From positions 558,001 to 622,000 of the forward strand of contig BAOK01000001.1 in assembly GCA_000509225.1 (NCBI GenBank): 64,000 nt of DNA, written 5' to 3'. This document shows positions 1-64,000 of the stretch, in pieces. The position numbers and the translations under genes were made by a program. How positions within the stretch are numbered: position 1 is the stretch's first letter; the number at the start of each line of letters is the position of its first letter. The notes beneath the pieces were generated by a model. That model did not search any database and had not been told where the DNA came from. It saw nothing but the letters and a program-made list of their open reading frames with translations. Source of the DNA: Parvibaculaceae bacterium Mf 1.05b.01. GTDB lineage: Bacteria > Pseudomonadota > Alphaproteobacteria > Parvibaculales > Parvibaculaceae.

Positions 1-1
1 T

Positions 2-475
2 CCGGAACTGGTGAAAGCCTTTGTGGGCATGATGGCGCAGGTCAATCTGGGTGGGGCCCTGTCGCCTGGTCTCAGGCAGATGATTGCCTATATGGCGAGC
101 CGATCCGCCGGGTGTCTTTATTGTCAGGCACATACGCATCATGGGGCTGAGAATGCGGACGATCTGGATGCGCAGAAGCTTGCGCAGATCTGGGATTATG
201 AGACGTCTGATCTCTTTTCTGAGGCGGAGAGGGCGGCGCTCACGGTCGCGCAATTGTCTGCTCAGGTGCCAAACGGGGTTTCTGACGCGGATTTTGCGGC
301 CCTCAAGCCCCATTTCGATGAGGACCAGATTGTCGATATTGTCGCGGTGATATCGGCTTTTGGCTTCCTCAATCGCTGGAATGATACGCTGGCGACCCCC
401 TTGGAGGAGGTGCCCGTGGCTCATGCGAGCGATCATTTGGCCAAATCTGGCTGGACGACAGGCAAGCACGCGTGA
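2..475 (+). CDS. AhpD-like / carboxymuconolactone decarboxylase family protein (5' end cut by window)
   Basis: The reading frame is open from the first bases of the window (residues PEL precede the first GTG at 11), so the true start lies upstream. The visible 157 residues match the alkylhydroperoxidase AhpD-like fold: a leader resembling family sequences, then the redox/proton-relay motif C-x2-C-x3-H (residues CLYCQAHTH) in the first third, followed by an all-helical region ending in LNRWNDTLATP. Family members reduce peroxides or act as gamma-carboxymuconolactone decarboxylases; the substrate cannot be told from sequence. The CxxC-H motif favours a peroxidase-like role. A weak hairpin with a T-rich tail follows about 80 nt downstream. 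Confidence 0.8.
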   Translation, partial: PELVKAFVGMMAQVNLGGALSPGLRQMIAYMASRSAGCLYCQAHTHHGAENADDLDAQKLAQIWDYETSDLFSEAERAALTVAQLSAQVPNGVSDADFAALKPHFDEDQIVDIVAVISAFGFLNRWNDTLATPLEEVPVAHASDHLAKSGWTTGKHA

Positions 476-554
476 TATTTCCCGGCCTGCTGCTTATTCG
501 GAGTGGCCGGTGGTGGGCTTTCAGCCAATTTGGACAATTCGCCACTTGAAAAAT

Positions 555-575
555 AATGACACAGGCGTCATTTTC
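555..575 (+). terminator. Possible weak intrinsic terminator of the AhpD-like gene
   Basis: Six-base-pair stem AATGAC / GTCATT around a 6-nt loop, followed by TTCTT. It lies 80 nt past the stop codon and 60 nt before the ferredoxin gene. The stem is short and AT-rich, so this is tentative. Confidence 0.35.
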
Positions 576-594
576 TTGGCGCGGGCACGCTTAA

Positions 595-957
<363 letters not shown>

Positions 958-995
958 GCCAAAAACACGCTTAATACGGGGGTAACCCTGTTGAG

Positions 996-1027
996 ACGCC
1001 TCTTTCCGCAGGAAAGGGGCGTTTTTT
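996..1027 (+). terminator. Rho-independent terminator after the ferredoxin
   Basis: 12-bp stem (ACGCCTCTTTCC with GGAAAGGGGCGT, one G-T pair), 3-nt loop and a T6 tract. It separates the ferredoxin from the sugar operon starting at 1141. Confidence 0.85.
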
Positions 1028-1140
1028 ATGGTTAAGCCTTGGTTTCTAAAGGGGGCATTAACCATTTCAGCGACATTCTGAGGATCAATGCTTCGGGCTT
1101 GGTCTCATGGACCTCGACCCCTCTTTGGGAGCCTCAGAAT

Positions 1141-2331
1141 ATGGCACTGACGATTGATGGAATTGGCGAGACGCGCTGTACGGATCTGCATGGCACGGGT
1201 GACGTCTATGCGCAGGCGATCCGCAACTGTGCAGCGCGGATGGAAGGGGAAAACCCGCTAGCGGCCGCTGAAGCCCTTCAGGACGAACTCTCCCGACTCG
1301 ACAAAGCCAGCAAACGCGGGGCGGTTGTTCCGCGTCACGTGCTGGTCATCGGCGGCGCAGGCTATGTGGGCTCTGTGATGGTGCGTGAGCTTTTGAAGCG
1401 CGGATACCAGACCCGGGTCCTCGACAATTTCCTCTATTCAAATTCGCTGTCTTTGGAAGGGCTTTATGACGAGCCAGGCTTCAGCCTGGTTATGGGAGAC
1501 CTGCGGGACGAGGCGGTGCTTGATCGCGCGCTGGACGGTGTCACCGATGTGGTGCTTCTCGCTTCGCTTGTTGGCGACCCGATCTCCAAGAAATTCCCCG
1601 ACCTCACACGCTCAGTCAATCAGGCCGGTTCAGAGACTGTCTTTAAAGCGCTTGAGGGGCGGGGCATTCACAAGTTTGTCTTTACGTCGACCTGCTCCAA
1701 TTACGGTATGCGGGACAGCGATGAACCAGCGGATGAAACATCCGATCTCAAACCTCTCTCCATCTATGCTGAGACCAAAGTCGGGTTCGAGCAGTTCCTG
1801 CTGGAGCAGGGCAAAAAATCGGAAACTATCCCGACGGTTCTCCGTATCTCCACAGCATTCGGGCTCAGTCATCGCATGCGGTTTGACCTGACAGTGAATG
1901 AATTTACGGCTGCTCTCGCCAAAGGCGAAGCACTGGATGTCTATGACAAGGATACGTGGCGTCCTTACTGCCATGTACGGGACATTGCCGGTGCGGTCAT
2001 CCGGGTGCTGGAAGCACCGGAAGAAAAGGTTCGCGGTGAGGTCTTCAATGTTGGTGCTGATGAAAACAATTACACCAAGGCGATGATCATCGATGAGATC
2101 CTCTCCCACATTGATGGCAAGGTCTCCTTTGTCGAGAAGGGCAGCGATCCGCGTAACTATCGCGTGTCCTTCGCCAAGATAAAAAATGAATTGGGATTTG
2201 AGCCGCGCCACTCTGTGAAAGCCTTTGTCCCTGAATTGATCGAGGCTGTTCGTTCAGGCCTCTACCTGCGTTCAGAAGAAATTCCGGGTTATTACGGGAA
2301 CTATGATGTGCGCGAGGAAGCTGCCGCCTGA
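1141..2331 (+). CDS. NAD-dependent nucleotide-sugar epimerase/dehydratase (extended SDR), first gene of the nonulosonate operon
   Basis: 396 residues from ATG 1141, which has GGGAG 8 nt upstream; an in-frame TTG at 1039 lacks a site and lies beside the terminator. The Rossmann motif GGAGYVGS is at residues 71-78, VVLLASLVGDP follows the usual NAD-domain pattern, and the catalytic region has STCSNYG (about 183-189) and Y209-x3-K213. DPRNYRVSFAKI near the C-terminus is typical of extended SDRs. By position it fills the LegB-like slot (NDP-GlcNAc 4,6-dehydratase), but the STCSNYG active site is not the classical T-D-E dehydratase triad, so a C-4 or C-3 epimerase/reductase role is possible. About 65 residues precede the Rossmann fold, which is unusual for this family. 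The next gene starts 10 nt after its stop. Confidence 0.85.
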   Translation: MALTIDGIGETRCTDLHGTGDVYAQAIRNCAARMEGENPLAAAEALQDELSRLDKASKRGAVVPRHVLVIGGAGYVGSVMVRELLKRGYQTRVLDNFLYSNSLSLEGLYDEPGFSLVMGDLRDEAVLDRALDGVTDVVLLASLVGDPISKKFPDLTRSVNQAGSETVFKALEGRGIHKFVFTSTCSNYGMRDSDEPADETSDLKPLSIYAETKVGFEQFLLEQGKKSETIPTVLRISTAFGLSHRMRFDLTVNEFTAALAKGEALDVYDKDTWRPYCHVRDIAGAVIRVLEAPEEKVRGEVFNVGADENNYTKAMIIDEILSHIDGKVSFVEKGSDPRNYRVSFAKIKNELGFEPRHSVKAFVPELIEAVRSGLYLRSEEIPGYYGNYDVREEAAA

Positions 2332-2341
2332 GGAGAATCCT

Positions 2342-3553
2342 ATGGGACTTGCGACGCTCAATCAGCCGTGTGAACAGGTAGATCCGTCCCGCGTGGTGGC
2401 TGCTATTCGGTTGGCTATTGGTGTGTCAGAAGACCATGCGTTTCAGCCGCTTCATGTTCCGCATTTCGAAGGTGCGGAGTGGGACTATGTTAAAGACTGT
2501 CTCGACACAGGCTGGGTCTCCTCGGTTGGCTCCTATGTCGAAAAGTTTGAAGAAGAGGTCGCCGCTCATTCAGGCGTCGCCCATGGCGTTGCCGTCGTAA
2601 ACGGCACGGCGGCGCTTCAAATTGCACTGCAAGTTGTCGGTGTTGGCCTTGGCGATGAAGTGTTGGTGCCGGCGCTTACTTTTGTTGCAACTCCTAACGC
2701 AGCCTCCTATCTCGGCGCGGTCCCTCATTTCGTGGATAGTGATCCCGCGACGCTGGGACTAGACCCCACCAAACTAGATGCCTACCTGGCAGAGATTGGA
2801 GAGCGATCGCTGGAAGGATTACGCAACCGACAGACGGGCCGTCGGTTTGGCGCCATCGTTCCCATGCACACTTATGGGCATGCGGTTGATATGGAGCCCC
2901 TGATTGCGGTTGCGGCCCGGTATGGAATTCCGATTGTTGAAGATGCAGCCGAGTCCCTCGGCAGTGTCTACAAAGGTGAAAAATGCGGCTCGCTTGGCCG
3001 TGTCGCAGCGATCAGCTTTAACGGCAACAAGATTATTACAACCGGTGGCGGCGGTGCGATTGTCACGGACGATGCAGACCTAGCAGCGCGCGCCAAGCAT
3101 CTGACGACAACAGCGAAAGTCGCCCATCGGTGGGCCTTCGACCATGATGCCGTCGGATATAATTACCGTCTTCCAAATCTTAATGCGGCACTTGGCTGTG
3201 CGCAGCTTGAAAGCCTCTCATCCTATGTGGAGCGCAAGCGGTCTCTTGCCGAACGATATGTATCTGCTTTCGAGGTCGTTCAGGGTGTCAGTGTTTTCCG
3301 TGAGCGGTGTTTTGGTCGGGCAAATTATTGGTTGAACTGTCTTTTGCTTGATGAGCCGTCAATCGAAACACGTGATGCGGTGCTCGAGGCAACAAATGAT
3401 TCAGGCCTGATGACGCGGCCCACCTGGACGCTGATGAGTGATCTGCCGATCTATGCCGGGGCGCCCGCCATGCCGCTTGATGGTGCCCGCAATATCGAAG
3501 CCCGCCTTATCAATGTTCCCTCAAGTGTACCGCTTGGAGAAAACCCATGTTGA
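2342..3553 (+). CDS. legC: PLP-dependent LegC-type aminotransferase (DegT/DnrJ/EryC1/StrS)
   Basis: 403 residues from ATG 2342, preceded by the strong site GAGGAGAA. The PLP lysine is in FNGNKIITTGGGG (Lys230), the sequence characteristic of the LegC branch of sugar aminotransferases that aminate the 4-keto carbon of an NDP-2-acetamido-4-keto-6-deoxyhexose. VVNGTAALQIAL, VEDAAESLGS and YNYRLPNLNAALG are the other family blocks (PLP phosphate, ring-stacking and substrate regions). The next gene begins inside its last codons (7-nt overlap), implying translational coupling. Symbol assigned by family and context, not by experiment. Confidence 0.88.
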   Translation: MGLATLNQPCEQVDPSRVVAAIRLAIGVSEDHAFQPLHVPHFEGAEWDYVKDCLDTGWVSSVGSYVEKFEEEVAAHSGVAHGVAVVNGTAALQIALQVVGVGLGDEVLVPALTFVATPNAASYLGAVPHFVDSDPATLGLDPTKLDAYLAEIGERSLEGLRNRQTGRRFGAIVPMHTYGHAVDMEPLIAVAARYGIPIVEDAAESLGSVYKGEKCGSLGRVAAISFNGNKIITTGGGGAIVTDDADLAARAKHLTTTAKVAHRWAFDHDAVGYNYRLPNLNAALGCAQLESLSSYVERKRSLAERYVSAFEVVQGVSVFRERCFGRANYWLNCLLLDEPSIETRDAVLEATNDSGLMTRPTWTLMSDLPIYAGAPAMPLDGARNIEARLINVPSSVPLGENPC

Positions 3554-4500
3554 ATGCAGCGACGACGTTTCATGCACACGAGTTGGATTTTCGACCCTTC
3601 CGTCCTGGTGACGAGCAGGCCATTTTGGCCTTGTTCCAAGCGGCTTTCGGAAAACCCATGTCCAAGGATTATTGGAACTGGCGGTATCGTGACAATCCAA
3701 TTGATGCGCCGATGATCGAGCTTGCCTGGGATGGCGACACGCTGGCAGCGCATTATGCTGTGTCGCCAATGCCGCTGATGATCGGTAGGGATGTCGGTAA
3801 AGCTGCGTTGTCCATGACAACGATGACGCATCCAGACTATCAGGGAATGGGTCTGTTTCCACAGTTGGCAGAGCGGTTGTATGACCGGCTTGCAAAGCAG
3901 GGATACCGGATGGTCTTCGGCTTTCCTAACAGCAATAGCCATCGTGGGTTTGTGCAGAATTTGGGGTGGGAGGATATGGCTCCGGTCCCGCAAATGTCTG
4001 CCTCTATAGACGACATGAAGTTCCCGGACACGCCGGGTCGGAGTTTTGCGCAGGTTGACCGTTTTAGCGATTGGCTTCCCAGCATTGCGCCCTCACCAGC
4101 CAAAGTCTCGCTTGGACGTGACATTGCTTACTATAACTGGCGCATGCTTGAAGATCCGGAAAATGACTATCGCATTGGCGTTGCCGGTGGCGCAGGTGGT
4201 TTGGGCCTTGCTGTCTTCAAACGCCATGAAGATGCCGTCGATATTGTTGAACTCGCGGCAACACCTGAGACAGTCGGTGCTCTCATCGGGAGTGTTGCTG
4301 CCATTGCCCAAAAGGACGGTGCGACGCGTCTCAATATGTGGCTGCCAGTGTTTGATCCGATGTTCCCAGCAGTCGAGAAAGTCGGTTTTAGACCAGGAGG
4401 TCCCGTCACCTATATGGGTGGACGGGTCTTTGGGTCCGGGGGTGATCTCCTGGACAGCCGCGCGTGGTCTGTCCGGATGGTGATGTCCGATGTCTTCTGA
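3547..4500 (+). CDS. GNAT-family N-acetyltransferase, probably acetylates the 4-amino sugar (LegH role)
   Basis: 317 residues. ATG 3547 overlaps the legC stop by 7 nt. The acetyl-CoA binding segment is seen as TMTHPDYQGMGLFPQLAERLYDRL followed by GFPNSNSHRGF, a pattern of two-domain GNAT proteins of the Acetyltransf_9 type; the N-terminus FRPFRPGDEQAILALF is a normal GNAT beta1-alpha1. It is longer than simple GNATs, with a second domain after about residue 170. Between the aminotransferase and the 2-epimerase, the expected job is N-acetylation of the C-4 amine made by LegC. It is not homologous by eye to the left-handed-helix PglD-type acetyltransferases often found in this step, so it would be a non-orthologous replacement. 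Confidence 0.8.
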   Translation: MLNAATTFHAHELDFRPFRPGDEQAILALFQAAFGKPMSKDYWNWRYRDNPIDAPMIELAWDGDTLAAHYAVSPMPLMIGRDVGKAALSMTTMTHPDYQGMGLFPQLAERLYDRLAKQGYRMVFGFPNSNSHRGFVQNLGWEDMAPVPQMSASIDDMKFPDTPGRSFAQVDRFSDWLPSIAPSPAKVSLGRDIAYYNWRMLEDPENDYRIGVAGGAGGLGLAVFKRHEDAVDIVELAATPETVGALIGSVAAIAQKDGATRLNMWLPVFDPMFPAVEKVGFRPGGPVTYMGGRVFGSGGDLLDSRAWSVRMVMSDVF

Positions 4501-5659
4501 CAGTCGGTGTGTGATGTTCGTTACCGGTTCAAGAGCCGAGTACGACATCCTTTACCCTGTGATCGAGGCTGTTTCTCGGTCAGAATCTTTGCGACCTGAA
4601 ATTGTTGTCACCGGGAGCCATCTTGCGTCGGTATATGGCTTGACCGTCAAAGACGTGGAAGCTGATGGATATCCAGTCGTCGGGAAAATTGACAACCTTC
4701 TTGCATCTGACAGCGATGCTGCCCGCGCCAAGTCAGCCGCTATCCAATTGCAAGGACTTGTCGACGTCGTTGCATTTCGGCGACCAGATTTTCTGGTGGT
4801 CGTTGGCGATAGGGAAGAGGCAATTACGGTCGGCTTGACGGGCGGCTATCTTGACATTCCTGTCGTTCACATTGCCGGTGGCGATACGGCGGACGATTTC
4901 AATATCGACAATTCTGTCAGGCATGCGGTCACAAAGCTGGCGCACCTGCACATGACGGCGTCTGCTGAAAGTGCGGAGCGGGTTTTGCGTCTGGGAGAAG
5001 AGCCCTGGCGCGTTCACAATGTAGGCGCGCCTGGTCTTGATCGGCTTGTGGGTGAGCCTGAAATCGATTTGGCTTGTGTCTGGAAAATGATGAACGTGGC
5101 GCCTGTTGAGGGGCCTTTTCTCATCATGATCCAACATCCCTTACTGCCTGAAATGCATGACGCGGAACGGCAAATGAAGGCAACCCTTGATGCGGTTGTC
5201 GCATGCGGTTTGCCCACTTTTGTTTCCAGCCCGAACAGCGATCCCGGTAATCATGCGATGTCACGCCTCCTGTCTGACTACGCAAATCGTCATCCGAAGC
5301 TTGTTGCTTACAAAAACCTATCGCGGGCTGTGTTTGTGAACCTCATGCGTCATGCACATGCGCTGGTTGGTAATTCCAGTTGTGGGATTATTGAAGCGCC
5401 ACTTCTAAAGCTGCCAGTGGTGAATGTGGGCAGCCGTCAAGTAGGTCGTGAACACGCCGGAAATGTCGAATTTGTTGACTACAACGCAACAGAGATTGAG
5501 GCAGCGTTGAAAAAGGCTGTGTTCGACCATCAGTACCGTGCGCAGGTGGAAGCAGCAAAAAACCCTTATGGGGATGGCACAGCGGGCAAGCAGATTTGCG
5601 ATGTCCTTGTTCAAGAAACCGACCAGCGGCGGTTGGTTCAGAAACGAAATACGTTTTGA
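4490..5659 (+). CDS. UDP/GDP-sugar 2-epimerase, hydrolysing (NeuC/LegG family)
   Basis: 389 residues. ATG 4490 lies inside the acetyltransferase gene (11-nt overlap). TGSRAEYDILYPVIEA at the N-terminus and VVVGDREEAITVG, HIAGGDT, GNSSCGIIEAPLLKLPVVNVGSRQVGR further on are the hallmarks of hydrolysing GlcNAc-2-epimerases (NeuC/LegG/NnaA), which release the nucleotide and invert C-2 to give the mannosamine-type precursor for the synthase. Adjacent synthase and cytidylyltransferase genes support the LegG role. The nucleotide (UDP or GDP) cannot be read directly, but the GDP-type nucleotidyltransferase at 7422 favours GDP. Confidence 0.92.
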   Translation: MSSDSRCVMFVTGSRAEYDILYPVIEAVSRSESLRPEIVVTGSHLASVYGLTVKDVEADGYPVVGKIDNLLASDSDAARAKSAAIQLQGLVDVVAFRRPDFLVVVGDREEAITVGLTGGYLDIPVVHIAGGDTADDFNIDNSVRHAVTKLAHLHMTASAESAERVLRLGEEPWRVHNVGAPGLDRLVGEPEIDLACVWKMMNVAPVEGPFLIMIQHPLLPEMHDAERQMKATLDAVVACGLPTFVSSPNSDPGNHAMSRLLSDYANRHPKLVAYKNLSRAVFVNLMRHAHALVGNSSCGIIEAPLLKLPVVNVGSRQVGREHAGNVEFVDYNATEIEAALKKAVFDHQYRAQVEAAKNPYGDGTAGKQICDVLVQETDQRRLVQKRNTF

Positions 5660-5671
5660 GGGGGAGGGAGC

Positions 5672-6343
5672 ATGTCTGACATTCTGGTCGTTGCCCCTCA
5701 TCCTGATGACGAGACCTTTGGGTGTGGGGGAGCTTTGTTGAAGGCCCGTCACGCTGGTGCCAAGCTACATTGGCTGATCCTGACGGAGATGACAGCATCT
5801 GCTGGCTATTCAGCGGAACGTATTGCCGCTCGCGAGAACGAGATTGGCGCCGTGTCAGAAGCCTTTGGCTTTCAATCAGTTCATCGTCTTGGATATGAGA
5901 CGGCGGCACTTGATGTTGCGCCAATCGGCGCGATCGTGAAGAAGATCGCCGTCATCTTTGCGCAGATCCATCCATCAGATGTCTATTTACCGTTCCCGGG
6001 GGATGCCCACACGGACCACAAAATTTCATTTGATGCGGCCCTGTCTTGCACCAAATGGTTTCGTGCACCGTATGTGCGGCGTGTTTTGGCATACGAAACG
6101 CTTTCGGAAACGGACATTGTGAGGCGGCCTGGCGGTCTGGATTTTATTCCCTCTCTGTATGAGAACATCACGGATTGGTCTGCGAAGAAGAGGTCCATCA
6201 TTGAGCTCTATGGCGAGGAAGTGGGTGACGCACCGTTTCCACGGAGCCTGGAAATTGTAGATGCGAAAGAGAAGGTGCGTGGTGCGGAGGCGGGATATGT
6301 GGCTGCAGAAGCCTTCATGCTGCTCAAAGAGGTGCGACCATGA
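5672..6343 (+). CDS. PIG-L family (LmbE-like) zinc deacetylase
   Basis: 223 residues; ATG 5672 follows GAGGGGGAGGGAG. The zinc-binding motif A-H10-P-D-D13-E14 is at the N-terminus and the third ligand motif HTDH follows around residue 113 (PGDAHTDHKISFDA). PIG-L enzymes remove N-acetyl groups from GlcNAc-type sugars. Within this operon it might generate a free amine before a different acyl group is put on, or act on an early GlcNAc precursor. It ends in an ATGA overlap with the synthase gene, so it belongs to the pathway and is not a neighbour by chance. Confidence 0.9.
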   Translation: MSDILVVAPHPDDETFGCGGALLKARHAGAKLHWLILTEMTASAGYSAERIAARENEIGAVSEAFGFQSVHRLGYETAALDVAPIGAIVKKIAVIFAQIHPSDVYLPFPGDAHTDHKISFDAALSCTKWFRAPYVRRVLAYETLSETDIVRRPGGLDFIPSLYENITDWSAKKRSIIELYGEEVGDAPFPRSLEIVDAKEKVRGAEAGYVAAEAFMLLKEVRP

Positions 6344-7413
6344 ACCATGTCACGGTGATCGCTGAAGCCGGTGTCAATCACAATGGGTCGCTGGAACGTG
6401 CCATTGAGATGGTTGACGTGGCTGCCGACATTGGTGTGGATGTTGTGAAGTTTCAAACATTCAATGCGGAAGCGCTGGTGACGCGGAGCGCCCCGAAAGC
6501 TGACTATCAGAAAGAAACGACTGAAGAGAGTGAAACGCAGTTGGACATGCTGCGCGCGCTAGAGCTTGACGTGCACGCCCACCGGACACTCATTCAACGA
6601 TGTGCCGAAAAGGGCGTGCAGTTTCTCTCGACTCCCTTTGATCTGGGGAGCCTGGACCTTCTTGCCAATGAGCTTAACGTTGCAACGCTGAAAGTGGGTT
6701 CGGGGGAACTTACCAACGCACCGCTGCTGCACGCTTGTGCGACAGCAGGGCGCGACCTCATCCTCTCGACAGGTATGGCGACGCTGGATGAAGTGCAGAC
6801 CATGCTTGGCGTCGTGGCGCACGGATTTCTTGGTGAGAGTTCGCCTAGCGAAAAGGCATTCAAAGAAGCGTTTGAGAGCGGAGCGGGAAAAGCTGTCCTC
6901 AAATCCCGGGTGAAGCTTTTGCATTGCACGAGTTCTTATCCAACACCGGATGGTGACGTAAATCTCAGAGCGATTGAGACGCTTCGCGCGAAGTTTGACC
7001 TACCTGTTGGATTTTCAGATCACAGCGACGGCATTGTCCACGCCATCGCTTCGGTGGCTATGGGTGCCTGTATCATCGAAAAGCATTATACGCTCGATAA
7101 AGACCTACCCGGTCCCGACCATAAGGCTTCTGCAACAGCTGAGGAGTTGAGTGATCTTGTTGACGGGATCAGACGCGTGTCTGCGGGGCTTGGCGATGGA
7201 TGCAAGGAGCCGCAGCCTGCCGAAATCAGCAATATGGCGATTGGGCGGAAGTCCCTGGTCGCCTCAACCCCTATCAATGCAGGGGACGTTTTTACGACCG
7301 AAAATCTCACCGTCAAACGACCGGGTACTGGCATGCGCCCTGAGCTCTATTGGTCGCTTCTTGGAACCCACGCCGCACGCGCGTATGCGCCTGATGACAT
7401 GATTACCCAATAG
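6340..7413 (+). CDS. legI: Nonulosonate synthase, NeuB/LegI family
   Basis: 357 residues, ATGA overlap with the deacetylase. Condenses a C6 N-acetyl sugar with phosphoenolpyruvate to make the C9 acid. EAGVNHNGS, VVKFQTFNAE, KVGSGELTNAPLL, LSTGMATLDEV, LHCTSSYP and GFSDHSDG mark the TIM barrel (about 1-280); IEKHYTLDKDLPGPDHKAS is the metal/substrate segment; the C-terminal antifreeze-like SAF domain covers about 290-357 (RKSLVASTPINAGDVFTTENLTV). Whether the product is legionaminic, pseudaminic or N-acetylneuraminic acid cannot be proved from the synthase; the hydrolysing 2-epimerase and LegC-type aminotransferase together favour legionaminic acid. Confidence 0.92.
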   Translation: MNHVTVIAEAGVNHNGSLERAIEMVDVAADIGVDVVKFQTFNAEALVTRSAPKADYQKETTEESETQLDMLRALELDVHAHRTLIQRCAEKGVQFLSTPFDLGSLDLLANELNVATLKVGSGELTNAPLLHACATAGRDLILSTGMATLDEVQTMLGVVAHGFLGESSPSEKAFKEAFESGAGKAVLKSRVKLLHCTSSYPTPDGDVNLRAIETLRAKFDLPVGFSDHSDGIVHAIASVAMGACIIEKHYTLDKDLPGPDHKASATAEELSDLVDGIRRVSAGLGDGCKEPQPAEISNMAIGRKSLVASTPINAGDVFTTENLTVKRPGTGMRPELYWSLLGTHAARAYAPDDMITQ

Positions 7414-7421
7414 GAGGCCGC

Positions 7422-8486
7422 ATGGCTCATTGGAAAAAGGCAGTTCTCGACCCGAGCGCCACTCTAGGAGAGGCGATCAGGAATCTTGACGAAAGTGCGC
7501 TGCAAATTGCATTGGTTGTTGATCCGGACGGGAGGTTGTTGGGGACCATCACAGACGGCGATGTACGCCGCGCGATCCTTCGCAGCGAAACCCTTGATGC
7601 GCCGGTTGGGAATGTGATGAAGGCAAACCCCATCACCGCAGGCCCGGACATTGACCGGAAAACGGTGATGCGCTGGATGCGGGAATATCAGATTGCACAG
7701 GTGCCGATTGTCGATGCCGAGGGTGTGCTGACTGGTCTTGAGACATTGAGCCGCATTGTTCAGGACGATCGAAGTGATAATTGGGTTGTGATTATGGCCG
7801 GTGGCCTGGGCACGCGCCTTCGGCCTCTTACGGAGAACCTTCCCAAGCCGCTGATCCCCGTGGGCGGGAAGCCTGTGCTTGAGAGCATTATTGAACGGTT
7901 GGCGGAGCAGGGGTTCAAACGCATTTTTCTTTCGGTCAACTACCAGGCGGAAAAGGTGGAGGCCTATTTTGGTGATGGGCATGAGTGGGGGGTCGACATC
8001 TCCTATTTGGAAGAAAGCAAGCGGCTGGGCACGGCCGGCGCTTTGACGCTCCTGCCAGAAACACCGAGCGCACCGTTCCTTGTCATGAATGCCGACCTTG
8101 TAACGGCGATCAATTTCCGTCGGCTTCTTGATTTTCATGTGGATCAGGTAGCTGATGCGACCATGGGGGTCCGGGAGTATCGCTTCCAGGTCCCGTATGG
8201 TGTGATTGAGATGAGTGGCAACCAGATCACAGAGATCAATGAGAAGCCAACTCAGAACTATTTTGTGAATGGCGGTGTCTATGCGCTGTCACCGGCTATT
8301 TTACATCATGTCCCCGACGGTGAGATGTATGACATGCCGACATTGTTCGATCAGGTGATCTCTGAGGGTGGGCTTGCGAGCGCCTTTCCGATCCATGAAT
8401 ACTGGATCGATATCGGCCAATTGGATGACCTGCAGCAGGCACAGGAAGAATTTGGCAAAGTCTTTGGTGCGAAAGAGCCGGTGTGA
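7422..8486 (+). CDS. CBS-domain sugar-1-phosphate nucleotidyltransferase (PtmE-like, probable GDP-glucosamine synthase)
   Basis: 354 residues from ATG 7422 with AGGAGG upstream. Two CBS motifs occupy residues 1-115 (VVDPDGRLLGTITDGDVRRAIL and the copy ending IVDAEGVLTGLETL); the NTP-transferase domain starts near 124 with VIMAGGLGTRLRPLTENLPKPLIPVGGKP. This CBS plus transferase arrangement is that of Campylobacter PtmE, which makes GDP-GlcN to start the GDP route to legionaminic acid. Its presence beside a hydrolysing epimerase and LegC suggests the same GDP route here. A mannose-1-phosphate guanylyltransferase-like or other regulated pyrophosphorylase is the alternative. It overlaps the next gene by GTGA. 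Confidence 0.88.
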   Translation: MAHWKKAVLDPSATLGEAIRNLDESALQIALVVDPDGRLLGTITDGDVRRAILRSETLDAPVGNVMKANPITAGPDIDRKTVMRWMREYQIAQVPIVDAEGVLTGLETLSRIVQDDRSDNWVVIMAGGLGTRLRPLTENLPKPLIPVGGKPVLESIIERLAEQGFKRIFLSVNYQAEKVEAYFGDGHEWGVDISYLEESKRLGTAGALTLLPETPSAPFLVMNADLVTAINFRRLLDFHVDQVADATMGVREYRFQVPYGVIEMSGNQITEINEKPTQNYFVNGGVYALSPAILHHVPDGEMYDMPTLFDQVISEGGLASAFPIHEYWIDIGQLDDLQQAQEEFGKVFGAKEPV

Positions 8487-9184
8487 CTAGGCTTTGCACC
8501 ATACTCGCCCGAGGTGGATCTAAAGGCGTGCCGGGCAAGAATGTCCGTCCGCTTCTGGGTAAACCCTTGATCGTTCACTCCATTGAGCAGGCACAAGCGA
8601 GCAAGCTTTTCGAGCACATTGCCGTATCCAGCGACGATCAGGCGATTTTGGACACGGCGAGGGCTGCCGGGGTCCAGCACCTTGTTCAGCGTCCACCGGA
8701 ACTTGCGACGGATAGCGCGGCTAAGCTTCCTGCAATTCGCCATTGCGTTGAGACGGTTGAGAAAGACATTGGAGAGTTGTTCGATGTCGTCGCGGATTTG
8801 CAACCAACGTCACCGTTGCGCCTGCCGAGCGATATTGTCGGGGCGGTTGCACTTCTTGATGATGGCGATGTGGATAATGTCATCACGGGGTCGCCGGCCA
8901 AGTGTTCTCCCTATTTCAATTTGGTCGAAGAACGCCCAGACGGGTCCGTTGGCCTGTCAAAGCCAACCGATCCTCCCATCGTTCGGCGTCAGGATGCGCC
9001 GCGGACATTTGATATGAACGGATCAATATATGTGTGGCGGCGCGCCACACTGATGAGTGACGTTGGATTGTTCCTCGAGAAAACACATCTCTTTGAGATG
9101 CCAGAGGAACGGTCCGCCGACATTGATACAGAACTCGATTTTCAGTTTGTTGAGTTTTTGGCGGAACGTTCGGCCGCGCACTGA
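8483..9184 (+). CDS. legF: Acylneuraminate/legionaminate cytidylyltransferase
   Basis: 233 residues starting at GTG 8483 in a GTGA overlap with the upstream stop. The CTP-binding loop ILARGGSKGVPGKNVRPLLGKP is at the N-terminus, followed by VADLQPTSPLR (metal and sugar site) and a C-terminal DIDTELDF block, all diagnostic of CMP-sialic acid synthetases (NeuA/LegF/PseF). It activates the C9 acid as the CMP-sugar donor and closes the operon. The likely users are the FlmG-like transferases at 44148-48035. Confidence 0.92.
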   Translation: MTRLCTILARGGSKGVPGKNVRPLLGKPLIVHSIEQAQASKLFEHIAVSSDDQAILDTARAAGVQHLVQRPPELATDSAAKLPAIRHCVETVEKDIGELFDVVADLQPTSPLRLPSDIVGAVALLDDGDVDNVITGSPAKCSPYFNLVEERPDGSVGLSKPTDPPIVRRQDAPRTFDMNGSIYVWRRATLMSDVGLFLEKTHLFEMPEERSADIDTELDFQFVEFLAERSAAH

Positions 9185-9189
9185 GTGGT

Positions 9190-9486
9190 CTACGAGGCCT
9201 TATTGAGCTCATCGAAGACACCGAATTCATGTTCGATGCTTTTTTCAATGAGAAGCCTCCAGACGGGCTCGGCAATCGCAGGGGAGAGGCCGGTCTTTTC
9301 TGATTCGCGCAAAACGTTGGCGACTACCTGTTCAATGCGGTCTTCATCCCGCACCAAATCGCGACTTGCCTTAATGCGCCCAGCCTCGTTCATCATCGCT
9401 TGCCGCTCTGTCAGAAGGGCAACGAGTTCACGGTCGAGGCGGTCGACCTCCCGGCGGACATCGGCCATCGTCTCGCACTTGGTCAT
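9190..9486 (-). CDS. Chorismate mutase, AroQ class
   Basis: 98 residues on the minus strand, convergent with legF (5-nt gap). All-helical AroQ pattern: VRREVDRLDRELVALLTERQAMMNEAGRIK (first helix with the Arg and Lys that bind chorismate), then a conserved Arg-Asp region RDEDRIEQVV and the C-terminal helix with E-P-V-W-R-L-L-I-E. Monofunctional, no prephenate dehydratase or DAHP synthase fused. It converts chorismate to prephenate in Phe/Tyr synthesis; salicylate-type pyruvate lyase activity (PchB) is a less likely alternative. Upstream site CGGAG. Confidence 0.88.
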   Translation of the reverse strand: MTKCETMADVRREVDRLDRELVALLTERQAMMNEAGRIKASRDLVRDEDRIEQVVANVLRESEKTGLSPAIAEPVWRLLIEKSIEHEFGVFDELNKAS

Positions 9487-9687
9487 GAATTACTCCGAAA
9501 AGGGGGGCGGAGGATCGATAGCATCGACCACCCGATTTCTGCGCCTAACATAAGCATTACTGTCGGTTTGTCACGAGGGCAGAGCGTCGCATTCGGCCCT
9601 AAAACCCATCACAGAAGTGTTATTTAATAATTTTCACACTTGAATTTGTCTTTTGGATGATTATTACATTCTCATAACGTTCTTTAC
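9487..9687. other. Intergenic region between divergent chorismate mutase and ferredoxin reductase genes
   Basis: It should carry promoters for both genes. A possible plus-strand -35 TTGAAT at 9640 is followed after 17 nt by a poor, AT-rich -10; no convincing operator or ORF is visible. Confidence 0.3.
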
Positions 9688-9730
9688 GTGGGCGCAGTAG
9701 CTTGCTATTGGCTCGCCCACTTGTTTTTTT
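9688..9730 (+). terminator. Strong stem-loop with T-tract in the leader of the ferredoxin reductase gene
   Basis: Outer stem GTGGGCG (9688-9694) pairs with CGCCCAC (9714-9720); the inside can pair further (CAGTAG with CTATTG, one G-T). TTGTTTTTTT follows. It reads as an intrinsic terminator but lies only 28 nt before the start codon of the reductase, more than 500 nt after legF. It could be a leader attenuator or a backstop for legF readthrough. Confidence 0.65.
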
Positions 9731-9743
9731 GCGGACCTTTTGA

Positions 9744-10790
<1,047 letters not shown>

Positions 10791-10828
10791 AACCTCTCTC
10801 GCTTAGTCCCCTGGAAGTGAGCCTGATT

Positions 10829-11137
10829 ATGAAGATTGTCGTTTCAGATCGCGACGGCGTTGCGCACGAGCTCGACGCTGTTGAAGGATGGCGGGTGATG
10901 GAAATTGTCCGCGCCCATGGAGTGAAACTAGGTGCTGAGTGCGGTGGCTCCAGTGTTTGCGGTGAGTGCCGCGTACGCGTGGCCCCGGAGTGGCAGAGCA
11001 AGTTGCATGAACCGCGCGATGAAGAACTTGACCGGCTGGACGAGCATCTTGCAGGTGACGACGAACGTTTGTCTTGCCAGTTGATTTTCTCCGAAGAGCT
11101 TAATGGGCTGACATTGAGCTTGCCCGACGCGGCTTGA
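10829..11137 (+). CDS. 2Fe-2S ferredoxin, probable partner of the adjacent reductase
   Basis: 102 residues from ATG 10829, chosen over a GTG 12 nt earlier because GGAAGTGAG sits 8 nt upstream of the ATG. Cluster ligands C38-x5-C44-x2-C47 (CGGSSVCGEC) and C83 (LSC). The acidic segment 61-79 resembles the docking surface of the FdxB/adrenodoxin class. Same class as the ferredoxin at 637 but with a diverged cluster loop (GGSSVCGE against GGACACAT). Likely cotranscribed with the reductase. Confidence 0.9.
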   Translation: MKIVVSDRDGVAHELDAVEGWRVMEIVRAHGVKLGAECGGSSVCGECRVRVAPEWQSKLHEPRDEELDRLDEHLAGDDERLSCQLIFSEELNGLTLSLPDAA

Positions 11138-11259
11138 GCTTGCTGTAAAACGGTCTCCACGGCGACGTCGTTTTGTTTTGCGCTGTTCTCTGTTTCTCTC
11201 TGTGGTAGCTTGCGCTCTCTCAAACCAAGTTTGAGGGCGTGGGTTTTCGGGGGACGCAG

Positions 11260-13941
11260 ATGAAAAAGACACTTTCAGTGATCGTGATCGGCATGATTAT
11301 GTCGACGGCTGCAGTTGAAGCAGCGGAGCTTGTCGCTACGCGCATCACCGCAGAAAACGCCGCTCAATATGTTCAGGCTGGTCCTGATGCCGCAGGCGGC
11401 ATTGGAGACTGGATCCTCAGCAACGGGTCAGTCTGCGCTGTGATTAGCGGTATCGCTCATGAGAGTGAACTGTCTGTACGCGGCGGCACGCTCATCGATC
11501 TTGGATATTGCGGCCGGGCCGATGACCATTATGTCGGCGCGCAGGACCTTATCGATAGTTCCCGAGCTACTCCGGTCAATATTGAGCGCGTTGATGCAAA
11601 GGTTGGTCCGGACTCTGCTGTCATTCGCAGTTTTGGCCGGCAAGGTGGGGTGATTGTCGAGACCAGTTACCGCCTCGATGCCAATGAACCCGACAAGCTC
11701 TTTATCACCAAGCATCTTACTCAACGCGATGGTGAGCCCAGTGTCGCGCTCTACACGAGTATCTTTTTCAACTATTATTCGCTTGTCCCCTTTGTTGCAT
11801 CCACCGTTGATCCCAGCAGGTCGAACGGGTTTGTTCAGGAAAGCTTCGTGACACGAGGCCCGACTGAGATCGCTACATTTGCTCGAACCGCGGATCTGAT
11901 TGTTGCGTTGAGCCCGACAGATGCGGATGCGCCGATCACGTATGGATGGCAGATGGTATCGGCGAAGCGTACGAATGCTGACGGGTCCGTTGTGGATCTT
12001 CCATTTTATGCGCTGGCGGATTTCTCGGCCTTGTCGTTTCTGGCGATCACCGAACCTTTCGTTACTGGCGATGGAGCAGACATTGGCCTTTTGCAGCTGC
12101 TTGAGGTGCCATTTACGGAGCTTGCGGCCGGTGATGAGATTAGCTTCGAGGAAGTATTGCATCTTGCGCCAGGGGCTAATGTGGCTGGGGTAACAGACCG
12201 TATCTATGGCGCTGCTGCGAAGGTTGAGGGGCAGATCTCTGAAGGAGGCGCGGTTGTTCATGTGGACTTGAATGACGGGACACCCTTTACTCAGACCAGC
12301 GCCGACGGCAGTGGCGGCTTTTCGGTGCGGCTGCCGACGGGCGCCTATGCATTGCGGATTGTCGCCGCGGGGGGCAGGGAACTGAGCGTACCTTTTCAGG
12401 TCGGGGAGTCAGATATGACTCTTGAGACAGTGGATTTGCATGCGCCGTCCCGCGTAGCCCTTCCGCAGGGATCCCCCATGCGGCTCACGTTCAAAGGACT
12501 TAATGGCACAGCTGATCCTCTCTTCGGTGGCAATCTCCTGGGCGCTGTCGAGTTGCGGGATGATAGTTCTTATCGTCTCGCGGGGGTCAATCAGATATTC
12601 CTGATGGGGACGGACAAAGACCCAACCTTTGCTCTGCTGCCGCCAGGCACATACAGGGTGTACGCTACGCGCGGTCCTGAATATTCCCTCGAGAAGGCAG
12701 AGGTTTCGGTGGTGGCTGGGAATGACACGGTTCTCAATATTGCTGAGCCGAGTCTTGTTGTTGAGACAGCAGGGTTTATTTCGGCAGATTTCCATGTTCA
12801 CTCTGGACCCAGTTTTGACACGGTGATGCCGCGGGCAAAGCGGGTTGCGACCTATCTTGCTGAAGGGGCAGAGGTTCTCGTGGCGACTGAGCATGAAACG
12901 GTTTTTGATTTTCAACCGACGATTGACCGGCTTGGGGTCGGGGATGTTGTCGCGACCATTGCAGGTACAGAGATTACTGGAGAAGTCGGGAGCGACAGGA
13001 CTCCCTATACTTTGGGCCATGCAAACGCGTTTCCTGTTGATGAGCAAGCTCTTGCGTTCAGACGCGGGGCATTTGCCAATGAAAACCGTCGCTGGCGAGA
13101 AGTGATTGCCGATCTTAAGGCGCGTCGCGCTGACTCTCTTATTCAACTCAATCATGCGCGCTGGGATGACCGGTTCGCGCCTGGGAGTCCCGCCTGGGAG
13201 GAAGATTGGTCTGGGGACCGGGCGGCATATTTCGACCATATGGGCGTTGGACGGTCCTACAATGCAGGTGAGCTATTGGGAAGCGACGGCAACCGTCGCC
13301 TCATTGATCCAGACCCGGTTACAGGAAAGCGTGATATCGACTTTGATGCTATGGAAGTGATGAATGGCATTTCTCGTGAGTCTGAAATAGCTCTTCGTCG
13401 TGACTGGCTCTCACTGGTTTCGCAGGGCGAGAAAATTGTCGCGACTGCCAATAGTGACTCTCATACCGCGTCCCAGCAGGTTGGGCTACCACGAAACATG
13501 ATCGCGGTTGAGGAAGACACGATTGAAGCATTTGACGAGGCGGCTTTTGTGTCTGCTGTTCAACAGGGACGCGTCTATGGCACGACTGGACCGATGCTTG
13601 AAGTGACGCTCGGTGACAAGAGGCTTGGTGAGATGGTTGCTGGTGGAAGTGCGGAGCTTACTGTCAAAGTTTCCTCTGCACCCTGGATTGATGCCTCAAC
13701 GCTGACGATCAGCGTCAATGGAAAAGCGCTTCGGGATTTCCCCGTTGAAAACGGTGAGATAGTCGCATTCAAACTCGGCTTTGAAAAAGACAGCTATGTT
13801 ACTGTTGAGGTGGCGGGCGATCCTGGTGAGGACTACGCTGTGGTTTATCCAGAGTTCAAACCATATGCATTCACCAATCCGATCTATGTTGATGCAAACA
13901 GCGACGGTGTATGGACTGCGCCAGGGCTGGCAACGCAATAA
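11260..13941 (+). CDS. Exported CehA/McbA-type metallohydrolase with PHP domain
   Basis: 893 residues from ATG 11260 (CGGGGGAC upstream; the in-frame GTG at 11239 would spoil the signal peptide). MKKTLSVIVIGMIMSTAAVEA is a Sec signal with AxA cleavage. The first half is beta-rich with a carboxypeptidase-regulatory-like segment near residues 335-390 (DLNDGTPFTQTSADGSGGFSVRLPTGAYAL). The C-terminal half is a PHP metal site: DFHVHSG, ATEHE, HANAFPV, NHARWDD and TANSDSH, in that order. Family members include the carbaryl hydrolase CehA and McbA; physiological substrates of most relatives are unknown. Predicted periplasmic. It is followed 39 nt later by an unrecognised gene in the same direction. 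Confidence 0.85.
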   Translation: MKKTLSVIVIGMIMSTAAVEAAELVATRITAENAAQYVQAGPDAAGGIGDWILSNGSVCAVISGIAHESELSVRGGTLIDLGYCGRADDHYVGAQDLIDSSRATPVNIERVDAKVGPDSAVIRSFGRQGGVIVETSYRLDANEPDKLFITKHLTQRDGEPSVALYTSIFFNYYSLVPFVASTVDPSRSNGFVQESFVTRGPTEIATFARTADLIVALSPTDADAPITYGWQMVSAKRTNADGSVVDLPFYALADFSALSFLAITEPFVTGDGADIGLLQLLEVPFTELAAGDEISFEEVLHLAPGANVAGVTDRIYGAAAKVEGQISEGGAVVHVDLNDGTPFTQTSADGSGGFSVRLPTGAYALRIVAAGGRELSVPFQVGESDMTLETVDLHAPSRVALPQGSPMRLTFKGLNGTADPLFGGNLLGAVELRDDSSYRLAGVNQIFLMGTDKDPTFALLPPGTYRVYATRGPEYSLEKAEVSVVAGNDTVLNIAEPSLVVETAGFISADFHVHSGPSFDTVMPRAKRVATYLAEGAEVLVATEHETVFDFQPTIDRLGVGDVVATIAGTEITGEVGSDRTPYTLGHANAFPVDEQALAFRRGAFANENRRWREVIADLKARRADSLIQLNHARWDDRFAPGSPAWEEDWSGDRAAYFDHMGVGRSYNAGELLGSDGNRRLIDPDPVTGKRDIDFDAMEVMNGISRESEIALRRDWLSLVSQGEKIVATANSDSHTASQQVGLPRNMIAVEEDTIEAFDEAAFVSAVQQGRVYGTTGPMLEVTLGDKRLGEMVAGGSAELTVKVSSAPWIDASTLTISVNGKALRDFPVENGEIVAFKLGFEKDSYVTVEVAGDPGEDYAVVYPEFKPYAFTNPIYVDANSDGVWTAPGLATQ

Positions 13942-13980
13942 GGTTGGGCTGTCGCGGTTGAGCTGGCAGGTAGGTGAGAT

Positions 13981-14775
13981 GTGAGTACGACATCAGTCGA
14001 AATTTCAGGTGCAATCTATCATTTGGGTGCCAGCGGGGACGGTGCCGCAATGACAGACCGCGCTGTTGCTGCTGGTGTCGCTTTTCTTAAGCAGGCAGCG
14101 GCCCAAGCTGACGGCGATATGGACCTGGTTTCCCAGGGACATCTGGATGTCTTGCCTCGCAGTGAAGCAGCGCGTACTGCGTTGGAAGCCGCCCGCACTG
14201 CGGTTCATGCGGGACATCCTGATCACTCAGTTACAGCAGCGACGTATGCGGTCGCCGGCGCGTTGGCAGATCAAACTGTTCAGCATATGTGTGCTACCTC
14301 CCATTTGGAGTCGGCCTATGTTGTCAGCGGTGAATGCGGGGCTTTCTCCATTGACTTTGAGGCGGTGCTGGATGTGCCGTCTGATCTGCGCGGAGCTTTA
14401 TGGCTCGAGATGATCCGAGGCTTGCGTCCGGGTGTCATTAAAGGGGGGATCGCTGTTGCCGGACCTCGGGTGCCCAATAGCGCCGATGGGGACGCAGACA
14501 TTGTAGCGATTTATGCGCGTTCCGGAGCGGAAGCGGCGCTCAGCGCTATACTGATCGCCGACTCAATAGAACTTTCAGACAGGGCCAAAAGCCAGACAAT
14601 TCCTGCTGCAGAGGATATTTGGGATGCGCTCTCCAAAGGGGTTCGGGTGCTTTCTCCTCTGAGGCAGGCCAATTTGGTTCGAACAGGCGTGCTGGCCCAC
14701 CGTGGGCGTGGGCGTTGCATAGGGCAGATCGCCCAGGATCGTTTGCTTCGCTTTGGTGTGTCGGACTGGCGCTAA
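13981..14775 (+). CDS. Conserved-looking protein of unknown function
   Basis: 264 residues from GTG 13981, with AGGTGAG just upstream. No signal peptide or membrane segment. The sequence is alanine-rich and globular, with a histidine- and acid-containing stretch (HLDVLP, HAGHPDHSVTAATYAVAGALADQTVQHMCATSH) and a glycine-rich loop (GVIKGGIAVAGPRVPNSADGDADIVAIYARSG). I do not recognise the family. Codon use and frame are like its neighbours, there is no competing ORF, and it lies 39 nt after the PHP-protein gene, so it is probably a real gene in the same transcript. Confidence 0.65.
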   Translation: MSTTSVEISGAIYHLGASGDGAAMTDRAVAAGVAFLKQAAAQADGDMDLVSQGHLDVLPRSEAARTALEAARTAVHAGHPDHSVTAATYAVAGALADQTVQHMCATSHLESAYVVSGECGAFSIDFEAVLDVPSDLRGALWLEMIRGLRPGVIKGGIAVAGPRVPNSADGDADIVAIYARSGAEAALSAILIADSIELSDRAKSQTIPAAEDIWDALSKGVRVLSPLRQANLVRTGVLAHRGRGRCIGQIAQDRLLRFGVSDWR

Positions 14776-14825
14776 GACCCACTTTTGCGCTTATACTCCT
14801 TGCTATCAACATTGGGAGAGAGCGC

Positions 14826-15452
14826 ATGGGCTTTTACGAAAAATACATTGTCCCTCGGGTCATCAACAGCAAGTTTGCTTGCGGAGCGAAACCTATTTCC
14901 TATCAACGGAAAAAGGTTGTGCCTATGGCGGAGGGCCGTGTCCTCGAAATCGGCATCGGAACCGGGCTTAACCTAGAGCATTATGATCCCTCCCGCGTTG
15001 AGCGGGTGATTGGTCTCGACCCCTCAGAGGAGAGCTGGAAGATTGCCGGTGCGCGGGCGAAGGGCCTGGGATTTGATGTCGAGTTTGTGGGCTTGCCGGG
15101 AGAGGAAATCCCACTGGATACCAATTCGGTTGATACGGTGATGGTGACTTATTCGCTCTGCACAATCCCTGATCCGCAGAAAGCGCTGGAAGGGATGAAG
15201 CGAGTTCTGCGACCAGGCGGCAATCTCATTTTCTGTGAACACGGGCTAGCGCCTGACGAAGATGTTCAGAAGTGGCAGGCCCGCGTCAACCCGCTCTGGA
15301 AACGGATCGCCGGAGGCTGCAATCTCAACCGGAACATTCCGAGTGTGTTGGAGCAGGGTGGGTTCAAGGTGAAGACCCTTGAGACTATGTATCTGCCGGA
15401 TACGCCGCGTTTTGCCGGATTTAACTATTGGGGCACGGCACAAGAAGCCTGA
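14826..15452 (+). CDS. Class I SAM-dependent methyltransferase (Methyltransf_11 type)
   Basis: 208 residues from ATG 14826 with GGGAGAG at a good distance; longer in-frame starts run into the previous gene. Motif I VLEIGIGTGLNLEHYDP at about 37-53, then the acidic end of beta2 (GLDPSEESW), motif IV DTVMVTYSLCTIPDPQKAL and motif VI LRPGGNLIFCEHG. Resembles the small YP_/ubiE-like family that methylates lipids or thiols (phospholipid N-methyltransferase-like or METTL7-like); the closing NRNIPSVLEQGGFKV is shared with METTL7-type proteins. Substrate unknown. Confidence 0.85.
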   Translation: MGFYEKYIVPRVINSKFACGAKPISYQRKKVVPMAEGRVLEIGIGTGLNLEHYDPSRVERVIGLDPSEESWKIAGARAKGLGFDVEFVGLPGEEIPLDTNSVDTVMVTYSLCTIPDPQKALEGMKRVLRPGGNLIFCEHGLAPDEDVQKWQARVNPLWKRIAGGCNLNRNIPSVLEQGGFKVKTLETMYLPDTPRFAGFNYWGTAQEA

Positions 15453-15488
15453 TCCGACATTCTTACAACTCAATTTTTTGGATGTTAA

Positions 15489-16565
15489 ATGACTGATCTG
15501 TTTGAACCTTTGTCGTTCACGCGGGGCCCTGCCATGAAGAACCGTTTCATGCTGGCGCCGCTTACCAATACTCAAAGCCATGATGATGGGCGCCTGTCTG
15601 ATGAGGAATTTCGCTGGCTTACCATGCGGGCCGAAGGCGGCTTTGGCTTGACCATGACTTGCGCAGCGCATGTGCAGGCTGTGGGGCAGGGATTTCCCGG
15701 TCAGCTCGGAGTTTTTTCCGACGATCATCTGGAGGGACTGGCGCGTTTGGCGTCAGCAATCAAAGCTCAGGGCAGCATTGCGGTGGTGCAGTTGCATCAT
15801 GCGGGCATGCGGTCTCCAGAAGAGCTCATCGGCGAAAAGCCGCATTGCCCATCAGACAATGAAGAATTCGGAGCACGGGCTTTGTCGACCGCTGAGGTTG
15901 ACCAGCTGATCGAAGATTTCATCGCCGCGGCAGAGCGGGCGGAGAAAGCGGGCTTTGATGGTGTCGAGCTCCATGGAGCGCATGGATACATCCTCTGCCA
16001 GTTTCTTAGCCCTGGGGTGAACCAGCGGGATGACAAATATGGTGGATCTCTCGAGAACCGGTCGCGCCCTTTGTTCGATATTATTGATGGCATTCGCGCC
16101 CGGTGTGGCGCGGACTTTCATCTCGGTGTCCGGCTTTCGCCGGAACGGTTTGATCTGAAGCTCGATGAGATTGTCGAAGTGGCGCAGCGCTTGATGCGCG
16201 AAGACAAGACCGATTATCTCGATATGTCGCTTTGGAATGTCTTCAAGGAACCGACCGATAAGGAGTTCAAGGGTAGGAAACTCATGGACTACTTCACAGA
16301 GTTGGATCGGGGCAATGTGAGGCTAGGCGTTGCCGGCAAGATAGCGCGCCCTGAAGACGCGCAGGCCTGCCTGGATCAGGGGTGTGACTTCGTTCTGCTC
16401 GGACGTGCCGCCATCCTGACCCACGACTTCCCGAACAAACTTGCCGCGGACGCTTCTTTTGAGCCGGTCAAAATCCCGGTTACGCCGGCCTATCTCAATG
16501 GCCAGGGGCTGAGCGACAAGTTCGTGGACTATATGGGCCAGTGGCCGGGATTTGTTGAGGGTTAG
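15489..16565 (+). CDS. NADH:flavin oxidoreductase, Old Yellow Enzyme family
   Basis: 358 residues from ATG 15489. FMN-binding TIM barrel: LAPLTNTQS at the N-terminus, VQLHHAGMRS, GFDGVELHGAHGYILCQFLSPGVNQRDDKYGGSLENRSR and the C-terminal phosphate loop VLLGRAAI. The HGAHGY and NxRxDxYGGS blocks are the OYE signature with the active-site His/His or His/Asn pair. OYEs reduce activated C=C bonds of enones or nitro compounds; the substrate is not evident. Stands alone between two methyltransferase genes. Confidence 0.9.
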   Translation: MTDLFEPLSFTRGPAMKNRFMLAPLTNTQSHDDGRLSDEEFRWLTMRAEGGFGLTMTCAAHVQAVGQGFPGQLGVFSDDHLEGLARLASAIKAQGSIAVVQLHHAGMRSPEELIGEKPHCPSDNEEFGARALSTAEVDQLIEDFIAAAERAEKAGFDGVELHGAHGYILCQFLSPGVNQRDDKYGGSLENRSRPLFDIIDGIRARCGADFHLGVRLSPERFDLKLDEIVEVAQRLMREDKTDYLDMSLWNVFKEPTDKEFKGRKLMDYFTELDRGNVRLGVAGKIARPEDAQACLDQGCDFVLLGRAAILTHDFPNKLAADASFEPVKIPVTPAYLNGQGLSDKFVDYMGQWPGFVEG

Positions 16566-16588
16566 GGCTTGCCAGCAAACGCATAAAG

Positions 16589-16622
16589 TCCATATAAAGA
16601 TATAAGCAAACCTTTATATGGA
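16589..16622. repeat. Perfect 11-bp inverted repeat just before the methyltransferase start
   Basis: TCCATATAAAG (16589-16599) and CTTTATATGGA (16612-16622) with a 12-nt spacer, 6 nt before ATG 16629. AT-rich and perfectly symmetrical, it looks like an operator for a dimeric regulator or a leader stem that would bury the ribosome site. A weak terminator for the upstream gene is less likely because only TTTCTC follows. Confidence 0.7.
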
Positions 16623-16628
16623 TTTCTC

Positions 16629-17375
16629 ATGGGTGACGTAACCAGCCATTATCGCGATCTGCTAGCGGCGGATTACCTGACTATGGTCGGAGACTTTGAT
16701 GCCCGTGTTCGGGCAGACAAAGGCCTGTTCTGCGGGCTCGATCTTGAATGCGAGACGGGGCGGGCGCGGGCGTTGGATCTTGGATGTGGCCCTGGCATGC
16801 ATTCGGTGGCACTCACAAAGATTGGCTACCAGGTCACGGCGATTGATCGCTCCGACGAGCTTCTCGATGAACTGAAACGCCGAACCGAAGGCTCCACCGT
16901 TCATGCCCTGCAGGGCGATATTACTAAGTTGCATGGGTTGGTGATGCCGGGCTTTGAGCTCGCTGTCTGCCTGGGGGACACGTTGCCCCATCTTTCGTCA
17001 TTTGAGGACGTTGATCGCTTTCTTGGCGAGGTTCATGGCGTGCTTGGCGCCCGGGGTCAGCTCCTATTGGGGTTTCGGGATCTTACCCAGGTGCTGGAAG
17101 GGGTGGACCGGTTCGTTCCGGTTGCCCAAACGGAGGATCGGATCATGACCTGTTTTCTGGAGGACCTGGGCGACAGGGTGGAGGTTCATGACCTTATCCA
17201 CCGGCGAGAAGCGGACGGCTGGGTGCTTCACAAAAGCTCTTATCCCAAGCTGCGGCTTGGGGAGCCAAATGTCCGGAACCGTCTGAAAGCGGCCGGTTTT
17301 GAGATTGTGCATTCGTCGGTAGATCAGGGACAGGTCAAGATGCTGGCGCGGAAGGTGGCTCTTTCTCCTTCTTGA
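16629..17375 (+). CDS. Class I SAM-dependent methyltransferase
   Basis: 248 residues from ATG 16629. Motif I ALDLGCGPGMHSVAL near residue 55, acidic residue at the end of beta2 (AIDRSDELLDELK), motif IV FELAVCLGDTLPHL, then RGQLLLGFRDL. The C-terminal part has beta strands (HDLIHRREADGWVLHKSSYPKLRLG) as in glycine/sarcosine- or small-molecule methyltransferases. Unlike the methyltransferase at 14826 it has this extra C-terminal half. No clear Shine-Dalgarno, and the start is only 6 nt from a perfect inverted repeat. Substrate unknown. Confidence 0.83.
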   Translation: MGDVTSHYRDLLAADYLTMVGDFDARVRADKGLFCGLDLECETGRARALDLGCGPGMHSVALTKIGYQVTAIDRSDELLDELKRRTEGSTVHALQGDITKLHGLVMPGFELAVCLGDTLPHLSSFEDVDRFLGEVHGVLGARGQLLLGFRDLTQVLEGVDRFVPVAQTEDRIMTCFLEDLGDRVEVHDLIHRREADGWVLHKSSYPKLRLGEPNVRNRLKAAGFEIVHSSVDQGQVKMLARKVALSPS

Positions 17376-17391
17376 CTCTCATATAGTCAAG
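17371..17391. repeat. 7-bp palindrome CTTGACT-N7-AGTCAAG before imuA
   Basis: Perfect symmetrical arms that overlap the stop of the methyltransferase gene and end 4 nt before the LexA box. TTGACT (17372-17377) within it is also the best -35 for imuA, so it may be promoter and operator at once. Confidence 0.5.
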
Positions 17392-17394
17392 TGA

Positions 17395-17409
17395 GAACAT
17401 ATAGGGAAC
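17395..17409. promoter_or_regulatory. LexA (SOS) box upstream of imuA
   Basis: GAAC-N7-GAAC, the reverse complement of the alphaproteobacterial LexA operator GTTC-N7-GTTC, both half-sites exact. Located 18-24 nt downstream of a TTGACT -35-like hexamer, so LexA would sit over the -10/start region of the imuA promoter. Confidence 0.88.
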
Positions 17410-17423
17410 ATTTGGCTATTGAT

Positions 17424-18257
17424 ATGCAATCCCTGAAGAAAATAGAACTGATGGCCGGTCTGCGAGCGCAGATTGCGGCGCTGGAAACGCCACCTTCTCA
17501 AGAGGAAGAAGGGCGGTTTCAGCTCGGCCTTGACGCTGTGGACAGGCGGCTACCGGGTGGTGGCCTTGCGCGCCGTGGCGTGCATGAGGTGCGGGCGGCG
17601 TCTTATGGAGATATGGGAGCGGCCATCGGGTTTGCAGCGGCTTTGGCGACGCGGGCGACTTTTGCGGGCGGTATGCCAAGTGGGAAGGACAGGTTGATTG
17701 CCTGGTGCCAGCAGAGCTGGGGCGCCTATGACATGGGCGCGCTTTATGGCCCGGGGCTCGCAGGATTTGGCATTGATCCGAGTCGTCTTCTGCTGGTGAA
17801 CCCGGCGCGGGAGCCGGACATGTTATGGGCTTTAGAGGAATGTGTTCGCGCTGGTGTGTTTGCCGCGGTCGTTGGGGAAGTGCCGGCAACGTCCCGGCAT
17901 TTTAATTTGCGAGCCAGCAGGCGGCTTCATCTGGCGGCAGAAGATGCGAGTACGCCTCTTATTCTGATGCGCGGATTTGGGGAGCTTACAAGCCCCAGTG
18001 CTGCACTGACGCGCTGGTGTGTGTCGGCGGTATCCACAGTGGAAGAGGGCAGTCTGCACGCGATTGACCGACCCGGCTGGCAGGTTGATCTGGAGAAGTG
18101 CAAAGGTGGGCGACCCTTCCTGTCAGCGCTTGCCTGGGACGCCTGTGCGGGCAGTTTTGTTTCCAGCGTGTCTGAAAAGCAGCGGGGAGGAGACAACCAG
18201 CCTGCTATTTCCTCGTCTCTTCCTCCGTCGGAAAAGATTTCTGTATACGGAACGTGA
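17424..18257 (+). CDS. imuA: ImuA, SOS mutasome accessory protein
   Basis: 277 residues from ATG 17424; a GTG at 17391 in the same frame would lie upstream of the LexA box and is rejected. ImuA is a RecA/SulA-like protein that works with ImuB and DnaE2 in damage-induced translesion synthesis. Seen here: LGLDAVDRRLPGGGLARRGVHEV (RecA-like N-terminal block), IGFAAALATRATFAGG, LIAWCQQSWGAYDMGALYGPGLAGFGIDPSRLLLVNP and RHFNLRASRRLHLAAEDASTPLILMR, all typical of alphaproteobacterial ImuA. A canonical Walker A is absent, as in other ImuA proteins. Its partners are not adjacent: 860 nt separates it from imuB. Confidence 0.88.
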   Translation: MQSLKKIELMAGLRAQIAALETPPSQEEEGRFQLGLDAVDRRLPGGGLARRGVHEVRAASYGDMGAAIGFAAALATRATFAGGMPSGKDRLIAWCQQSWGAYDMGALYGPGLAGFGIDPSRLLLVNPAREPDMLWALEECVRAGVFAAVVGEVPATSRHFNLRASRRLHLAAEDASTPLILMRGFGELTSPSAALTRWCVSAVSTVEEGSLHAIDRPGWQVDLEKCKGGRPFLSALAWDACAGSFVSSVSEKQRGGDNQPAISSSLPPSEKISVYGT

Positions 18258-18285
18258 TTTTATTTTCTAGATTTTCTTATTTAAC

Positions 18286-18361
18286 TGTCACCCCGGACAT
18301 GATCCGGGGTCCATGCTGAGCTGCGATGTTCTATGGATCCCGGGGCAAGCCCGGGATGACA
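18286..18361. repeat. Palindromic extragenic repeat (alphaproteobacterial GTCACCCCGG type)
   Basis: A 76-nt imperfect palindrome: outer arms TGTCA/TGACA, hairpin CCCCGGA-CATGA-TCCGGGG at 18291-18309, central TCCAT/ATGGA pairing, and hairpin TCCCGGG/CCCGGGA at 18338-18356. Dispersed repeats of this sequence type are common between genes in many alphaproteobacteria. It may also terminate imuA and the opposing lipoprotein transcript. Confidence 0.85.
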
Positions 18362-18424
18362 GCTTAGAACTGGAGCAGATTCTCTGCTTGTTACATTTCC
18401 ACTAGTGACCTGTCTGGTGGGGAC

Positions 18425-18712
18425 TTACCAATACCGGTAAGGATATCTGTAGCGTGATCGATACCATGGCCAGAACGGGCCGCGGCGGGCATTGTTCAGC
18501 GCGCGTGTTTTTGCGTTTTCGCTCCGGATCTCGCGTAGGCGTAAGAGGCAATCAGCGAAGGCCTCTGTTTGAGGCTGAAAGCCGAGGGTCGTGCATTCCG
18601 CTTCGTCTGCGTTACGCTGAGCAGCGGCTTGGGTGGCGCGTTGCTCAGGTGTGGCGCAGGCGCTTAAGGCGAGGGCCCCGGCAATGCATAGAGTTATGGC
18701 AAGGGGTCGCAT
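18425..18712 (-). CDS. Small lipoprotein, function unknown
   Basis: 95 residues with lipoprotein signal MRPLAITLCIAGALALSAC (lipobox LSAC, Cys19). The mature part is short and charged: QRNADEAECTTLGFQPQTEAFADCLLRLREIR, then an Arg/Tyr/Trp-rich tail ending in RYRYPYRYW. The C-x3-LGF-x-P-x-TE-x4-5-C-x3-L-x-E-x-R pattern is shared with the gene immediately upstream, so the two arose by tandem duplication. The start codon is 3 nt after the stop of that gene. The aromatic tail may contact the outer membrane or peptidoglycan; this is only a guess. Confidence 0.78.
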   Translation of the reverse strand: MRPLAITLCIAGALALSACATPEQRATQAAAQRNADEAECTTLGFQPQTEAFADCLLRLREIRSENAKTRALNNARRGPFWPWYRSRYRYPYRYW

Positions 18713-18715
18713 GGC

Positions 18716-18973
18716 TCACAATCCAATTCCGATGCCGACCCCTACACCGAAATTTGGATGGTTCGGGGCTTCCTGTGAGGCGCGGACTTCCTTCAGTTTC
18801 AGTCGGCAGTTTCCATAAGGCTCTGTTTCCGGTTCGAAGCCCAGTTCCCGGCAGTGTTGATCATCTATGCGATCAAGCCGCGCCTGTTCTCGGGCGCGGT
18901 CTTCCGCAGTGGAGCAGGCGGCGAGCAGTAAAGCAGAGATGCTGAGAGCGAAAACGGGTTTCAAACAGGTCAT
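18716..18973 (-). CDS. Small lipoprotein, paralogue of the neighbouring gene
   Basis: 85 residues from the ATG at 18973, which has GGAGG 5 nt upstream (an ATG 21 nt earlier has none). Lipobox LAAC after MTCLKPVFALSISALLLA. Mature part DRIDDQHCRELGFEPETEPYGNCRLKLKEVR shares the Cys-LGF-TE-Cys module with its partner; the end is a glycine-rich GVGVGIGIGL. First gene of a two-gene operon pointing against imuA and away from imuB. Confidence 0.78.
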   Translation of the reverse strand: MTCLKPVFALSISALLLAACSTAEDRAREQARLDRIDDQHCRELGFEPETEPYGNCRLKLKEVRASQEAPNHPNFGVGVGIGIGL

Positions 18974-19053
18974 AGAGGCCTCCAAACAGAACACTTGTTA
19001 AGCATACGCGAAAACTGACTCGCCTTCAGTCACAGTTTCCGGCACACTCAAAT

Positions 19054-19068
19054 GTTCTTATTTTGTTC
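19054..19068. promoter_or_regulatory. LexA (SOS) box upstream of imuB-dnaE2
   Basis: GTTC-N7-GTTC, exact consensus, 49 nt before the imuB start. TA-rich sequence (TTTAATTATATATTT) follows and could supply the -10. It gives imuB-dnaE2 SOS control independent of imuA. Confidence 0.88.
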
Positions 19069-19116
19069 TAATCTTTCTGTCCCTGTTTTAATTATATATT
19101 TCAGTGGTTTAGTTCG

Positions 19117-20733
19117 GTGTCGCCTGGCAATTCAACAGAAAAACGGATCCTCTCGCTCTGGCTCCCTGACTGGCCGATTTATCGATTGGCCCGGGCGGCC
19201 CAGCTTGATCCGAGCGCCCCTCTGGCCTTGCGGGGTGCACGACAAGGGGGAGAGCGCGTTGTCGCGCTTAATAAGGAGGCGCGGGGACTGGGCGTATCTC
19301 GTGGGCAGCTTCTCGCTGACGCGTTGGCAGTTGCTTCAGGGCTTCACGTGCATGGGGAGGACCCGCACGCAGATGCCCGAGCGCTCAAACAGCTGAGCGA
19401 TTGGTGCGGGCGCTATACGCCCTGGACGGCACCTGACCCGATGCCGGTGCATGAAGAGCCTGACGGTATCTTTCTCGACATCACCGGATGTGGACATTTG
19501 TTTGGGGGAGAAGCGCGACTGGTGGAGGATCTGATAAGACGTCTGACCGGTTTTGGTCTGTCGGCGCGGGTTGGTGTGGCGCCTTATCCGGGAGCTGCCT
19601 GGGCGGTGGCACGCTATGGCGCGCGCGCGGTGACGCTTATTGCGAAGGATAAAGTTCGCGTAGCGCTGGACCCTTTGCCCTTGAGCGCCCTCCGACTGGA
19701 TATGGCCATGGTGGATGATCTGGCGCGATTGGGTATGAAGCAGGTGCGGGACCTTCATACGCTGCCGCGGGCGCCGATGGTGGCCCGGTTCGGCAAGGTT
19801 CTAGCCGCACGTCTTGATCAGGCTTTGGGCCGCGCCAGTGAACCGATCTCTCCTGATATGCCTCTTGTGCCGTTTCGTACCCGTTTACAGTTTGCCGAAG
19901 GGTTGGTGGCGCTTACGGACATTGAGCAGGCCATCCGCTTGTTGAGCGATGAGATGGTGCCTTTGCTGCAAGCAGCAGATCAGGGCGCGCGCCGCTTGGA
20001 GCTTCATCTGTTTCGAACCGATGGGATGCGGTTCAGCATTGATGTGGGGACCAGTGTGCCCAGCGATGATGGTGCCCATATTGCGGCTCTGTTTTCTGAG
20101 CGACTGACCGGGTTTGGCCAGGGTCTGGAAATCGGTCTGGGCATTGAAGCGATGGTGCTGCATGTAACGGCGGCGGACCCGATCGCCCACACGCAAGCTG
20201 ATATTACCGAGGTGAAGAAGAGCCGCCTTAAACGCCGTCCAGCCGACCTGGGATTTCTGGTGGACCGGTTGGGCAACCGTCTGGGGTTTGACCGGGTGGG
20301 GCGGTTCGAACCACGGGAAAGCCATATTCCGGAAAATGCTGTTGTTTTTATTCCGGCAGTCGCGGGCATTCGTCCTTTGGAAGAAGATCGGGAACCCCAT
20401 GACTGGCGGGTAGAAGAGCGTCAGCGGGTGGGGCGGCCCCTGCGCATGCTGCCTTGTGCGGAAGCGGTAGAAACAATCGCGGAAGTGCCCGATGGCCCGC
20501 CGCGCCAGTTCCGTTGGCGGCGGGTGACCTATCACGTAGCACGCTCAGAAGGGCCAGAGCGGATTGCGCCTGAATGGTGGCGTCACCGTACTGCTTCTCA
20601 GGGCCGGGCACATGTGCGGGATTATTACCGCGTGGAGGACGAGCAAGGCCGGCGCTTCTGGCTCTACCGGGATGGTCTCTTTGGTCGCGAGACGGCGAAC
20701 CCGAAATGGTTTGTGCATGGGGTGTTTGGGTGA
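19117..20733 (+). CDS. imuB: ImuB, Y-family polymerase-like mutasome protein
   Basis: 538 residues from GTG 19117. Y-family polymerase homologue that lacks polymerase activity and acts as the clamp-binding hub between ImuA and DnaE2. Seen: RILSLWLPDWPIYRLAR (replacing the acidic catalytic start of Pol IV), ALNKEARGLGVSRGQ, DGIFLDITGCGHLFGGE, GVAPYPGAAWAVARYG and a little-finger region to about 350, then the C-terminal PEWWRHRTASQGRAHVRDYYRVEDEQGRRFWLYRDGLF shared by all ImuB. The stop overlaps the dnaE2 start (GTGA). Preceded by its own LexA box. Confidence 0.93.
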   Translation: MSPGNSTEKRILSLWLPDWPIYRLARAAQLDPSAPLALRGARQGGERVVALNKEARGLGVSRGQLLADALAVASGLHVHGEDPHADARALKQLSDWCGRYTPWTAPDPMPVHEEPDGIFLDITGCGHLFGGEARLVEDLIRRLTGFGLSARVGVAPYPGAAWAVARYGARAVTLIAKDKVRVALDPLPLSALRLDMAMVDDLARLGMKQVRDLHTLPRAPMVARFGKVLAARLDQALGRASEPISPDMPLVPFRTRLQFAEGLVALTDIEQAIRLLSDEMVPLLQAADQGARRLELHLFRTDGMRFSIDVGTSVPSDDGAHIAALFSERLTGFGQGLEIGLGIEAMVLHVTAADPIAHTQADITEVKKSRLKRRPADLGFLVDRLGNRLGFDRVGRFEPRESHIPENAVVFIPAVAGIRPLEEDREPHDWRVEERQRVGRPLRMLPCAEAVETIAEVPDGPPRQFRWRRVTYHVARSEGPERIAPEWWRHRTASQGRAHVRDYYRVEDEQGRRFWLYRDGLFGRETANPKWFVHGVFG

Positions 20734-23700
20734 CCTCCTTCGCGGAGCTGGCCATTACCAGCAATTTCAGTTTTCTGCGAGGTGCATCGCACGGAGACGA
20801 GCTTGCGATGCGGGCGATGGAGCTCGGGCTTGTCGCTATTGGTGTTGCGGACCGCAATACATTTGCAGGCATTGTGCGCGCTCACAAAGCAGCGAAGGAT
20901 CAGGGTCTGAGATTCCTGCCGGGCGTGCGGTTGATCACCCAAGATGGTTTTGAAGTGATTGCTTACCCTCAAGATCGTCCGGCCTATGCTCGGCTCTGTC
21001 GGTTGCTCACGCTGGGCAATCGACGGGCCCCCAAGGGAGAGTGTTACCTCACGCTCCACGATATTACCTCTTATGGCGATGGGCAGTGCTTCATCGCCAT
21101 GCCGCCCCCAACACCAGGGAAAGAGTTTGAAGCTTCTCTTCGCAATCTGTCCGTGCGTTTTCCAGATCAGATCTGGCTTGGACTAAACCGTCTTTACACA
21201 GGTGACGACAAAAGGCGGATGAAAGAGCTAGCCCGTCTTGCAGGGCGCGCGCGTGTGCCTCTGGTCGCGACAAATGATGTGCTTTATCACGCGCCGGAAC
21301 GACGGCGCCTGCAGGACGTCATGACCTGCATTCGCGAACATTGCACCATTTATGAGGCAGGCTTTCGTCTGCAGGCAAATGCGGAACGGCACCTGAAAGA
21401 TGAAGCTGAAATGGTTCGTATCTTTCGGGGGTACGAAGAGGCGATTTCAGAAACGGCCCTAATTGTTGAGCGCTGCACCTTCTCTCTTGATGAGCTAGCC
21501 TATGAATATCCCGACGATGTGTTTGATGATGCACTGGCCCCTCAGGCGCTTCTGGAGAAGCTCACCTGGGACGGTGTGGCTGAAAAATTTCCCGATGGCA
21601 TCACGGATAAATTGCGGGATACGCTGACGCGGGAACTTGAGCTTATTCGTCGTCTCAAGTTCGCTCCCTATTTTTTGACGGTCTACGACATTGTCCGCTT
21701 TGCGGAGTCGCAACACATCCTCTGCCAGGGGCGCGGGTCGGCGGCGAACTCTGCTGTCTGTTATTGCCTCGGTATCACGGCGGTTAATCCAGTCAAAGTT
21801 GATCTCTTGTTTGAGCGCTTCATCTCGGAAGAGCGCAATGAACCGCCTGACATTGACGTCGACTTTGAACATGAGCGGCGCGAGGAGGTCATCCAATATA
21901 TCTACCAGAAATATGGGCGCGACCGTGCCGGGCTTGCGGCGACGGTGATTACCTATCGGGCTCGAAGTGCCATCCGAGAGGTGGGGAAGGCCATGGGCCT
22001 CTCTGAGGATGTGGTGGGTGCCATGGCGCGGATGACCTGGGGTTGGTCGTCTAAGGGCGTGGCTGCTGACGAAGTACGGCAGGCGGGGCTTGATCCGGAG
22101 GATCCACTGATTGCGATGGCCCTTTCTCTTGCGGGGGAGTTGATCGGGTTCCCGCGGCATCTCTCTCAACATGTGGGCGGGTTTGTCATCACGCGTGGGG
22201 CTCTAGAAGAGGTGGTGCCAATCCAGAACGCAGCGATGGAAGACCGCACCATTGTTGAGTGGGATAAGGATGACCTTGATACGCTCGGTATTCTGAAAAT
22301 CGACGTGCTGGCGCTTGGCATGTTGTCCTGCATCCGCAAGGCGTTTGACCTTCTGGAAACCCATTACGGTATTCGACATGGGTTGCGCACGGTGCCGGAG
22401 GACGACCCGGCGGTCTATGACATGTTGTGCCAGGCGGACTCGGTCGGTGTCTTTCAGGTGGAAAGCCGGGCCCAGATGTCCATGTTGCCACGGCTCAAAC
22501 CCCGAACCTTTTATGATCTGGTGGTGGAGGTGGCGATTGTGCGGCCCGGGCCCATCCAAGGGGATATGGTGCACCCTTATCTTCGTCGACGGAATAAAGA
22601 AGAGCCCGTCGATTTTCCGTCGGATGAATTGCGGGAGGTGTTGGGCAAAACCATGGGCGTGCCGCTCTTTCAGGAGCAGGCCATGAAGATTGCGATTGTG
22701 GCCGCCGGGTTTACGCCGCCAGAGGCTGACGGATTGCGCCGGGCGATGGCAACGTTTCGGCGAAACGGCACCATCTATGATTTCGAGCACAAGTTCATCG
22801 GCGGCATGGTGGCGCGGGGCTATGAACAGGATTTTGCGGAACGCTGTTTTAAACAGATTGAAGGTTTCGGGGATTATGGATTCCCGGAAAGCCATGCGGC
22901 GTCCTTTGCGCTCCTTGTTTATGTGTCCGCCTGGCTCAAGTGCCATTACCCGGATGTCTTTTGTGCGGCGATCCTGAATTCCCAGCCCATGGGCTTTTAT
23001 GCGCCCGCTCAATTGGTGCGGGATGCGAAAGAACATGGGGTTCAGGTGGTGCCCGCAGATGTGAATGCCTCTGACTGGGATTCAACGTTGGAGCCTTTAG
23101 GCGAACCTGTTGCGCCGACGCAAGCCGATGGACAGATAACTCATCGCAAGCGTTGGAAAACCAAACCGCGCCACACATGTGCAGTGCGGCTGGGGTTGCG
23201 TCATATCAAGGGGTTCCGGGAAGAGGCGGCGGAACTTGTCGAGGACAAGCGATTGCGTGGATATGATTCCGTTCGTGATCTCTGGCTCCGGACCGGTCTT
23301 ACGCCTCGGGTGATTGAAGTTCTGGCGAATGCGGATGCATTCCGCTCTATCGGTCTGGAACGTCGCGATGCGCTTTGGGGCGTGCGGGGTCTTGGTGGAT
23401 GGGGGCAGCATAAAAAGGGTCAGAACGGAAAGGCGCCCGCGGCACTTCCGCTCTTTGAGCATCTGGAGCAGGCGGGCTTTCAGGAAGAGCCGGATGTGCA
23501 TTTACCTGCCATGCCGCTCGGTGAACAAGTGGTGCATGATTACGCCACCATGCGTCTTTCCTTGAAGGCGCACCCGGTTTCTTTCCTGCGCTCGCATCTG
23601 GATGCGCGGCGGGTCGTGACGAATGCGCAGCTGGATGACGAAACCATTCGCGATGGCACGCGGGTTAATCTCGCGGGCCTTGTTCTGGTACGTCAGCGGC

Positions 23701-24068
23701 CGGGTACAGCAAGTGGGGTAATATTCGCAACGCTGGAAGATGAGACGGGGGTCGCGAATATCATCATCTGGCCGAAGATTTTTGAGCGGTATCGACGCAC
23801 GGTTTTGCAGTCGCGTTTTCTTGCTGTGCGTGGCCGGGTGCAGAAAGCGGAAGGGGTGATCCATGTTGTCTCCGATTGGCTGGAAGACTGGACCCATGAA
23901 CTGGCGGGTCTTACAGATGGTCAATATGAGATTGGTGATAACGGACTTGCGCACGCAGATGAGGTGAAGCGCCCGGGTGAAGACCCGCGCACACGTTCAT
24001 TGCAGAAGCTTTATGAGCGACAACTTCGGGCAGCGCGCCTGATGCCAAAAAGCAGGGACTTTCACTAA
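20730..24068 (+). CDS. dnaE2: Error-prone DNA polymerase DnaE2 (ImuC)
   Basis: 1112 residues from GTG 20730 in a GTGA overlap with imuB; the frame is open further upstream but only inside imuB. C-family polymerase: N-terminal PHP domain (FAELAITSNFSFLRGASHGDELAMRA), QGRGSAANSAVCYCLGIT palm block, PPDIDVDFEHERREEVIQYIYQKYGRDRAGLAATVITY around residue 370-400 with the catalytic aspartates, QHVGGFVITRG, VRPGPIQGDMVHPYLRRR and a C-terminal OB fold (VNLAGLVLVRQRPGTASGVIFATLEDETG). Its length is usual for DnaE2. It carries out SOS-induced mutagenic bypass with ImuAB. Confidence 0.96.
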   Translation: MTSFAELAITSNFSFLRGASHGDELAMRAMELGLVAIGVADRNTFAGIVRAHKAAKDQGLRFLPGVRLITQDGFEVIAYPQDRPAYARLCRLLTLGNRRAPKGECYLTLHDITSYGDGQCFIAMPPPTPGKEFEASLRNLSVRFPDQIWLGLNRLYTGDDKRRMKELARLAGRARVPLVATNDVLYHAPERRRLQDVMTCIREHCTIYEAGFRLQANAERHLKDEAEMVRIFRGYEEAISETALIVERCTFSLDELAYEYPDDVFDDALAPQALLEKLTWDGVAEKFPDGITDKLRDTLTRELELIRRLKFAPYFLTVYDIVRFAESQHILCQGRGSAANSAVCYCLGITAVNPVKVDLLFERFISEERNEPPDIDVDFEHERREEVIQYIYQKYGRDRAGLAATVITYRARSAIREVGKAMGLSEDVVGAMARMTWGWSSKGVAADEVRQAGLDPEDPLIAMALSLAGELIGFPRHLSQHVGGFVITRGALEEVVPIQNAAMEDRTIVEWDKDDLDTLGILKIDVLALGMLSCIRKAFDLLETHYGIRHGLRTVPEDDPAVYDMLCQADSVGVFQVESRAQMSMLPRLKPRTFYDLVVEVAIVRPGPIQGDMVHPYLRRRNKEEPVDFPSDELREVLGKTMGVPLFQEQAMKIAIVAAGFTPPEADGLRRAMATFRRNGTIYDFEHKFIGGMVARGYEQDFAERCFKQIEGFGDYGFPESHAASFALLVYVSAWLKCHYPDVFCAAILNSQPMGFYAPAQLVRDAKEHGVQVVPADVNASDWDSTLEPLGEPVAPTQADGQITHRKRWKTKPRHTCAVRLGLRHIKGFREEAAELVEDKRLRGYDSVRDLWLRTGLTPRVIEVLANADAFRSIGLERRDALWGVRGLGGWGQHKKGQNGKAPAALPLFEHLEQAGFQEEPDVHLPAMPLGEQVVHDYATMRLSLKAHPVSFLRSHLDARRVVTNAQLDDETIRDGTRVNLAGLVLVRQRPGTASGVIFATLEDETGVANIIIWPKIFERYRRTVLQSRFLAVRGRVQKAEGVIHVVSDWLEDWTHELAGLTDGQYEIGDNGLAHADEVKRPGEDPRTRSLQKLYERQLRAARLMPKSRDFH

Positions 24069-24079
24069 AGCCCTAAGAA

Positions 24080-25297
24080 TTAGTCCGCGGGATGAGCCCC
24101 AAAAAGTGGCTTATGCCATCTCAGCTCTCGCCCTTCTTCCGGATGAGTGGGGATGAGCCTGGAGAGAGCCAAAGAAATTGCCGCCATGCCTGCGCCCAGG
24201 AGAAAGACCAGACTTGGGTTCACCAGCCAGATCAGGCCGAAGAGGGCAGGGATCACAACGGCGGCTATATGATTGATCGAAAAGGCAACGCCTGCTGTCG
24301 GTGCGATGTCCGCTGGATCTGCAATCTTCTGAAAATAGGTTTTCATGGCGATGGCGAGCGCGAAGAAGGCGTGATCAATCACATAGAGCACGGCAGCAAG
24401 TGTCGCGTTTTCAACAAAGGCATAGGTAACAAAGACACCGATCAGCCCGATATACTCAAATGTTAGCGCCCGGCGTTCGCCGAAACGTGCAATTAAGCCG
24501 CCAATCTTTGGTGCGAGCACCATGTTAAAGGCTTGGTTGATCAGGAAAAGCAAGGTGATGGCGGTGACGGAATAGCCGAACTTTTCCACCATCATGAAGC
24601 CGGCAAAAACCACGAATATTTGGCGTCGTGCACCCCCCATAAAGGTGAGCGCGTAGTAGAGCCAATAGCGTGAGCGAAGGACAAGGGTCTTACGCTGTGC
24701 GGTAGGCGCTTCAAATGTGGGGAAGAGCGCCCAAGCGGTGAGCGCAATGAGAACAGTTACAGCGCCACCGGCCAAATAGACCCACTTGTAGTCGAGCCCG
24801 ATCCATTCCCAGATGATGAATATCAATCCGTAAGCGAGGAGGCTTGCGAAACCACCGACCGCGAGCAGCCTCCCAAGAACGACCGGTGCTTCCCCCTTTG
24901 GCAGCCATTGCAGGGCCAGAGATTGTTGGGCGGTTTCATAGTAATGGTAGCCGACTGACATAAGGACAGTCGTGCAGTAGAGGCCGATTGCTGAGGGGAA
25001 GAACCCGGTGAGGGCCGTGCCGATGCCCAAAATTGCTAACGAGATCAGAGCAAAGCTTTGCTCTTTCAGGATCAGCAGAACAAACACGAAAGTGAACGCT
25101 AAAAAGCCCGGCACCTCGCGAAGCGATTGCAGGATGCCCATCTCAGCGCCATCAAAAGCCGCGCGTTCAATCGCAAAATTGTTAAGCAGAGAGTTCCAGG
25201 TCGCAAAGGAGAGTGGTACGGCAACAGCCATCAACATCAACAGGATGTCTGGTCGTTTCCACTTGCCACTTTTCAGCTGATTGATGATCTGCATCAT
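24080..25297 (-). CDS. MFS transporter
   Basis: 405 residues, about 11-12 hydrophobic segments, starting MMQIINQLKSGKWKRPDILLMLMAVAVPLSF; GGTGGAA precedes the first ATG. Cytoplasmic loops carry FLAFTFVFVLLILKEQS and GLIARFGERRALTFEYIGLIG, the latter resembling the MFS G-x3-D/R-R-x-G/R-R motif. HYYETAQQSLALQWLPKGEAP resembles carriers with a membrane antiporter-type loop. Substrate not evident. It is convergent with dnaE2 (11 nt apart) and divergent from the exporter operon at 25472. Confidence 0.85.
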   Translation of the reverse strand: MMQIINQLKSGKWKRPDILLMLMAVAVPLSFATWNSLLNNFAIERAAFDGAEMGILQSLREVPGFLAFTFVFVLLILKEQSFALISLAILGIGTALTGFFPSAIGLYCTTVLMSVGYHYYETAQQSLALQWLPKGEAPVVLGRLLAVGGFASLLAYGLIFIIWEWIGLDYKWVYLAGGAVTVLIALTAWALFPTFEAPTAQRKTLVLRSRYWLYYALTFMGGARRQIFVVFAGFMMVEKFGYSVTAITLLFLINQAFNMVLAPKIGGLIARFGERRALTFEYIGLIGVFVTYAFVENATLAAVLYVIDHAFFALAIAMKTYFQKIADPADIAPTAGVAFSINHIAAVVIPALFGLIWLVNPSLVFLLGAGMAAISLALSRLIPTHPEEGRELRWHKPLFGAHPAD

Positions 25298-25471
25298 TTT
25301 GTTCCACCCTTAGGGCGCGGAGAATAGCGGAAACCCGTGGCTTTGGTAGTCGCATTTACGCAAAGGAACCTTGTATCAGTCTCGGTATATGCCATTTTAG
25401 CAGTGTAAAATTTGAGTGGCGCACCAGGTCGAGTCTGACCAGGGTTTGTTTCAAGAACAAAAGAGGCCGTT

Positions 25472-26491
25472 GTGACAAGAAGCCGTTGGATCATTGGGGT
25501 GGGACTCGCTGGCACAGTCGCGGTTGTATTTCTCTACCTTTCGCTATTCGCTCAACCGGCATTGACCGCTGTTCAGCCTATGAGAGGTCCCTCGGTCGTC
25601 GCCGTGTATGCAACAGGCACAGTAGAGCCGGTTCACGTGGCCCGCGTGGGGGCCAATGTGCCAGGCCGTATCGAACAGGTCCTGGTACAGGAAGGGGACG
25701 CTGTCGTTGAAGGCGAGGTGCTTGCCATTCTCGATAACCGGGAAGCCAGTGCGGCCGTGCGGGAACTGGAAGCGCGGCTTGAATATGCGACGTCAGATGT
25801 AGAGCGCTATCGCCGTCTGTTTAGATCTGGCAATACGAGTGCAGCTTCCAAGGATCAATCGGAAGCCAATTTCCGATCTGCAGAAGCAGCACTCGAAGCC
25901 GCGCGTGTTCGATTACAAGAACATTTCATCCGTGCTGCCATCAGCGGCGATGTGATGCGGTCTGAGATGCAGCTTGATGTCGGTGACCTGGTCACGGCCG
26001 GTAAAGTTTTGTTTGTCCTTGGCAATCCCTCTCACCTGTGGGTTGAGGCGGAAGTGGATGAGGAGGATATTCCGCGTGTTCTTGTCGGTCAGAAGGCTCT
26101 TATTCGCGCGGATGCTTTTGAAGGACAAGCCCTTGAAGGACGTATTAAGGAGATTACGCCGTTCGGCGACCCGATTGCGCGGACATACCGTGTGCACATT
26201 GCTCTCCCCTACGACACGCCCTTGCTGGCAGGAATGACGACTGAGCTCAACATCATCCTAAGAGAAAAGCAGGACGCATTGCTTGTGCCAAGCAGTGCGG
26301 TGATAAATGGCGTCGTATGGACGGTGGATGACGGCGATGTACTTGCGAAAAACCTGCCGAGACTCGGCCCAATTGATGGAACGTTTGTTGAGGTCCTGGC
26401 AGACCTTGATGAGAGTGTCTGGGTAATCCGCGAACCAACGTCTGACCTCCGCGCGGGGGAAGAAGTGCATGTGATTAGAGAAGGGCGCTGA
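25472..26491 (+). CDS. HlyD/DevB-type periplasmic adaptor (membrane fusion protein)
   Basis: 339 residues from GTG 25472 (AGAGG upstream). One N-terminal membrane anchor (RWIIGVGLAGTVAVVFLYLSLFA), then ATGTVEPVHVARVGANVPGRIEQVLVQEGDAVVEGEVLAILD, the biotinyl-lipoyl half-motif, a coiled-coil hairpin at about 85-150 and the returning AAISGDVMRSEMQLDVGDLVTAGKVLFVLGNPSHLWVEAEVDEEDI. Links an inner-membrane ABC transporter to the outer membrane. The order adaptor-permease-ATPase is that of DevBCA/MacAB exporters. The permease gene begins 4 nt later. Confidence 0.88.
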   Translation: MTRSRWIIGVGLAGTVAVVFLYLSLFAQPALTAVQPMRGPSVVAVYATGTVEPVHVARVGANVPGRIEQVLVQEGDAVVEGEVLAILDNREASAAVRELEARLEYATSDVERYRRLFRSGNTSAASKDQSEANFRSAEAALEAARVRLQEHFIRAAISGDVMRSEMQLDVGDLVTAGKVLFVLGNPSHLWVEAEVDEEDIPRVLVGQKALIRADAFEGQALEGRIKEITPFGDPIARTYRVHIALPYDTPLLAGMTTELNIILREKQDALLVPSSAVINGVVWTVDDGDVLAKNLPRLGPIDGTFVEVLADLDESVWVIREPTSDLRAGEEVHVIREGR

Positions 26492-26495
26492 CCCA

Positions 26496-27746
26496 ATGTT
26501 TCGCTGGGTCAACATCCAGATCGCCCTAGCGCATCTGACGCATCGGCGGCGCCAGACACTTGTCTCGGTTCTGGGCGTTGCGTTGGGGGTTGGGTTTTTC
26601 ATTGCGACTTCGGCAATGATGCAGGGGTCTGAACAAGACCTGACAGACAAGCTGATCAACAGCCAGCCTCATGTCACCATCAAAGATGAGTTTCGAAACC
26701 CGTCCGTCCAGCCATTGTTTCAGGTCTATGACGAGGGCGCGGTTTCTCTGAAGGGCGTGAAGCCTCGTGAGCGGCTACGCGGTATCAAGGATTACAAGGG
26801 TAAAGTAGAGCAGATTGAACGGCAGGAAGGGACCATCGCCTCCGCAGTGCTCACGGGCCAAGTGATTGTTCGCTATGGCGGGAAGGACCGCAGTGTGTCC
26901 ATTCTGGGAGTCGATCCGGACAAAGAGGTGGAACTTACTACCATTGAAGAAGACATGATTGAGGGTGATATGGCAGCTCTCAAGACTACGTCTGATGGCA
27001 TTGTGATTGGGACCGGCCTGTCCAAACGGTTGCAGCTTCAGGTCGGGGACCTGGCGTCAGTCGTTTCTCCCACTGGCCTTGTGGTGCGGATGAAGATTGT
27101 GGGAATTTTCCGCGCGGGTAACGTTCTCCTCGATGAGGGTCGAGCCTATGTCCTGCTGAAGGATGCGCAAGTCTTGATGAATAAGCCGAACATCGCTGAT
27201 CAAATTCGTATCCGGTTGCCAGACCCCAATGAAGCGATGGAGATCGCCGCCAGAATTGAGCAGAGGTGGACCTATCGCACCGAATCCTGGCAGGAGGTGA
27301 ATGAAGATTTCCTCTCGCTCTTTGTCGTGCGCAACGTGGTTCTCTACTCCATCGTGAGTGCCATCATGGTTGTGGCTTCCTTTGGCATCTTCAACATCAT
27401 CTCAACAGTGGTGATGGAGAAACGTCGCGACATTGCCATTCTCATGTCGATGGGATTTCGCGCCTACGATATACGCCAGATATTTTTACTGCAGGGCATC
27501 GCTCTGGGTGTCATTGGCATGGTGATAGGGTGGGGCGTTGGCTATGGCCTGGTTGAAGCTCTTGGCAGTATCAAGTTTGAGCTCGAAGGGTTTTACGATG
27601 ACTCGCGATTGCCACTAGACCGTGGCTTCTACCAGTATGTGATTGGCGCGGTCTTCGCACTGTCATCGTCAATCGTCGCGGCGTGGATTCCAGCTCACCG
27701 TGCCAGCCGTGTGCGCCCTGTTGAGATTATCCGGGGGGCGGCATGA
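26496..27746 (+). CDS. FtsX/MacB-like ABC transporter permease (DevC-like)
   Basis: 416 residues. Topology of the LolC/MacB/DevC class: one membrane helix at the N-terminus (LVSVLGVALGVGFFIATSAMM), a large periplasmic domain (about 50-280), then three helices near 285-310, 335-360 and 375-400. The segment IISTVVMEKRRDIAILMSMGFRAYDIRQIFLLQGIALGVIG is the typical coupling loop. Exports a lipid, peptide or small molecule by the mechanotransmission route; LolCDE-like lipoprotein release is possible, but the HlyD partner argues for tripartite export. Coupled to the ATPase by ATGA. Confidence 0.87.
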   Translation: MFRWVNIQIALAHLTHRRRQTLVSVLGVALGVGFFIATSAMMQGSEQDLTDKLINSQPHVTIKDEFRNPSVQPLFQVYDEGAVSLKGVKPRERLRGIKDYKGKVEQIERQEGTIASAVLTGQVIVRYGGKDRSVSILGVDPDKEVELTTIEEDMIEGDMAALKTTSDGIVIGTGLSKRLQLQVGDLASVVSPTGLVVRMKIVGIFRAGNVLLDEGRAYVLLKDAQVLMNKPNIADQIRIRLPDPNEAMEIAARIEQRWTYRTESWQEVNEDFLSLFVVRNVVLYSIVSAIMVVASFGIFNIISTVVMEKRRDIAILMSMGFRAYDIRQIFLLQGIALGVIGMVIGWGVGYGLVEALGSIKFELEGFYDDSRLPLDRGFYQYVIGAVFALSSSIVAAWIPAHRASRVRPVEIIRGAA

Positions 27747-28453
27747 GCGGGGAGACGCCCAGGGTTGTCTTGGAGACTGAAAATGTCACGCGGATCCTGC
27801 CGCTCACCGTCCCGGTCACCCTTGTGCACGGCATCAGTTTTTCTGTCACGGCAGGCGAGTTTGTCAGCATTACGGGGCCGTCGGGGTCGGGAAAGTCTTC
27901 GCTGCTCTACCTTTTGGGGCTTCTTGATGCCCCAACAAAGGGGCGGGTGATCGTGGAAGGTCAGGACACAAGCCTGCTCGACAGGGATGAGCTGGCGCAA
28001 TTTCGCTTGGCTCATCTGGGGTTTGTCTTCCAGTTTCACTTCCTCCTGCCGGAATTCACGATCCTCGACAATGTGACGATCCCGATCAAAAGACTGGGTG
28101 GTTTGTCAGAGAAAGCAGCCAAAGACAGAGGGATGGAGCTTCTGGAGGATCTGGAGATTGGCGACCAGGCGCTGAAACATCCAGATCAGCTCTCAGGTGG
28201 ACAGCGTCAGCGGGTCGCGATTGCACGAGCTCTAGGCAACGCTCCAACCTTGATCCTTGCCGATGAGCCAACGGGAAATCTCGATACAAAGAACTCAGAC
28301 ATTGTGTGCGACATCTTTGTCCGCCTTGCCAAAGAGCAGGGGACGACGATCATTGCCGTCACCCATGATGTTGAGTTTGCGGAAGCTGCTGACCGTAATG
28401 TGCATCTTGTAGACGGGGCGATCGCTCGAGATGGGCCGTATCAACGGACTTAG
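27743..28453 (+). CDS. ABC transporter ATP-binding protein (MacB/LolD/DevA class)
   Basis: 236 residues, ATGA overlap with the permease. Walker A GPSGSGKSS, Q-loop FVFQFHFLLPEFTILDNV, signature LSGGQRQRVAIARAL, Walker B LILADEPTGNLDT and H-loop VTHD are all intact. The FHFLLPEFT Q-loop is characteristic of the LolD/MacB subfamily that works with FtsX-fold permeases. Ends just before a large palindrome. Confidence 0.93.
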   Translation: MSGETPRVVLETENVTRILPLTVPVTLVHGISFSVTAGEFVSITGPSGSGKSSLLYLLGLLDAPTKGRVIVEGQDTSLLDRDELAQFRLAHLGFVFQFHFLLPEFTILDNVTIPIKRLGGLSEKAAKDRGMELLEDLEIGDQALKHPDQLSGGQRQRVAIARALGNAPTLILADEPTGNLDTKNSDIVCDIFVRLAKEQGTTIIAVTHDVEFAEAADRNVHLVDGAIARDGPYQRT

Positions 28454-28465
28454 TTACTTGTTGCC

Positions 28466-28508
28466 GCGTTTTCGGACGGATAAGTGCTGCAACTTATCCT
28501 GAAAACGC
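28466..28508. terminator. Nested palindrome between convergent genes, probable bidirectional terminator
   Basis: Outer arms GCGTTTTC (28466-28473) and GAAAACGC (28501-28508), inner arms GGATAAGT (28478-28485) and ACTTATCC (28492-28499) around a 6-nt loop, with a 4-nt bulge. Both stems are perfect 8-bp. The T-run is inside the outer arm, so classical termination in either direction would use only the inner stem. Confidence 0.55.
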
Positions 28509-28509
28509 T

Positions 28510-29166
28510 CTAGCGTGGCAGGTGTCCCGATTTTGAGTAGAGAAGGCAACCTTCTTCGCTGATGACTTCGTGCGAGCTGCCATGTTCCTGACGGACCCAG
28601 GTGCCGGTCTTGTAGGTCCCTTTTGCATCTGACAGGGAGCCTTCGATGACGAAGAACTCTTCACCGCCCACATGCTCGTGCAGCGGCACTTTTGTGCCCG
28701 GCGCAAAGCGAAAGAAGCCGACCTGTTCCCGGTCGTCCTTGTGTACCTCGAGCATGGTGAGCCCGGGTACACCGGTCTCCACATAATCGCCTTTGATGGT
28801 GTCAACGTTGACCTGGGCCCTGTCACTTGGGTCCATCTGGCGGAGTTTCACGAGGATGGTGCAGCCATCCTTGGAGTGGGGGCGGTGACGTGAGCCGGGT
28901 GGATTGCGCACATAGAAACCTTTGCCGAAGTCGCCATGCTCATCGGAAAACGTACCCTCCAGCACCACATATTCTTCGCCCAGTGCGTGGACATGAGGAT
29001 CGAAGTAGCTCTCTGGTGCATAGCGCACGATGGTCGTTGCGCGGGCGACCTCGTCGCCGTCCCGCTCCAGCATGCGGCGTTCGACGCCAGCGAGGGGAGA
29101 GGCAACCCAGTCAAGCTCAGTGCTGTCGACGACAGCCCGTTTGGTCAGATCTGCGTTTAGCTGCAT
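28510..29166 (-). CDS. Double-cupin protein (ChrR-like / acetylacetone-dioxygenase-like)
   Basis: 218 residues from the second of two ATGs (29166): the site GAGGAG is 7 nt from it but only 1 nt from the first ATG at 29172. Two cupin repeats: the first has FDPHVHALGEEYVVLEGTF and GSRHRPHSKDGC, the second VPLHEHVGGEEFFVIEGSL and GSSHEVISEEGCLLY. Each has the two His plus Glu metal set (HxH, E, H). ChrR-type cupins act as zinc anti-sigma factors only when fused to an N-terminal domain, which is missing here; a metal-dependent dioxygenase or sensor is more likely. Convergent with the exporter operon. Confidence 0.8.
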   Translation of the reverse strand: MQLNADLTKRAVVDSTELDWVASPLAGVERRMLERDGDEVARATTIVRYAPESYFDPHVHALGEEYVVLEGTFSDEHGDFGKGFYVRNPPGSRHRPHSKDGCTILVKLRQMDPSDRAQVNVDTIKGDYVETGVPGLTMLEVHKDDREQVGFFRFAPGTKVPLHEHVGGEEFFVIEGSLSDAKGTYKTGTWVRQEHGSSHEVISEEGCLLYSKSGHLPR

Positions 29167-29285
29167 ATGCATTCTCCTCAGCTGCGCTCAAGATAGCGTG
29201 TCTCACGGCCAGTATAACCGGCGAGGAGCTCAAAAGAATGTGAAGCGAACCTAATCGTCTGGAAAATTCAGATAGTACGTGCCTT

Positions 29286-29798
29286 CTACTCGCCGACCTC
29301 TACTCTTATGGGACAATCGCCGCAGGCCACCGCGTCACAAAGACGGCAGATTCTTAGCTTGTGGACGTCATCTTGCGCGACAGCGTTCAAGAGCATGCTG
29401 AGCAGATTGGCCAGACTCTTCTGGTCTGCATCGCTCAAGTTTGACACCAGAGGTGCTAGAGCGGCTTCCCGGTCGGCAAGAATCTGGCGCCGGACCGATT
29501 TGCCTCTTGCAGTCAAGAAAAGCGCAACACTGCGTTTGTCGAGGGCACTCTGTCGCTTCTCCACAAGACCGTCGGCAACCAAACGGTCGACCAGCCTCAC
29601 CGTGCCAGTATGCGTTAGGTCCAAGAGACTACTCAGGCCATCGTTCGAGAGGCCGGGCTGATGACCGAGCGCGGTGACCGCTGCAGATGTCTCGCCAGAA
29701 TGACCAGTCCTCTCTTCGACTGTTTTCTTGATTTCATCATGCAGGCCAAGCACGGCCGCGCCCAGCAGGTTGGCGGCGCGTAAGGTTGTCTTTTTCAT
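29286..29798 (-). CDS. MarR-family regulator with a Cys4 C-terminal tail
   Basis: 170 residues from the ATG at 29798; the frame is open 96 nt further upstream but that would cover the divergent operator. Winged helix: TSAAVTALGHQPGLSNDGLSSLLDLTHTGTVRLVDRLVADGLVEKRQSALDKRSVALFLTARGK. The C-terminus carries C151-x2-C154-x4-C159-x2-C162 (ICRLCDAVACGDCPI), absent from classical MarR and suited to bind a metal or Fe-S cluster. Divergent from the hydrolase gene at 29883, which it probably controls through the inverted repeat at 29843. Confidence 0.85.
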   Translation of the reverse strand: MKKTTLRAANLLGAAVLGLHDEIKKTVEERTGHSGETSAAVTALGHQPGLSNDGLSSLLDLTHTGTVRLVDRLVADGLVEKRQSALDKRSVALFLTARGKSVRRQILADREAALAPLVSNLSDADQKSLANLLSMLLNAVAQDDVHKLRICRLCDAVACGDCPIRVEVGE

Positions 29799-29842
29799 CC
29801 AGAAAATATGTGACTCGCACACTTGAAAATCAAGAGGACCCT

Positions 29843-29867
29843 TTTTATGTGACTGAAGCACATAAAA
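29843..29867. promoter_or_regulatory. Probable MarR operator, perfect 9-bp inverted repeat
   Basis: TTTTATGTG (29843-29851), 7-nt spacer, CACATAAAA (29859-29867), 15 nt before the hydrolase start and 45 nt before the regulator start. A diverged copy, TATGTG near 29812 with CACAC, lies closer to the regulator gene. Symmetry and position in a divergent MarR/target promoter are classical. Confidence 0.78.
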
Positions 29868-29882
29868 TCGAGGAGAAGAATT

Positions 29883-30944
29883 ATGCTCAGCCAACGCAGC
29901 TATAGGTTTTCCCGGCGCCGGGTTCTAGGGTCAATCGCCGGTGCTTCTGCACTTGCCGTCGCGGTGCCCGTAAAGGGTCAACCTGCTTCAACAGGCAAGA
30001 CGATGCCCACGACCGGCATCTTTCCTGCAGTCGATGCCGAGGAAAATTTCGCGGGAACCTGGCCGTTTCAAGCGCATTATAGCGACGCGCCCGGATTTCG
30101 GATGCACTATATCGACGAAGGCGAGGGCCCAGAGACCTTGCTCTTGCTGCATGGCGAACCGACATGGGGCTATCTGTTCCGTCATCAGATTGCCCATTGG
30201 ACAGACCATGCCCGTGTTATTGCTGTCGATCATATGGGCTTTGGTAAAAGCGCAGCGCCGCAGGACAGGACCTATTGGTTGCAGGATCACATCGACAATC
30301 TGGAGCGTTTTGTTTTGTCGGAGGATTTACGGAATCTCACCCTCGTTATGCACGACTTCGGAGGACCGGTTGGTATGGGGCTCGCTGTTCGGCATCCAGA
30401 TCGGATCAAACGCATTGTTTCGGTGAATGGTCCAACGCCATTAGGCCAGGCAGACCTCATCGATAGGCTGACAGCAAACGCCTCCGCCGCTCCGTGGTTT
30501 CAGTGGATTGGGAAGGCAATCAATGATGGCACTCTTGAAGATGTGCTGGGCCAGCTTGATTACAATATTCTGTCGACATTGAAGCTGAACGGTTTTGAGC
30601 GAAATGAGATTATTACAGACGCTTGGCTTGCTGCCTATCGTGCACCGTTTCCAACGCGTCAGCATACGATCGGTGCTATCGGTTGGGCCAAGGGATTTGC
30701 CCTTGGGAAACACTCATTTGAAGAACCAAGTTCTGCCGTTGCAGAAAAGCTGTCTGCCAAACCAGCGTTGGCTTTGTGGGGTGAGGCGGATCGGACGCTC
30801 TCTGCCGACCAATTCCTGCCCTTGTTTCAGCAGGCTTTCCCCAACGGACATGTTCATCGGCTTGTTGGGGTAGGGCATTACAGCCCGGAGGACGCACCCC
30901 AGGACGTGGCGGAACATGTCTTAAGGTTCATGAACAGCGCTTGA
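29883..30944 (+). CDS. Tat-exported alpha/beta hydrolase of the haloalkane dehalogenase/epoxide hydrolase group
   Basis: 353 residues, ATG 29883 with AGGAGAAG. Tat signal SRRRVLGSIAGASALAVAVPVKG. Catalytic core: HGEPTWGYLFRH (H90-W95, oxyanion region), nucleophile Asp158 in VMHDFGGPVG, and His332 in GVGHYSPEDAP. The halide-binding Trp that follows the nucleophile in haloalkane dehalogenases (DW) is Phe159 here, so true dehalogenase activity is doubtful; an epoxide hydrolase, esterase or lactonase-like role is as likely. Export through Tat is also unusual for the dehalogenase group, which is mostly cytoplasmic with some periplasmic cases. Probably induced by a hydrophobic compound sensed by the divergent MarR protein. 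Confidence 0.85.
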   Translation: MLSQRSYRFSRRRVLGSIAGASALAVAVPVKGQPASTGKTMPTTGIFPAVDAEENFAGTWPFQAHYSDAPGFRMHYIDEGEGPETLLLLHGEPTWGYLFRHQIAHWTDHARVIAVDHMGFGKSAAPQDRTYWLQDHIDNLERFVLSEDLRNLTLVMHDFGGPVGMGLAVRHPDRIKRIVSVNGPTPLGQADLIDRLTANASAAPWFQWIGKAINDGTLEDVLGQLDYNILSTLKLNGFERNEIITDAWLAAYRAPFPTRQHTIGAIGWAKGFALGKHSFEEPSSAVAEKLSAKPALALWGEADRTLSADQFLPLFQQAFPNGHVHRLVGVGHYSPEDAPQDVAEHVLRFMNSA

Positions 30945-30980
30945 TCGTCGTCCGACACCAAGGACTAGCTTGGGCGAATA

Positions 30981-31012
30981 GGGGCGCGCGTAAGCTTGGA
31001 GGCGCGCGCCCC
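30981..31012. terminator. GC-rich hairpin between convergent genes
   Basis: 10-bp perfect stem GGGGCGCGCG / CGCGCGCCCC around a 12-nt loop, between the hydrolase stop (30944) and the VWA gene stop (31051). No T-tract on either strand, so it may stall polymerase or be an extragenic palindrome. Confidence 0.5.
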
Positions 31013-31050
31013 CTTGTCACAGGAAGCCCGGGTCTTAGGAGGTCCGTGTC

Positions 31051-32232
31051 TTATGACGCCCGGGAAAGTTCCTTCATAGCGTTGTCCAACCCTTCCAAGG
31101 TGAGTGGGAACATGCGGTCCTGGAAGACCTGTTCGATCACCTGAATGGAAGGTGTGTATTCCCAGTGGCGTTCGGCAACCGGGTTCAGCCAGATGGCGCT
31201 CTCATAGATCTGCTGAATGCGCTCTAGCCAGATGGCGCCTGGTTCTTCGTTCCAATGTTCCACGGACCCGCCGGCATAAGTGATTTCATAAGGCGACATG
31301 GTGGCGTCGCCTACGAAGATGACCTTGTAGTCGGACGGGTATTTGTGAAGAACGTCCCAGGTTTCCATCCGTTCCTGGTGACGGCGCTTATTGTCCTTCC
31401 AGACATGCTCATAGAGGCAGTTATGGAAATAGAAATATTCCATGTTCTTGAATTCTGTCCGCGCAGCGGAGAAGAGTTCCTCACAGAGCTTGATATGGCT
31501 GTCCATGGAACCGCCAATATCAAAGAAGATCAGGACGTTGATCTTGTTCTTCCGCTCGGGGACCATCTTGATATCCAGATAGCCCTGATGTGCGGTTGAC
31601 TTGATCGTATCGTCCAAATCAAGCTCTGTTGGCTGCCCGTGCCGCGCAAACCGGCGGAGACGGCGAAGCGCCATCTTGATATTGCGGGTGCCAAGCTCAA
31701 CGCCATCATCCAGGTTCTTATATTCGCGTTTATCCCAGACTTTGACGGCTTTGCCGTGGCGGCCTTCCTTCTGGCCGATACGCACGCCTTCGGGATTGTA
31801 GCCGTCAGCGCCATAGGGTGAGGTTCCCCCAGTGCCGATCCACTTATTGCCGCCTTCGTGGCGTTTTTCCTGCTCTTCGAGCCGCTTTTGCAGCTCTTCC
31901 ATTATTTTTTCCCAACCACCCAGGGCTTCGATCTGGGCCTTTTCTTCTTCGGTTAGGAATTTCTCGGTGAGGGACTTCAGCCACTCTTCCGGGATCTGGG
32001 CGATATCGCCTTCTTCGAGCGAGTCCAGTCCCTTGAATACGTGGGAAAAGACACGATCGAACTTGTCGAGGTTGCGCTCGTCTTTAACGAGAGCGGAGCG
32101 GGAGAGGTAATAGAAGTCCTCTACCTTGTCCTCAATGACCTTCTTGTCCATGGCTTCCAGGAGCGTGAGATATTCACGCAAGGATACAGGGACATTCGCC
32201 GATTTCAGCTCATGAAAGAAGTTAACGAACAT
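31051..32232 (-). CDS. VWA domain protein of the CoxE/YehP-like family
   Basis: 393 residues. N-terminal helical region (MFVNFFHELKSANVPVSLREYLTLLEAM), a charged coiled-coil at about 95-125, a GGTSPYGADGYNPEG loop, then the VWA domain with MIDAS variant DIGGSMDSH near residue 237 (Ser of the usual DxSxS is Gly in the first position). Works with the MoxR ATPase encoded immediately upstream. MoxR-VWA pairs act as chaperone machines for metal-centre or complex maturation, e.g. CoxDE in molybdenum CO dehydrogenase; no client gene is adjacent here, so the client is unknown. Confidence 0.87.
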   Translation of the reverse strand: MFVNFFHELKSANVPVSLREYLTLLEAMDKKVIEDKVEDFYYLSRSALVKDERNLDKFDRVFSHVFKGLDSLEEGDIAQIPEEWLKSLTEKFLTEEEKAQIEALGGWEKIMEELQKRLEEQEKRHEGGNKWIGTGGTSPYGADGYNPEGVRIGQKEGRHGKAVKVWDKREYKNLDDGVELGTRNIKMALRRLRRFARHGQPTELDLDDTIKSTAHQGYLDIKMVPERKNKINVLIFFDIGGSMDSHIKLCEELFSAARTEFKNMEYFYFHNCLYEHVWKDNKRRHQERMETWDVLHKYPSDYKVIFVGDATMSPYEITYAGGSVEHWNEEPGAIWLERIQQIYESAIWLNPVAERHWEYTPSIQVIEQVFQDRMFPLTLEGLDNAMKELSRAS

Positions 32233-32258
32233 GTTCGTCTCCTTTTGCTGTTGAGGCT

Positions 32259-33104
32259 CTAGTTACGCTCACGACGGGCAAGGAACGCCAAACGCTCAAA
32301 CAGATGCACATCCTGCTCGTTCTTGAGCAATGCCCCGTGAAGTGGCGGAATGAGTTTGGACGGGTCGCGTTCTTTGAGGTTTTCTGGGGAAATGTCTTCC
32401 ACCAAAAGCAATTTCAACCAGTCCAGCAGTTCAGATGTGGATGGCTTCTTCTTCAGTCCCGGAACATCGCGGATTTCATAGAAAACGTTCAACGCTTCCT
32501 GAATGAGACGGCCTTTAAGATCCGGGAAGTGGACCGCGATGATCTGCTTCATGGTCTCTTCGTCGGGGAAATTAATGTAGTGGAAGAAACAACGGCGCAG
32601 GAAAGCGTCCGGCAGTTCTTTTTCATTGTTGGACGTGATGACAACGATGGGGCGCTGGGCAGCCTTAATCGTTTCGCCGGTCTCATAGACGAAGAACTCC
32701 ATCCGGTCGAGCTCAAGGAGCAGGTCGTTTGGAAACTCGATATCTGCCTTGTCGATTTCGTCGATCAGCAGAACAGGGCGTTTTTCACGCTCGAAGCTTT
32801 CCCAGAGTTTTCCGCGTTCGATGTAGTTGGAAATGTCGTTGACCCGCTCGTCGCCCAGTTGGCTGTCGCGCAGGCGGGAGACCGCGTCATATTCATAGAG
32901 ACCCTGTTGGGCCTTTGTGGTGGATTTGATGTGCCAGGTGATGAGCTCTGCATCGAGCGCCTTTGACATTTCTTCCGCCAGAACGGTCTTCCCTGTTCCT
33001 GGCTCACCCTTGATCAGAAGGGGGCGCTCCAGCGTGATGGCGGCGTTGACTGCGATCCGCAGATCATCTGTTGCGACGTAATCTTTAGTACCTTCGAACT
33101 TCAT
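32259..33104 (-). CDS. MoxR-family AAA+ ATPase
   Basis: 281 residues. Walker A GEPGTGKT (33-40), Walker B VLLIDEIDKAD, sensor 1 VVITSNNEKELPDAFLRRCFFHYINFPDEE (with the arginine finger region), and a C-terminal lid (STSELLDWLKLLL). First gene of the two-gene unit with the VWA protein (26-nt gap). Typical of the APE/RavA-like MoxR group that remodels or activates partner complexes. Confidence 0.92.
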   Translation of the reverse strand: MKFEGTKDYVATDDLRIAVNAAITLERPLLIKGEPGTGKTVLAEEMSKALDAELITWHIKSTTKAQQGLYEYDAVSRLRDSQLGDERVNDISNYIERGKLWESFEREKRPVLLIDEIDKADIEFPNDLLLELDRMEFFVYETGETIKAAQRPIVVITSNNEKELPDAFLRRCFFHYINFPDEETMKQIIAVHFPDLKGRLIQEALNVFYEIRDVPGLKKKPSTSELLDWLKLLLVEDISPENLKERDPSKLIPPLHGALLKNEQDVHLFERLAFLARRERN

Positions 33105-33281
33105 GCTTCCTCGGCCTTATATGGTCGGCCGCCTCGTGCGGCCTGGTTCCCTGTTCATAATTGCCACAGAACCTAGGGCTAGCCGGTCTTACGTTCAAGC
33201 AAAAGGCCAGAAACCTGTTGGGAAATGCTCGCTCAACATTGAACAGAGGGTCTCTAAAATCGTTGCCGACGTTGCGGCAGA
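33105..33281. other. Intergenic region upstream of the flgE control elements
   Basis: Lies between divergent MoxR and flgE genes and must hold the MoxR promoter. TTGCCGACGTTGCGGCA at 33264-33280 is a further degenerate half-site similar to the enhancer repeats that follow. No ORF is visible. Confidence 0.4.
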
Positions 33282-33313
33282 TTTTGCCGGGCAGGGCGCT
33301 GATTTTGCCCGGT
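33282..33313. promoter_or_regulatory. Candidate FlbD (ftr-like) enhancer upstream of flgE
   Basis: TTTTGCCGGGCA (33282-33293) and TTTTGCCCGG (33303-33312), which also form the inverted pair CCGGGCA / TGCCCGG. About 78-109 nt upstream of the predicted sigma-54 start. Similar repeats stand before all four good sigma-54 promoters in the window. Confidence 0.6.
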
Positions 33314-33364
33314 TGGGTGCGATGCAATCCTACTTAAGTCATTGAAAATAATAGAAAAAATGTC

Positions 33365-33379
33365 TGGCCCGGTCCTTGC
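33365..33379 (+). promoter_or_regulatory. Sigma-54 promoter of flgE-flgK-flgL
   Basis: TGGCCCGGTCCTTGC: -24 GG and -12 GC with exactly 10 nt between, and the TTGC -12 box perfect. Predicted start near 33391, giving a 48-nt leader. Same architecture as class III/IV flagellar promoters in Caulobacter. Confidence 0.85.
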
Positions 33380-33438
33380 GTTCTTTCCACCAACGCGTAT
33401 TCCCCCACCCATGGGGCAGGTTTAAGGAGATAGGACAG

Positions 33439-34839
33439 ATGAGCTTTAACGGTGCGATGTCGACAGCCATTTCAGGGATTCGGGCACAAGCTACAGCGCT
33501 GTCCCATATTTCGGATAATATCGCGAATTCGCAGACGACAGGCTTCAAACGGACAGACACGAGTTTTTATGATTCCGTGACGTCCAGCGGCCAGAACTTC
33601 CATTTGCCCGGTACGACCTACGCGCAACCCGCCTACACCAACAATGTGCAGGGCGCGATCAATGCCAGTTCGGTTGCAACCAATATGGCGATTAATGGTG
33701 AAGGGTTCTTCGTCGTTTCAGAAGCCGTTGGGACGCTGGATAACCAGCCGGTGCTGCTCGATGTTGACCGCTATACGCGGCAGGGCGATTTTGAGATGGA
33801 CCGGAACGGCTTTCTCGTAAACAGCTCGGGCTACTATCTGCAGGGCATCGATATTGATATTGCGACTGGTAACCCAGTGGGCGATGTTCCATCTGCAATT
33901 CAGATCAATCGGTCGTTCCTTGATGCGAACCTGACCACCGTGATCGACTATGAAGCTAATTTGCCGGCCTATCCGGAAACCGTAAATTCCGACCCGACGA
34001 TTGCCGGTAGCGAGTTGCTGCTAGCCGGTACATTCGCCAATGACCCAACAACAGTTACCGGCGGTGCGGGTAATGGCTTTGTCCAGGCAAACGAAGAGGC
34101 GCTCTTCCTTGATCGATCTCTCGCTGGTGGTTCCATTACGGTTTACGACGATCTGGGTGCGCCCCTTCAGGTGCAGATCCGATGGGCGAAGGTTGAAAAC
34201 ACGGACGGTGACGGTCCAGCAGGGCTGGCGGACAGCGACACGTGGAACATGTTCTACAAGACCAGCGACACCGCGGCCGGTGTCACAGCCAAATGGAACA
34301 ATGTTGGTCAGGACTATGTCTTCGCAAATGGACAACTGACACCCGCTGTTTCGTCCGCAACAATCACGAACCTCACAATTAACGGCAACAATCTTGGCAA
34401 CGTGACACTTGATCACGGGACTTCAAACATCACGCAGTTTGAAGACACGAACGGAAATGTCACTGTGAACACGCTGGATCAGGACGGGTTTGCGTCCGGC
34501 TCCTTGCTTGAGGTCGCGGTTTCCAATGACGGCCGGATCGTCGGAACTTATTCGAATGGTAAGTCTGTTGACCTCGCCGAGGTGACAGTGGTGCGTTTCA
34601 ATGATCCCAATGAGCTCCAGAAGATGGATGGGGGTGCCTTTGCATCCACACAAGGCTCGGGCGAAGCGCTAACTGGCAGCGGTGGTGCGGTCGTAGCGGC
34701 GGCTCTTGAAGGGTCGAACGTCGATATCGCTGATGAATTTTCCAAGCTGATCATTACTCAGCAGGCCTATTCAGCTAACACGCGAATTGTCACGACAGCA
34801 GATGAGATGATCACCGAAACGCTCAACATGAAGCGCTAA
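33439..34839 (+). CDS. flgE: Flagellar hook protein FlgE
   Basis: 466 residues from ATG 33439 (AAGGAGATAGGAC upstream); in-frame start at 33376 lies before the leader and is rejected. N-terminal rod/hook motif GAMSTAISGIRAQATALSHISDNIANSQTTGFKRTDTSF, central hook domain with INGEGFFVV and DVDRYTRQGDFEMDRNGFLVN, and C-terminal ALEGSNVDIADEFSKLIITQQAYSANTRIVTTADEMITETLNMKR. Polymerises into the hook outside the cell after secretion by the flagellar type III system. First gene of the flgE-flgK-flgL unit under a sigma-54 promoter. Confidence 0.95.
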   Translation: MSFNGAMSTAISGIRAQATALSHISDNIANSQTTGFKRTDTSFYDSVTSSGQNFHLPGTTYAQPAYTNNVQGAINASSVATNMAINGEGFFVVSEAVGTLDNQPVLLDVDRYTRQGDFEMDRNGFLVNSSGYYLQGIDIDIATGNPVGDVPSAIQINRSFLDANLTTVIDYEANLPAYPETVNSDPTIAGSELLLAGTFANDPTTVTGGAGNGFVQANEEALFLDRSLAGGSITVYDDLGAPLQVQIRWAKVENTDGDGPAGLADSDTWNMFYKTSDTAAGVTAKWNNVGQDYVFANGQLTPAVSSATITNLTINGNNLGNVTLDHGTSNITQFEDTNGNVTVNTLDQDGFASGSLLEVAVSNDGRIVGTYSNGKSVDLAEVTVVRFNDPNELQKMDGGAFASTQGSGEALTGSGGAVVAAALEGSNVDIADEFSKLIITQQAYSANTRIVTTADEMITETLNMKR

Positions 34840-34891
34840 TAAGCTTCTGAGGGGTTCTGGATAACTCTGCATCAAAAGTAACGGTATTGCG

Positions 34892-36760
34892 ATGACACTC
34901 ACTAACGCGCTCCATGCTTCAATCAGCGGCCTCAATGCCACGCAGGCGGGTATTGACGTGGTTTCGCGCAACATCGCGAATGCCGGGACGCCTGGCTATA
35001 CCCGCAAGACGCTGACGACCCACAGTCAGCTGGTCGACGGGCGGAGCATCGGTGTTGCCTATTCAGCCGCTCAACGTGACATCGATCTGTTACAACAACA
35101 GCAGCTTCGTGTCGCCAAGGCAGACACGATTGCGGCTCAAACCGCAGCCGATTATCTGTCGCGGATTGATACGGCAATGGGGTCATCGAACTCCGGTATT
35201 GCTGTTTCTTCTCGCCTGGCCGAGCTCACGGACGCATTGCAGGCGATGGCAACGACGCCTGAAAATGCCGCAATCCGTGCGAACGTGCTCAATGAAGCAG
35301 ATGATCTCGCGGATTCTCTCAATAGCATGTCTGACCTGGTTCAGAGCCTGCGCCTTGAAGCTGAGGCAGGCATCGGAGCGGCAATCGAAGAAGCCGATGT
35401 TCTGCTGAAGCGTATCGCTACAATCAATGAGCAGATTGTTCGTGCAGGTGCGACGACCGGTGATACGGCAGACCTTGCAGACCAGCGTGATAGCGCCATT
35501 GATCGGCTTGCCGAGCTGATGGACATCAATGTGGTTTCCCGGTCGGATGGGGCGGTAAGTCTCTTCACGGGCGGTGGCTTTGCCTTGCTTGACTCCGCTG
35601 CGGCCGAACTTTCATTTGACGAGCGCACCTCGATGGATGCGACGTCTGTTTACAGCACCGATCCAAATCTACGAACGGTTGGGACCATTTCTCTGACGGC
35701 CGGGTCCACGTCTGTAGATCTCATTGCAGCCGGTGCGTTCAGGTCTGGTGAGATCGCAGCGCTTGTTGAACTCAGAGACAGCACGCTGACTGAGGCGCAA
35801 TCTCAGCTTGATGAGCTGGCTTCAGAGCTCATGCTGTCTCTCTCAGAAGAAACGACAAATGGCACAGCAGTGGTTGCAGGTGCGGCCACTGGTTTCGAGG
35901 TTGATACGGCCGGGATGCTCTCTGGCAATACAATTAATCTCAGCTACACGATTGCGGGCACAACAACGAATGTCACCATCGTCAAGGTTGAAGACCCCAG
36001 TGTTCTCCCTCTAAGTAACACAGCAACAAACAACCCGAATGACACAGTCATCGGGATTGATTGGACGCAGCCCATCGGGACCATTGTTACGGATCTGAAT
36101 GCAGCACTCCCAGCGGAAGTGGTTGTGTCTAACCCAGCTGGTACGACGCTGAGGTTCGTAGATGACGGTGCTGGTGCTACGTCAGACATCGATTCATTGT
36201 CGACGACAACAACACCAGCGTCTCTCACCGACGCCGGTACCGGCATGGCTCTATTTGTCGATGGTAATGGCCAGACAATCTATTCCAACAGCCTCGACAA
36301 TGGGGGGCAAAAAACGGGTATCGCACAGCGTATCCGGGTGAACGATGCCGTTGTCGCTGATAGCTCAATCCTGGTTGCTTACAATACCACACCGGCCACA
36401 GATGTGGGTGACCCGACGCGGCCTCTTGATCTGATTGAGCGATTGACAAACGATATCCGTAGTTATGCAGCTGACGTGGGTATTGGGAGTTCGTCGGCCC
36501 CTTTTCAAGGGTCTATTGACGCATTTGCCCGACGCGTTGTCGATTACCAAGCATCACAAGCGGCCAATGCGGAGAATGCTGTTTCTTCATTTCAAATCAT
36601 CCGCGACACGTTGCAGGCGCAATATGACGCCGACGCAGGCGTGGATATTGATACGGAAATGTCGAACCTATTGGTTCTTGAAACAGCGTATAGCGCTAAC
36701 GCGCGGGTTATGACCACGGTTCAGGAATTGATGCAAATCATGCTGAACATCGGCCGCTAG
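34892..36760 (+). CDS. flgK: Hook-associated protein FlgK
   Basis: 622 residues from ATG 34892; the ribosome site is poor (GTAACGG). N-terminus LTNALHASISGLNATQAGIDVVSRNIANAGTPGYTRKTLTTHSQ is the HAP1 signature, the coiled-coil region follows (about 90-200), and the C-terminus ends DIDTEMSNLLVLETAYSANARVMTTVQELMQIMLNIGR. The middle (200-480) is Ala/Thr/Ser-rich and variable. First junction protein between hook and filament. Forms one transcription unit with flgE (52 nt upstream) and flgL (20 nt downstream). Confidence 0.95.
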   Translation: MTLTNALHASISGLNATQAGIDVVSRNIANAGTPGYTRKTLTTHSQLVDGRSIGVAYSAAQRDIDLLQQQQLRVAKADTIAAQTAADYLSRIDTAMGSSNSGIAVSSRLAELTDALQAMATTPENAAIRANVLNEADDLADSLNSMSDLVQSLRLEAEAGIGAAIEEADVLLKRIATINEQIVRAGATTGDTADLADQRDSAIDRLAELMDINVVSRSDGAVSLFTGGGFALLDSAAAELSFDERTSMDATSVYSTDPNLRTVGTISLTAGSTSVDLIAAGAFRSGEIAALVELRDSTLTEAQSQLDELASELMLSLSEETTNGTAVVAGAATGFEVDTAGMLSGNTINLSYTIAGTTTNVTIVKVEDPSVLPLSNTATNNPNDTVIGIDWTQPIGTIVTDLNAALPAEVVVSNPAGTTLRFVDDGAGATSDIDSLSTTTTPASLTDAGTGMALFVDGNGQTIYSNSLDNGGQKTGIAQRIRVNDAVVADSSILVAYNTTPATDVGDPTRPLDLIERLTNDIRSYAADVGIGSSSAPFQGSIDAFARRVVDYQASQAANAENAVSSFQIIRDTLQAQYDADAGVDIDTEMSNLLVLETAYSANARVMTTVQELMQIMLNIGR

Positions 36761-36780
36761 GACAAGGTGGAGTAAGACAC

Positions 36781-38262
36781 ATGGAAATCTCATCCCTCGC
36801 CAGAACATTGAGGATGCAGGACGAAGTCAATGCGTTGAAGTCAACGCAGGATGATCTGAGCCGACAATTGGTGACTGGCAAAAAAGCTGAGACATATGGT
36901 GGACTCGGATCCGATGCTTCGGTTGTTCTTTCTCTTCGTGATCAGATCAGCTCGCTTGAAGGCTATGTCAAAACCATGGAATTGGTGAACCTGCGCCTTG
37001 GTGTGCAGTCGACGGCGTTGACAAGAATGGATGAAATTGCCTCGACGCTTCGCACAGATTCACTGACAACTTCGTTCGACCTGACCGGGGCTGGACAAAC
37101 CCAGCTGCAATTGTCAGCCGCATCTCAGTTTGACGAGATTGCATCATTGCTGAATACCGAGCTGGAAGGCCGCCACATGTTTGGGGGCAGGGATACTGCT
37201 GCACCGCCAGTGGCGCTGCCAAATGACATGCTGTACGGCGATACCACACGCGCCGGCCTGGAAGACTTGATTGCCGAGCGGTCCCAGGCGGATATGGGCG
37301 CGGACAATCGGGGGCGTCTCACTATTGGCACGGTGGGGGCGACCTTCACCGTGGCGGAGGATGCGGACCCTAGTGTTTTTGGTGCGAAGCTGGTTGGGAC
37401 GACGTCAACGTTGAGCGGTACGACAGCGACTGGTCCTGTCGGTTCGCCGCCATCCCTCGACCTAGATTTTACTGCAACGCTGCCTCAGCAGGGCGAAACG
37501 ATCACCTTTGAATTCACGATGCCTGATGGCACCAGTGAGACAATGACTTTGACTGCAAAATCAACTGCTCCTGCGGGTGAGAACGAGTTTTTGATTGGTG
37601 TGGACCAGAATGCAACCGCCGCCAATTTTCAGTCAGCATTTGACACCGCGCTGCAAGAGTTGACGCAGACTGCTGTTAAAGCTGCATCTGCCGCGGAAGC
37701 AGCCAATGATTTCTTTGAGAGCAATCCTCCTCAAAGAGTGAATGGCGCACCTTTGACATCTGCTACGGGGCTTGTCGATGGAACCGAAACGGATACGGTT
37801 TTCTGGTACACAGGTGATACATCCAGTAACGCGCCAGCACTTGCTAAAATCGGCGAGAATGAAACGATCTCATATGGTGTGCGGGCGGACGATAGCTCGA
37901 TCATAGATTTGATGAAATCGACAGCTGTTTTGGCTGTGACGACCTACACTGGCGTGGATCCACTAGAGGAAAAGGCTTACGGCGAGATGGTGGAGCGTGT
38001 TGCTTCCACCGTTGCGTATACGAACACCAGGTCGCCACTGGACGCTCTGATGGAAATGGGTTTCCTGCAGGCCAAGATCGATGGCACAAAGGACCAGGCA
38101 AAGGGCTCCATTTCAGTGTCGAAAGGTATTATCGATGAAGTTGAGAATGCTGATTCATACGAAGTGGCAGCGAAACTAGGTGTCGTGCAGACCCAACTTG
38201 AGGCTGCCTATCAAGTGACATCGCGGATCAATGAGCTGAGCCTCCTGAACTTTCTTCGGTAA
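36781..38262 (+). CDS. flgL: Hook-associated protein FlgL (flagellin-like)
   Basis: 493 residues, ATG 36781 with GGTGGAG. N-terminus MEISSLARTLRMQDEVNALKSTQDDLSRQLVTGKKAETYGGLGSDASVVLSLRDQI and C-terminus KLGVVQTQLEAAYQVTSRINELSLLNFLR are the flagellin/HAP3 D0-D1 helices. It is clearly longer than the enteric FlgL (about 320 residues), the extra length lying in a Thr/Ala-rich centre (about 190-330). It joins FlgK to the flagellin filament and follows flgK directly; the operon ends at a strong terminator. Confidence 0.9.
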   Translation: MEISSLARTLRMQDEVNALKSTQDDLSRQLVTGKKAETYGGLGSDASVVLSLRDQISSLEGYVKTMELVNLRLGVQSTALTRMDEIASTLRTDSLTTSFDLTGAGQTQLQLSAASQFDEIASLLNTELEGRHMFGGRDTAAPPVALPNDMLYGDTTRAGLEDLIAERSQADMGADNRGRLTIGTVGATFTVAEDADPSVFGAKLVGTTSTLSGTTATGPVGSPPSLDLDFTATLPQQGETITFEFTMPDGTSETMTLTAKSTAPAGENEFLIGVDQNATAANFQSAFDTALQELTQTAVKAASAAEAANDFFESNPPQRVNGAPLTSATGLVDGTETDTVFWYTGDTSSNAPALAKIGENETISYGVRADDSSIIDLMKSTAVLAVTTYTGVDPLEEKAYGEMVERVASTVAYTNTRSPLDALMEMGFLQAKIDGTKDQAKGSISVSKGIIDEVENADSYEVAAKLGVVQTQLEAAYQVTSRINELSLLNFLR

Positions 38263-38307
38263 TCCGCGATGACATCGTCTACCAAATAGACGTTGGTCCA
38301 ACAAAAG

Positions 38308-38335
38308 AAACCCGGCGTTTGGCGCCGGGTTTTTC
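38308..38335. terminator. Bidirectional rho-independent terminator between flgL and flaF
   Basis: 10-bp perfect stem AAACCCGGCG / CGCCGGGTTT with a 5-nt loop; TTCTTG follows on the plus strand and TTTCTTTT on the minus strand, so it can stop both convergent transcripts. Confidence 0.9.
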
Positions 38336-38355
38336 TTGTGTGATGTTGCAGCAAT

Positions 38356-38748
38356 TCACGGAGCTGTTTCTGACGCTTCCGGTGTGGGTTTCTGGAAGAG
38401 GCCAGCAGCAATTTGCCGATTAATGTTGATCAGCGAATCAAGCTTTTGGGGGTCTGATGAGGTTTGCACTTCCAAGGTCTGCTTGAAGACGAAAAGCGAC
38501 AGGTTTGCCAGGTTCTGGCGGATGTCCAGCGGGAGTTCGCTGTCTCCACCGGTCACTGACGTGGCAAAAATCGACCATAGCTGACGATTGAAGTGAAGGG
38601 CAGGGAGTATGTCCTTTGACCGCGGCTCCCAATTATCCCGAACTTTCTGGAGTTGCGAAGCAGCCCGAAGCAGAAGGTTTGCCTCGAGTTCTCTTGGGTC
38701 GTTCCCAAGCTTCGCCATTTTGCCGTAGGCTTGCGCCGGATTTGCCAT
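38356..38748 (-). CDS. flaF: Flagellin regulator FlaF
   Basis: 130 residues. QAYGKMAKLGNDPRELEANLLLRAASQLQKVRDNW and ALHFNRQLWSIFATSVTGGDSELPLDIRQNLANLSLFVFKQTLEV are the FlaF signature. In Caulobacter, FlaF is needed for flagellin secretion/translation and works opposite to FlbT, acting as a flagellin-binding factor. It is the last gene of the flagellin cluster, 177 nt after the first flagellin and behind that gene's terminator. A diverged paralogue lies at 42206. Confidence 0.92.
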   Translation of the reverse strand: MANPAQAYGKMAKLGNDPRELEANLLLRAASQLQKVRDNWEPRSKDILPALHFNRQLWSIFATSVTGGDSELPLDIRQNLANLSLFVFKQTLEVQTSSDPQKLDSLININRQIAAGLFQKPTPEASETAP

Positions 38749-38870
38749 TCAAAAGGCCTTTACTCTTCAGTAACCAACTCAACATCGATGAAGTGAGCTT
38801 AGGCAATCAGGGTTAAGAAGAGGTGTTCTTGGGTCGTTTTTGCCCCAGTTCCTTATCGTGCCAGAGCAAA

Positions 38871-38900
38871 GAAAAACGGCGGGAACCGAGGTTCCCGCCG
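38871..38900 (-). terminator. Intrinsic terminator of the flagellin gene at 38926
   Basis: 11-bp stem CGGCGGGAACC / GGTTCCCGCCG followed on the minus strand by T5. A near-identical hairpin, with the same CGAG-type loop, ends the second flagellin gene. Confidence 0.9.
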
Positions 38901-38925
38901 CTCAATTTCTGTTTCGTTCGAGCTA

Positions 38926-40041
38926 TTAGATGAACGAAAGAACTGACCGGTCGCCCTGAGAAGCGAGAGACAGAGCAGTTGTACCCAGAGACTGACGTGT
39001 CTGGAGAGCAAGAAGGTTTGCACCTTCTTCGTTGGTGTCAGCAAGGGTCAGCCCACCAGCACCACTTTCCAGAACACCGATCAGCGAACTCGTGAATTCC
39101 TGACGGTTTTCCACCACGGCAAGGTTGTTACCGAAGGTAGAGGACTGCGACCGCAGCGTTGCTGTTGCAGAGTCCAAGGCCGCTGTTACAGCGTTGATGC
39201 CTGCGTCCGTGCCGAAAGCTGTCGTTGTCGTGTCACTGACGCCAAGTCCAGCAGCATCAAATGTCACACCTGAAATCGTCAGCGAAGAAGAACCGTCTTC
39301 GTTAAACGTAGCAGTCAGGTCGTCGCCGTTCAGCAGGTTCACACCGTTGAAGCTTGCGTCGCCAGCCAACTGGTCAATCTGGTCCAGAAGGTTGTTGTAG
39401 TCTGTGACGAAGCTGTCGCGGTTCGTGCCGGTGTCATACGTACCGGAGAGACCGAGGTCACCGCCCAAAGAGCCAACACCACTTGCGATGGTCACTTCAC
39501 GACCGCTTGCAGCTGACACTTTCAGAGAGCTGCCGGAGAGAGAAGCAGACACGCCGGAGATGCCATTAACAGCAGAAACGAACTTGGAAACCGTCAGGGC
39601 TTTAGCCGTGATGGTTGTCGTTGCGCCATCAACGTTGATGGTGATCGTTTCGGTAGACGCAGCGTTTGCGAATGCTGAGAGTGCTGTCGTTGGGTCTGTG
39701 AAAGACGCAGTAGACGTGATCTCAGTTGCGCTGATCTTGGTGTTCAGAGCTGAGTTGGCAGTTGATTTTGCTTGCTCAACCAGAGTTGAGAGCGAGTCAA
39801 TACCAGCGGCAGCCGCATTCAGTGTTTCAACTGCCAAGCCAACGTCGTCCTGAAGAGTGGACAGGTCAGCTGCCCGGTTCGTCAAGCCTTCAGCGGTGAA
39901 GAATGACGTCGGGTTGTCGATCGGGCTCGCAACTTTAAGACCAGTAGACAGACGGTTGTTTGTACGTGAGAGAAGATCTGCAGTGCTCTGCAGAGAAGAG
40001 AGGTTCTCGCGAACCGCACTTGAGATAACAATATCACCCAT
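38926..40041 (-). CDS. Flagellin 1
   Basis: 371 residues. N-terminal D0/D1 MGDIVISSAVRENLSSLQSTADLLSRTNNRLSTGLKV and C-terminal NNLAVVENRQEFTSSLIGVLESGAGGLTLADTNEEGANLLALQTRQSLGTTALSLASQGDRSVLSFI are classical. The centre (about 100-290) is Ser/Thr/Ala-rich, an expected target for O-linked nonulosonate. Nearly identical to flagellin 2 (40811-41929), with most differences in D0/D1 flanks and leader. Start preceded by AAAGGGA. Its leader has a small stem-loop at 40074-40088. Confidence 0.95.
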   Translation of the reverse strand: MGDIVISSAVRENLSSLQSTADLLSRTNNRLSTGLKVASPIDNPTSFFTAEGLTNRAADLSTLQDDVGLAVETLNAAAAGIDSLSTLVEQAKSTANSALNTKISATEITSTASFTDPTTALSAFANAASTETITINVDGATTTITAKALTVSKFVSAVNGISGVSASLSGSSLKVSAASGREVTIASGVGSLGGDLGLSGTYDTGTNRDSFVTDYNNLLDQIDQLAGDASFNGVNLLNGDDLTATFNEDGSSSLTISGVTFDAAGLGVSDTTTTAFGTDAGINAVTAALDSATATLRSQSSTFGNNLAVVENRQEFTSSLIGVLESGAGGLTLADTNEEGANLLALQTRQSLGTTALSLASQGDRSVLSFI

Positions 40042-40073
40042 TACTCATATCCCTTTCTAGGAATTTACTCGTT

Positions 40074-40088
40074 AGCTCGTTCTGAGCT
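40074..40088 (-). promoter_or_regulatory. Stem-loop in the flagellin 1 leader
   Basis: AGCTC / GAGCT with a 5-nt loop, 33-47 nt upstream of the start codon. A structurally equivalent stem with different bases occupies the same place before flagellin 2, so the pairing appears conserved. Candidate site for FlbT. Confidence 0.55.
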
Positions 40089-40221
40089 GGAGCCATCCTC
40101 GCGCTTTGCGCGTTAAAGGAATCTGAATTTGAGGAGCCTGGGGCCGGTTTGAGCAGTGGGACTTTGGGTTAGAGTTACTTGTCGCTTAAGTAAGTTGCTT
40201 AAGGAAGTATGTACGACGCGG

Positions 40222-40644
40222 CTAACTTTCGCTCGCTGAAGTTTCTTCGGCCGTGCTGGCGAGCGTCCCTGCAATCAGCTCTGCTTCATACTGGATGAGC
40301 TTTTTTGCCGCTTTCAGCGCTTTGTACATGGCGCCGTTCAGGATCTGCGTGTTCACTGCATCAATGTAGGGCAGCGTGCTTGGCGCTGCTTCCTGGACTT
40401 CCTTGACGACCGTGAAGTACATATCGTGATGTTTGACCGGATCCGGTGAGAGATACATCATCTGAACCAGAAGGTATATTTTTTGGCACGGGCTATTGGC
40501 CTCTTCCACCCGCATAACGTCCTTTTCTCGCAGAATGGGCGCGCTTCCCTCAATAAAGAGCCGCGTGCGCTGATCATCGTTCGTGATCACGCTTTCGCCT
40601 AAGATAAAACGTTCGCCGGGCTTGAGCTCAACTTTGAGGGCCAT
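40222..40644 (-). CDS. flbT: FlbT, post-transcriptional regulator of flagellin synthesis
   Basis: 140 residues: MALKVELKPGERFILGESVITNDDQRTRLFIEGSAPILREKDVM, then VEEANSPCQKIYLLVQMMYLSPDP, matching the FlbT family. In Caulobacter FlbT binds the 5' leader of flagellin mRNA and promotes its decay until the hook is complete. Located between flagellins 1 and 2, with 180 nt on one side and a terminator on the other. Alanine/serine-rich C-terminal tail of about 20 residues. Confidence 0.94.
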   Translation of the reverse strand: MALKVELKPGERFILGESVITNDDQRTRLFIEGSAPILREKDVMRVEEANSPCQKIYLLVQMMYLSPDPVKHHDMYFTVVKEVQEAAPSTLPYIDAVNTQILNGAMYKALKAAKKLIQYEAELIAGTLASTAEETSASES

Positions 40645-40758
40645 GACATTTCCTATACCTGAAGCATTCCTTGCCGACTCAATCTACGCGAGATTGGCGG
40701 AAGAAGGAACGTGTCTTATGCGTTTTTCGCCATCGACGGTAAACCTGGTGCCAGAATC

Positions 40759-40789
40759 GAAAAAGGCGGAGACCGAGGTCCCCGCCTTT
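40759..40789 (-). terminator. Intrinsic terminator of the flagellin gene at 40811
   Basis: 13-bp stem AAAGGCGGGGACC / GGTCTCCGCCTTT (one mismatch) followed by T5 on the minus strand. Related in sequence to the flagellin 1 terminator, so the duplicated segment includes the 3' end. Confidence 0.88.
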
Positions 40790-40810
40790 CCGGATGTCGT
40801 CGAGAAGAAC

Positions 40811-41929
40811 TTATCGAATGAACGAAAGAACTGCCTGGTCGGACTGTGAAGAGAGTGACAGGGCAGTTGTACCCAGAGACTGACGTGTCTGAAGGGCAAG
40901 CAAGTTGGCCCCTTCAACATTGGTGTCAGCAAGGGTCAATCCACCAGCACCACGTTCCAGAACGCTGATCAGCGAGTCTGTGAAGTTCTGACGGTTTTCC
41001 ACCACGGCAAGGTTGTTACCGAATGTAGAAGACTGTGTCCGCAACGTGTTTGTTGCGGAGTCCAGGGTGGAAACTACGGCATTGATGCCTGAGTCAGTCC
41101 CGAACGCTGTGGTTGTCGAGTCGCTCAGGCCAAGACCTGCTGCGTCAAACGTAACCCCAGAGATCGTCAGCGAAGAAGAACCATCTTCGTTGAATTTCGC
41201 TGTCAGATCGTTGCCGTCAAGAAGGTTCACACCGTTGAAGCTCGCATCAGCAGCCAACTGGTCAATCTGGTCCAGAAGGTTGTTATAGTCTGTAACGAAG
41301 CTGTCACGGTTTGTACCGGTATCGTATGTGCCGGTCAGGCCGAGGTCACCGCCCAAAGAGCCAACACCGCTTGCGATGGTCACTTCACGACCGCTTGCAG
41401 CAGAGACTTTCAGGGAGCTGCCGGAGAGAGAGGCAGACACGCCGGAGATGCCATTAACAGCTGAGACGAATTTGGAAACCGTCAGAGCTTTCGCTGTAAT
41501 GGTTGTCGTCGCGCCATCAACGTTGATGGTGATCGTTTCAGTAGACGCAGCATTTGCGAATGCTGAAAGAGCCGTCGTTGGGTCCGTGAACGAAGCAGTG
41601 GAGGTGATCTCTGTTGCTTTGATCTTGGTGTTCAATGCAGAGTTTGCAGTTGATTTCGCTTGCTCTACCAATGTTGAGAGCGAGTCAATACCAGAAGCTG
41701 CTGCACTGAGCGTTTCAACAGCAAGGCCAATATTGTCCTGCAGCGTTCCAAGGTCAGCTGCCCGGTTGTTCAGGCCCTGAGCTGTGAAGAACGATGTTGG
41801 GTTGTCGATCGGGCTCGAAACTTTAAGACCGGTAGACAGACGGTTATTTGTACGTGAAAGAAGATCTGCAGTGCTCTGCAGAGAAGAGAGGTTCTCGCGA
41901 ACCGCACTTGAGATAACAATATCACCCAT
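40811..41929 (-). CDS. Flagellin 2
   Basis: 372 residues, close duplicate of flagellin 1: identical N-terminal 36 residues, and the stretch coding TKISATEITS-like to DLGL (about residues 100-215) differs by only a few bases between copies. C-terminus ends SSQSDQAVLSFIR. The same leader layout (AGGAAAGG site, stem-loop at 41964-41976) and the same type of terminator. Filament subunit, probably glycosylated. No sigma-54 promoter of good quality precedes it. Confidence 0.95.
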   Translation of the reverse strand: MGDIVISSAVRENLSSLQSTADLLSRTNNRLSTGLKVSSPIDNPTSFFTAQGLNNRAADLGTLQDNIGLAVETLSAAASGIDSLSTLVEQAKSTANSALNTKIKATEITSTASFTDPTTALSAFANAASTETITINVDGATTTITAKALTVSKFVSAVNGISGVSASLSGSSLKVSAASGREVTIASGVGSLGGDLGLTGTYDTGTNRDSFVTDYNNLLDQIDQLAADASFNGVNLLDGNDLTAKFNEDGSSSLTISGVTFDAAGLGLSDSTTTAFGTDSGINAVVSTLDSATNTLRTQSSTFGNNLAVVENRQNFTDSLISVLERGAGGLTLADTNVEGANLLALQTRQSLGTTALSLSSQSDQAVLSFIR

Positions 41930-41963
41930 TGGTACTTTCCTTTCCTAGGAACTAACTTTCGAC

Positions 41964-41976
41964 GCTCATCCTGAGC
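41964..41976 (-). promoter_or_regulatory. Stem-loop in the flagellin 2 leader
   Basis: GCTCA / TGAGC with a 3-nt loop, 35-47 nt before the start codon, equivalent in position to the stem before flagellin 1 but with a changed closing pair. Confidence 0.55.
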
Positions 41977-42205
41977 TGTCGTCACTATGGGTGCCGTTGG
42001 TAAAATTAGCGTAAACGGGTGCAACGAATTTTCGAGATAGTTGGATACGGTTCGTTGAGGGTAAGTTCTTCTCCCACGCGTCGGATTTGAAAAGGCCTTT
42101 GTTTCCGGCGAAAACTGTCCCTAATTTCTGATGAAGGGGAAAGCGTATCGCTAATGATGTGTTGCCAAAATTTTTGAATTACCGCAGGTACCCGTGACAC
42201 TTTGT
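41977..42205. other. Upstream region of flagellin 2
   Basis: Must contain the flagellin 2 promoter and the end of the flaF-like transcript. No GG-N10-GC sigma-54 pair in the correct orientation and no clear terminator hairpin were found; no ORF. Confidence 0.35.
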
Positions 42206-42565
42206 TTAGGTTACGAAAGTGCTTTCTGCGCAAAATTCAGCTGCCAGCTCTCGGTTCAGGGTGACCAAAAGATGCACCGCAGTCGGTGTGGGAGTGGCCA
42301 ACGCAGCATGGGTGTAGCGAAGGACTGTGGCTGCAAGCGCAGTTGTTTGAAGGCACAAAGAGTTTGAGAATTGACAGTCCGGGTCGGATAGGAGCTTGTC
42401 GACGATCAGATTCCAGATATGGAGATTGTCGGTCAGCGCATCGGATAGCTGTAACTGTGAAGTGTCATCAGGTTTGATGCTATCGAGGCGCGAGGCGGAA
42501 GCAATGAGAAATTCAGCTTCGCGATGCCGCAGGGTTTCTGCCGAAACAGGACGCGCAGAAACCAT
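42206..42565 (-). CDS. Diverged FlaF-like protein
   Basis: 119 residues. RHREAEFLIASASRLDSIK and ALTDNLHIWNLIVDKLLSDPDCQFSNSLCLQTTALAATVLRYTHAALATPTPTAVHLLVTLNRELAAEF align with the two FlaF blocks (ELEANLLLRAASQL and ALHFNRQLWSIF...NLANLSLFVFKQTLE...LININRQIAAGL). It is shorter at both ends and has gained two cysteines in the middle. It follows the third, divergent flagellin by 104 nt, as the standard flaF follows flagellin 1, so it is probably the dedicated FlaF of that flagellin. Confidence 0.75.
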   Translation of the reverse strand: MVSARPVSAETLRHREAEFLIASASRLDSIKPDDTSQLQLSDALTDNLHIWNLIVDKLLSDPDCQFSNSLCLQTTALAATVLRYTHAALATPTPTAVHLLVTLNRELAAEFCAESTFVT

Positions 42566-42602
42566 GTTGTTAGTGTCCCGTGTTGTTTGGTCTTTTGGGT
42601 GG

Positions 42603-42624
42603 GGACGAGGCCGAAGCCTCGTCC
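42603..42624 (-). terminator. UUCG-tetraloop hairpin between flagellin 3 and the flaF-like gene
   Basis: On the minus strand a 9-bp perfect stem GGACGAGGC / GCCTCGTCC closes a TTCG tetraloop. No T-tract follows, so it may be a 3'-end stabiliser or processing signal between two cistrons, not a terminator. Confidence 0.5.
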
Positions 42625-42669
42625 GTCCAGACCGTGTTCTTGGGACAGTGTGTAGAACAGCTCATTTTT

Positions 42670-43797
42670 TTAGAAGAGCTGCAGTACGTTTTGTTCAGCC
42701 TGCGCGGCGATTGAGAGGGCAGTGGTGCCCAGGGATTGCCGTGTCTGCAAGGCCAGAAGGTTGGCGCCTTCCTCGTTTGTGTCGGCGAGTGTCAGCTTTG
42801 CAGCGCCGGTTTCCAACGTGTTCACCATATTGTCGGTGAAGCCCTGCCGGATTTCGACAACACCCAAGTTTGCACCGAATGTTGAAGCCTGTGACCGCAA
42901 TGTGCTGATCGCGCCATCCAACTCTGCAATGAACGATCTGATCGTCGCATCGTTGGTAAAGTCATCGGCGTTCACAGAAGTTACGCCCAGGCCTGCTGAG
43001 TTTAGGGTGACACCCTGGATTGTCAGCTGACTGGTTTGTGACTCGTTGAAGTTCACCGTCAGATCATCGCCGCTTAGCAGGTTGATGCCCTGATAAGAAG
43101 CATCCGCGGCCAGTTCGTCAATTTGCGTCCGCAAACCGTTGAAGTCACCTTCAAACTGTGTACGGTTCTGGCCGTTGTCGAAGGTCCCGTTGATGCCGAG
43201 ATCTGTTGCAACAGAGCCAACACCACTTGCGATGACAAGGTCAGAGCCATCGTCCGCTTCAATTCGGAATGAACCGTTTGACGTGATGCTTGCCGAAATT
43301 CCGCTCAGTCCATTGATAGAACTGATGAACTTCGAAACAGTCTGACCACCGACGGTAATTGCAACGGCAGTGCCGCCGTCAAACGCGATGGTGATCTGGT
43401 CTGTTGAAGCGATAGATGAGAAAACTGCTGTCAGATTTAGCGTCTGATTTGTGACAGCATCTCTTGGGCCTTCGACGAAAGAGGCGTTGATTGGTGTATC
43501 AAGTGCCTGGTTCGCGGTGGCCTTTGCCGTCTCGATCAGCTTGGTAAGAGCTTCGATGCCCTCATCCGCTGTTCTGAGTGTTTGCACAGCCTGATCCATC
43601 GAATCCAACAAGTTGGTCAGATCGGCTGCACGTGTGTTTAGATTCCGAGCCGTAAAAAAGGCGGTCGGATCATCGATAGCGCTGTTGACCTTCAAACCGG
43701 TCGCGAGGCGCTCATTGGTTGTTGCCAGCAAGCTCGCTGTGTTCTGCAAACTAAGCAGATTTGAGCGAATTGCTCCTGATAAAACCACATCAGACAT
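42670..43797 (-). CDS. Flagellin 3 (divergent)
   Basis: 375 residues. MSDVVLSGAIRSNLLSLQNTASLLATTNERLATGLKVNSAIDDPTAFFTARNLNTRAADL and ANLGVVEIRQGFTDNMVNTLETGAAKLTLADTNEEGANLLALQTRQSLGTTALSIAAQAEQNVLQLF. Same layout as flagellins 1 and 2 but much less similar in D1 and the centre. Start preceded by CGGAGGG. It alone has a clear sigma-54 promoter (44001-44015), a long leader and an upstream ORF ending over its start. By analogy to Caulobacter FljJ-type minor flagellins it may build a specialised filament section. Confidence 0.94.
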   Translation of the reverse strand: MSDVVLSGAIRSNLLSLQNTASLLATTNERLATGLKVNSAIDDPTAFFTARNLNTRAADLTNLLDSMDQAVQTLRTADEGIEALTKLIETAKATANQALDTPINASFVEGPRDAVTNQTLNLTAVFSSIASTDQITIAFDGGTAVAITVGGQTVSKFISSINGLSGISASITSNGSFRIEADDGSDLVIASGVGSVATDLGINGTFDNGQNRTQFEGDFNGLRTQIDELAADASYQGINLLSGDDLTVNFNESQTSQLTIQGVTLNSAGLGVTSVNADDFTNDATIRSFIAELDGAISTLRSQASTFGANLGVVEIRQGFTDNMVNTLETGAAKLTLADTNEEGANLLALQTRQSLGTTALSIAAQAEQNVLQLF

Positions 43798-43951
43798 GGT
43801 CTATACCCTCCGGGCTTTTGCCGAACTGTCCCGTTCCGGCACGGTGCGTATACTCGGAGTTAATCATTAATGCCCGGTAAACAGTGTGTCGAATTGATAC
43901 GCTGGTGGCTTTGCCACTAACATTCCAATTTTTGCTCCGTCTACGGATCAT
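43790..43951 (-). CDS. 53-codon upstream ORF in the flagellin 3 leader
   Basis: Too short for most gene finders. ATG at 43951-43949 with AGGAGGAAATC directly upstream (spacing 5), the strongest ribosome site in the region. It encodes a basic peptide beginning MIRRRSKNWNVSG and ending SPEGIDHV, no signal peptide, and stops at TGA 43792-43790, inside flagellin 3 (overlap of 8 nt with ATGTCTGA). Such coupling lets ribosomes finishing the peptide restart on the flagellin. Could be a leader peptide controlling flagellin 3 or a real small protein; also possible is chance. Confidence 0.55.
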   Translation of the reverse strand: MIRRRSKNWNVSGKATSVSIRHTVYRALMINSEYTHRAGTGQFGKSPEGIDHV

Positions 43952-43954
43952 GAT

Positions 43955-43996
43955 TTCCTCCTAAACCGGCAGAACGCCGGCTTTCGTCAGGAGGAA
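43955..43996 (-). promoter_or_regulatory. Inverted repeat covering the ribosome site of the upstream ORF
   Basis: TTCCTCCT (43989-43996 read on the minus strand) is the exact complement of AGGAGGAA (43955-43962), and inside them AAA-CCGGC pairs with GCCGG-TTT with one bulge. The predicted sigma-54 start (about 43989) would leave the outer arm untranscribed, keeping only the inner stem. Confidence 0.55.
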
Positions 43997-44000
43997 CATC

Positions 44001-44015
44001 GCAAAGGTTGGGCCA
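44001..44015 (-). promoter_or_regulatory. Sigma-54 promoter of flagellin 3
   Basis: Minus-strand TGGCCCAACCTTTGC: GG and GC separated by exactly 10 nt, TTGC -12 box, -24 box identical to that of flgE (TGGCCC). Predicted start near 43989, about 190 nt before the flagellin start. Confidence 0.85.
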
Positions 44016-44097
44016 GTTTATAAAACCGTTTTAAATCAATGGCTTAGGTTGTTTTTGAAGGTGTGGGGTTGGGCAAGTTATGCCCTGGCCAGGTAGG

Positions 44098-44129
44098 TTT
44101 TGCCGGGTGTTGGTCTGTCCTTGCCGGGT
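44098..44129. promoter_or_regulatory. Candidate FlbD (ftr-like) enhancer upstream of flagellin 3
   Basis: Direct repeats TTTTGCCGGGT (44098-44108) and TTGCCGGGT (44121-44129), about 110-140 nt upstream of the predicted start. The palindrome GGGCA-AGTTA-TGCCC at 44071-44085 lies between them and the promoter. Confidence 0.6.
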
Positions 44130-44147
44130 CAGGCCAACGCTGCAGCT

Positions 44148-45986
44148 CTACTTCGTGCTTGCGAGCTGGGTTACTTCCTGAACAATCTTATCCACTGATT
44201 GTTGAAGAGGGGCATTCCAGGCTTTACCGAACCAGGTCGTCTCGGGGTACCAGGGCAGGTAGTCTGTGCCCAGGCACATAGGGTGTCGATGCGGCCCATA
44301 GGCAAAGCAGCGGCTGCCGACAGCGCCGGCAATATCGGCCACGGAAACGGGTGCGGAAATGACGACATCCATGGCGGTTGTGAGCGCAGCTGCACCGTCG
44401 AGGTCGTTCATCAAGTCCAATCCCGCAACCTGGTGGATCTGGGCATCGAGACGCGAATTCACGTCGTTGATCTCTTCGTCAACAGTGTCGTACTGAAGAT
44501 TTATGAGTTGGATGTTGGAATTGCCAAACAAGTCCTTCCAATCCTCCAGCTCAGTATAGAAGCGCCGCCGGTTTGCCGTCATGTTGCGGCTTCTCCAGGC
44601 GATGCCCACTTTGAGGCCACTGCCGAGGGCGTCGATGTCAGCCCTCAGCTGCGCAACTTGATCAGGTTTGGGCAATAAATAGCCGCCCGTTGACGGGAAT
44701 TCGCTTAGATTGGTTCGAACCAGACCTGGTAGAGAGCCAGCTGCGATATCGTAATCGATGTCACCATCAAACTGTACATCGCCTTCCGCACGGATTTCAG
44801 CGAAGGGGAAAGATCTTTCATAAAGGGTCATCAGACGCGGATCTGTTTCAATCAGAACCTTTCCGCCTTCTTCTTTGGCCCGGTTTATGATGTCGTTGAA
44901 GCACGAGGCAAAGCGAACATCGTCACCAACGCCCTGTTCACGCCAAATGTAGAGAGTTTTGCCGGCGAGGGATTCACCCTGCCAGGCATTTAAGCCAATT
45001 CTACGCTGGCGAACCAGTGCATCGCCGCCACCGAAGCGGGCTTCGTAGAGCTTCCAGCCTTCGGTTAGAGAGCCGTTCGCGAGAAGGGCGATGGAGAGGT
45101 CTCCTTTGTAAAGTCCCTCCTTACCATCAAGATCAAGCGCGATCCTATATTCTGATATCGCTTCGTCAATGCGCGCCTGGCCCTGAAGAACTGTGCCTAA
45201 AAGGTCGTGAGCGGTCGCATCTGACCTGTTGAGAGCGATAAGTTCGCGGTACTGGGCTTCCGCTTCGTCGAAGCGGACGAGCGTTTTGAGGGAGTTCCCC
45301 CTATTGATCATTGCGCTACGTGAGGAGGGAAGCAGCTCTAAGGCTTTGTCGGATAGAGCCAGGGCTTCCTCTGCGCGATCCCCAGAGTTGAGGACGCCAG
45401 CAAGGTTGATGAATGAGGGTACATAAGAGGGATCGTGTTCAATTGCGCTTTCAAAGGCAAAAACTGCTTCGTCGCCTTGCCCATCGGCGTGAAGGGCGTT
45501 TCCGAGATTGTAGTAGGCCATCGCCATTTCTGGCGCCATTTCGACCAGGTCTTCGTATGCCTCGATTGCCGCATCCAGCCGTCCAGCATCGCGCAAGGTG
45601 CCGGCGAGCGTCATGAGTGCGTCGGCATAATCCGGCTTAAGTTCAAGTGCCGTTTCGAGAGACGTGATGGCGTCATCATATTTTCCCAAACGCCGTTGTG
45701 CCGACCCTTTGACCATCCAGGTGCTTGGCATGTCGGGTTTGAGGCCAATTGCCTTGTGTGCTGTCTCTAGTGCGCGGGCATTCTTGCCCAAATTGAGCTG
45801 TGCGTCCGCCAGGAGGTTGAGAGCGGCCAGTTCTTTTGGCGCTTTTTTCAGTGCTTTCTCATAGGCTTTGCTTGCGTCCGCGAATTTTCCTTGTCGATGG
45901 GCGAGCATTCCTTTTTGGATCAGCTCATTCGCGGTTTTCTTGGGTGCGGCCGTATTGGTTGTCGTCCCGGCAAGTTTGGCAGGCAT
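44148..45986 (-). CDS. TPR-glycosyltransferase, FlmG-like (copy 1)
   Basis: 612 residues. About eight to nine TPR units from residue 20 to 290 (e.g. GKFADASKAYEKALKKAPKELAALNLLADAQLNLGK, MAYYNLGNALHADGQGDEAVFAFESAIEHDPSYVPSF), then a GT-B-like domain: GKTLYIWREQGVGDDVRFASCFNDI, LIETDPRLMTLYERSFP, LKVGIAWRS, INLQYD, DLDGAAALTTAMDVVISAPVSVADIAGAVG, HRHPMCLGTDYLPWYPE. This architecture is that of Caulobacter FlmG, which transfers a nonulosonate onto flagellin; TPRs bind the flagellin. Starts 3 nt after copy 2 stops, so the two are translated together. Confidence 0.85.
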   Translation of the reverse strand: MPAKLAGTTTNTAAPKKTANELIQKGMLAHRQGKFADASKAYEKALKKAPKELAALNLLADAQLNLGKNARALETAHKAIGLKPDMPSTWMVKGSAQRRLGKYDDAITSLETALELKPDYADALMTLAGTLRDAGRLDAAIEAYEDLVEMAPEMAMAYYNLGNALHADGQGDEAVFAFESAIEHDPSYVPSFINLAGVLNSGDRAEEALALSDKALELLPSSRSAMINRGNSLKTLVRFDEAEAQYRELIALNRSDATAHDLLGTVLQGQARIDEAISEYRIALDLDGKEGLYKGDLSIALLANGSLTEGWKLYEARFGGGDALVRQRRIGLNAWQGESLAGKTLYIWREQGVGDDVRFASCFNDIINRAKEEGGKVLIETDPRLMTLYERSFPFAEIRAEGDVQFDGDIDYDIAAGSLPGLVRTNLSEFPSTGGYLLPKPDQVAQLRADIDALGSGLKVGIAWRSRNMTANRRRFYTELEDWKDLFGNSNIQLINLQYDTVDEEINDVNSRLDAQIHQVAGLDLMNDLDGAAALTTAMDVVISAPVSVADIAGAVGSRCFAYGPHRHPMCLGTDYLPWYPETTWFGKAWNAPLQQSVDKIVQEVTQLASTK

Positions 45987-45989
45987 CGG

Positions 45990-48035
45990 TCAATCCTTCG
46001 AAATGGCGAGATATGCTAAGACGTCATTTGTGATCTTCTCGACGATTTTCTGGTGGTCGGCCGTGTCGATCATTGAATAGAGGCGCGTGTTGGGGAACCA
46101 GGGTATGTGGTCTGTCCCCAATTGCATGGGATGCCTGCTCATGACGTAGCAGAAAGTTGGTTTGTGAAGGGCTCCCGCCATTTCGCCGACTGAAGTCGGT
46201 GAGGTTACAACCACATCCATGCATGATGTCAGAGCGGCTGCACCATCCAGATCATTATAAAGGTCGATATCAGGCATCTGGTGGATGGTCAGGCCGTGGT
46301 CAGCCTGAAGCTCATTCAACTCTTCTGTGACATCATCATATTGCAGGTTAATAAAATTCACGCCCTTGGACTGGAGGAGTTTGATCCAATCTGTGAGTTT
46401 GGTGTGGTAGAGCGCACGCGTTTTTGTCATCAGGCTTGAACGCCAGGCAATGCCCACTTTTGGGCCTGGGCCAAGGTTTTCAAGCCATTGAGTGCACTTG
46501 AGCTGTACTTTGGGGTCGGGCAAAAGCGGTTTGGGATCAGTTGGGAAGTCTTCCAATGATCGGCGCAGATAGGACGCGGCCATTCCAGCGGGTGCTGTCA
46601 GATCAAAATCAACATCTTCCTCGCGCATTGTACCGAGGCCGGTGCTTGTCCGGGTTTCTGGCCGAACAAGTGCGTTCGGCCATGTGCGTTGATAGAGAGG
46701 AACCAGCCTCTCGTCTGTTTCGATGATGAGTTTTTGAGCTTTGCCGACCAGGTCGTGATAGATCGTGGAAAAGCGGATGTCGTCGCCCAATCCCTGTTCC
46801 CGCCAGACAAATAGCGTTTTATCACTCACATCTTCGCCTTCCCAGATTAGACCGGGGAAGGGTCGGTGAGGTTGCCTTTGTTTGGAGGTGAAGCCATAGC
46901 CAAACAGGCTCCAACCTTCGTCCAGTCGTCCTGCTGACAAGAGAGCGAGGGCCAGGTTCCAATAGGCCATGTCCATCTTTGGCTTAATGTTCAGGGCGAT
47001 TTCATAGGCGCGGAGTGCCTCTTCGGGGCGGCCAATGGTTTGCAGGACAGACCCAAGGTTGACATAGGCCTCTGCGAATTTGGGCGAAATCTCGATGGCC
47101 TTTTGGAAGGCGGAAAATGCATCTTCGTTCATGGCTTGTGCGCTCAGAACCCGACCAAGTGTGCAATAGGCTTCGGCGTATTCAGGGCGAATGGCCAGGG
47201 CCTGATCTATCAGATCGACTGATTTTTGATGGTCTTCCCGATCTAAAGCGAGGTTGGCGAGATTTACATAGGCTTCCGCGCAATCTGGATCGATTTCAAT
47301 CGCCCGGTTTAGTTTCTCTTCCGCTTCGTCTTGGCGGTTTAGGTCTTTCAGAATGCCGCCGAGATTGCAGAGAATGCTGATATTGTCTGGCTGCAGACGT
47401 TCTGCGATCAAGAAATGCTCAACTGCTTTTTGAGGGTGGCCGTCATCCCGCAGCGCATTGCCATATTCCAGCTGAAACAGCGCATCGTCTGGTCGAAGTT
47501 CAACCGCCCTGGCTACCGCTTTTAGCGACTCTTCGCTGCTATTCATGGCCCTAAGGGCACGAGACCGGTTCTTGTGGGCGAGAGGATCCGCGGGTGCGAG
47601 TGCCAAAACCGTGTCATAGCACTTTAACGCTGAGCTGAAATCATCTCGCTGAAAGAGAAGGTTGCCGAGATTAAGGTGAGCCTTCAGGTTTTCTGAATCT
47701 GTTTCTACGGCTTGCCGGTAGCAGGCTTCAGCCTCACCGATCCGACCCTCTGCCTCATACACCAGGGCTAGATTGAAGTGAGCGTCTGAAAAGGTCGGGT
47801 CGACGTCCAGCGCCCTACGGATCCAATCTACGGCTTTGTCATTATGTCCCGCTTGATGCGCCAAGACCCCCATGAGGTGCAGGGCGCCTACATGGGATGG
47901 GTTTGCGGTCAGAACTTTGCTGTAGCGTTTTTCCGCCTGCTCGTGCCGACCTTTCTGATGAAGCCGGACCGCCTGTTTCATGGTTCGGTCAATATCCAGA
48001 CCTTGCGCTTGAACAGGTTGAGGCGTTGAGCTCAT
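45990..48035 (-). CDS. TPR-glycosyltransferase, FlmG-like (copy 2)
   Basis: 681 residues from ATG 48035; 66 nt of extra open frame upstream (ATG 48101) lack a better site. About ten TPRs (e.g. RHEQAEKRYSKVLTANPSHVGALHLMGVLAHQAGHNDKAVDWIRRALDVDPTF, AEAYVNLGSVLQTIGRPEEALRAYEIALNIKP), then DKTLFVWREQGLGDDIRFSTIYHDLVGKAQKLIIETDERLVPLYQRTWP, KVGIAWRSSLM, INLQYDDV, DLDGAAALTSCMDVVVTSPTSVGEMAGALHKPTFC, RHPMQLGTDHIPWFPNTRLYS. The catalytic domain aligns with copy 1 throughout while the TPR arrays differ in number and sequence, as expected for two acceptor specificities. Confidence 0.85.
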   Translation of the reverse strand: MSSTPQPVQAQGLDIDRTMKQAVRLHQKGRHEQAEKRYSKVLTANPSHVGALHLMGVLAHQAGHNDKAVDWIRRALDVDPTFSDAHFNLALVYEAEGRIGEAEACYRQAVETDSENLKAHLNLGNLLFQRDDFSSALKCYDTVLALAPADPLAHKNRSRALRAMNSSEESLKAVARAVELRPDDALFQLEYGNALRDDGHPQKAVEHFLIAERLQPDNISILCNLGGILKDLNRQDEAEEKLNRAIEIDPDCAEAYVNLANLALDREDHQKSVDLIDQALAIRPEYAEAYCTLGRVLSAQAMNEDAFSAFQKAIEISPKFAEAYVNLGSVLQTIGRPEEALRAYEIALNIKPKMDMAYWNLALALLSAGRLDEGWSLFGYGFTSKQRQPHRPFPGLIWEGEDVSDKTLFVWREQGLGDDIRFSTIYHDLVGKAQKLIIETDERLVPLYQRTWPNALVRPETRTSTGLGTMREEDVDFDLTAPAGMAASYLRRSLEDFPTDPKPLLPDPKVQLKCTQWLENLGPGPKVGIAWRSSLMTKTRALYHTKLTDWIKLLQSKGVNFINLQYDDVTEELNELQADHGLTIHQMPDIDLYNDLDGAAALTSCMDVVVTSPTSVGEMAGALHKPTFCYVMSRHPMQLGTDHIPWFPNTRLYSMIDTADHQKIVEKITNDVLAYLAISKD

Positions 48036-48209
48036 GGGCCTGCGATCCTTGCTGGTGTTGTATCTGGTCCAAGACCGGTTTCGTTGTCTTAGAAGTCTCA
48101 AATTAGGGTTAGCAGAGCGTTAACACATGTTGTCGATGCCCCAGAAATGAAGGTCTCTGGTGTGGCGGGCGAGCGTCAATCAGATCTCGGAAGCTCGAGC
48201 CTCTGTGCC

Positions 48210-48674
48210 TTAAATGCTGGCATCCAGGGAGAGAGGGGTTCCGCCACGTCGCGATTGGGTCATTGCGCCGCTATTGCCATAGCCTGTTTGCGGCGCTCTT
48301 TTTTGGGCGGCGAGTCCGGCGACAGCTTTGACGAGGCCATCGGACACCGACTTAGCGGCCGCGAGCAATTTGCTGCTTTCATCAGATTGTTGGTGCAGAG
48401 CATTCATAACTGCTTTGAGATGCGACACGCGCTCAGCTGGTGCTCGGTCGACAAGGTGGGGGGCCTTCTTCAGAGCAGAGACCTGCAATGCTAACTCATT
48501 GGTAAGGCGTGTCTTTTCCTCGTGGAACTCTGAGACTTTCTTCAAGTCCTGGCTCTTGAGGATTTCAGACTCAGCGCTCAGGACTTCCTTCAAACGGGTA
48601 GCAAGGACCGTCATTCGGTCCACCATTTCCAGAGGAGTTTGAGCGTCTGCTTTTGATTGCCGGCGAGGGGTCAT
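48210..48674 (-). CDS. flbY: FlbY/FlgN-like flagellar protein
   Basis: 154 residues, ATGA overlap with the upstream rod-binding gene. Helical: MVDRMTVLATRLKEVLSAESEILKSQDLKKVSEFHEEKTRLTNELALQVSALKKAP resembles FlgN-type export chaperones, which bind FlgK and FlgL. In Caulobacter the corresponding gene after flgI and the rod-binding gene is flbY. C-terminal 40 residues are polar and probably disordered. Assignment rests on position and helix pattern, moderately sure. Confidence 0.72.
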   Translation of the reverse strand: MTPRRQSKADAQTPLEMVDRMTVLATRLKEVLSAESEILKSQDLKKVSEFHEEKTRLTNELALQVSALKKAPHLVDRAPAERVSHLKAVMNALHQQSDESSKLLAAAKSVSDGLVKAVAGLAAQKRAPQTGYGNSGAMTQSRRGGTPLSLDASI

Positions 48675-49006
48675 TGAGAGGCCTCCTGAATTTTGAGTAT
48701 TTCTTTGAAAACGGAGTCCGCGATGCCAACACCACCTGACCGGCTCATGGCCCCGGCATATTCCTGATTGAGCAGGGAGCGAAACACGGTTTCGCCGTGA
48801 CCGCCGCCAAAGGGCCCATCCGTTTCCATGCCAGAAAACATTGAGTCTACGAAATTGGCGAGGAAATGCGCTTCGAAGCTCTCCGCGGCCTCGCGGGCTT
48901 CCGCAGCATTTTGGGTTGGTTTTTGGGCGTTCGTCGACGCGCGGTCCGCCTCGGCGATTTGGCTCGTGAGGCGAAAAGGGGAGGCGAAAGCAGCTTCTGC
49001 AGCCAT
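48671..49006 (-). CDS. Rod-binding protein (FlgJ N-terminal domain only)
   Basis: 111 residues. AAESFEAHFLANFVDSMFSGMETDGPFGGGHGETVFRSLLNQEYAGAMSRSGGVGIADSVFKEI is the FlgJ rod-capping domain. There is no muramidase domain, as in Caulobacter and other alphaproteobacteria, where a separate enzyme opens the peptidoglycan. Starts on the last base of the flgI stop (TGATG) and overlaps flbY by ATGA, so the three genes are translationally linked. Confidence 0.88.
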   Translation of the reverse strand: MAAEAAFASPFRLTSQIAEADRASTNAQKPTQNAAEAREAAESFEAHFLANFVDSMFSGMETDGPFGGGHGETVFRSLLNQEYAGAMSRSGGVGIADSVFKEILKIQEASQ

Positions 49007-50157
49007 CAGAGCACCTCGATTTCCGCCTGCAGAGCGCCGGCAGCTTTAATGGATTGCAGGATTGTGATCATGTCGCGGGGGCTGACACCTAGAGCGTTCA
49101 GTCCATCGACAAGCACTTGCAGTGAAACAGAGCCATCGAGAACGGCCAGTCGCCGTTCAGCGCCGTCTTGCACACCAACGTCCGTGCGGGGCACGACGAC
49201 TGTGTCGCCTGTTTCAGCAAAAGGATTTGGCTGGCTCACTTGTGGGGTTTCGGTCACGGAAATCGTAAGGTTTCCTTGCGCGATCGCGACCTGGCTCACC
49301 CTGACATCACGCCCCATGACGATCACACCAGATGATTCATCGATAACGACGCGGGCAGGGGTGTCAGGTTCGACACGTAATTGCTCAATGTCTGTCAGGA
49401 GATCTACGGCGGTGCCGCGATAATTGGCGGGAATGGTGAGTTCTACAGTTGTCGGGTTTTGGGCAGTGGCTGTCGATCGGCCAAGGAAGGCGTTGATCGC
49501 TGAGGCAATCCGGCGCGCTGTTGTTAGGTCGGGGTTTCGCAGGGCGAGGCGAAGTAGGCCAAGATCGGCCATTTCGAATTTGATTTCCCGCTCGACAATC
49601 GCACCGTTGGAGATGCGACCGTTGGTCGGCACGCCGCGGGTCACGGAAGCTGCGTCGCCACCTGCGCTAAAGCCGCCAACGGCGACGGGGCCTTGGGACA
49701 CTGCATAAACTTCACCGTCTGCCCCCATAAGCGGGGTCACAAGCAATGTGCCGCCCTGGAGGCTCTCAGAATCGCCGAGGGCGCTGACCGTCACGTCGAT
49801 CCGGGTCCCTTGTGGCGCGAATGCTGGCAGGTTTGCGGTGACCATCACAGCGGCAACATTGTCGGTATTGAGGTCAGTGTCGCGGGTGTTCACGCCGAGA
49901 CGCTCCAACATTGAGGTCAAGCTCTGCAGCGTGAAAGGTGCGTTGTTCAGAGAGTCGCCTGTGCCATCAAGACCAACAACGAGGCCATAGCCGATGAGTT
50001 GGTTTTCCCGGATGCCTTCAACATCTGCGATGTCTTTGATGCGTGAGGTTGCTTCCGCGCTTGACGGCAGCAGCATCCCGGATGTCACCAAGAGGGCGCC
50101 AGCCAAAGTGAGCAGGGCTGGGCGACTCTTGGAAATCCATTTGATGATCGAACGCAT
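49006..50157 (-). CDS. flgI: Flagellar P-ring protein FlgI
   Basis: 383 residues with a Sec signal (LLTLAGALLVTSGMLLPSSAEA). SRIKDIADVEGIRENQLIGYGLVVGLDGTGDSLNNAPFTLQSLTSMLERLGV, MVTANLPAFAPQGTRIDVTVSALGDSESLQGGTLLVTPLMGADGEVYAVSQGPVAVGGFSA and the C-terminal VQDGAERRLAVLDGSVSLQVLVDGLNALGVSPRDMITILQSIKAAGALQAEIEVL are the family blocks. Forms the periplasmic P-ring around the rod in the peptidoglycan. First gene of flgI-rod-binding-flbY under its own sigma-54 promoter. Confidence 0.96.
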   Translation of the reverse strand: MRSIIKWISKSRPALLTLAGALLVTSGMLLPSSAEATSRIKDIADVEGIRENQLIGYGLVVGLDGTGDSLNNAPFTLQSLTSMLERLGVNTRDTDLNTDNVAAVMVTANLPAFAPQGTRIDVTVSALGDSESLQGGTLLVTPLMGADGEVYAVSQGPVAVGGFSAGGDAASVTRGVPTNGRISNGAIVEREIKFEMADLGLLRLALRNPDLTTARRIASAINAFLGRSTATAQNPTTVELTIPANYRGTAVDLLTDIEQLRVEPDTPARVVIDESSGVIVMGRDVRVSQVAIAQGNLTISVTETPQVSQPNPFAETGDTVVVPRTDVGVQDGAERRLAVLDGSVSLQVLVDGLNALGVSPRDMITILQSIKAAGALQAEIEVL

Positions 50158-50232
50158 GCGTTTGGCCCTTGTCTCAGCTTCGGTGTCTCAATAACCGGGC
50201 GCACGTGTGCCCGTGTTCTTGGGTCTTCCCTA

Positions 50233-50247
50233 GCGAACACCGTGCCA
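50233..50247 (-). promoter_or_regulatory. Sigma-54 promoter of flgI
   Basis: Minus-strand TGGCACGGTGTTCGC: perfect -24 box TGGCAC, GC 10 nt after GG, -12 box TCGC. Predicted start near 50221, 64 nt before the flgI ATG. Confidence 0.85.
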
Positions 50248-50351
50248 CGCTGGGATTTGGCGTGGAAAACCTATAAGCCATTGATATATATGGATAATAT
50301 CATTTTGAGGTCTTGAGGCGCCCGTGGGTTCAGCCACTGGAACCGGCACTG

Positions 50352-50382
50352 ATTGCCGCTTGTGCGGCAGAGTTTGCCGGGC
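50352..50382. promoter_or_regulatory. Candidate FlbD (ftr-like) enhancer between flgI and fliX
   Basis: ATTGCCGC (50352-50359), GCGGCAG (50364-50370) and TTTGCCGGGC (50373-50382): two inverted and one direct copy of the TTGCCG-type core. About 131-161 nt upstream of the predicted flgI start and 107 nt before fliX. The rest of 50158-50488 shows no ORF. Confidence 0.55.
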
Positions 50383-50488
50383 GGTTTATGCTTAACGTGC
50401 TGTTAAGTGCCGAGGCCCCATTCTACCGCTCATCAGCGCAGTCACGGGGTCGCCAGATCCTGTTTTGTGGCTGTTAATGGAGAGTGTC

Positions 50489-50920
50489 ATGAAGATCGTT
50501 TCGTCACAGCGCGCGGCGCCATCAAAAGGACCAGCTAAAAAGGCCGGTACGGGTGGGGCAGGCGCGGTTTTTTCGCCAGATTTTGGGTCTGGTGGCGCGC
50601 AGCCTAGCCAGGCTGCCAGTGGTGTCTCTTCTCTGACGTCCATTCATTCTCTTTTAGCGGTTCAAGGTGTCGAAGCGCCAGACGATCCAACGACCGGTCG
50701 CCGGCGCGCGATTGAAAATGCCTCAGAAACACTGGACGTCTTGGATGAACTGAAACTCGGTTTGCTGGCAGGAGAGCTACCCGCTGATAAGCTTCAACGG
50801 TTGCTATCGCATGTAAGCACCGAACGCTCTGAGATTGATGATCCTGCGCTCGCCATTGTTCTCGATCACATAGAACTTCGGGCTAGGGTCGAGCTTGCAA
50901 AATATGGTCAGACAGGCTGA
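50489..50920 (+). CDS. fliX: Flagellar assembly regulator FliX
   Basis: 143 residues from ATG 50489 (GGAGAG upstream; three earlier in-frame residues are not preceded by a site). Low-complexity N-terminus rich in Gly/Ala/Pro, then RRRAIENASETLDVLDELKLGLLAGELPADKLQRLL and the highly conserved C-terminus DDPALAIVLDHIELRARVELAKYGQ. In Caulobacter FliX binds FlbD and couples sigma-54 activation to assembly of the early flagellum; fliX is divergent from flgI there as here. FlbD itself is not in the window. Confidence 0.9.
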   Translation: MKIVSSQRAAPSKGPAKKAGTGGAGAVFSPDFGSGGAQPSQAASGVSSLTSIHSLLAVQGVEAPDDPTTGRRRAIENASETLDVLDELKLGLLAGELPADKLQRLLSHVSTERSEIDDPALAIVLDHIELRARVELAKYGQTG

Positions 50921-51218
50921 TTCTCTCCGGTGAGGGGGTAGGATCGATCTGAGCTGGCAATATTGGCGGCTGAACGGCCAAATTTTGGCTCAAGCTCTTG
51001 ATTTCACGCATATTTCACCGACTTGCTCCACCCCTTGGTTGTGTGGGGAGGACCTCCTACATATACTCCCGCCGCGCCTTGAGCGAGATGCCGCTGACCT
51101 TTGGTTGTCATGGCATGTCAGCTCATCCTATCGAGACTGTGCAGGCCCAGAAGAGAGGTCCGGATGGTCTGGTATTCGTTCTGGTGCTGGTTCGGCGCAC
51201 AAGGGAGAGAGAGTAAGA
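50921..51218. other. Intergenic region before dksA
   Basis: A 298-nt stretch with no convincing ORF of its own; GGAGG-A-CCTCC at 51047-51057 is the only symmetry seen. It must contain the dksA promoter, and I cannot place it. Confidence 0.35.
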
Positions 51219-51635
51219 ATGGCAGTTCGCTTACCTAAGGACTACACGCCAAGCGATGACGAGCCTTTTATGAATAAAAGGCAGAAGGAATATTTCCGGC
51301 GCAAGCTGGAGGGGTGGAAAGAGGACATTCTCCGCGAGAACAAGGAGACTCTTCAACACCTGCAGGATGAGTCTGGGCATCATCCCGATATCGCAGATAG
51401 GGCCTCCAACGAGACTGAACGCGCACTGGAATTGCGAACGCGGGACCGTCAGCGGAAGCTGGTCTCTAAGATTGATCAAGCATTGCTCCGCATTGAAGAC
51501 GGCACATATGGCTATTGTGAAGATACGGGCGAACCCATCAGCTTGAAGCGGTTGGATGCAAGGCCGATCGCAACGCTGTCAATAGAAGCACAGGAACGCC
51601 ATGAGCGGCGCGAGAAGGTCTACCGCGACGACTGA
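51219..51635 (+). CDS. dksA: RNA polymerase-binding transcription factor DksA (one-cysteine type)
   Basis: 138 residues from ATG 51219 with AAGGGAGAGAGAG upstream. Coiled coil from about 20 to 105 with D-x2-D-A/R-S region HHPDIADRASNETERALELRTRDRQRKLVSKIDQALLRIEDGTYGYCEDTGEPISLKRLDARPIATLSIEAQERHE. The zinc site that has four cysteines in E. coli (CESCG...CIDC) has only one here (YCEDTGE, LSIEAQ), as in many alphaproteobacterial DksA proteins, so the tail should fold without zinc. It modulates rRNA and amino acid promoters with ppGpp. Confidence 0.93.
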   Translation: MAVRLPKDYTPSDDEPFMNKRQKEYFRRKLEGWKEDILRENKETLQHLQDESGHHPDIADRASNETERALELRTRDRQRKLVSKIDQALLRIEDGTYGYCEDTGEPISLKRLDARPIATLSIEAQERHERREKVYRDD

Positions 51636-51656
51636 TTGCTTTCTTTGTACACAGAG

Positions 51657-51688
51657 AAAAGGCGGGCCTTTCAAGGCCCGCCTTTTTT
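51657..51688. terminator. Bidirectional terminator between dksA and flgH
   Basis: 12-bp stem AAAAGGCGGGCC / GGCCCGCCTTTT with a 6-nt loop, T6 following on the plus strand and T4 on the minus strand. Separates the two convergent genes. Confidence 0.92.
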
Positions 51689-51704
51689 GTCTCAATAGTG
51701 GTGA

Positions 51705-52466
51705 CTAGAACGGCATGAGGATGTCGAAGACTTGTTGGCCGTAGCGTGGTTGCTGAACATCGGTGATCTGACCCCGACCGCCATAAGAGATGCGGGCTTC
51801 GGCCATCTGGGTATGTGCAACTGTGTTCGACGCGGTGATGTCTTCTGGGCGAATGACGCCTGACACCAGTAATTCACGCACTTCGAAGTTGACCCGCACT
51901 TCCTGGCGACCTTCGATCACCATGTTCCCATTCGGCAGGATCTGGGTTACGACCGCAGCGACCGTGAGATCAATCTCTTCTTTGCGATCAACCTTACCCG
52001 TTCCAACGCTCGAGCTTGCGCTGTCTAGGTCAGCCAATGATCCGGCGACGACCGCTTCAGGTAGAAAAGAGTTTAACGCCGATTCATATCCGAGGAAGCT
52101 ATCCAGGCCCGCATCCTCACTATTGGTTCGGGTGCGGCTGGTTTCGTTATCAACCGATGCTTCGTCAGCAATGTTGATGCGGACTGTCAGAATGTCTCCG
52201 ATGCGCGATGCTCGTTGATCCTTGAAGAATGCGCGAGCGCCTGATCGCCAGAGTGAATTGGGCTGATAAGACGCCCGTTCTGGTGTCGGCATTGGAAGAG
52301 AAACCGGCTGGTAGCCTGGTTGCGCAGTCGGATTAGAAATCGAGGATAGAGCAGGTGCTGCGCCCACGTCCGAGAGACGGTCCGCAACCGCACATCCTGA
52401 AACAAATAGAGCGACACAAGTCAAAGTGAGAGCTTTTGACAGGAGTTTTTTGGGTGTTTGGGTCAT
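51705..52466 (-). CDS. flgH: Flagellar L-ring lipoprotein FlgH
   Basis: 253 residues from ATG 52466, preceded by AGGAAAG, giving a normal lipoprotein signal MTQTPKKLLSKALTLTCVALFVSGC (lipobox VSGC). The alternative ATG 52496 overlaps the flgA stop (ATGA) and adds ten residues. PNSLWRSGARAFFKDQRASRIGDILTVRINIADEASVDNETSRTR and ILPNGNMVIEGRQEVRVNFEVRELLVSGVIRPEDITASNTVAHTQMAEARISYGGRGQITDVQQPRYGQQVFDILMPF are diagnostic. Outer-membrane ring of the basal body, last gene of flgF-flgG-flgA-flgH. Confidence 0.95.
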   Translation of the reverse strand: MTQTPKKLLSKALTLTCVALFVSGCAVADRLSDVGAAPALSSISNPTAQPGYQPVSLPMPTPERASYQPNSLWRSGARAFFKDQRASRIGDILTVRINIADEASVDNETSRTRTNSEDAGLDSFLGYESALNSFLPEAVVAGSLADLDSASSSVGTGKVDRKEEIDLTVAAVVTQILPNGNMVIEGRQEVRVNFEVRELLVSGVIRPEDITASNTVAHTQMAEARISYGGRGQITDVQQPRYGQQVFDILMPF

Positions 52467-52492
52467 TGCAAGCGACTTTCCTGTGGGGTTTC

Positions 52493-53482
52493 TCATTTGA
52501 GCGAACTCACGCGAATTGGGCCAGCGGGTGTAACCTGGGCCTGATTGGTGCCGGTTACTTCAACCTCAATGGTGCGGTGGGAGCGGGGATTGACGATTTT
52601 GATGATCTCGCCAAGCGCCCCGTCTTCCAAAGCGCGGCCGCGTGTTGACAGGCTCATGTTTGCCAATTGATAGGTCACTGAAACGATTGACCCTTTCTCT
52701 ACAAGGCGCGGCGGTTCAACATCGCTGCTCCGTACCGGCTCACCTGGTCGCAGGCTTCTGCGGGGTGTGAAACCGATCAGGTGCGATGTGTCATCGATAA
52801 TATTCTGGGAAACACGGGTCGCTGGCACGCGCATCCAATCAACATCGGCTTCCGTAATTTCGTCACCTGGGCTCATTCGGTGCGTCAGAACAGGAATATC
52901 CAATGCAGGGTAGGCGCGGCCGCTGACACGGAACCTCTGGGCATTTTCAGACTCCGCAGGTACGCGAACAATGGCGCGGAAGCGTCCACTACGATTATCA
53001 AACGCGACCTGCTCGACAGCGAGAGAGGGTGTTTCATCATCGGTAACCATCAAACGGTCTGCGCCGCTGGTGAAAACAACCTCAATCAGACCTTTCGCTG
53101 CAACAGTGGGCGCTTCTTCAGCGATTGCATCGGCAAGCGCAGCCCGTGTGATCTCTGTTGCCAGCGGAATGCCAGATCTTGAAACGACGACGCGGGTCAG
53201 GCCTTGCGTGTTGCGCCACGCTATGCCGTTCCGACGCGCTACCTGGGAAATGCGAGAGACAGATATCGCGGTAGGTGCGCCGGGACGGGGAGCTGCTGCG
53301 ATAACAATATCGCTCGCCGTTCCCGCATCGTCGAATAAGTCGCCGAGGGTCACAGTGTCGCCAGTGACGGAGACATGTGGCCGCAAAACGGCCGCCTCGG
53401 CTTGGGTTAGGGAAAAGAGAACCCACAATGCGAGGATCGCATTGAAGAGGGTCCAGTTTTGAGAAAAGGAAAGCCGTGTCAT
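52493..53482 (-). CDS. flgA: Flagellar P-ring chaperone FlgA
   Basis: 329 residues with a signal peptide ending SLTQAEA. An N-terminal half about 100 residues longer than in the enteric FlgA precedes the C-terminal SAF domain (VLTHRMSPGDEITEADVDWMRVPATRVSQNIIDDTSHLIGFTPRRSLRPGEPVRSSDVEPPRLVEKGSIVSVTYQLANMSLSTRGRALEDGALGEIIKIVNPRSHRTIEVEVTG). Helps FlgI assemble into the P-ring. Third gene of the flgFGAH unit; flgH starts over its stop. Confidence 0.93.
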   Translation of the reverse strand: MTRLSFSQNWTLFNAILALWVLFSLTQAEAAVLRPHVSVTGDTVTLGDLFDDAGTASDIVIAAAPRPGAPTAISVSRISQVARRNGIAWRNTQGLTRVVVSRSGIPLATEITRAALADAIAEEAPTVAAKGLIEVVFTSGADRLMVTDDETPSLAVEQVAFDNRSGRFRAIVRVPAESENAQRFRVSGRAYPALDIPVLTHRMSPGDEITEADVDWMRVPATRVSQNIIDDTSHLIGFTPRRSLRPGEPVRSSDVEPPRLVEKGSIVSVTYQLANMSLSTRGRALEDGALGEIIKIVNPRSHRTIEVEVTGTNQAQVTPAGPIRVSSLK

Positions 53483-53527
53483 GATGGACCTGCTTTTAAC
53501 TTTCTATTGGTTCGCAGTTGATTGGCG

Positions 53528-54313
53528 CTAGCGGAGGTTTGAGGTCACTGACAGCATTTCGTCTGTCGCTGTGATCATCTTCGCGTTCATTTCATAAGCA
53601 CGCTGCGCGGTGATCAGATTGGTGATCTCGCTCACCGCGTTGACGTTCGAGGTCTCCAGATATCCCTGCAGGAGAGAGCCGAAGCCATCGGAAGCCGGGC
53701 TGCCTGTTGTCGGTGTACCGCTGGCGGCGGATTCCATGAACAGGTTGTCGCCAAGCGGATCTAGACCGGCTGGATTCTGAAAGGCGGCGAGTTCAAGCTG
53801 TCCGACGGTTTGCGGGTCGGTCTGCCCAGAGAGTGTCACCTGCACAAGTCCTTGTGCGTTGATCGAGACATCAATCGCATTCGACGGGATAGTGATGCCG
53901 GGCTGAACGGTGTAGCCGTCTGCGGTTACAAGTTGGCCGGTGGCGCTTGTGCTGAAATTCCCTGCGCGTGTAAAGGCGTCGTCGCCACTTGGCATCTGAA
54001 TGCGGAAATAGCCGCGACCTTGGATTGCGAGATCATAGTCATTTTCTGTGATGTCCAGATTGCCCTGGGCTGCAATGCGCGTCACGGCTGCGGTGCGAAC
54101 ACCCATACCAACCTGAACGCCGGCGGGAACAATTGTTCCTGCGTCAGATGATGTTGAGCCAACTCGCTTCAAGTCCTGATACATCAGATCCTGGAAGGTA
54201 GCTTTCTGGCGTTTGAAGCCTGCGGTGCTCATATTCGCGACGTTGTTCGAGATCACCTCGACATTGAGCTGCTGGGCCATCATGCCTGTGGCGGCGATGC
54301 TAAGCGACTGCAT
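53528..54313 (-). CDS. flgG: Distal rod protein FlgG
   Basis: 261 residues, the family's usual length. MQSLSIAATGMMAQQLNVEVISNNVANMSTAGFKRQKATFQDLMYQDLKRVG, AIQGRGYFRIQMPSGDDAFTRAGNFSTSATGQLVTADGYTVQPGITIP and the C-terminal LLQGYLETSNVNAVSEITNLITAQRAYEMNAKMITATDEMLSVTSNLR. Outer rod of the flagellar basal body. 42 nt after flgF. Confidence 0.96.
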   Translation of the reverse strand: MQSLSIAATGMMAQQLNVEVISNNVANMSTAGFKRQKATFQDLMYQDLKRVGSTSSDAGTIVPAGVQVGMGVRTAAVTRIAAQGNLDITENDYDLAIQGRGYFRIQMPSGDDAFTRAGNFSTSATGQLVTADGYTVQPGITIPSNAIDVSINAQGLVQVTLSGQTDPQTVGQLELAAFQNPAGLDPLGDNLFMESAASGTPTTGSPASDGFGSLLQGYLETSNVNAVSEITNLITAQRAYEMNAKMITATDEMLSVTSNLR

Positions 54314-54355
54314 GGGGTTGATCCTTTCTCTTGCCTAAATGTTAGGCGCTGCTGA

Positions 54356-55087
54356 CTAGTTGACCTTGGCCAATGTGGAGATTGCCTGGCGCTGCAATTC
54401 GTCACTCTTCTCGACGATCTTGTTTGCGCTTTGATAGGCCTGCATGACCGAGATCATGTGCGTCATTTCCAGAATGGGTTGAACATTTGAACTTTCGACG
54501 GCGCCCTGAAGCAGGCTCACATTTTCAACGGGAATTTCAGGCTCTTCTGTCTTGAGGAGCGTGCCGCCCGCCTTCTGAAGCTTTCGTTCTTCTTCAAATG
54601 TCACAAGACTAATGCGACCCTGAGGGCCTTGATCTGTTGAGATTGTGCCGTCACCTGAGATCAGTATCTGTCCGTCTTCAGGGCCAAATGTGAAACCTGT
54701 CCCTGCTGCAGAAAGAACAGGGTAGCCGTCACCGGTGACCAAGCGGCCTTGGGCGTCGAGCTCAAAAGCGCCATTACGCGTATAGCGGGTGCCTTCTGGC
54801 GCATCGATTTTAAAGTAACCTTCGCCGGAAATGGCGACATCGAGTGGATTGTCAGTGACTTCCATCCTGCCTTCACCAAGGTCACGATGCATGCCGAAGT
54901 CCTGTACAAAGGAAATCGTGTCGTTAGGGCTGTCCTCAGATGCTGTGCGGGACAGGTATTGTTCGAATATTGGCTGCTCGGCTTTGAAACCGTTCGTGTT
55001 GATGTTCGCGAGGTTGTTCGCGATGATCGACATTTCTCGCCGGAGCGCCATCTGTCGGGTCATCCCGATCAGGAGAGCGTTTTCCAT
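54356..55087 (-). CDS. flgF: Proximal rod protein FlgF
   Basis: 243 residues. MENALLIGMTRQMALRREMSIIANNLANINTNGFKAEQPIFEQYL, VDVAISGEGYFKIDAPEGTRYTRNGAFELDAQGRLVTGDGYPVLSAAGTGFT and C-terminal LLQGAVESSNVQPILEMTHMISVMQAYQSANKIVEKSDELQRQAISTLAKVN. Rod subunit of the flagellum, first gene of flgF-flgG-flgA-flgH. A perfect-spacing sigma-54 promoter lies 80-95 nt upstream. Confidence 0.95.
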   Translation of the reverse strand: MENALLIGMTRQMALRREMSIIANNLANINTNGFKAEQPIFEQYLSRTASEDSPNDTISFVQDFGMHRDLGEGRMEVTDNPLDVAISGEGYFKIDAPEGTRYTRNGAFELDAQGRLVTGDGYPVLSAAGTGFTFGPEDGQILISGDGTISTDQGPQGRISLVTFEEERKLQKAGGTLLKTEEPEIPVENVSLLQGAVESSNVQPILEMTHMISVMQAYQSANKIVEKSDELQRQAISTLAKVN

Positions 55088-55167
55088 CTGTTTCGTCCGT
55101 CTCTTGTTTGCGATGGCAATTTGCCGCCGCTGGAAGCTTTCGCTCCCGTTTCCCGGTAAAGCTCATT

Positions 55168-55182
55168 GCATCGCCCGTGCCA
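55168..55182 (-). promoter_or_regulatory. Sigma-54 promoter of flgF-flgG-flgA-flgH
   Basis: Minus-strand TGGCACGGGCGATGC: perfect -24 TGGCAC, GC 10 nt after GG, -12 ATGC. Predicted start near 55156, 69 nt before the flgF ATG. Confidence 0.85.
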
Positions 55183-55252
55183 TTCGGAAAATCGTTTAAA
55201 AACAATGTCTTAGGTGATTTTTGAGACGGCAGACTCCGCCGAAAGGCAGGGC

Positions 55253-55283
55253 TTGCCCGGCAAAACTTGCCTGCTATTGCCCG
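55253..55283. promoter_or_regulatory. Candidate FlbD (ftr-like) enhancer between flgF and fliL
   Basis: TTGCCCGGCAA (55253-55263), TTGCC (55267-55271) and TTGCCCG (55277-55283), three phased copies of the core at about -97 to -127 from the flgF start. Could act on either side; no good sigma-54 site faces fliL. The rest of 55088-55404 has no ORF. Confidence 0.6.
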
Positions 55284-55404
55284 TTCTGTGGATGACTTGA
55301 GGGGGCAGCAACGCTTCGTTAACCACCATCGGCGAGTATTTGTCCCTAATTGCAAGATCTCACAACCGTTTGTTAACGGCGTCGAGAACGAGGGATATGA
55401 GGCC

Positions 55405-55917
55405 ATGAGCGATACGGATGCCGAAATCGACTTCGAAGAAGGGGTCGACGAGGAAGGCGGAAAGAAGAAGATGAGCGGTAAGGTCATCGTTCTCTACATC
55501 GCACTGCCCGCACTCGTCTTAATCGGCGGGATCGTTGGTGCACTATTCGCCTTTGGTATTCTTGGCGGTGGTGATGAGCAAGACATGGCGTCTGTCGAAG
55601 AGGCGGTGGAGCCACCTGTCTTCTATGACATGCCTGAGTTCCTTGTGAATATCAGCACCGATAGTGGCCCAACCCGCTACCTCAAAATGCGGGTGTCGCT
55701 TGAAGTGCCAAACGCAGAAATTCTTGCTGAAATCGAATTGCTGATGCCGCGCATCGTCGACGGGTTCCAGGTTTATCTGCGGGAGTTGCGTCCAGAAGAT
55801 CTGGACGGTTCCGCCGCAATCGTGCGCATGAAAGAAGAATTGCTTCGTCGGCTCAACCTGGCGGTTGAACCGCATGAAGTGCGTGACGTCTTGTTCAAAG
55901 AAGTTGTGGTGCAGTAA
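55405..55917 (+). CDS. fliL: Flagellar basal body-associated protein FliL
   Basis: 170 residues from ATG 55405; the open frame reaches back to 55267 but without a site. Acidic cytoplasmic N-terminus (DTDAEIDFEEGVDEEGG), one membrane helix GKVIVLYIALPALVLIGGIVGALFAFGIL (about 25-53), then VNISTDSGPTRYLKMRVSLEVPNAEILAEIELLMPRIVDGFQVYLRELRPEDLDGSAAIVRMKEELLRRLNLAVEPHEVRDVLFKEVVVQ. Surrounds the stator and rotor and supports torque. Followed by fliM after 30 nt. Confidence 0.93.
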   Translation: MSDTDAEIDFEEGVDEEGGKKKMSGKVIVLYIALPALVLIGGIVGALFAFGILGGGDEQDMASVEEAVEPPVFYDMPEFLVNISTDSGPTRYLKMRVSLEVPNAEILAEIELLMPRIVDGFQVYLRELRPEDLDGSAAIVRMKEELLRRLNLAVEPHEVRDVLFKEVVVQ

Positions 55918-55947
55918 TGCGCCGCGCTTCGGATATTGGAGACCGCC

Positions 55948-57135
55948 ATGGCGGATGACGAAGATCTAGATCAGGATGACATGGCTGCTGCCTGGGAGGC
56001 GGAAGCCGGTGGCGATGATGAAGCTGACGCCGACACCGACGGGGGCGGGGGCGATGATGATGCCATGGCCGAAGAGTGGGCTGCGATGGCCGACGGTGAT
56101 GATGGTGCGTCGGAGCTTGAAGCGGATGGCGCGTCTGAGCGCGTCCTGAACCAGGATGAAATCGACAGCCTTCTTGGATTTGAGGTCGATGAGAATGATG
56201 ATGGGGAGCGGACGGGTATCCGCGCGATCATTAACTCTGCCTTGGTTTCCTATGAACGCCTGCCGATGCTTGAAATTGTTTTCGACCGTCTTGTGCGGTT
56301 GATGACGACGAGCTTGCGTAATTTTACATCCGACAATGTTGAAGTCAGTCTGGATAATATTTCGTCCATTCGTTTTGGTGACTATCTGAACTCCATTCCG
56401 CTGCCTGCAATTCTCTCTGTGTTTCGGGCAAAGGAGTGGGACAATTACGGTCTCTTCACCGTGGACTCGAACCTGATTTATTCGATTGTTGATGTTCTGC
56501 TTGGTGGGCGCCGTGGTACGGCTGCCATGCGTATTGAAGGTCGTCCTTATACGACGATTGAGCTTAACCTGGTCGAACGGATGATCGAAGTGGTGCTGGA
56601 TGATGCCAAAGCGGCATTTGAGCCTCTCTCACCCGTTACATTCGAACTTGATCGCATGGAGACCAATCCACGGTTTGCGGCCATTGCGCGGCCGGCCAAT
56701 GCGGCAATCCTGATCAAGCTTCGCATTGACATGGAAGATCGAGGCGGGCGCATCGAGATGCTCTTGCCCTATGCGACGTTGGAACCCATTCGTGAACTTC
56801 TCTTGCAGATGTTTATGGGTGAAAAGTTCGGCCGTGACTCTATTTGGGAGGGTCACTTGGCGACGGAACTCTGGTCAACAAAGGTCCAGATTGACGCCGT
56901 TCTTGATGAACAGCAGATGTCGCTTGGCGACGTGATGGGGTTCGAAGTAGGGCAGACATTGATGCTCAACGCGTCGCCTGACTCAATAGTCGAAATGCGC
57001 TGCGGCGACATTCCCCTGATGAAGGGCAAGATGGGGCGCACTGGTGGCAATGTTGCTGTTCGGCTGACGCAGGGCGTACCTGAGGTTCTGAATTCAGTGT
57101 TTGTTGAGCCCAAGTCCGATGAGGCAGCGCCATGA
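55948..57135 (+). CDS. fliM: Flagellar motor switch protein FliM with long acidic N-terminal extension
   Basis: 395 residues from ATG 55948 (GGAG upstream; a TTG 12 nt earlier is less likely). The EIDSLLGF CheY-binding motif, normally within the first 20 residues, is at 67-78 (LNQDEIDSLLGF) after an Asp/Glu/Ala/Gly-rich stretch with about 25 acidic residues. The middle domain (85-290) and the C-terminal SpoA domain (310-385) are normal: LVRLMTTSLRNFTSDNVEVSLDNISSIRFGDYLNSIPLP, ALWSTKVQIDAVLDEQQMSLGDV. Switch ring of the motor, targets of phospho-CheY. Confidence 0.95.
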   Translation: MADDEDLDQDDMAAAWEAEAGGDDEADADTDGGGGDDDAMAEEWAAMADGDDGASELEADGASERVLNQDEIDSLLGFEVDENDDGERTGIRAIINSALVSYERLPMLEIVFDRLVRLMTTSLRNFTSDNVEVSLDNISSIRFGDYLNSIPLPAILSVFRAKEWDNYGLFTVDSNLIYSIVDVLLGGRRGTAAMRIEGRPYTTIELNLVERMIEVVLDDAKAAFEPLSPVTFELDRMETNPRFAAIARPANAAILIKLRIDMEDRGGRIEMLLPYATLEPIRELLLQMFMGEKFGRDSIWEGHLATELWSTKVQIDAVLDEQQMSLGDVMGFEVGQTLMLNASPDSIVEMRCGDIPLMKGKMGRTGGNVAVRLTQGVPEVLNSVFVEPKSDEAAP

Positions 57136-57617
57136 TGAATATCCCAACGGATCTTTTGCTCGACGGTTTGGTCGCCATTTTATTGGGTGCGACCATTTTT
57201 TACTGCGCGATGCTTGATCGGAAGCTTAAAGCGCTTCGCTCTGGTCAGGATGGCTTGAAGCAAACAATTGATCAGCTGAACACAGCAACGGCACGAGCCG
57301 AAATCAGCATCTCCCAGATGAAACAGGTGAGTGATCAGCTCGACGATGGCCTCACCCAGCAGATGCGCGATGCGCGCACGCTAGCAGATGAACTATCGGT
57401 CATGGTGGCTTCCGGGAATAAAGTTGCAGGTCAGCTCGGCACGGAGCGGTCGCGTGTGTCGCGATCAGCGCCAATACCTGCTGCTCTTAAACCTCGGGAG
57501 CGGGAAAAGCATGTGCCGATGCCGTCCGCCGAGGTCGGAATGACGCCTGCAGACGCAGGTCGGCTTGAAGATGGCCTCAATCAAACCCTTCTTGATGCGC
57601 TCAAACGTGCTCGGTAA
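57132..57617 (+). CDS. DUF6468-type protein of the flagellar operon
   Basis: 161 residues, ATGATG start overlapping the fliM stop. One N-terminal membrane helix (LLLDGLVAILLGATIFYCAMLDRKLKAL) followed by a coiled coil at about 35-95 (LKQTIDQLNTATARAEISISQMKQVSDQL...). Proline/arginine-rich C-terminal tail. Homologues of this shape are found after fliM in many alphaproteobacteria; function unproven, probably membrane-anchored motor or export accessory. Confidence 0.75.
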   Translation: MMNIPTDLLLDGLVAILLGATIFYCAMLDRKLKALRSGQDGLKQTIDQLNTATARAEISISQMKQVSDQLDDGLTQQMRDARTLADELSVMVASGNKVAGQLGTERSRVSRSAPIPAALKPREREKHVPMPSAEVGMTPADAGRLEDGLNQTLLDALKRAR

Positions 57618-57623
57618 TCCCTT

Positions 57624-58346
57624 ATGACATCTCACGTTTCCAAAGTGCCACAGGTTCGTTTGCTTCCATCCTTGATGGTCTGCGCGGCTGCTTTGCTGGG
57701 CCTTAAACTGATTTCTATCGGTGTGGGGGTTGATGCACTGTTGGGTGGTGTTCAACCTGCTTATGCGGAGGAAGACGCCGTAGAAAACGCCGAATTGACG
57801 GAAGAAGCGGAGGTTGGTGCTGAAGCGGGAGCGGAACCCGAAACAGTTGAGGTCGATCCGTCGGTGCGTCTCGCGCCGGAGGATTTTGACCGCCCCTCCA
57901 ATTCAGAACAGAGTGTCCTCCGCAGTTTGAGCCAGCGGCGTAAAGCTCTCGATATGCGGGAACGGGATATTCAGATGCAGGCCAGATTGCTTGAAGCGTC
58001 CGAGCGGCGAGTGCAGGCCCGCATTGATGAGCTTAAGGAAATTGAGGGGCGCATCGAGACCTTGTTTGGTGTGCAGGAAGAGGCCCAAGAACAGCAATTG
58101 GCGTCTCTTGTGACCATGTATTCCAACATGAAACCGAAGGATGCCGCCCGCATTCTGGGGCAGCTCGACATGGATGTGTTGATCCAGGTTGTTCGGCGCA
58201 TGAGTGAACGCAAGATGGCTCCCATATTGGCTGCAATGGATCCCATCGCGGCGCAGGAGCTGACCGTCGAGCTGGCCACTGGGGGGGCAATCCCTTCTGA
58301 ACTGGATATGACATCTTTGCTGGAAGAGGCACCGGCCATACCCTGA
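57624..58346 (+). CDS. motE: MotE-like flagellar motility protein
   Basis: 240 residues. One N-terminal membrane helix (LLPSLMVCAAALLGLKLISIGVGVDALLGG), an acidic linker rich in Glu/Ala, a coiled coil (about 100-150, RSLSQRRKALDMRERDIQMQARLLEASERRVQARIDELKEIEGRIETLF) and the MgtE-N-like MYSNMKPKDAARILGQLDMDVLIQVVRRMSERKMAPILAAMDPIAAQELT. MotE chaperones MotC in Sinorhizobium; no motC is seen here, so the client may be one of the proteins encoded downstream. Confidence 0.78.
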   Translation: MTSHVSKVPQVRLLPSLMVCAAALLGLKLISIGVGVDALLGGVQPAYAEEDAVENAELTEEAEVGAEAGAEPETVEVDPSVRLAPEDFDRPSNSEQSVLRSLSQRRKALDMRERDIQMQARLLEASERRVQARIDELKEIEGRIETLFGVQEEAQEQQLASLVTMYSNMKPKDAARILGQLDMDVLIQVVRRMSERKMAPILAAMDPIAAQELTVELATGGAIPSELDMTSLLEEAPAIP

Positions 58347-58501
58347 CATGGGGCCGTTGCCAATGCTGTTTCTCGAACGGCTTAAACCCTCAGAATTCCG
58401 CCAAAAACCGGATCAGTCTTAACGGCACCTTTACTGGGTCTTGTCTAGGCTACTTCTAGGTGTGGAGTGCGCCGTGTTGTTTCGCAAATCTCTCGGTTTC
58501 C

Positions 58502-58516
58502 GGGCATTCTTAGTGC
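58502..58516 (+). promoter_or_regulatory. Possible weak sigma-54 promoter before the MotB-like genes
   Basis: GGGCATTCTTAGTGC: GG and GC 10 nt apart, matching TGGCA at -24 in four of five positions and GTGC at -12. Predicted start about 58528. Lacks a recognisable enhancer, so tentative. It may instead be part of a plain promoter for 58582. Confidence 0.35.
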
Positions 58517-58581
58517 TTGGGCGGGAGTGATTCGGGGTCGAGTCGCGAAACAGACGGCGCTTTAGAGCCGGGCAGGCAAAC

Positions 58582-59268
58582 GTGGCAGCGAGTGATCAAG
58601 ATCATATGGCCAGCGTCGCGCTGATCGATGGGCAAGGGCAGATTGCTGCCGCAGGCTCGTCGACCAATGCTGACGGCACGCACACGTTGCAGCTTTCGCT
58701 GTTTTTGATGCTGCTCACCTTTTTCTTCGTCCTCACGTCAGGTTCCTCTTTTGATGAACAACGGGTTGGACCGGTGATTGGTGGTATTCAGGATGCCTTT
58801 GGTGCGTTGAATGCGGGAGCAGTTGATCAGACTGGCCGTCTCAGCCGTGGCACTTTGCCTGTTTTGCAGGACGGGTCACAGCCCGCTTCGGGCGATTTTT
58901 CAAATGCGGTGATCGCTGCGTTCGCGGACGTTGGGGAGCAGGAGACTGTCCGCCATGGTGGGTCGCTAGATCTCGTGCTTGATGTATCGGGGCTTTTTGT
59001 TGAAGGCGCTGCGGCCATTCGTGCTGACAAGCGTGTGTTGTTTGCGGCTCTCGGCGCAGCGCTTGCCGATGGCTCGCAGGATCGTCATGTGGCCATCCTT
59101 GTTCCTGCCGCAGCCCAAAACAGATTGGATGTTCGCCGGGCCGCTTCTGTGGCTCGGCTGTTGTCCGCAGCGGGGACGCCGGAAGGTCATCTTGCCGTTG
59201 GTGTTACGGATGCGCCGCGCGATTTTGTCAGCTTCCGGTTCTTCACACTTCCGGAGGCTTCGTCGTGA
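58582..59268 (+). CDS. MotB-like membrane protein without the stator aspartate
   Basis: 228 residues from GTG 58582 (an ATG at 58606 would shorten it by eight residues). One membrane helix (about 35-53, HTLQLSLFLMLLTFFFVLTSG) at MotB position, then a region with weak OmpA-like pattern: DLVLDVSGLFVEGAAAIRADKRVLFAALGAAL and VRRAASVARLLSAAGTPEGHLAVGV. The helix has no acidic residue, whereas MotB/PomB needs an Asp in this helix for ion conduction. Overlaps the next MotB-like gene by GTGA. Perhaps the non-conducting half of a heteromeric complex. Confidence 0.72.
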   Translation: MAASDQDHMASVALIDGQGQIAAAGSSTNADGTHTLQLSLFLMLLTFFFVLTSGSSFDEQRVGPVIGGIQDAFGALNAGAVDQTGRLSRGTLPVLQDGSQPASGDFSNAVIAAFADVGEQETVRHGGSLDLVLDVSGLFVEGAAAIRADKRVLFAALGAALADGSQDRHVAILVPAAAQNRLDVRRAASVARLLSAAGTPEGHLAVGVTDAPRDFVSFRFFTLPEASS

Positions 59269-59897
59269 ACGTCTCTTCTCAGGTCCCCACGGACACGCAA
59301 AGCGAAGGATCGCTTTGGCTGGTCACATTTGCTGACCTGACGGCCATTCTTGTTGCCTTCTTTGTGCTGATCTATGCCATGTCGTCGCCGCTTAGCGGTC
59401 GTGGTGATGCGCGTGTTGTTGGCGGGCCAGGTCTCTCAGCGGTTGACCCGGTGGCTCACCAACGCGATGCCCGTAATGTTCAAACTTCTTCGTTGCCGAC
59501 ACTAACGGTCGATTATCTCGCTGCCGTGTTCTCTGATCGCGGTCTTGTCGCGCTTGGCGATGGTGGGCCTTTGTCTCAGAAGGTGGAGCATGGACGTCTC
59601 GTGATCCGCTTTGCGCCGGAATTCGCATTTGCCTCTGATGGCCGCGCGTTGCGACCTCTTGCAGGCGGCGTGGTTGCGGATCTCTCTCGGACTCTTTCAG
59701 GTGTCGCGAACCCAATCAGTATCATGTCTTCAGTGCCAGCAGATGATTGGGCGCTTGCCTTTGACCGCGCTGACAGCGTTGCAGCTGCCCTTCGACAAGC
59801 AGGATATTCGCGGCCCATTGAACGGTTTGTCACACCCGGGCTCTCAGGTGACGCTCTGCTCCTGATCATTAGCGACCAACGGCGAGGGGGAGCATGA
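59265..59897 (+). CDS. MotB-like membrane protein with conserved aspartate
   Basis: 210 residues from GTG 59265. One membrane helix WLVTFADLTAILVAFFVLIYAMSSP at 18-42 contains Asp24, aligned with the ion-conducting Asp of MotB (ADFMTAMMAFFLVMW in E. coli). The periplasmic part has LVIRFAPEFAFASDGRALRPLAGGVVADLSRTL and WALAFDRADSVAAALRQAGY, reading as a short OmpA-like peptidoglycan-binding domain. Shorter than usual MotB (about 300). The pairing with a non-Asp paralogue immediately upstream is unusual. No motA is seen. Confidence 0.75.
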   Translation: MNVSSQVPTDTQSEGSLWLVTFADLTAILVAFFVLIYAMSSPLSGRGDARVVGGPGLSAVDPVAHQRDARNVQTSSLPTLTVDYLAAVFSDRGLVALGDGGPLSQKVEHGRLVIRFAPEFAFASDGRALRPLAGGVVADLSRTLSGVANPISIMSSVPADDWALAFDRADSVAAALRQAGYSRPIERFVTPGLSGDALLLIISDQRRGGA

Positions 59898-62800
59898 TGC
59901 GGCGCATTTTTTGGTCCTTCATCGAGCGGTCGGTTTTTTGCGTGGTGCTTTTCGCGGGCAGCCTCATTGCTCCCGCGATGGCAGCTGACGATGTCCGATT
60001 GTCGGGTGCTGAGGAAAATGGGTTTGGAAGACTGGTATTTTCCTGGCCAGATACCGGATTGCCAGACGACCCAACTGTGCCGGATACCAGACTGCCTGGG
60101 TATGAGACCCTCGTTTCGGCCGGTGTGCTTGTTGTTACTTTCGAGCGGCCCCTGGAAATTGATCTTGATGATCTGCTGCGCCGGATGCCGCGATATCTTG
60201 CGCTGGTCCGGATGGATGGTGATGACCGCACCTTGCGCATGGCAATGAAGGCGGACTTCAATATCCACGCCCGGGCGGCCGGACATGAGCTGTATATTGA
60301 TCTGCTGGCACCTGGATGGGCCGGTGATCCACCGCCTTTGCCAGCTGACGTGGTTGCGCGCCTGGCAAAAGAAGAACGAGAACGGCAGGCTCGGGCCGCT
60401 CAGTTTGCCGAGCTAGGACCGCAGGCTCTTGAGATTGTAGAGGATTTGCCCCGCGTTGCCCTTCGTGTTGGCGAACAACCAAGCTTTACACGGCTGGCGT
60501 TTGAGTGGGATCGCCCTGTCCTCTATTCGACAGCCTTCAGAGATAATCGGATAACAATTACATTCGATCAGATTGCTGACCTTCCACTTGCTTCCCTCCG
60601 CGTTGATCCGCCAGCGTTTGTGAAATCTGCACGCGCTGAGAAATCTGGCGGCCGGCTTACCATTTTTGTTGAAACCGAGCCGGGTGTTAAAGTTCGTGAT
60701 TTCCGGGAGGACTTAAGCGTGGTGCTGGATGTTGCGCCCGCGCGACCGGAAGATGTGCGACCTGTTGCTTCAACGGCTCCAGCACCTCTGCTCCCTGTTC
60801 CGACTGGGTCTCCGGCAGACCGGATTGAAGAGCCGGAGAGTCAGAGAGCAGCGGCGGCACTGGCAGCTGCTGCGGCAGAAACGGCCGGCGAGGAAGCTCC
60901 TGCGGTGGCGTCGTCTCCGCCGGAGCAACTGGTTCCGAGCGTGTCGGCCACAGAGGAAACGGATGTTGAGCCGACGATGGCGGTCGCCGAGACCAATACG
61001 CCATCAACTGTTGCTGTTGCGGAAGATGTTCAAGCAGAGGAAGGTCCTGTATCGAATGATACAGAGGAGTTTGCCTCGGCCTATCCCAATCGGGCTGAAG
61101 CTGATCAAGCCGCGCTTCCCGTTTTCTCCGACCTTACAGAGCGCAGCATTCGCCTGACATTCCCCTGGGCGGAACCAACCAAAGCGGCAATCTTCCAGCG
61201 AGATAATCGTGTTTGGATGGTTTTTGACCGTGAAACAGATTTCAACCTGTCTGATCTTGGGCCGGTCGTTCGCGAACGTCTTGGTGATCCGGAGATTGTC
61301 GAACTTGATGGGGCGAGCGCCCTTCGATTTGCGCCGCCTGATCGGGTGCTGATCACGGCGGGGGAGCGGGACAATCGCTGGGTGGTGACGCTTGGCGACA
61401 TGATCGTTGAACCAACCCGACCCGTTGGGATAACCCGCGCATGGAGTGCGACGGGCGAGCCGCAGGTGATTTTTGATGTGGAGAGCGTGGGCAGCATTCA
61501 CTGGGTACGCGACCCGGTGATCTATGACACGATCGCGATTGTTACTGCCAAAGGACCACCGCAGGGCCTCCTCGCACCGCGGAATTTTGTCGAGTTCGAG
61601 GCGCTTTCAACGGCACAGGGACTTGCGTTGGTATCGCGTGCCGATGATCTCTATGTCAGCGAGACGCCGCGCGGCGTAACGGTGTCACGAGGATCTGGTC
61701 TGACACTTTCCGCGGCAGACGGCCCGGATTATTCAGGCAGTGCGCCTGCTGCGTCGCGTGTCGGTGATCCGTCTGCGCCAGGTCGCATGGATTTTGAACG
61801 GTGGCGCTATTCCCCCGGCAAGAACTTCATAGAGCGCAAACAATTCCACCAGCGCACAGTGGCGCTTGCTGGAGAGGCCGATGTTGCTGAAGCGCGGATA
61901 AAATATGCTAAATTCCTGCTGAGCTATCGCCTGGGAACTGAAGCCTACACCATGTTGCAGGGCGCACTACTGGCATCGGAAACGCTAGAGAATGACCCTG
62001 GCTTTCGCGCGCTTCGTGGCGTTGCGCTAATCATGATGGCGCGACCGGAAGAAGCGATTGCCGACCTGGCTTTCCCTGCATTGGATGATGATCCGCATTC
62101 CTCGCTCTGGCGCGGGGTGGCTTACGCAGAATTGGCCCAGTGGGGAGATGCGCGCTTGGCGTTCGAACAGGCAGAGAAAGCTTTTGAGATTTACGGGCCG
62201 GACCTGCAGGCTCTATTCAGGATGAAGGCCGCTGAGGCATCACTCGCGACGGGTGATCTTGGTAGTGTTGAATTCAATTTGGACAGGATCCCCGCAGGTG
62301 CAGACGACGATCGATGGACAGAACAAGCAGCCCTTACACGCGCCCACCTTTTCGAGGCGTTGGGACGGGTTGATGAAGCCCTTGAAATTTATGATCAACT
62401 CCTGACCTCGGATCACAGAGCCATCCTTGCCCGCGCACGTTTTGGCCATGCCGACCTTCGGCATGAACTTGGTGCCATGAGTGACGAAGAGCTGACCAAT
62501 GAGCTGCACGCCCTGCGCCTGGTTTGGCGAGGTGACGACCTTGAACTGGCCGTTCTGGAACGCCTGGGCGAGCTGTTGATTGCGAAAGGTGAGGTCGCTG
62601 AGGGGCTGGAAATCTGGCGAATGGCCGTTGGGACGTTCCCGGAAACCGAGCGGGCGCGTCGTGTTGCTTCCAGTATGACAGAGACATTTACTGATCTTTA
62701 TTTGAGCGGTGGTGCCGACGAGATGGACCCGGTTGAAGCCCTCTCCATCTATTATGAGTTTCGTGAGCTAACACCAATTGGTCGGCGTGGGGATGCGCTT

Positions 62801-63499
62801 ATTCGCAATCTCGCCGACCGGATGGTTGAGGTTGATCTATTGGATAAGGCTGCAACGCTGCTCCGGCATCAGGTTGATAATCGCCTCCGCGGCACTGCGC
62901 AGGCACAGGTTGCCGCCAAGCTTGCCTTGATTGAGCTTATGAACAGGCAGCCATCGGCTGCACTTCAGGCCATTCGGTCGACCAAGCAGGTCCGGTTGCC
63001 CAAAGATCTTACCCATAAACGTCGGTTGCTCGAAGCGCGCGCTCTGACAGACCTTGGATTGTATGATCATGCCTTGGATCTTCTCTCTGAGACAGAAGGC
63101 GAAGGGGTTGCTGACCTGGTCGCCAATATTCATTGGGAAGCACAGCAATGGGCGGTCGCTGCCGCCAATTTCGAAACCGCGCTTGGGGCACGCTGGCGCG
63201 ATCCACTCCCACTTACTGAAGACGAACGGTTTCAGGTCTTGCGTGCTGCCATAAGCTTTTCTCTGGATGATGATGCCATCGGGCTGGAGCGCATGCGGGC
63301 CAAATTCGGAGATCTGATGAGTGCAAGCCCGGATGCTTCAGCCTTTGCTGTGGTCACAGACCCCATTCAAACCAATGGGGTGGCTTTCAGAGACCTCGCG
63401 CGCAGCGTTGCGTCCATCGACACTTTGGACAGTTTTGTGCAGAGTATGGAAGGCAGTTTCTCAGAGCCTTTGGACGGCTTAGATCCAGCGATCAATTGA
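59894..63499 (+). CDS. Exported 1201-residue TPR protein of the flagellar region
   Basis: ATG 59894 overlaps the MotB-like stop (ATGA). Signal peptide MMRRIFWSFIERSVFCVVLFAGSLIAPAMA (30 residues). Segments: two or three beta-rich domains (about 30-280) with repeated patterns such as GFGRLVFSWPDTG, FTRLAFEWDRPV and IRLTFPWAEPT (AMIN-like); an Ala/Pro/Glu-rich linker (about 285-400); a second beta-rich part (410-640); and C-terminal TPRs (650-1180, e.g. GTEAYTMLQGALLASETLENDPGFRALRGVALIMMARPEEAIADL). No catalytic motif seen. The operon position and AMIN-like repeats suggest binding to peptidoglycan beneath the motor or to the MotB-like pair. Confidence 0.75.
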   Translation: MMRRIFWSFIERSVFCVVLFAGSLIAPAMAADDVRLSGAEENGFGRLVFSWPDTGLPDDPTVPDTRLPGYETLVSAGVLVVTFERPLEIDLDDLLRRMPRYLALVRMDGDDRTLRMAMKADFNIHARAAGHELYIDLLAPGWAGDPPPLPADVVARLAKEERERQARAAQFAELGPQALEIVEDLPRVALRVGEQPSFTRLAFEWDRPVLYSTAFRDNRITITFDQIADLPLASLRVDPPAFVKSARAEKSGGRLTIFVETEPGVKVRDFREDLSVVLDVAPARPEDVRPVASTAPAPLLPVPTGSPADRIEEPESQRAAAALAAAAAETAGEEAPAVASSPPEQLVPSVSATEETDVEPTMAVAETNTPSTVAVAEDVQAEEGPVSNDTEEFASAYPNRAEADQAALPVFSDLTERSIRLTFPWAEPTKAAIFQRDNRVWMVFDRETDFNLSDLGPVVRERLGDPEIVELDGASALRFAPPDRVLITAGERDNRWVVTLGDMIVEPTRPVGITRAWSATGEPQVIFDVESVGSIHWVRDPVIYDTIAIVTAKGPPQGLLAPRNFVEFEALSTAQGLALVSRADDLYVSETPRGVTVSRGSGLTLSAADGPDYSGSAPAASRVGDPSAPGRMDFERWRYSPGKNFIERKQFHQRTVALAGEADVAEARIKYAKFLLSYRLGTEAYTMLQGALLASETLENDPGFRALRGVALIMMARPEEAIADLAFPALDDDPHSSLWRGVAYAELAQWGDARLAFEQAEKAFEIYGPDLQALFRMKAAEASLATGDLGSVEFNLDRIPAGADDDRWTEQAALTRAHLFEALGRVDEALEIYDQLLTSDHRAILARARFGHADLRHELGAMSDEELTNELHALRLVWRGDDLELAVLERLGELLIAKGEVAEGLEIWRMAVGTFPETERARRVASSMTETFTDLYLSGGADEMDPVEALSIYYEFRELTPIGRRGDALIRNLADRMVEVDLLDKAATLLRHQVDNRLRGTAQAQVAAKLALIELMNRQPSAALQAIRSTKQVRLPKDLTHKRRLLEARALTDLGLYDHALDLLSETEGEGVADLVANIHWEAQQWAVAAANFETALGARWRDPLPLTEDERFQVLRAAISFSLDDDAIGLERMRAKFGDLMSASPDASAFAVVTDPIQTNGVAFRDLARSVASIDTLDSFVQSMEGSFSEPLDGLDPAIN

Positions 63500-63590
63500 A
63501 GGAACAGTTCTGCCAAATCCGGGCAGGTGCAGGTGGACTAACCACGGCCACCCGTTGATGTGGCCGATTTACGGTGTTGGCTGTTGGTAG

Positions 63591-63998
63591 CTAAGTCCCG
63601 AAGCTTTGAACCAATGATCCCGTGATCAAGTGCCAGCCGTCCACAAGCACAAAGAAGATGAGCTTGAAGGGCAGGGAAATAATGATGGGTGGCAGCATCA
63701 TCATGCCCATAGACATGAGGACAGAGGCCACAATCATGTCGATGACGATGAAGGGGACAAAGATAAGAAAGCCAATTTCAAAAGCCCGCTTCAGCTCGCT
63801 GATCATGAAAGCAGGGACGACGACCTGAAAAGGAATGTCCTGCTGTTCTTCGACAGCGGGTGTTTTTGACAGGTCCATGAATAGCTGCAGGTCTTTGTCT
63901 CGTACCTGGGTCAGCATGAACTCCTGAAACGGTTTGGAGGAAATGCTCAGGGCTTCGCCCATTTCGATTTCTTCATTGATGAGCGGCTCAATGCCCGT
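63591..63998 (-). CDS. fliP: FliP, flagellar type III export gate protein (5' end outside window)
   Basis: 136 visible residues of the C-terminal half, reading in from the right edge (TGIEPLINEEIEMGEAL...). FLTQVRDKDLQLFMDLSKTP, PFQVVVPAFMISELKRAFEIGFLIFVPFIVIDMIVASVLMSMGMMMLPPIIISLPFKLIFFVLVDGWHLITGSLVQSF is the FliP signature (IPAFxxSELKxAFxIGF). Core subunit of the export gate with FliQ and FliR. Convergent with the TPR gene; the intergenic 91 nt has no strong hairpin. Confidence 0.94.
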   Translation of the reverse strand, partial: TGIEPLINEEIEMGEALSISSKPFQEFMLTQVRDKDLQLFMDLSKTPAVEEQQDIPFQVVVPAFMISELKRAFEIGFLIFVPFIVIDMIVASVLMSMGMMMLPPIIISLPFKLIFFVLVDGWHLITGSLVQSFGT

Positions 63999-64000
63999 CT

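Follow-up and report, generated by a model that had tools for sequence, protein, structure and literature searches.

A short reading frame in a flagellin leader of Parvibaculaceae, probably part of flagellin production control in some bacteria

Translationally coupled leader open reading frames (ORFs) end in a stop codon that overlaps the start of the next gene, and the flg-Rhizobiales RNA motif is a cis element that lies ahead of flagellin in Alphaproteobacteria. FlbT of Caulobacter is reported to bind the 5' UTRs of flagellins and to repress their translation, and the consulted part of the source calls the mechanism by which it times this translation unknown (PMC3930126). The excerpt consulted of a second paper describes FlbT as also binding FljJ, a flagellin paralogue (PMC7591256). 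Here, we analyse a flagellin leader in a genome that itself carries flbT. In a search of the open-access literature, covering titles and the beginnings of abstracts, no description of a flagellin leader ORF of this kind was found among the matches listed.

The window, a 64,000-nucleotide stretch of DNA from Parvibaculaceae bacterium Mf 1.05b.01, holds a minus-strand cluster (38926–43797) with the transcription order flagellin 3, flaF, flagellin 2, flbT and flagellin 1, read by eye, with flagellin 3, flaF and flbT identified through Pfam (Table 1). By eye, flagellins 1 and 2 are very similar, and flagellin 3 is more distant. In the leader of flagellin 3, on the same strand, AGGAGG (43962–43957) is followed after 5 nt by an ATG (43951–43949), and the 53-codon frame that begins there ends over the flagellin-3 ATG (43797–43795) with a TGA (43792–43790), the overlap reading ATGTCTGA; the sequence matches what the first-pass annotation had described. 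Flagellin 3 has its own GGAGGG, 8 nt ahead of its ATG. Two large TPR-repeat proteins lie directly upstream of flagellin 3 (44148–45986 and 45990–48101, both minus strand, the second searched as 45990–48044), a layout that recalls FlmG, the Caulobacter flagellin glycosyltransferase with a flagellin-binding TPR region, as presented in the excerpt consulted (PMC7591256); there was no glycosyltransferase among the 25 families listed for each protein.

Table 1. Features of the flagellin-3 leader and its surroundings, in window coordinates.
Feature	Position	Strand	Evidence
Leader ORF, 53 codons, overlapping the flagellin-3 start	43790..43951	-	Sequence; start and open frame in 12/34 family leaders
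Shine-Dalgarno AGGAGG of the leader ORF	43957..43962	-	Sequence; SD-like motif and ATG at the matching place in 13 leaders
N-terminal non-core part of the ORF, fast-evolving	43883..43951	-	23 codons in the window; 23–29 in relatives
Conserved core GTTTAC-N5-ATTAA-N2-ATTAA-N5-AGT, near-palindrome	43852..43882	-	Spacing invariant in 22 aligned family leaders and 3 of a second family
Whole leader block, core to flagellin start	43785..43892	-	Nucleotide model R1: 34/40 family genomes, one match each, E <= 0.01
Possible hairpin GCCGG...TTCGGC, upstream of the flagellin Shine-Dalgarno	43820..43840	-	Single-sequence folds; no RNAalifold consensus pairing
Shine-Dalgarno GGAGGG of flagellin 3	43806..43811	-	Sequence
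Putative sigma-54 (-24/-12) promoter TGGCCCAACCTTTGC	44001..44015	-	TGG-N10-GC; transcription start expected near 43990 (inferred)
Flagellin 3	42670..43797	-	Pfam Flagellin_N 9e-13, Flagellin_C 1.1e-08
flaF	42206..42565	-	Pfam FlaF 1.3e-10
flbT	40222..40644	-	Pfam FlbT 2.6e-42

The 8-nt overlap had been described as looking designed for translational coupling. It is present, but it is a by-product of how flagellin begins: the TGA of the ORF is read from the first flagellin codons, ATG-NNT-GA (Met-X-Asp/Glu), and the same arrangement occurs in relatives without the ORF and in flagellins 1 and 2 of the window, which likewise start ATGGGTGA. Of the 24 flagellins for which a start is available, a count that includes the window's own (L012) and leaves out L030, which has no start, all but L026 begin ATGNNTGA (23 of 24). 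Because the TGA comes from flagellin's own first codons, the overlap needs no design, and we rejected it as an argument. The Shine-Dalgarno argument, taken alone, was rejected as well: the window has 3 instances of AGGAGG-N4-8-ATG, shuffles average 2.62, and 47 of 100 shuffles reach 3. Counting both strands, 76 ORFs of at least 40 amino acids overlap the surrounding 10 kb. The chance-level motif and the by-product overlap both speak for the main rival to a coupled leader ORF, namely that the ORF is incidental: the conserved core would be open in frame for reasons of its own, the SD-like motif and ATG upstream would be there by chance or for another purpose, and nothing would need to be translated. 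We consider this account possible, if on the unlikely side.

The leader itself is conserved as nucleotides. Within the bacterium's own family (40 genomes, five genera), the leader block precedes a flagellin-3 homologue in 34 genomes; the 34 leaders comprise 33 with a matched core and that of G035, whose core has one mismatch (L070, from the same genome as L030, is uncounted). In five of the six genomes without the block, no homologue of flagellin 3 was found at E <= 0.001; completeness is given as 100% for two of these (G006 and G008) and as 57–88% for the remaining three. The sixth, G025, has two flagellin matches. G006 and G008, with neither homologue nor leader match, are possibly non-flagellated. 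Five relatives of flagellin 3 could be named, four of them Rhodobiaceae/Parvibaculaceae metagenome assemblies and the weakest a contig labelled Verrucomicrobia.

Beyond this family, the core also precedes a flagellin in three genomes of a second family (f121), all three of which have a stop codon in the frame of the ORF. Among 385 genomes sampled across the class, the exact core without its AGT was present in 7, four from the bacterium's own family and the three from f121, and the reversed control pattern was present once; extending the core to AGT returned the same 7 exact sites, all of which precede flagellins. Core matches with two mismatches were about as many in this sample as for the reversed control pattern. 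A lax nucleotide model (R2) matched 107 of the 385 genomes at E <= 1, with only 7 matches below 1e-12, and no flagellin match was found at the 14 weaker-match loci checked (L085–L087 from R2 and 11 two-mismatch core loci).

Conservation of the reading frame was borne out for part of the family, not the whole of it. Of the 34 leaders, 13 have an SD-ATG unit at the matching position upstream of the core, and in 12 of these (five from genus g1, two from g3, two from g5 and three from g4, namely G030, G031 and G036) it shares the frame of the core, which stays open as far as the flagellin start; the unit of G013 is in frame, but a TAA intervenes before the core. The other 21 leaders lack a unit at the matching position (33 genomes were scanned, G035 was judged by eye). 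The gene can thus be kept without the ORF, and these 21 leaders and the interrupted one add to the case for an incidental frame. A loose motif scan found other SD-ATG motifs in ORF-less leaders L033 (-118), L057 (-96) and L066 (-13), none open to the flagellin start; a match in L018 was a clipped artefact. L026 has in-frame ATGs with no SD-like motif, its frame extending 53 nt into the flagellin gene, and in L057 and L058 the core frame stops 22 nt ahead of the flagellin ATG. A protein model of the ORF matched 25 of the 40 family genomes, five with stops inside the match, and a flagellin match lies directly downstream at all 25 loci, the flagellin start itself being missing in G018. In this genome (L030/L070) the core is present and the flagellin start is absent right after it, reflecting a deletion or an assembly error. 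On a flagellin tree of 34 proteins (31 from the bacterium's own family and three from f121, with G018, G019 and G020 left out), the ORF-bearing rows fall into the g1/g3/g5 clade (9/9) and a small g4 clade (3/5), and three state changes are needed.

Where the unit occurs, it lies 69, 72, 78, 81 or 87 nt from the core, all multiples of three. The sequence in between varies in length and differs strongly between genera, except for a short stretch after the ATG, which reads ATGNTCCGTAGA in G000, G003, G004, G030, G031 and G036, and ATGATCCGTAAA in G002. The SD-ATG spacers also vary among the 13 leaders, with a weaker SD-like motif in G036 and G013, and SD and ATG are retained while the intervening spacer changes. 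That all 13 units are in frame at five distances, that 12 of the 13 are open, and that SD and ATG persist despite the changing spacer all count against an incidental ORF. In same-composition shuffles, the probability of an open frame was 0.20–0.48 per representative, giving a product of ~7e-4 over six lineages, a post hoc figure for related lineages that omits the G036/G013 lineage (one member open, one interrupted). These frame and openness numbers favour selection for in-frame translation, short of proof. Relative to the A of the flagellin ATG, the first stop base of the 12 open ORFs is at +5 in eight leaders, +1 in one and -4 in three; in L016 (G001), a 4-nt insertion shifts the stop to an ATGA overlap. 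A +5 stop comes free with the flagellin codons, and 14 of the 22 leaders that lack an open ORF have one too. Coupled translation, as the first-pass annotation proposed it, fits the start, frame and near-ATG stop that 12 of 34 leaders from several lineages have kept, and draws no evidence from the overlap itself.

Stabilisation of mRNA is a principle known for other 5'-proximal ribosome sites, and ribosomes at or from the 5'-proximal Shine-Dalgarno sequence might likewise shield the long leader from RNase, with flagellin initiation independent of them. Such a role would suit a peptide that is apparently irrelevant and an ORF start that lies ~30–38 nt past the predicted transcription start in the 11 leaders examined out of the 12 with the ORF; yet it does not itself need a frame open to the flagellin ATG, which is what 12 of the 13 leaders have, and we regard it as improbable.

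We detected no purifying selection on amino acids in either the core or the non-core part of the ORF. Across four close pairs, with the start codon excluded, the non-core part differs at 24 first, 17 second and 22 third codon positions, and its codons show 9 synonymous and 37 non-synonymous changes, a synonymous fraction of 0.196 against 0.209 for random placement; this random-looking evolution of the non-core part would also be expected of an incidental ORF. In the core, entropy by codon position over the 12 ORF-bearing leaders (0.37, 0.50 and 0.47 for 15 codons; 0.44, 0.58 and 0.43 for 21 codons) revealed no third-position excess, and synonymous changes make up 0.132 of the codon differences in the ORF frame versus 0.124 and 0.173 in the other two. 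Leaders that lack the ORF, or have stops in its frame, keep the core nucleotides all the same. The leader peptide matched nothing in NCBIfam and nothing above the cut-off in Pfam (best E 0.056), and a search for a plasmid copy of it gave no match.

Since purifying selection was not detected and the core is kept in ORF-less leaders, the suggestion in the first-pass annotation that the ORF encodes a new small basic flagellar protein did not hold up, and we consider it highly improbable: the non-core part evolves as if amino acids were irrelevant, and the C-terminal half is kept as nucleotides. In its favour, the C-terminal motif VYxxLMINSEYTxRAGxxQxG is alike in seven aligned peptides (the window and six relatives), and the first codons, M-x-R-R/K, are common to 4 of 5 leaders in g1 and to the three g4 leaders that carry the ORF; these codons are, however, near-identical at synonymous sites as well, which points to nucleotides. 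A conserved short ORF does not, then, imply a conserved protein.

Upstream of the core, TGG-N10-GC is present in all 28 leaders examined (25 from the bacterium's own family and three from f121; the 15-mer of g4_015 is doubtful), and this sigma-54-like element lies roughly 190–235 nt before the flagellin ATG in the family, giving the order sigma-54-like element, variable stretch, core. Taken alone, the motif is no rarer than chance, TGGC-N7-TTGC occurring 3 times in the window against 4.15 expected. A palindrome, GGGCATAACTTGCCC (44071–44085, minus strand), and a nearby CCCGGCAAAA lie upstream of the sigma-54-like promoter; they could be activator sites of the FlbD ftr-like kind.

Folding the whole leader of the window gave z-scores of -4.2 to -4.3 against shuffles, and the leaders of some relatives also outdo their shuffles, while the fold is weak elsewhere (-0.2 to -0.8 in several relatives, +1.4 in one). 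A 5' hairpin in the window pairing CCTCCT with AGGAGG (leader fold z -4.23) was rejected as a general feature, its CCTCCT arm being missing in L005 and L008–L010; the arm is possibly not wholly transcribed, because the predicted transcription start falls on it. We likewise rejected a conserved RNA hairpin for the core: the RNAalifold consensus is an unconvincing -2.36 kcal/mol with 7 pairs, of which a single one shows a two-sided change, and z for the core plus its 3' part ranges from -1.94 to +0.45 over 28 leaders. A known RNA family was rejected too, no Rfam covariance model matching over the leader at E <= 1, with a few matches elsewhere below gathering scores. Among seven lineage representatives, the pairing of the ORF start region is stronger with the core of the same leader than with foreign cores (43 of 5040 permutations did as well); this advantage is carried by g1 and G036/G013, with little or none in g3, g5 and G030/G031.

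The core may instead act as DNA, either as a binding site (a CtrA-like TTTA-N7-TTAA, doubled as an inverted pair) or as a hidden second promoter, a reading to which we give an appreciable minority chance and which is compatible with both an incidental ORF and a stabilising one. Consistent with it are the invariant spacing with free spacers, the near-palindrome, matched on both strands, the unconvincing consensus RNA structure, near-matches elsewhere in the genome of which some resemble a CtrA box, and the CtrA full site itself, given in the consulted part of the source as TTAA-N7-TTAA (PMC6180460), from which one half-site in the core deviates. Against it, the bacterium's own genome holds the exact core once, and the class sample shows it exclusively ahead of flagellins; with up to 3 mismatches allowed, the own genome has 13 near-matches versus 6 for the reversed control; and the predicted site lies downstream of the presumed sigma-54 start, with half-sites that deviate from the canonical TTAA. 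CtrA-box-like sequences elsewhere in the genome include L108 (~1461–1483), L110 (~1540–1562) and L113 (~1491–1513), with downstream genes that by eye are histidine-phosphotransfer-like, ribonucleotide reductase-like and permease-like, respectively; the genes beside the CtrA-like near-matches, read by translation, form no clear regulon.

We place at about even odds (roughly 0.5) the reading in which the leader ORF is translated and coupled to flagellin 3, the act of translation mattering and the peptide being a by-product. From the sequence, we infer its translation, its coupling to flagellin and its gating purpose. The flagellin mRNA would start from the putative sigma-54 promoter with a ~190-nt 5' leader; ribosomes would load at the leader-ORF Shine-Dalgarno sequence near the 5' end, cross the conserved core and the flagellin ribosome-binding region, terminate no more than a few bases from the flagellin ATG, and there re-start or hold the ribosome-binding site open. 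Flagellin translation would depend on leader translation because ribosomes would reach the flagellin start via the leader ORF, and selection would maintain the start site, the frame and the near-flagellin stop while leaving the amino acids free. Leader translation could in this way gate flagellin synthesis, possibly against FlbT repression, and it would be natural to suppose that an FlbT-type repressor competes with ribosomes on the leader ORF. As the ORF appears to be kept for translation and spans a conserved regulatory stretch, it is probably part of flagellin production control in some bacteria.

A more specific version, which we hold only tentatively and think doubtful, is a cis switch in which translation of the sequence-free ORF across the conserved element would decide flagellin synthesis: the start region would pair with the element, and ribosome loading, occupancy of the element by FlbT or another factor, and the flagellin ribosome-binding site would be mutually exclusive. 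If true, relatives that lack the ORF would operate this element with no input from ribosomes. A compact core seen only before flagellins, together with the natural split into ORF-bearing and ORF-less leaders, would make the FlbT timing question directly testable.

Among known systems, the leader differs from the flg-Rhizobiales RNA motif in that no Rfam match at E <= 1 overlaps it. It resembles a CtrA box in its TTTA-N7-TTAA and a weaker inverted copy, but departs from one in its deviating half-sites, its position inside a presumed transcribed leader, and an extended form found only before flagellins in the genomes sampled. With coupled leader ORFs, it shares its own Shine-Dalgarno sequence, a short ORF, a stop codon at most a few bases from the start that follows, and a free peptide sequence; unlike them, it has an overlap that is mostly a by-product of flagellin codons 1–3, and a conserved nucleotide element inside the ORF. 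Involvement of FlbT/FlaF in the leader is plausible. Compared by description with the FlbT-regulated leader of Caulobacter, in which the consulted part of the source mentions no leader ORF (PMC3930126), the locus shares a 5' UTR on a flagellin gene that is sigma-54-dependent there and has a putative promoter of this type here, and, as a further likeness to Caulobacter, flbT and flaF lie beside flagellin 3.
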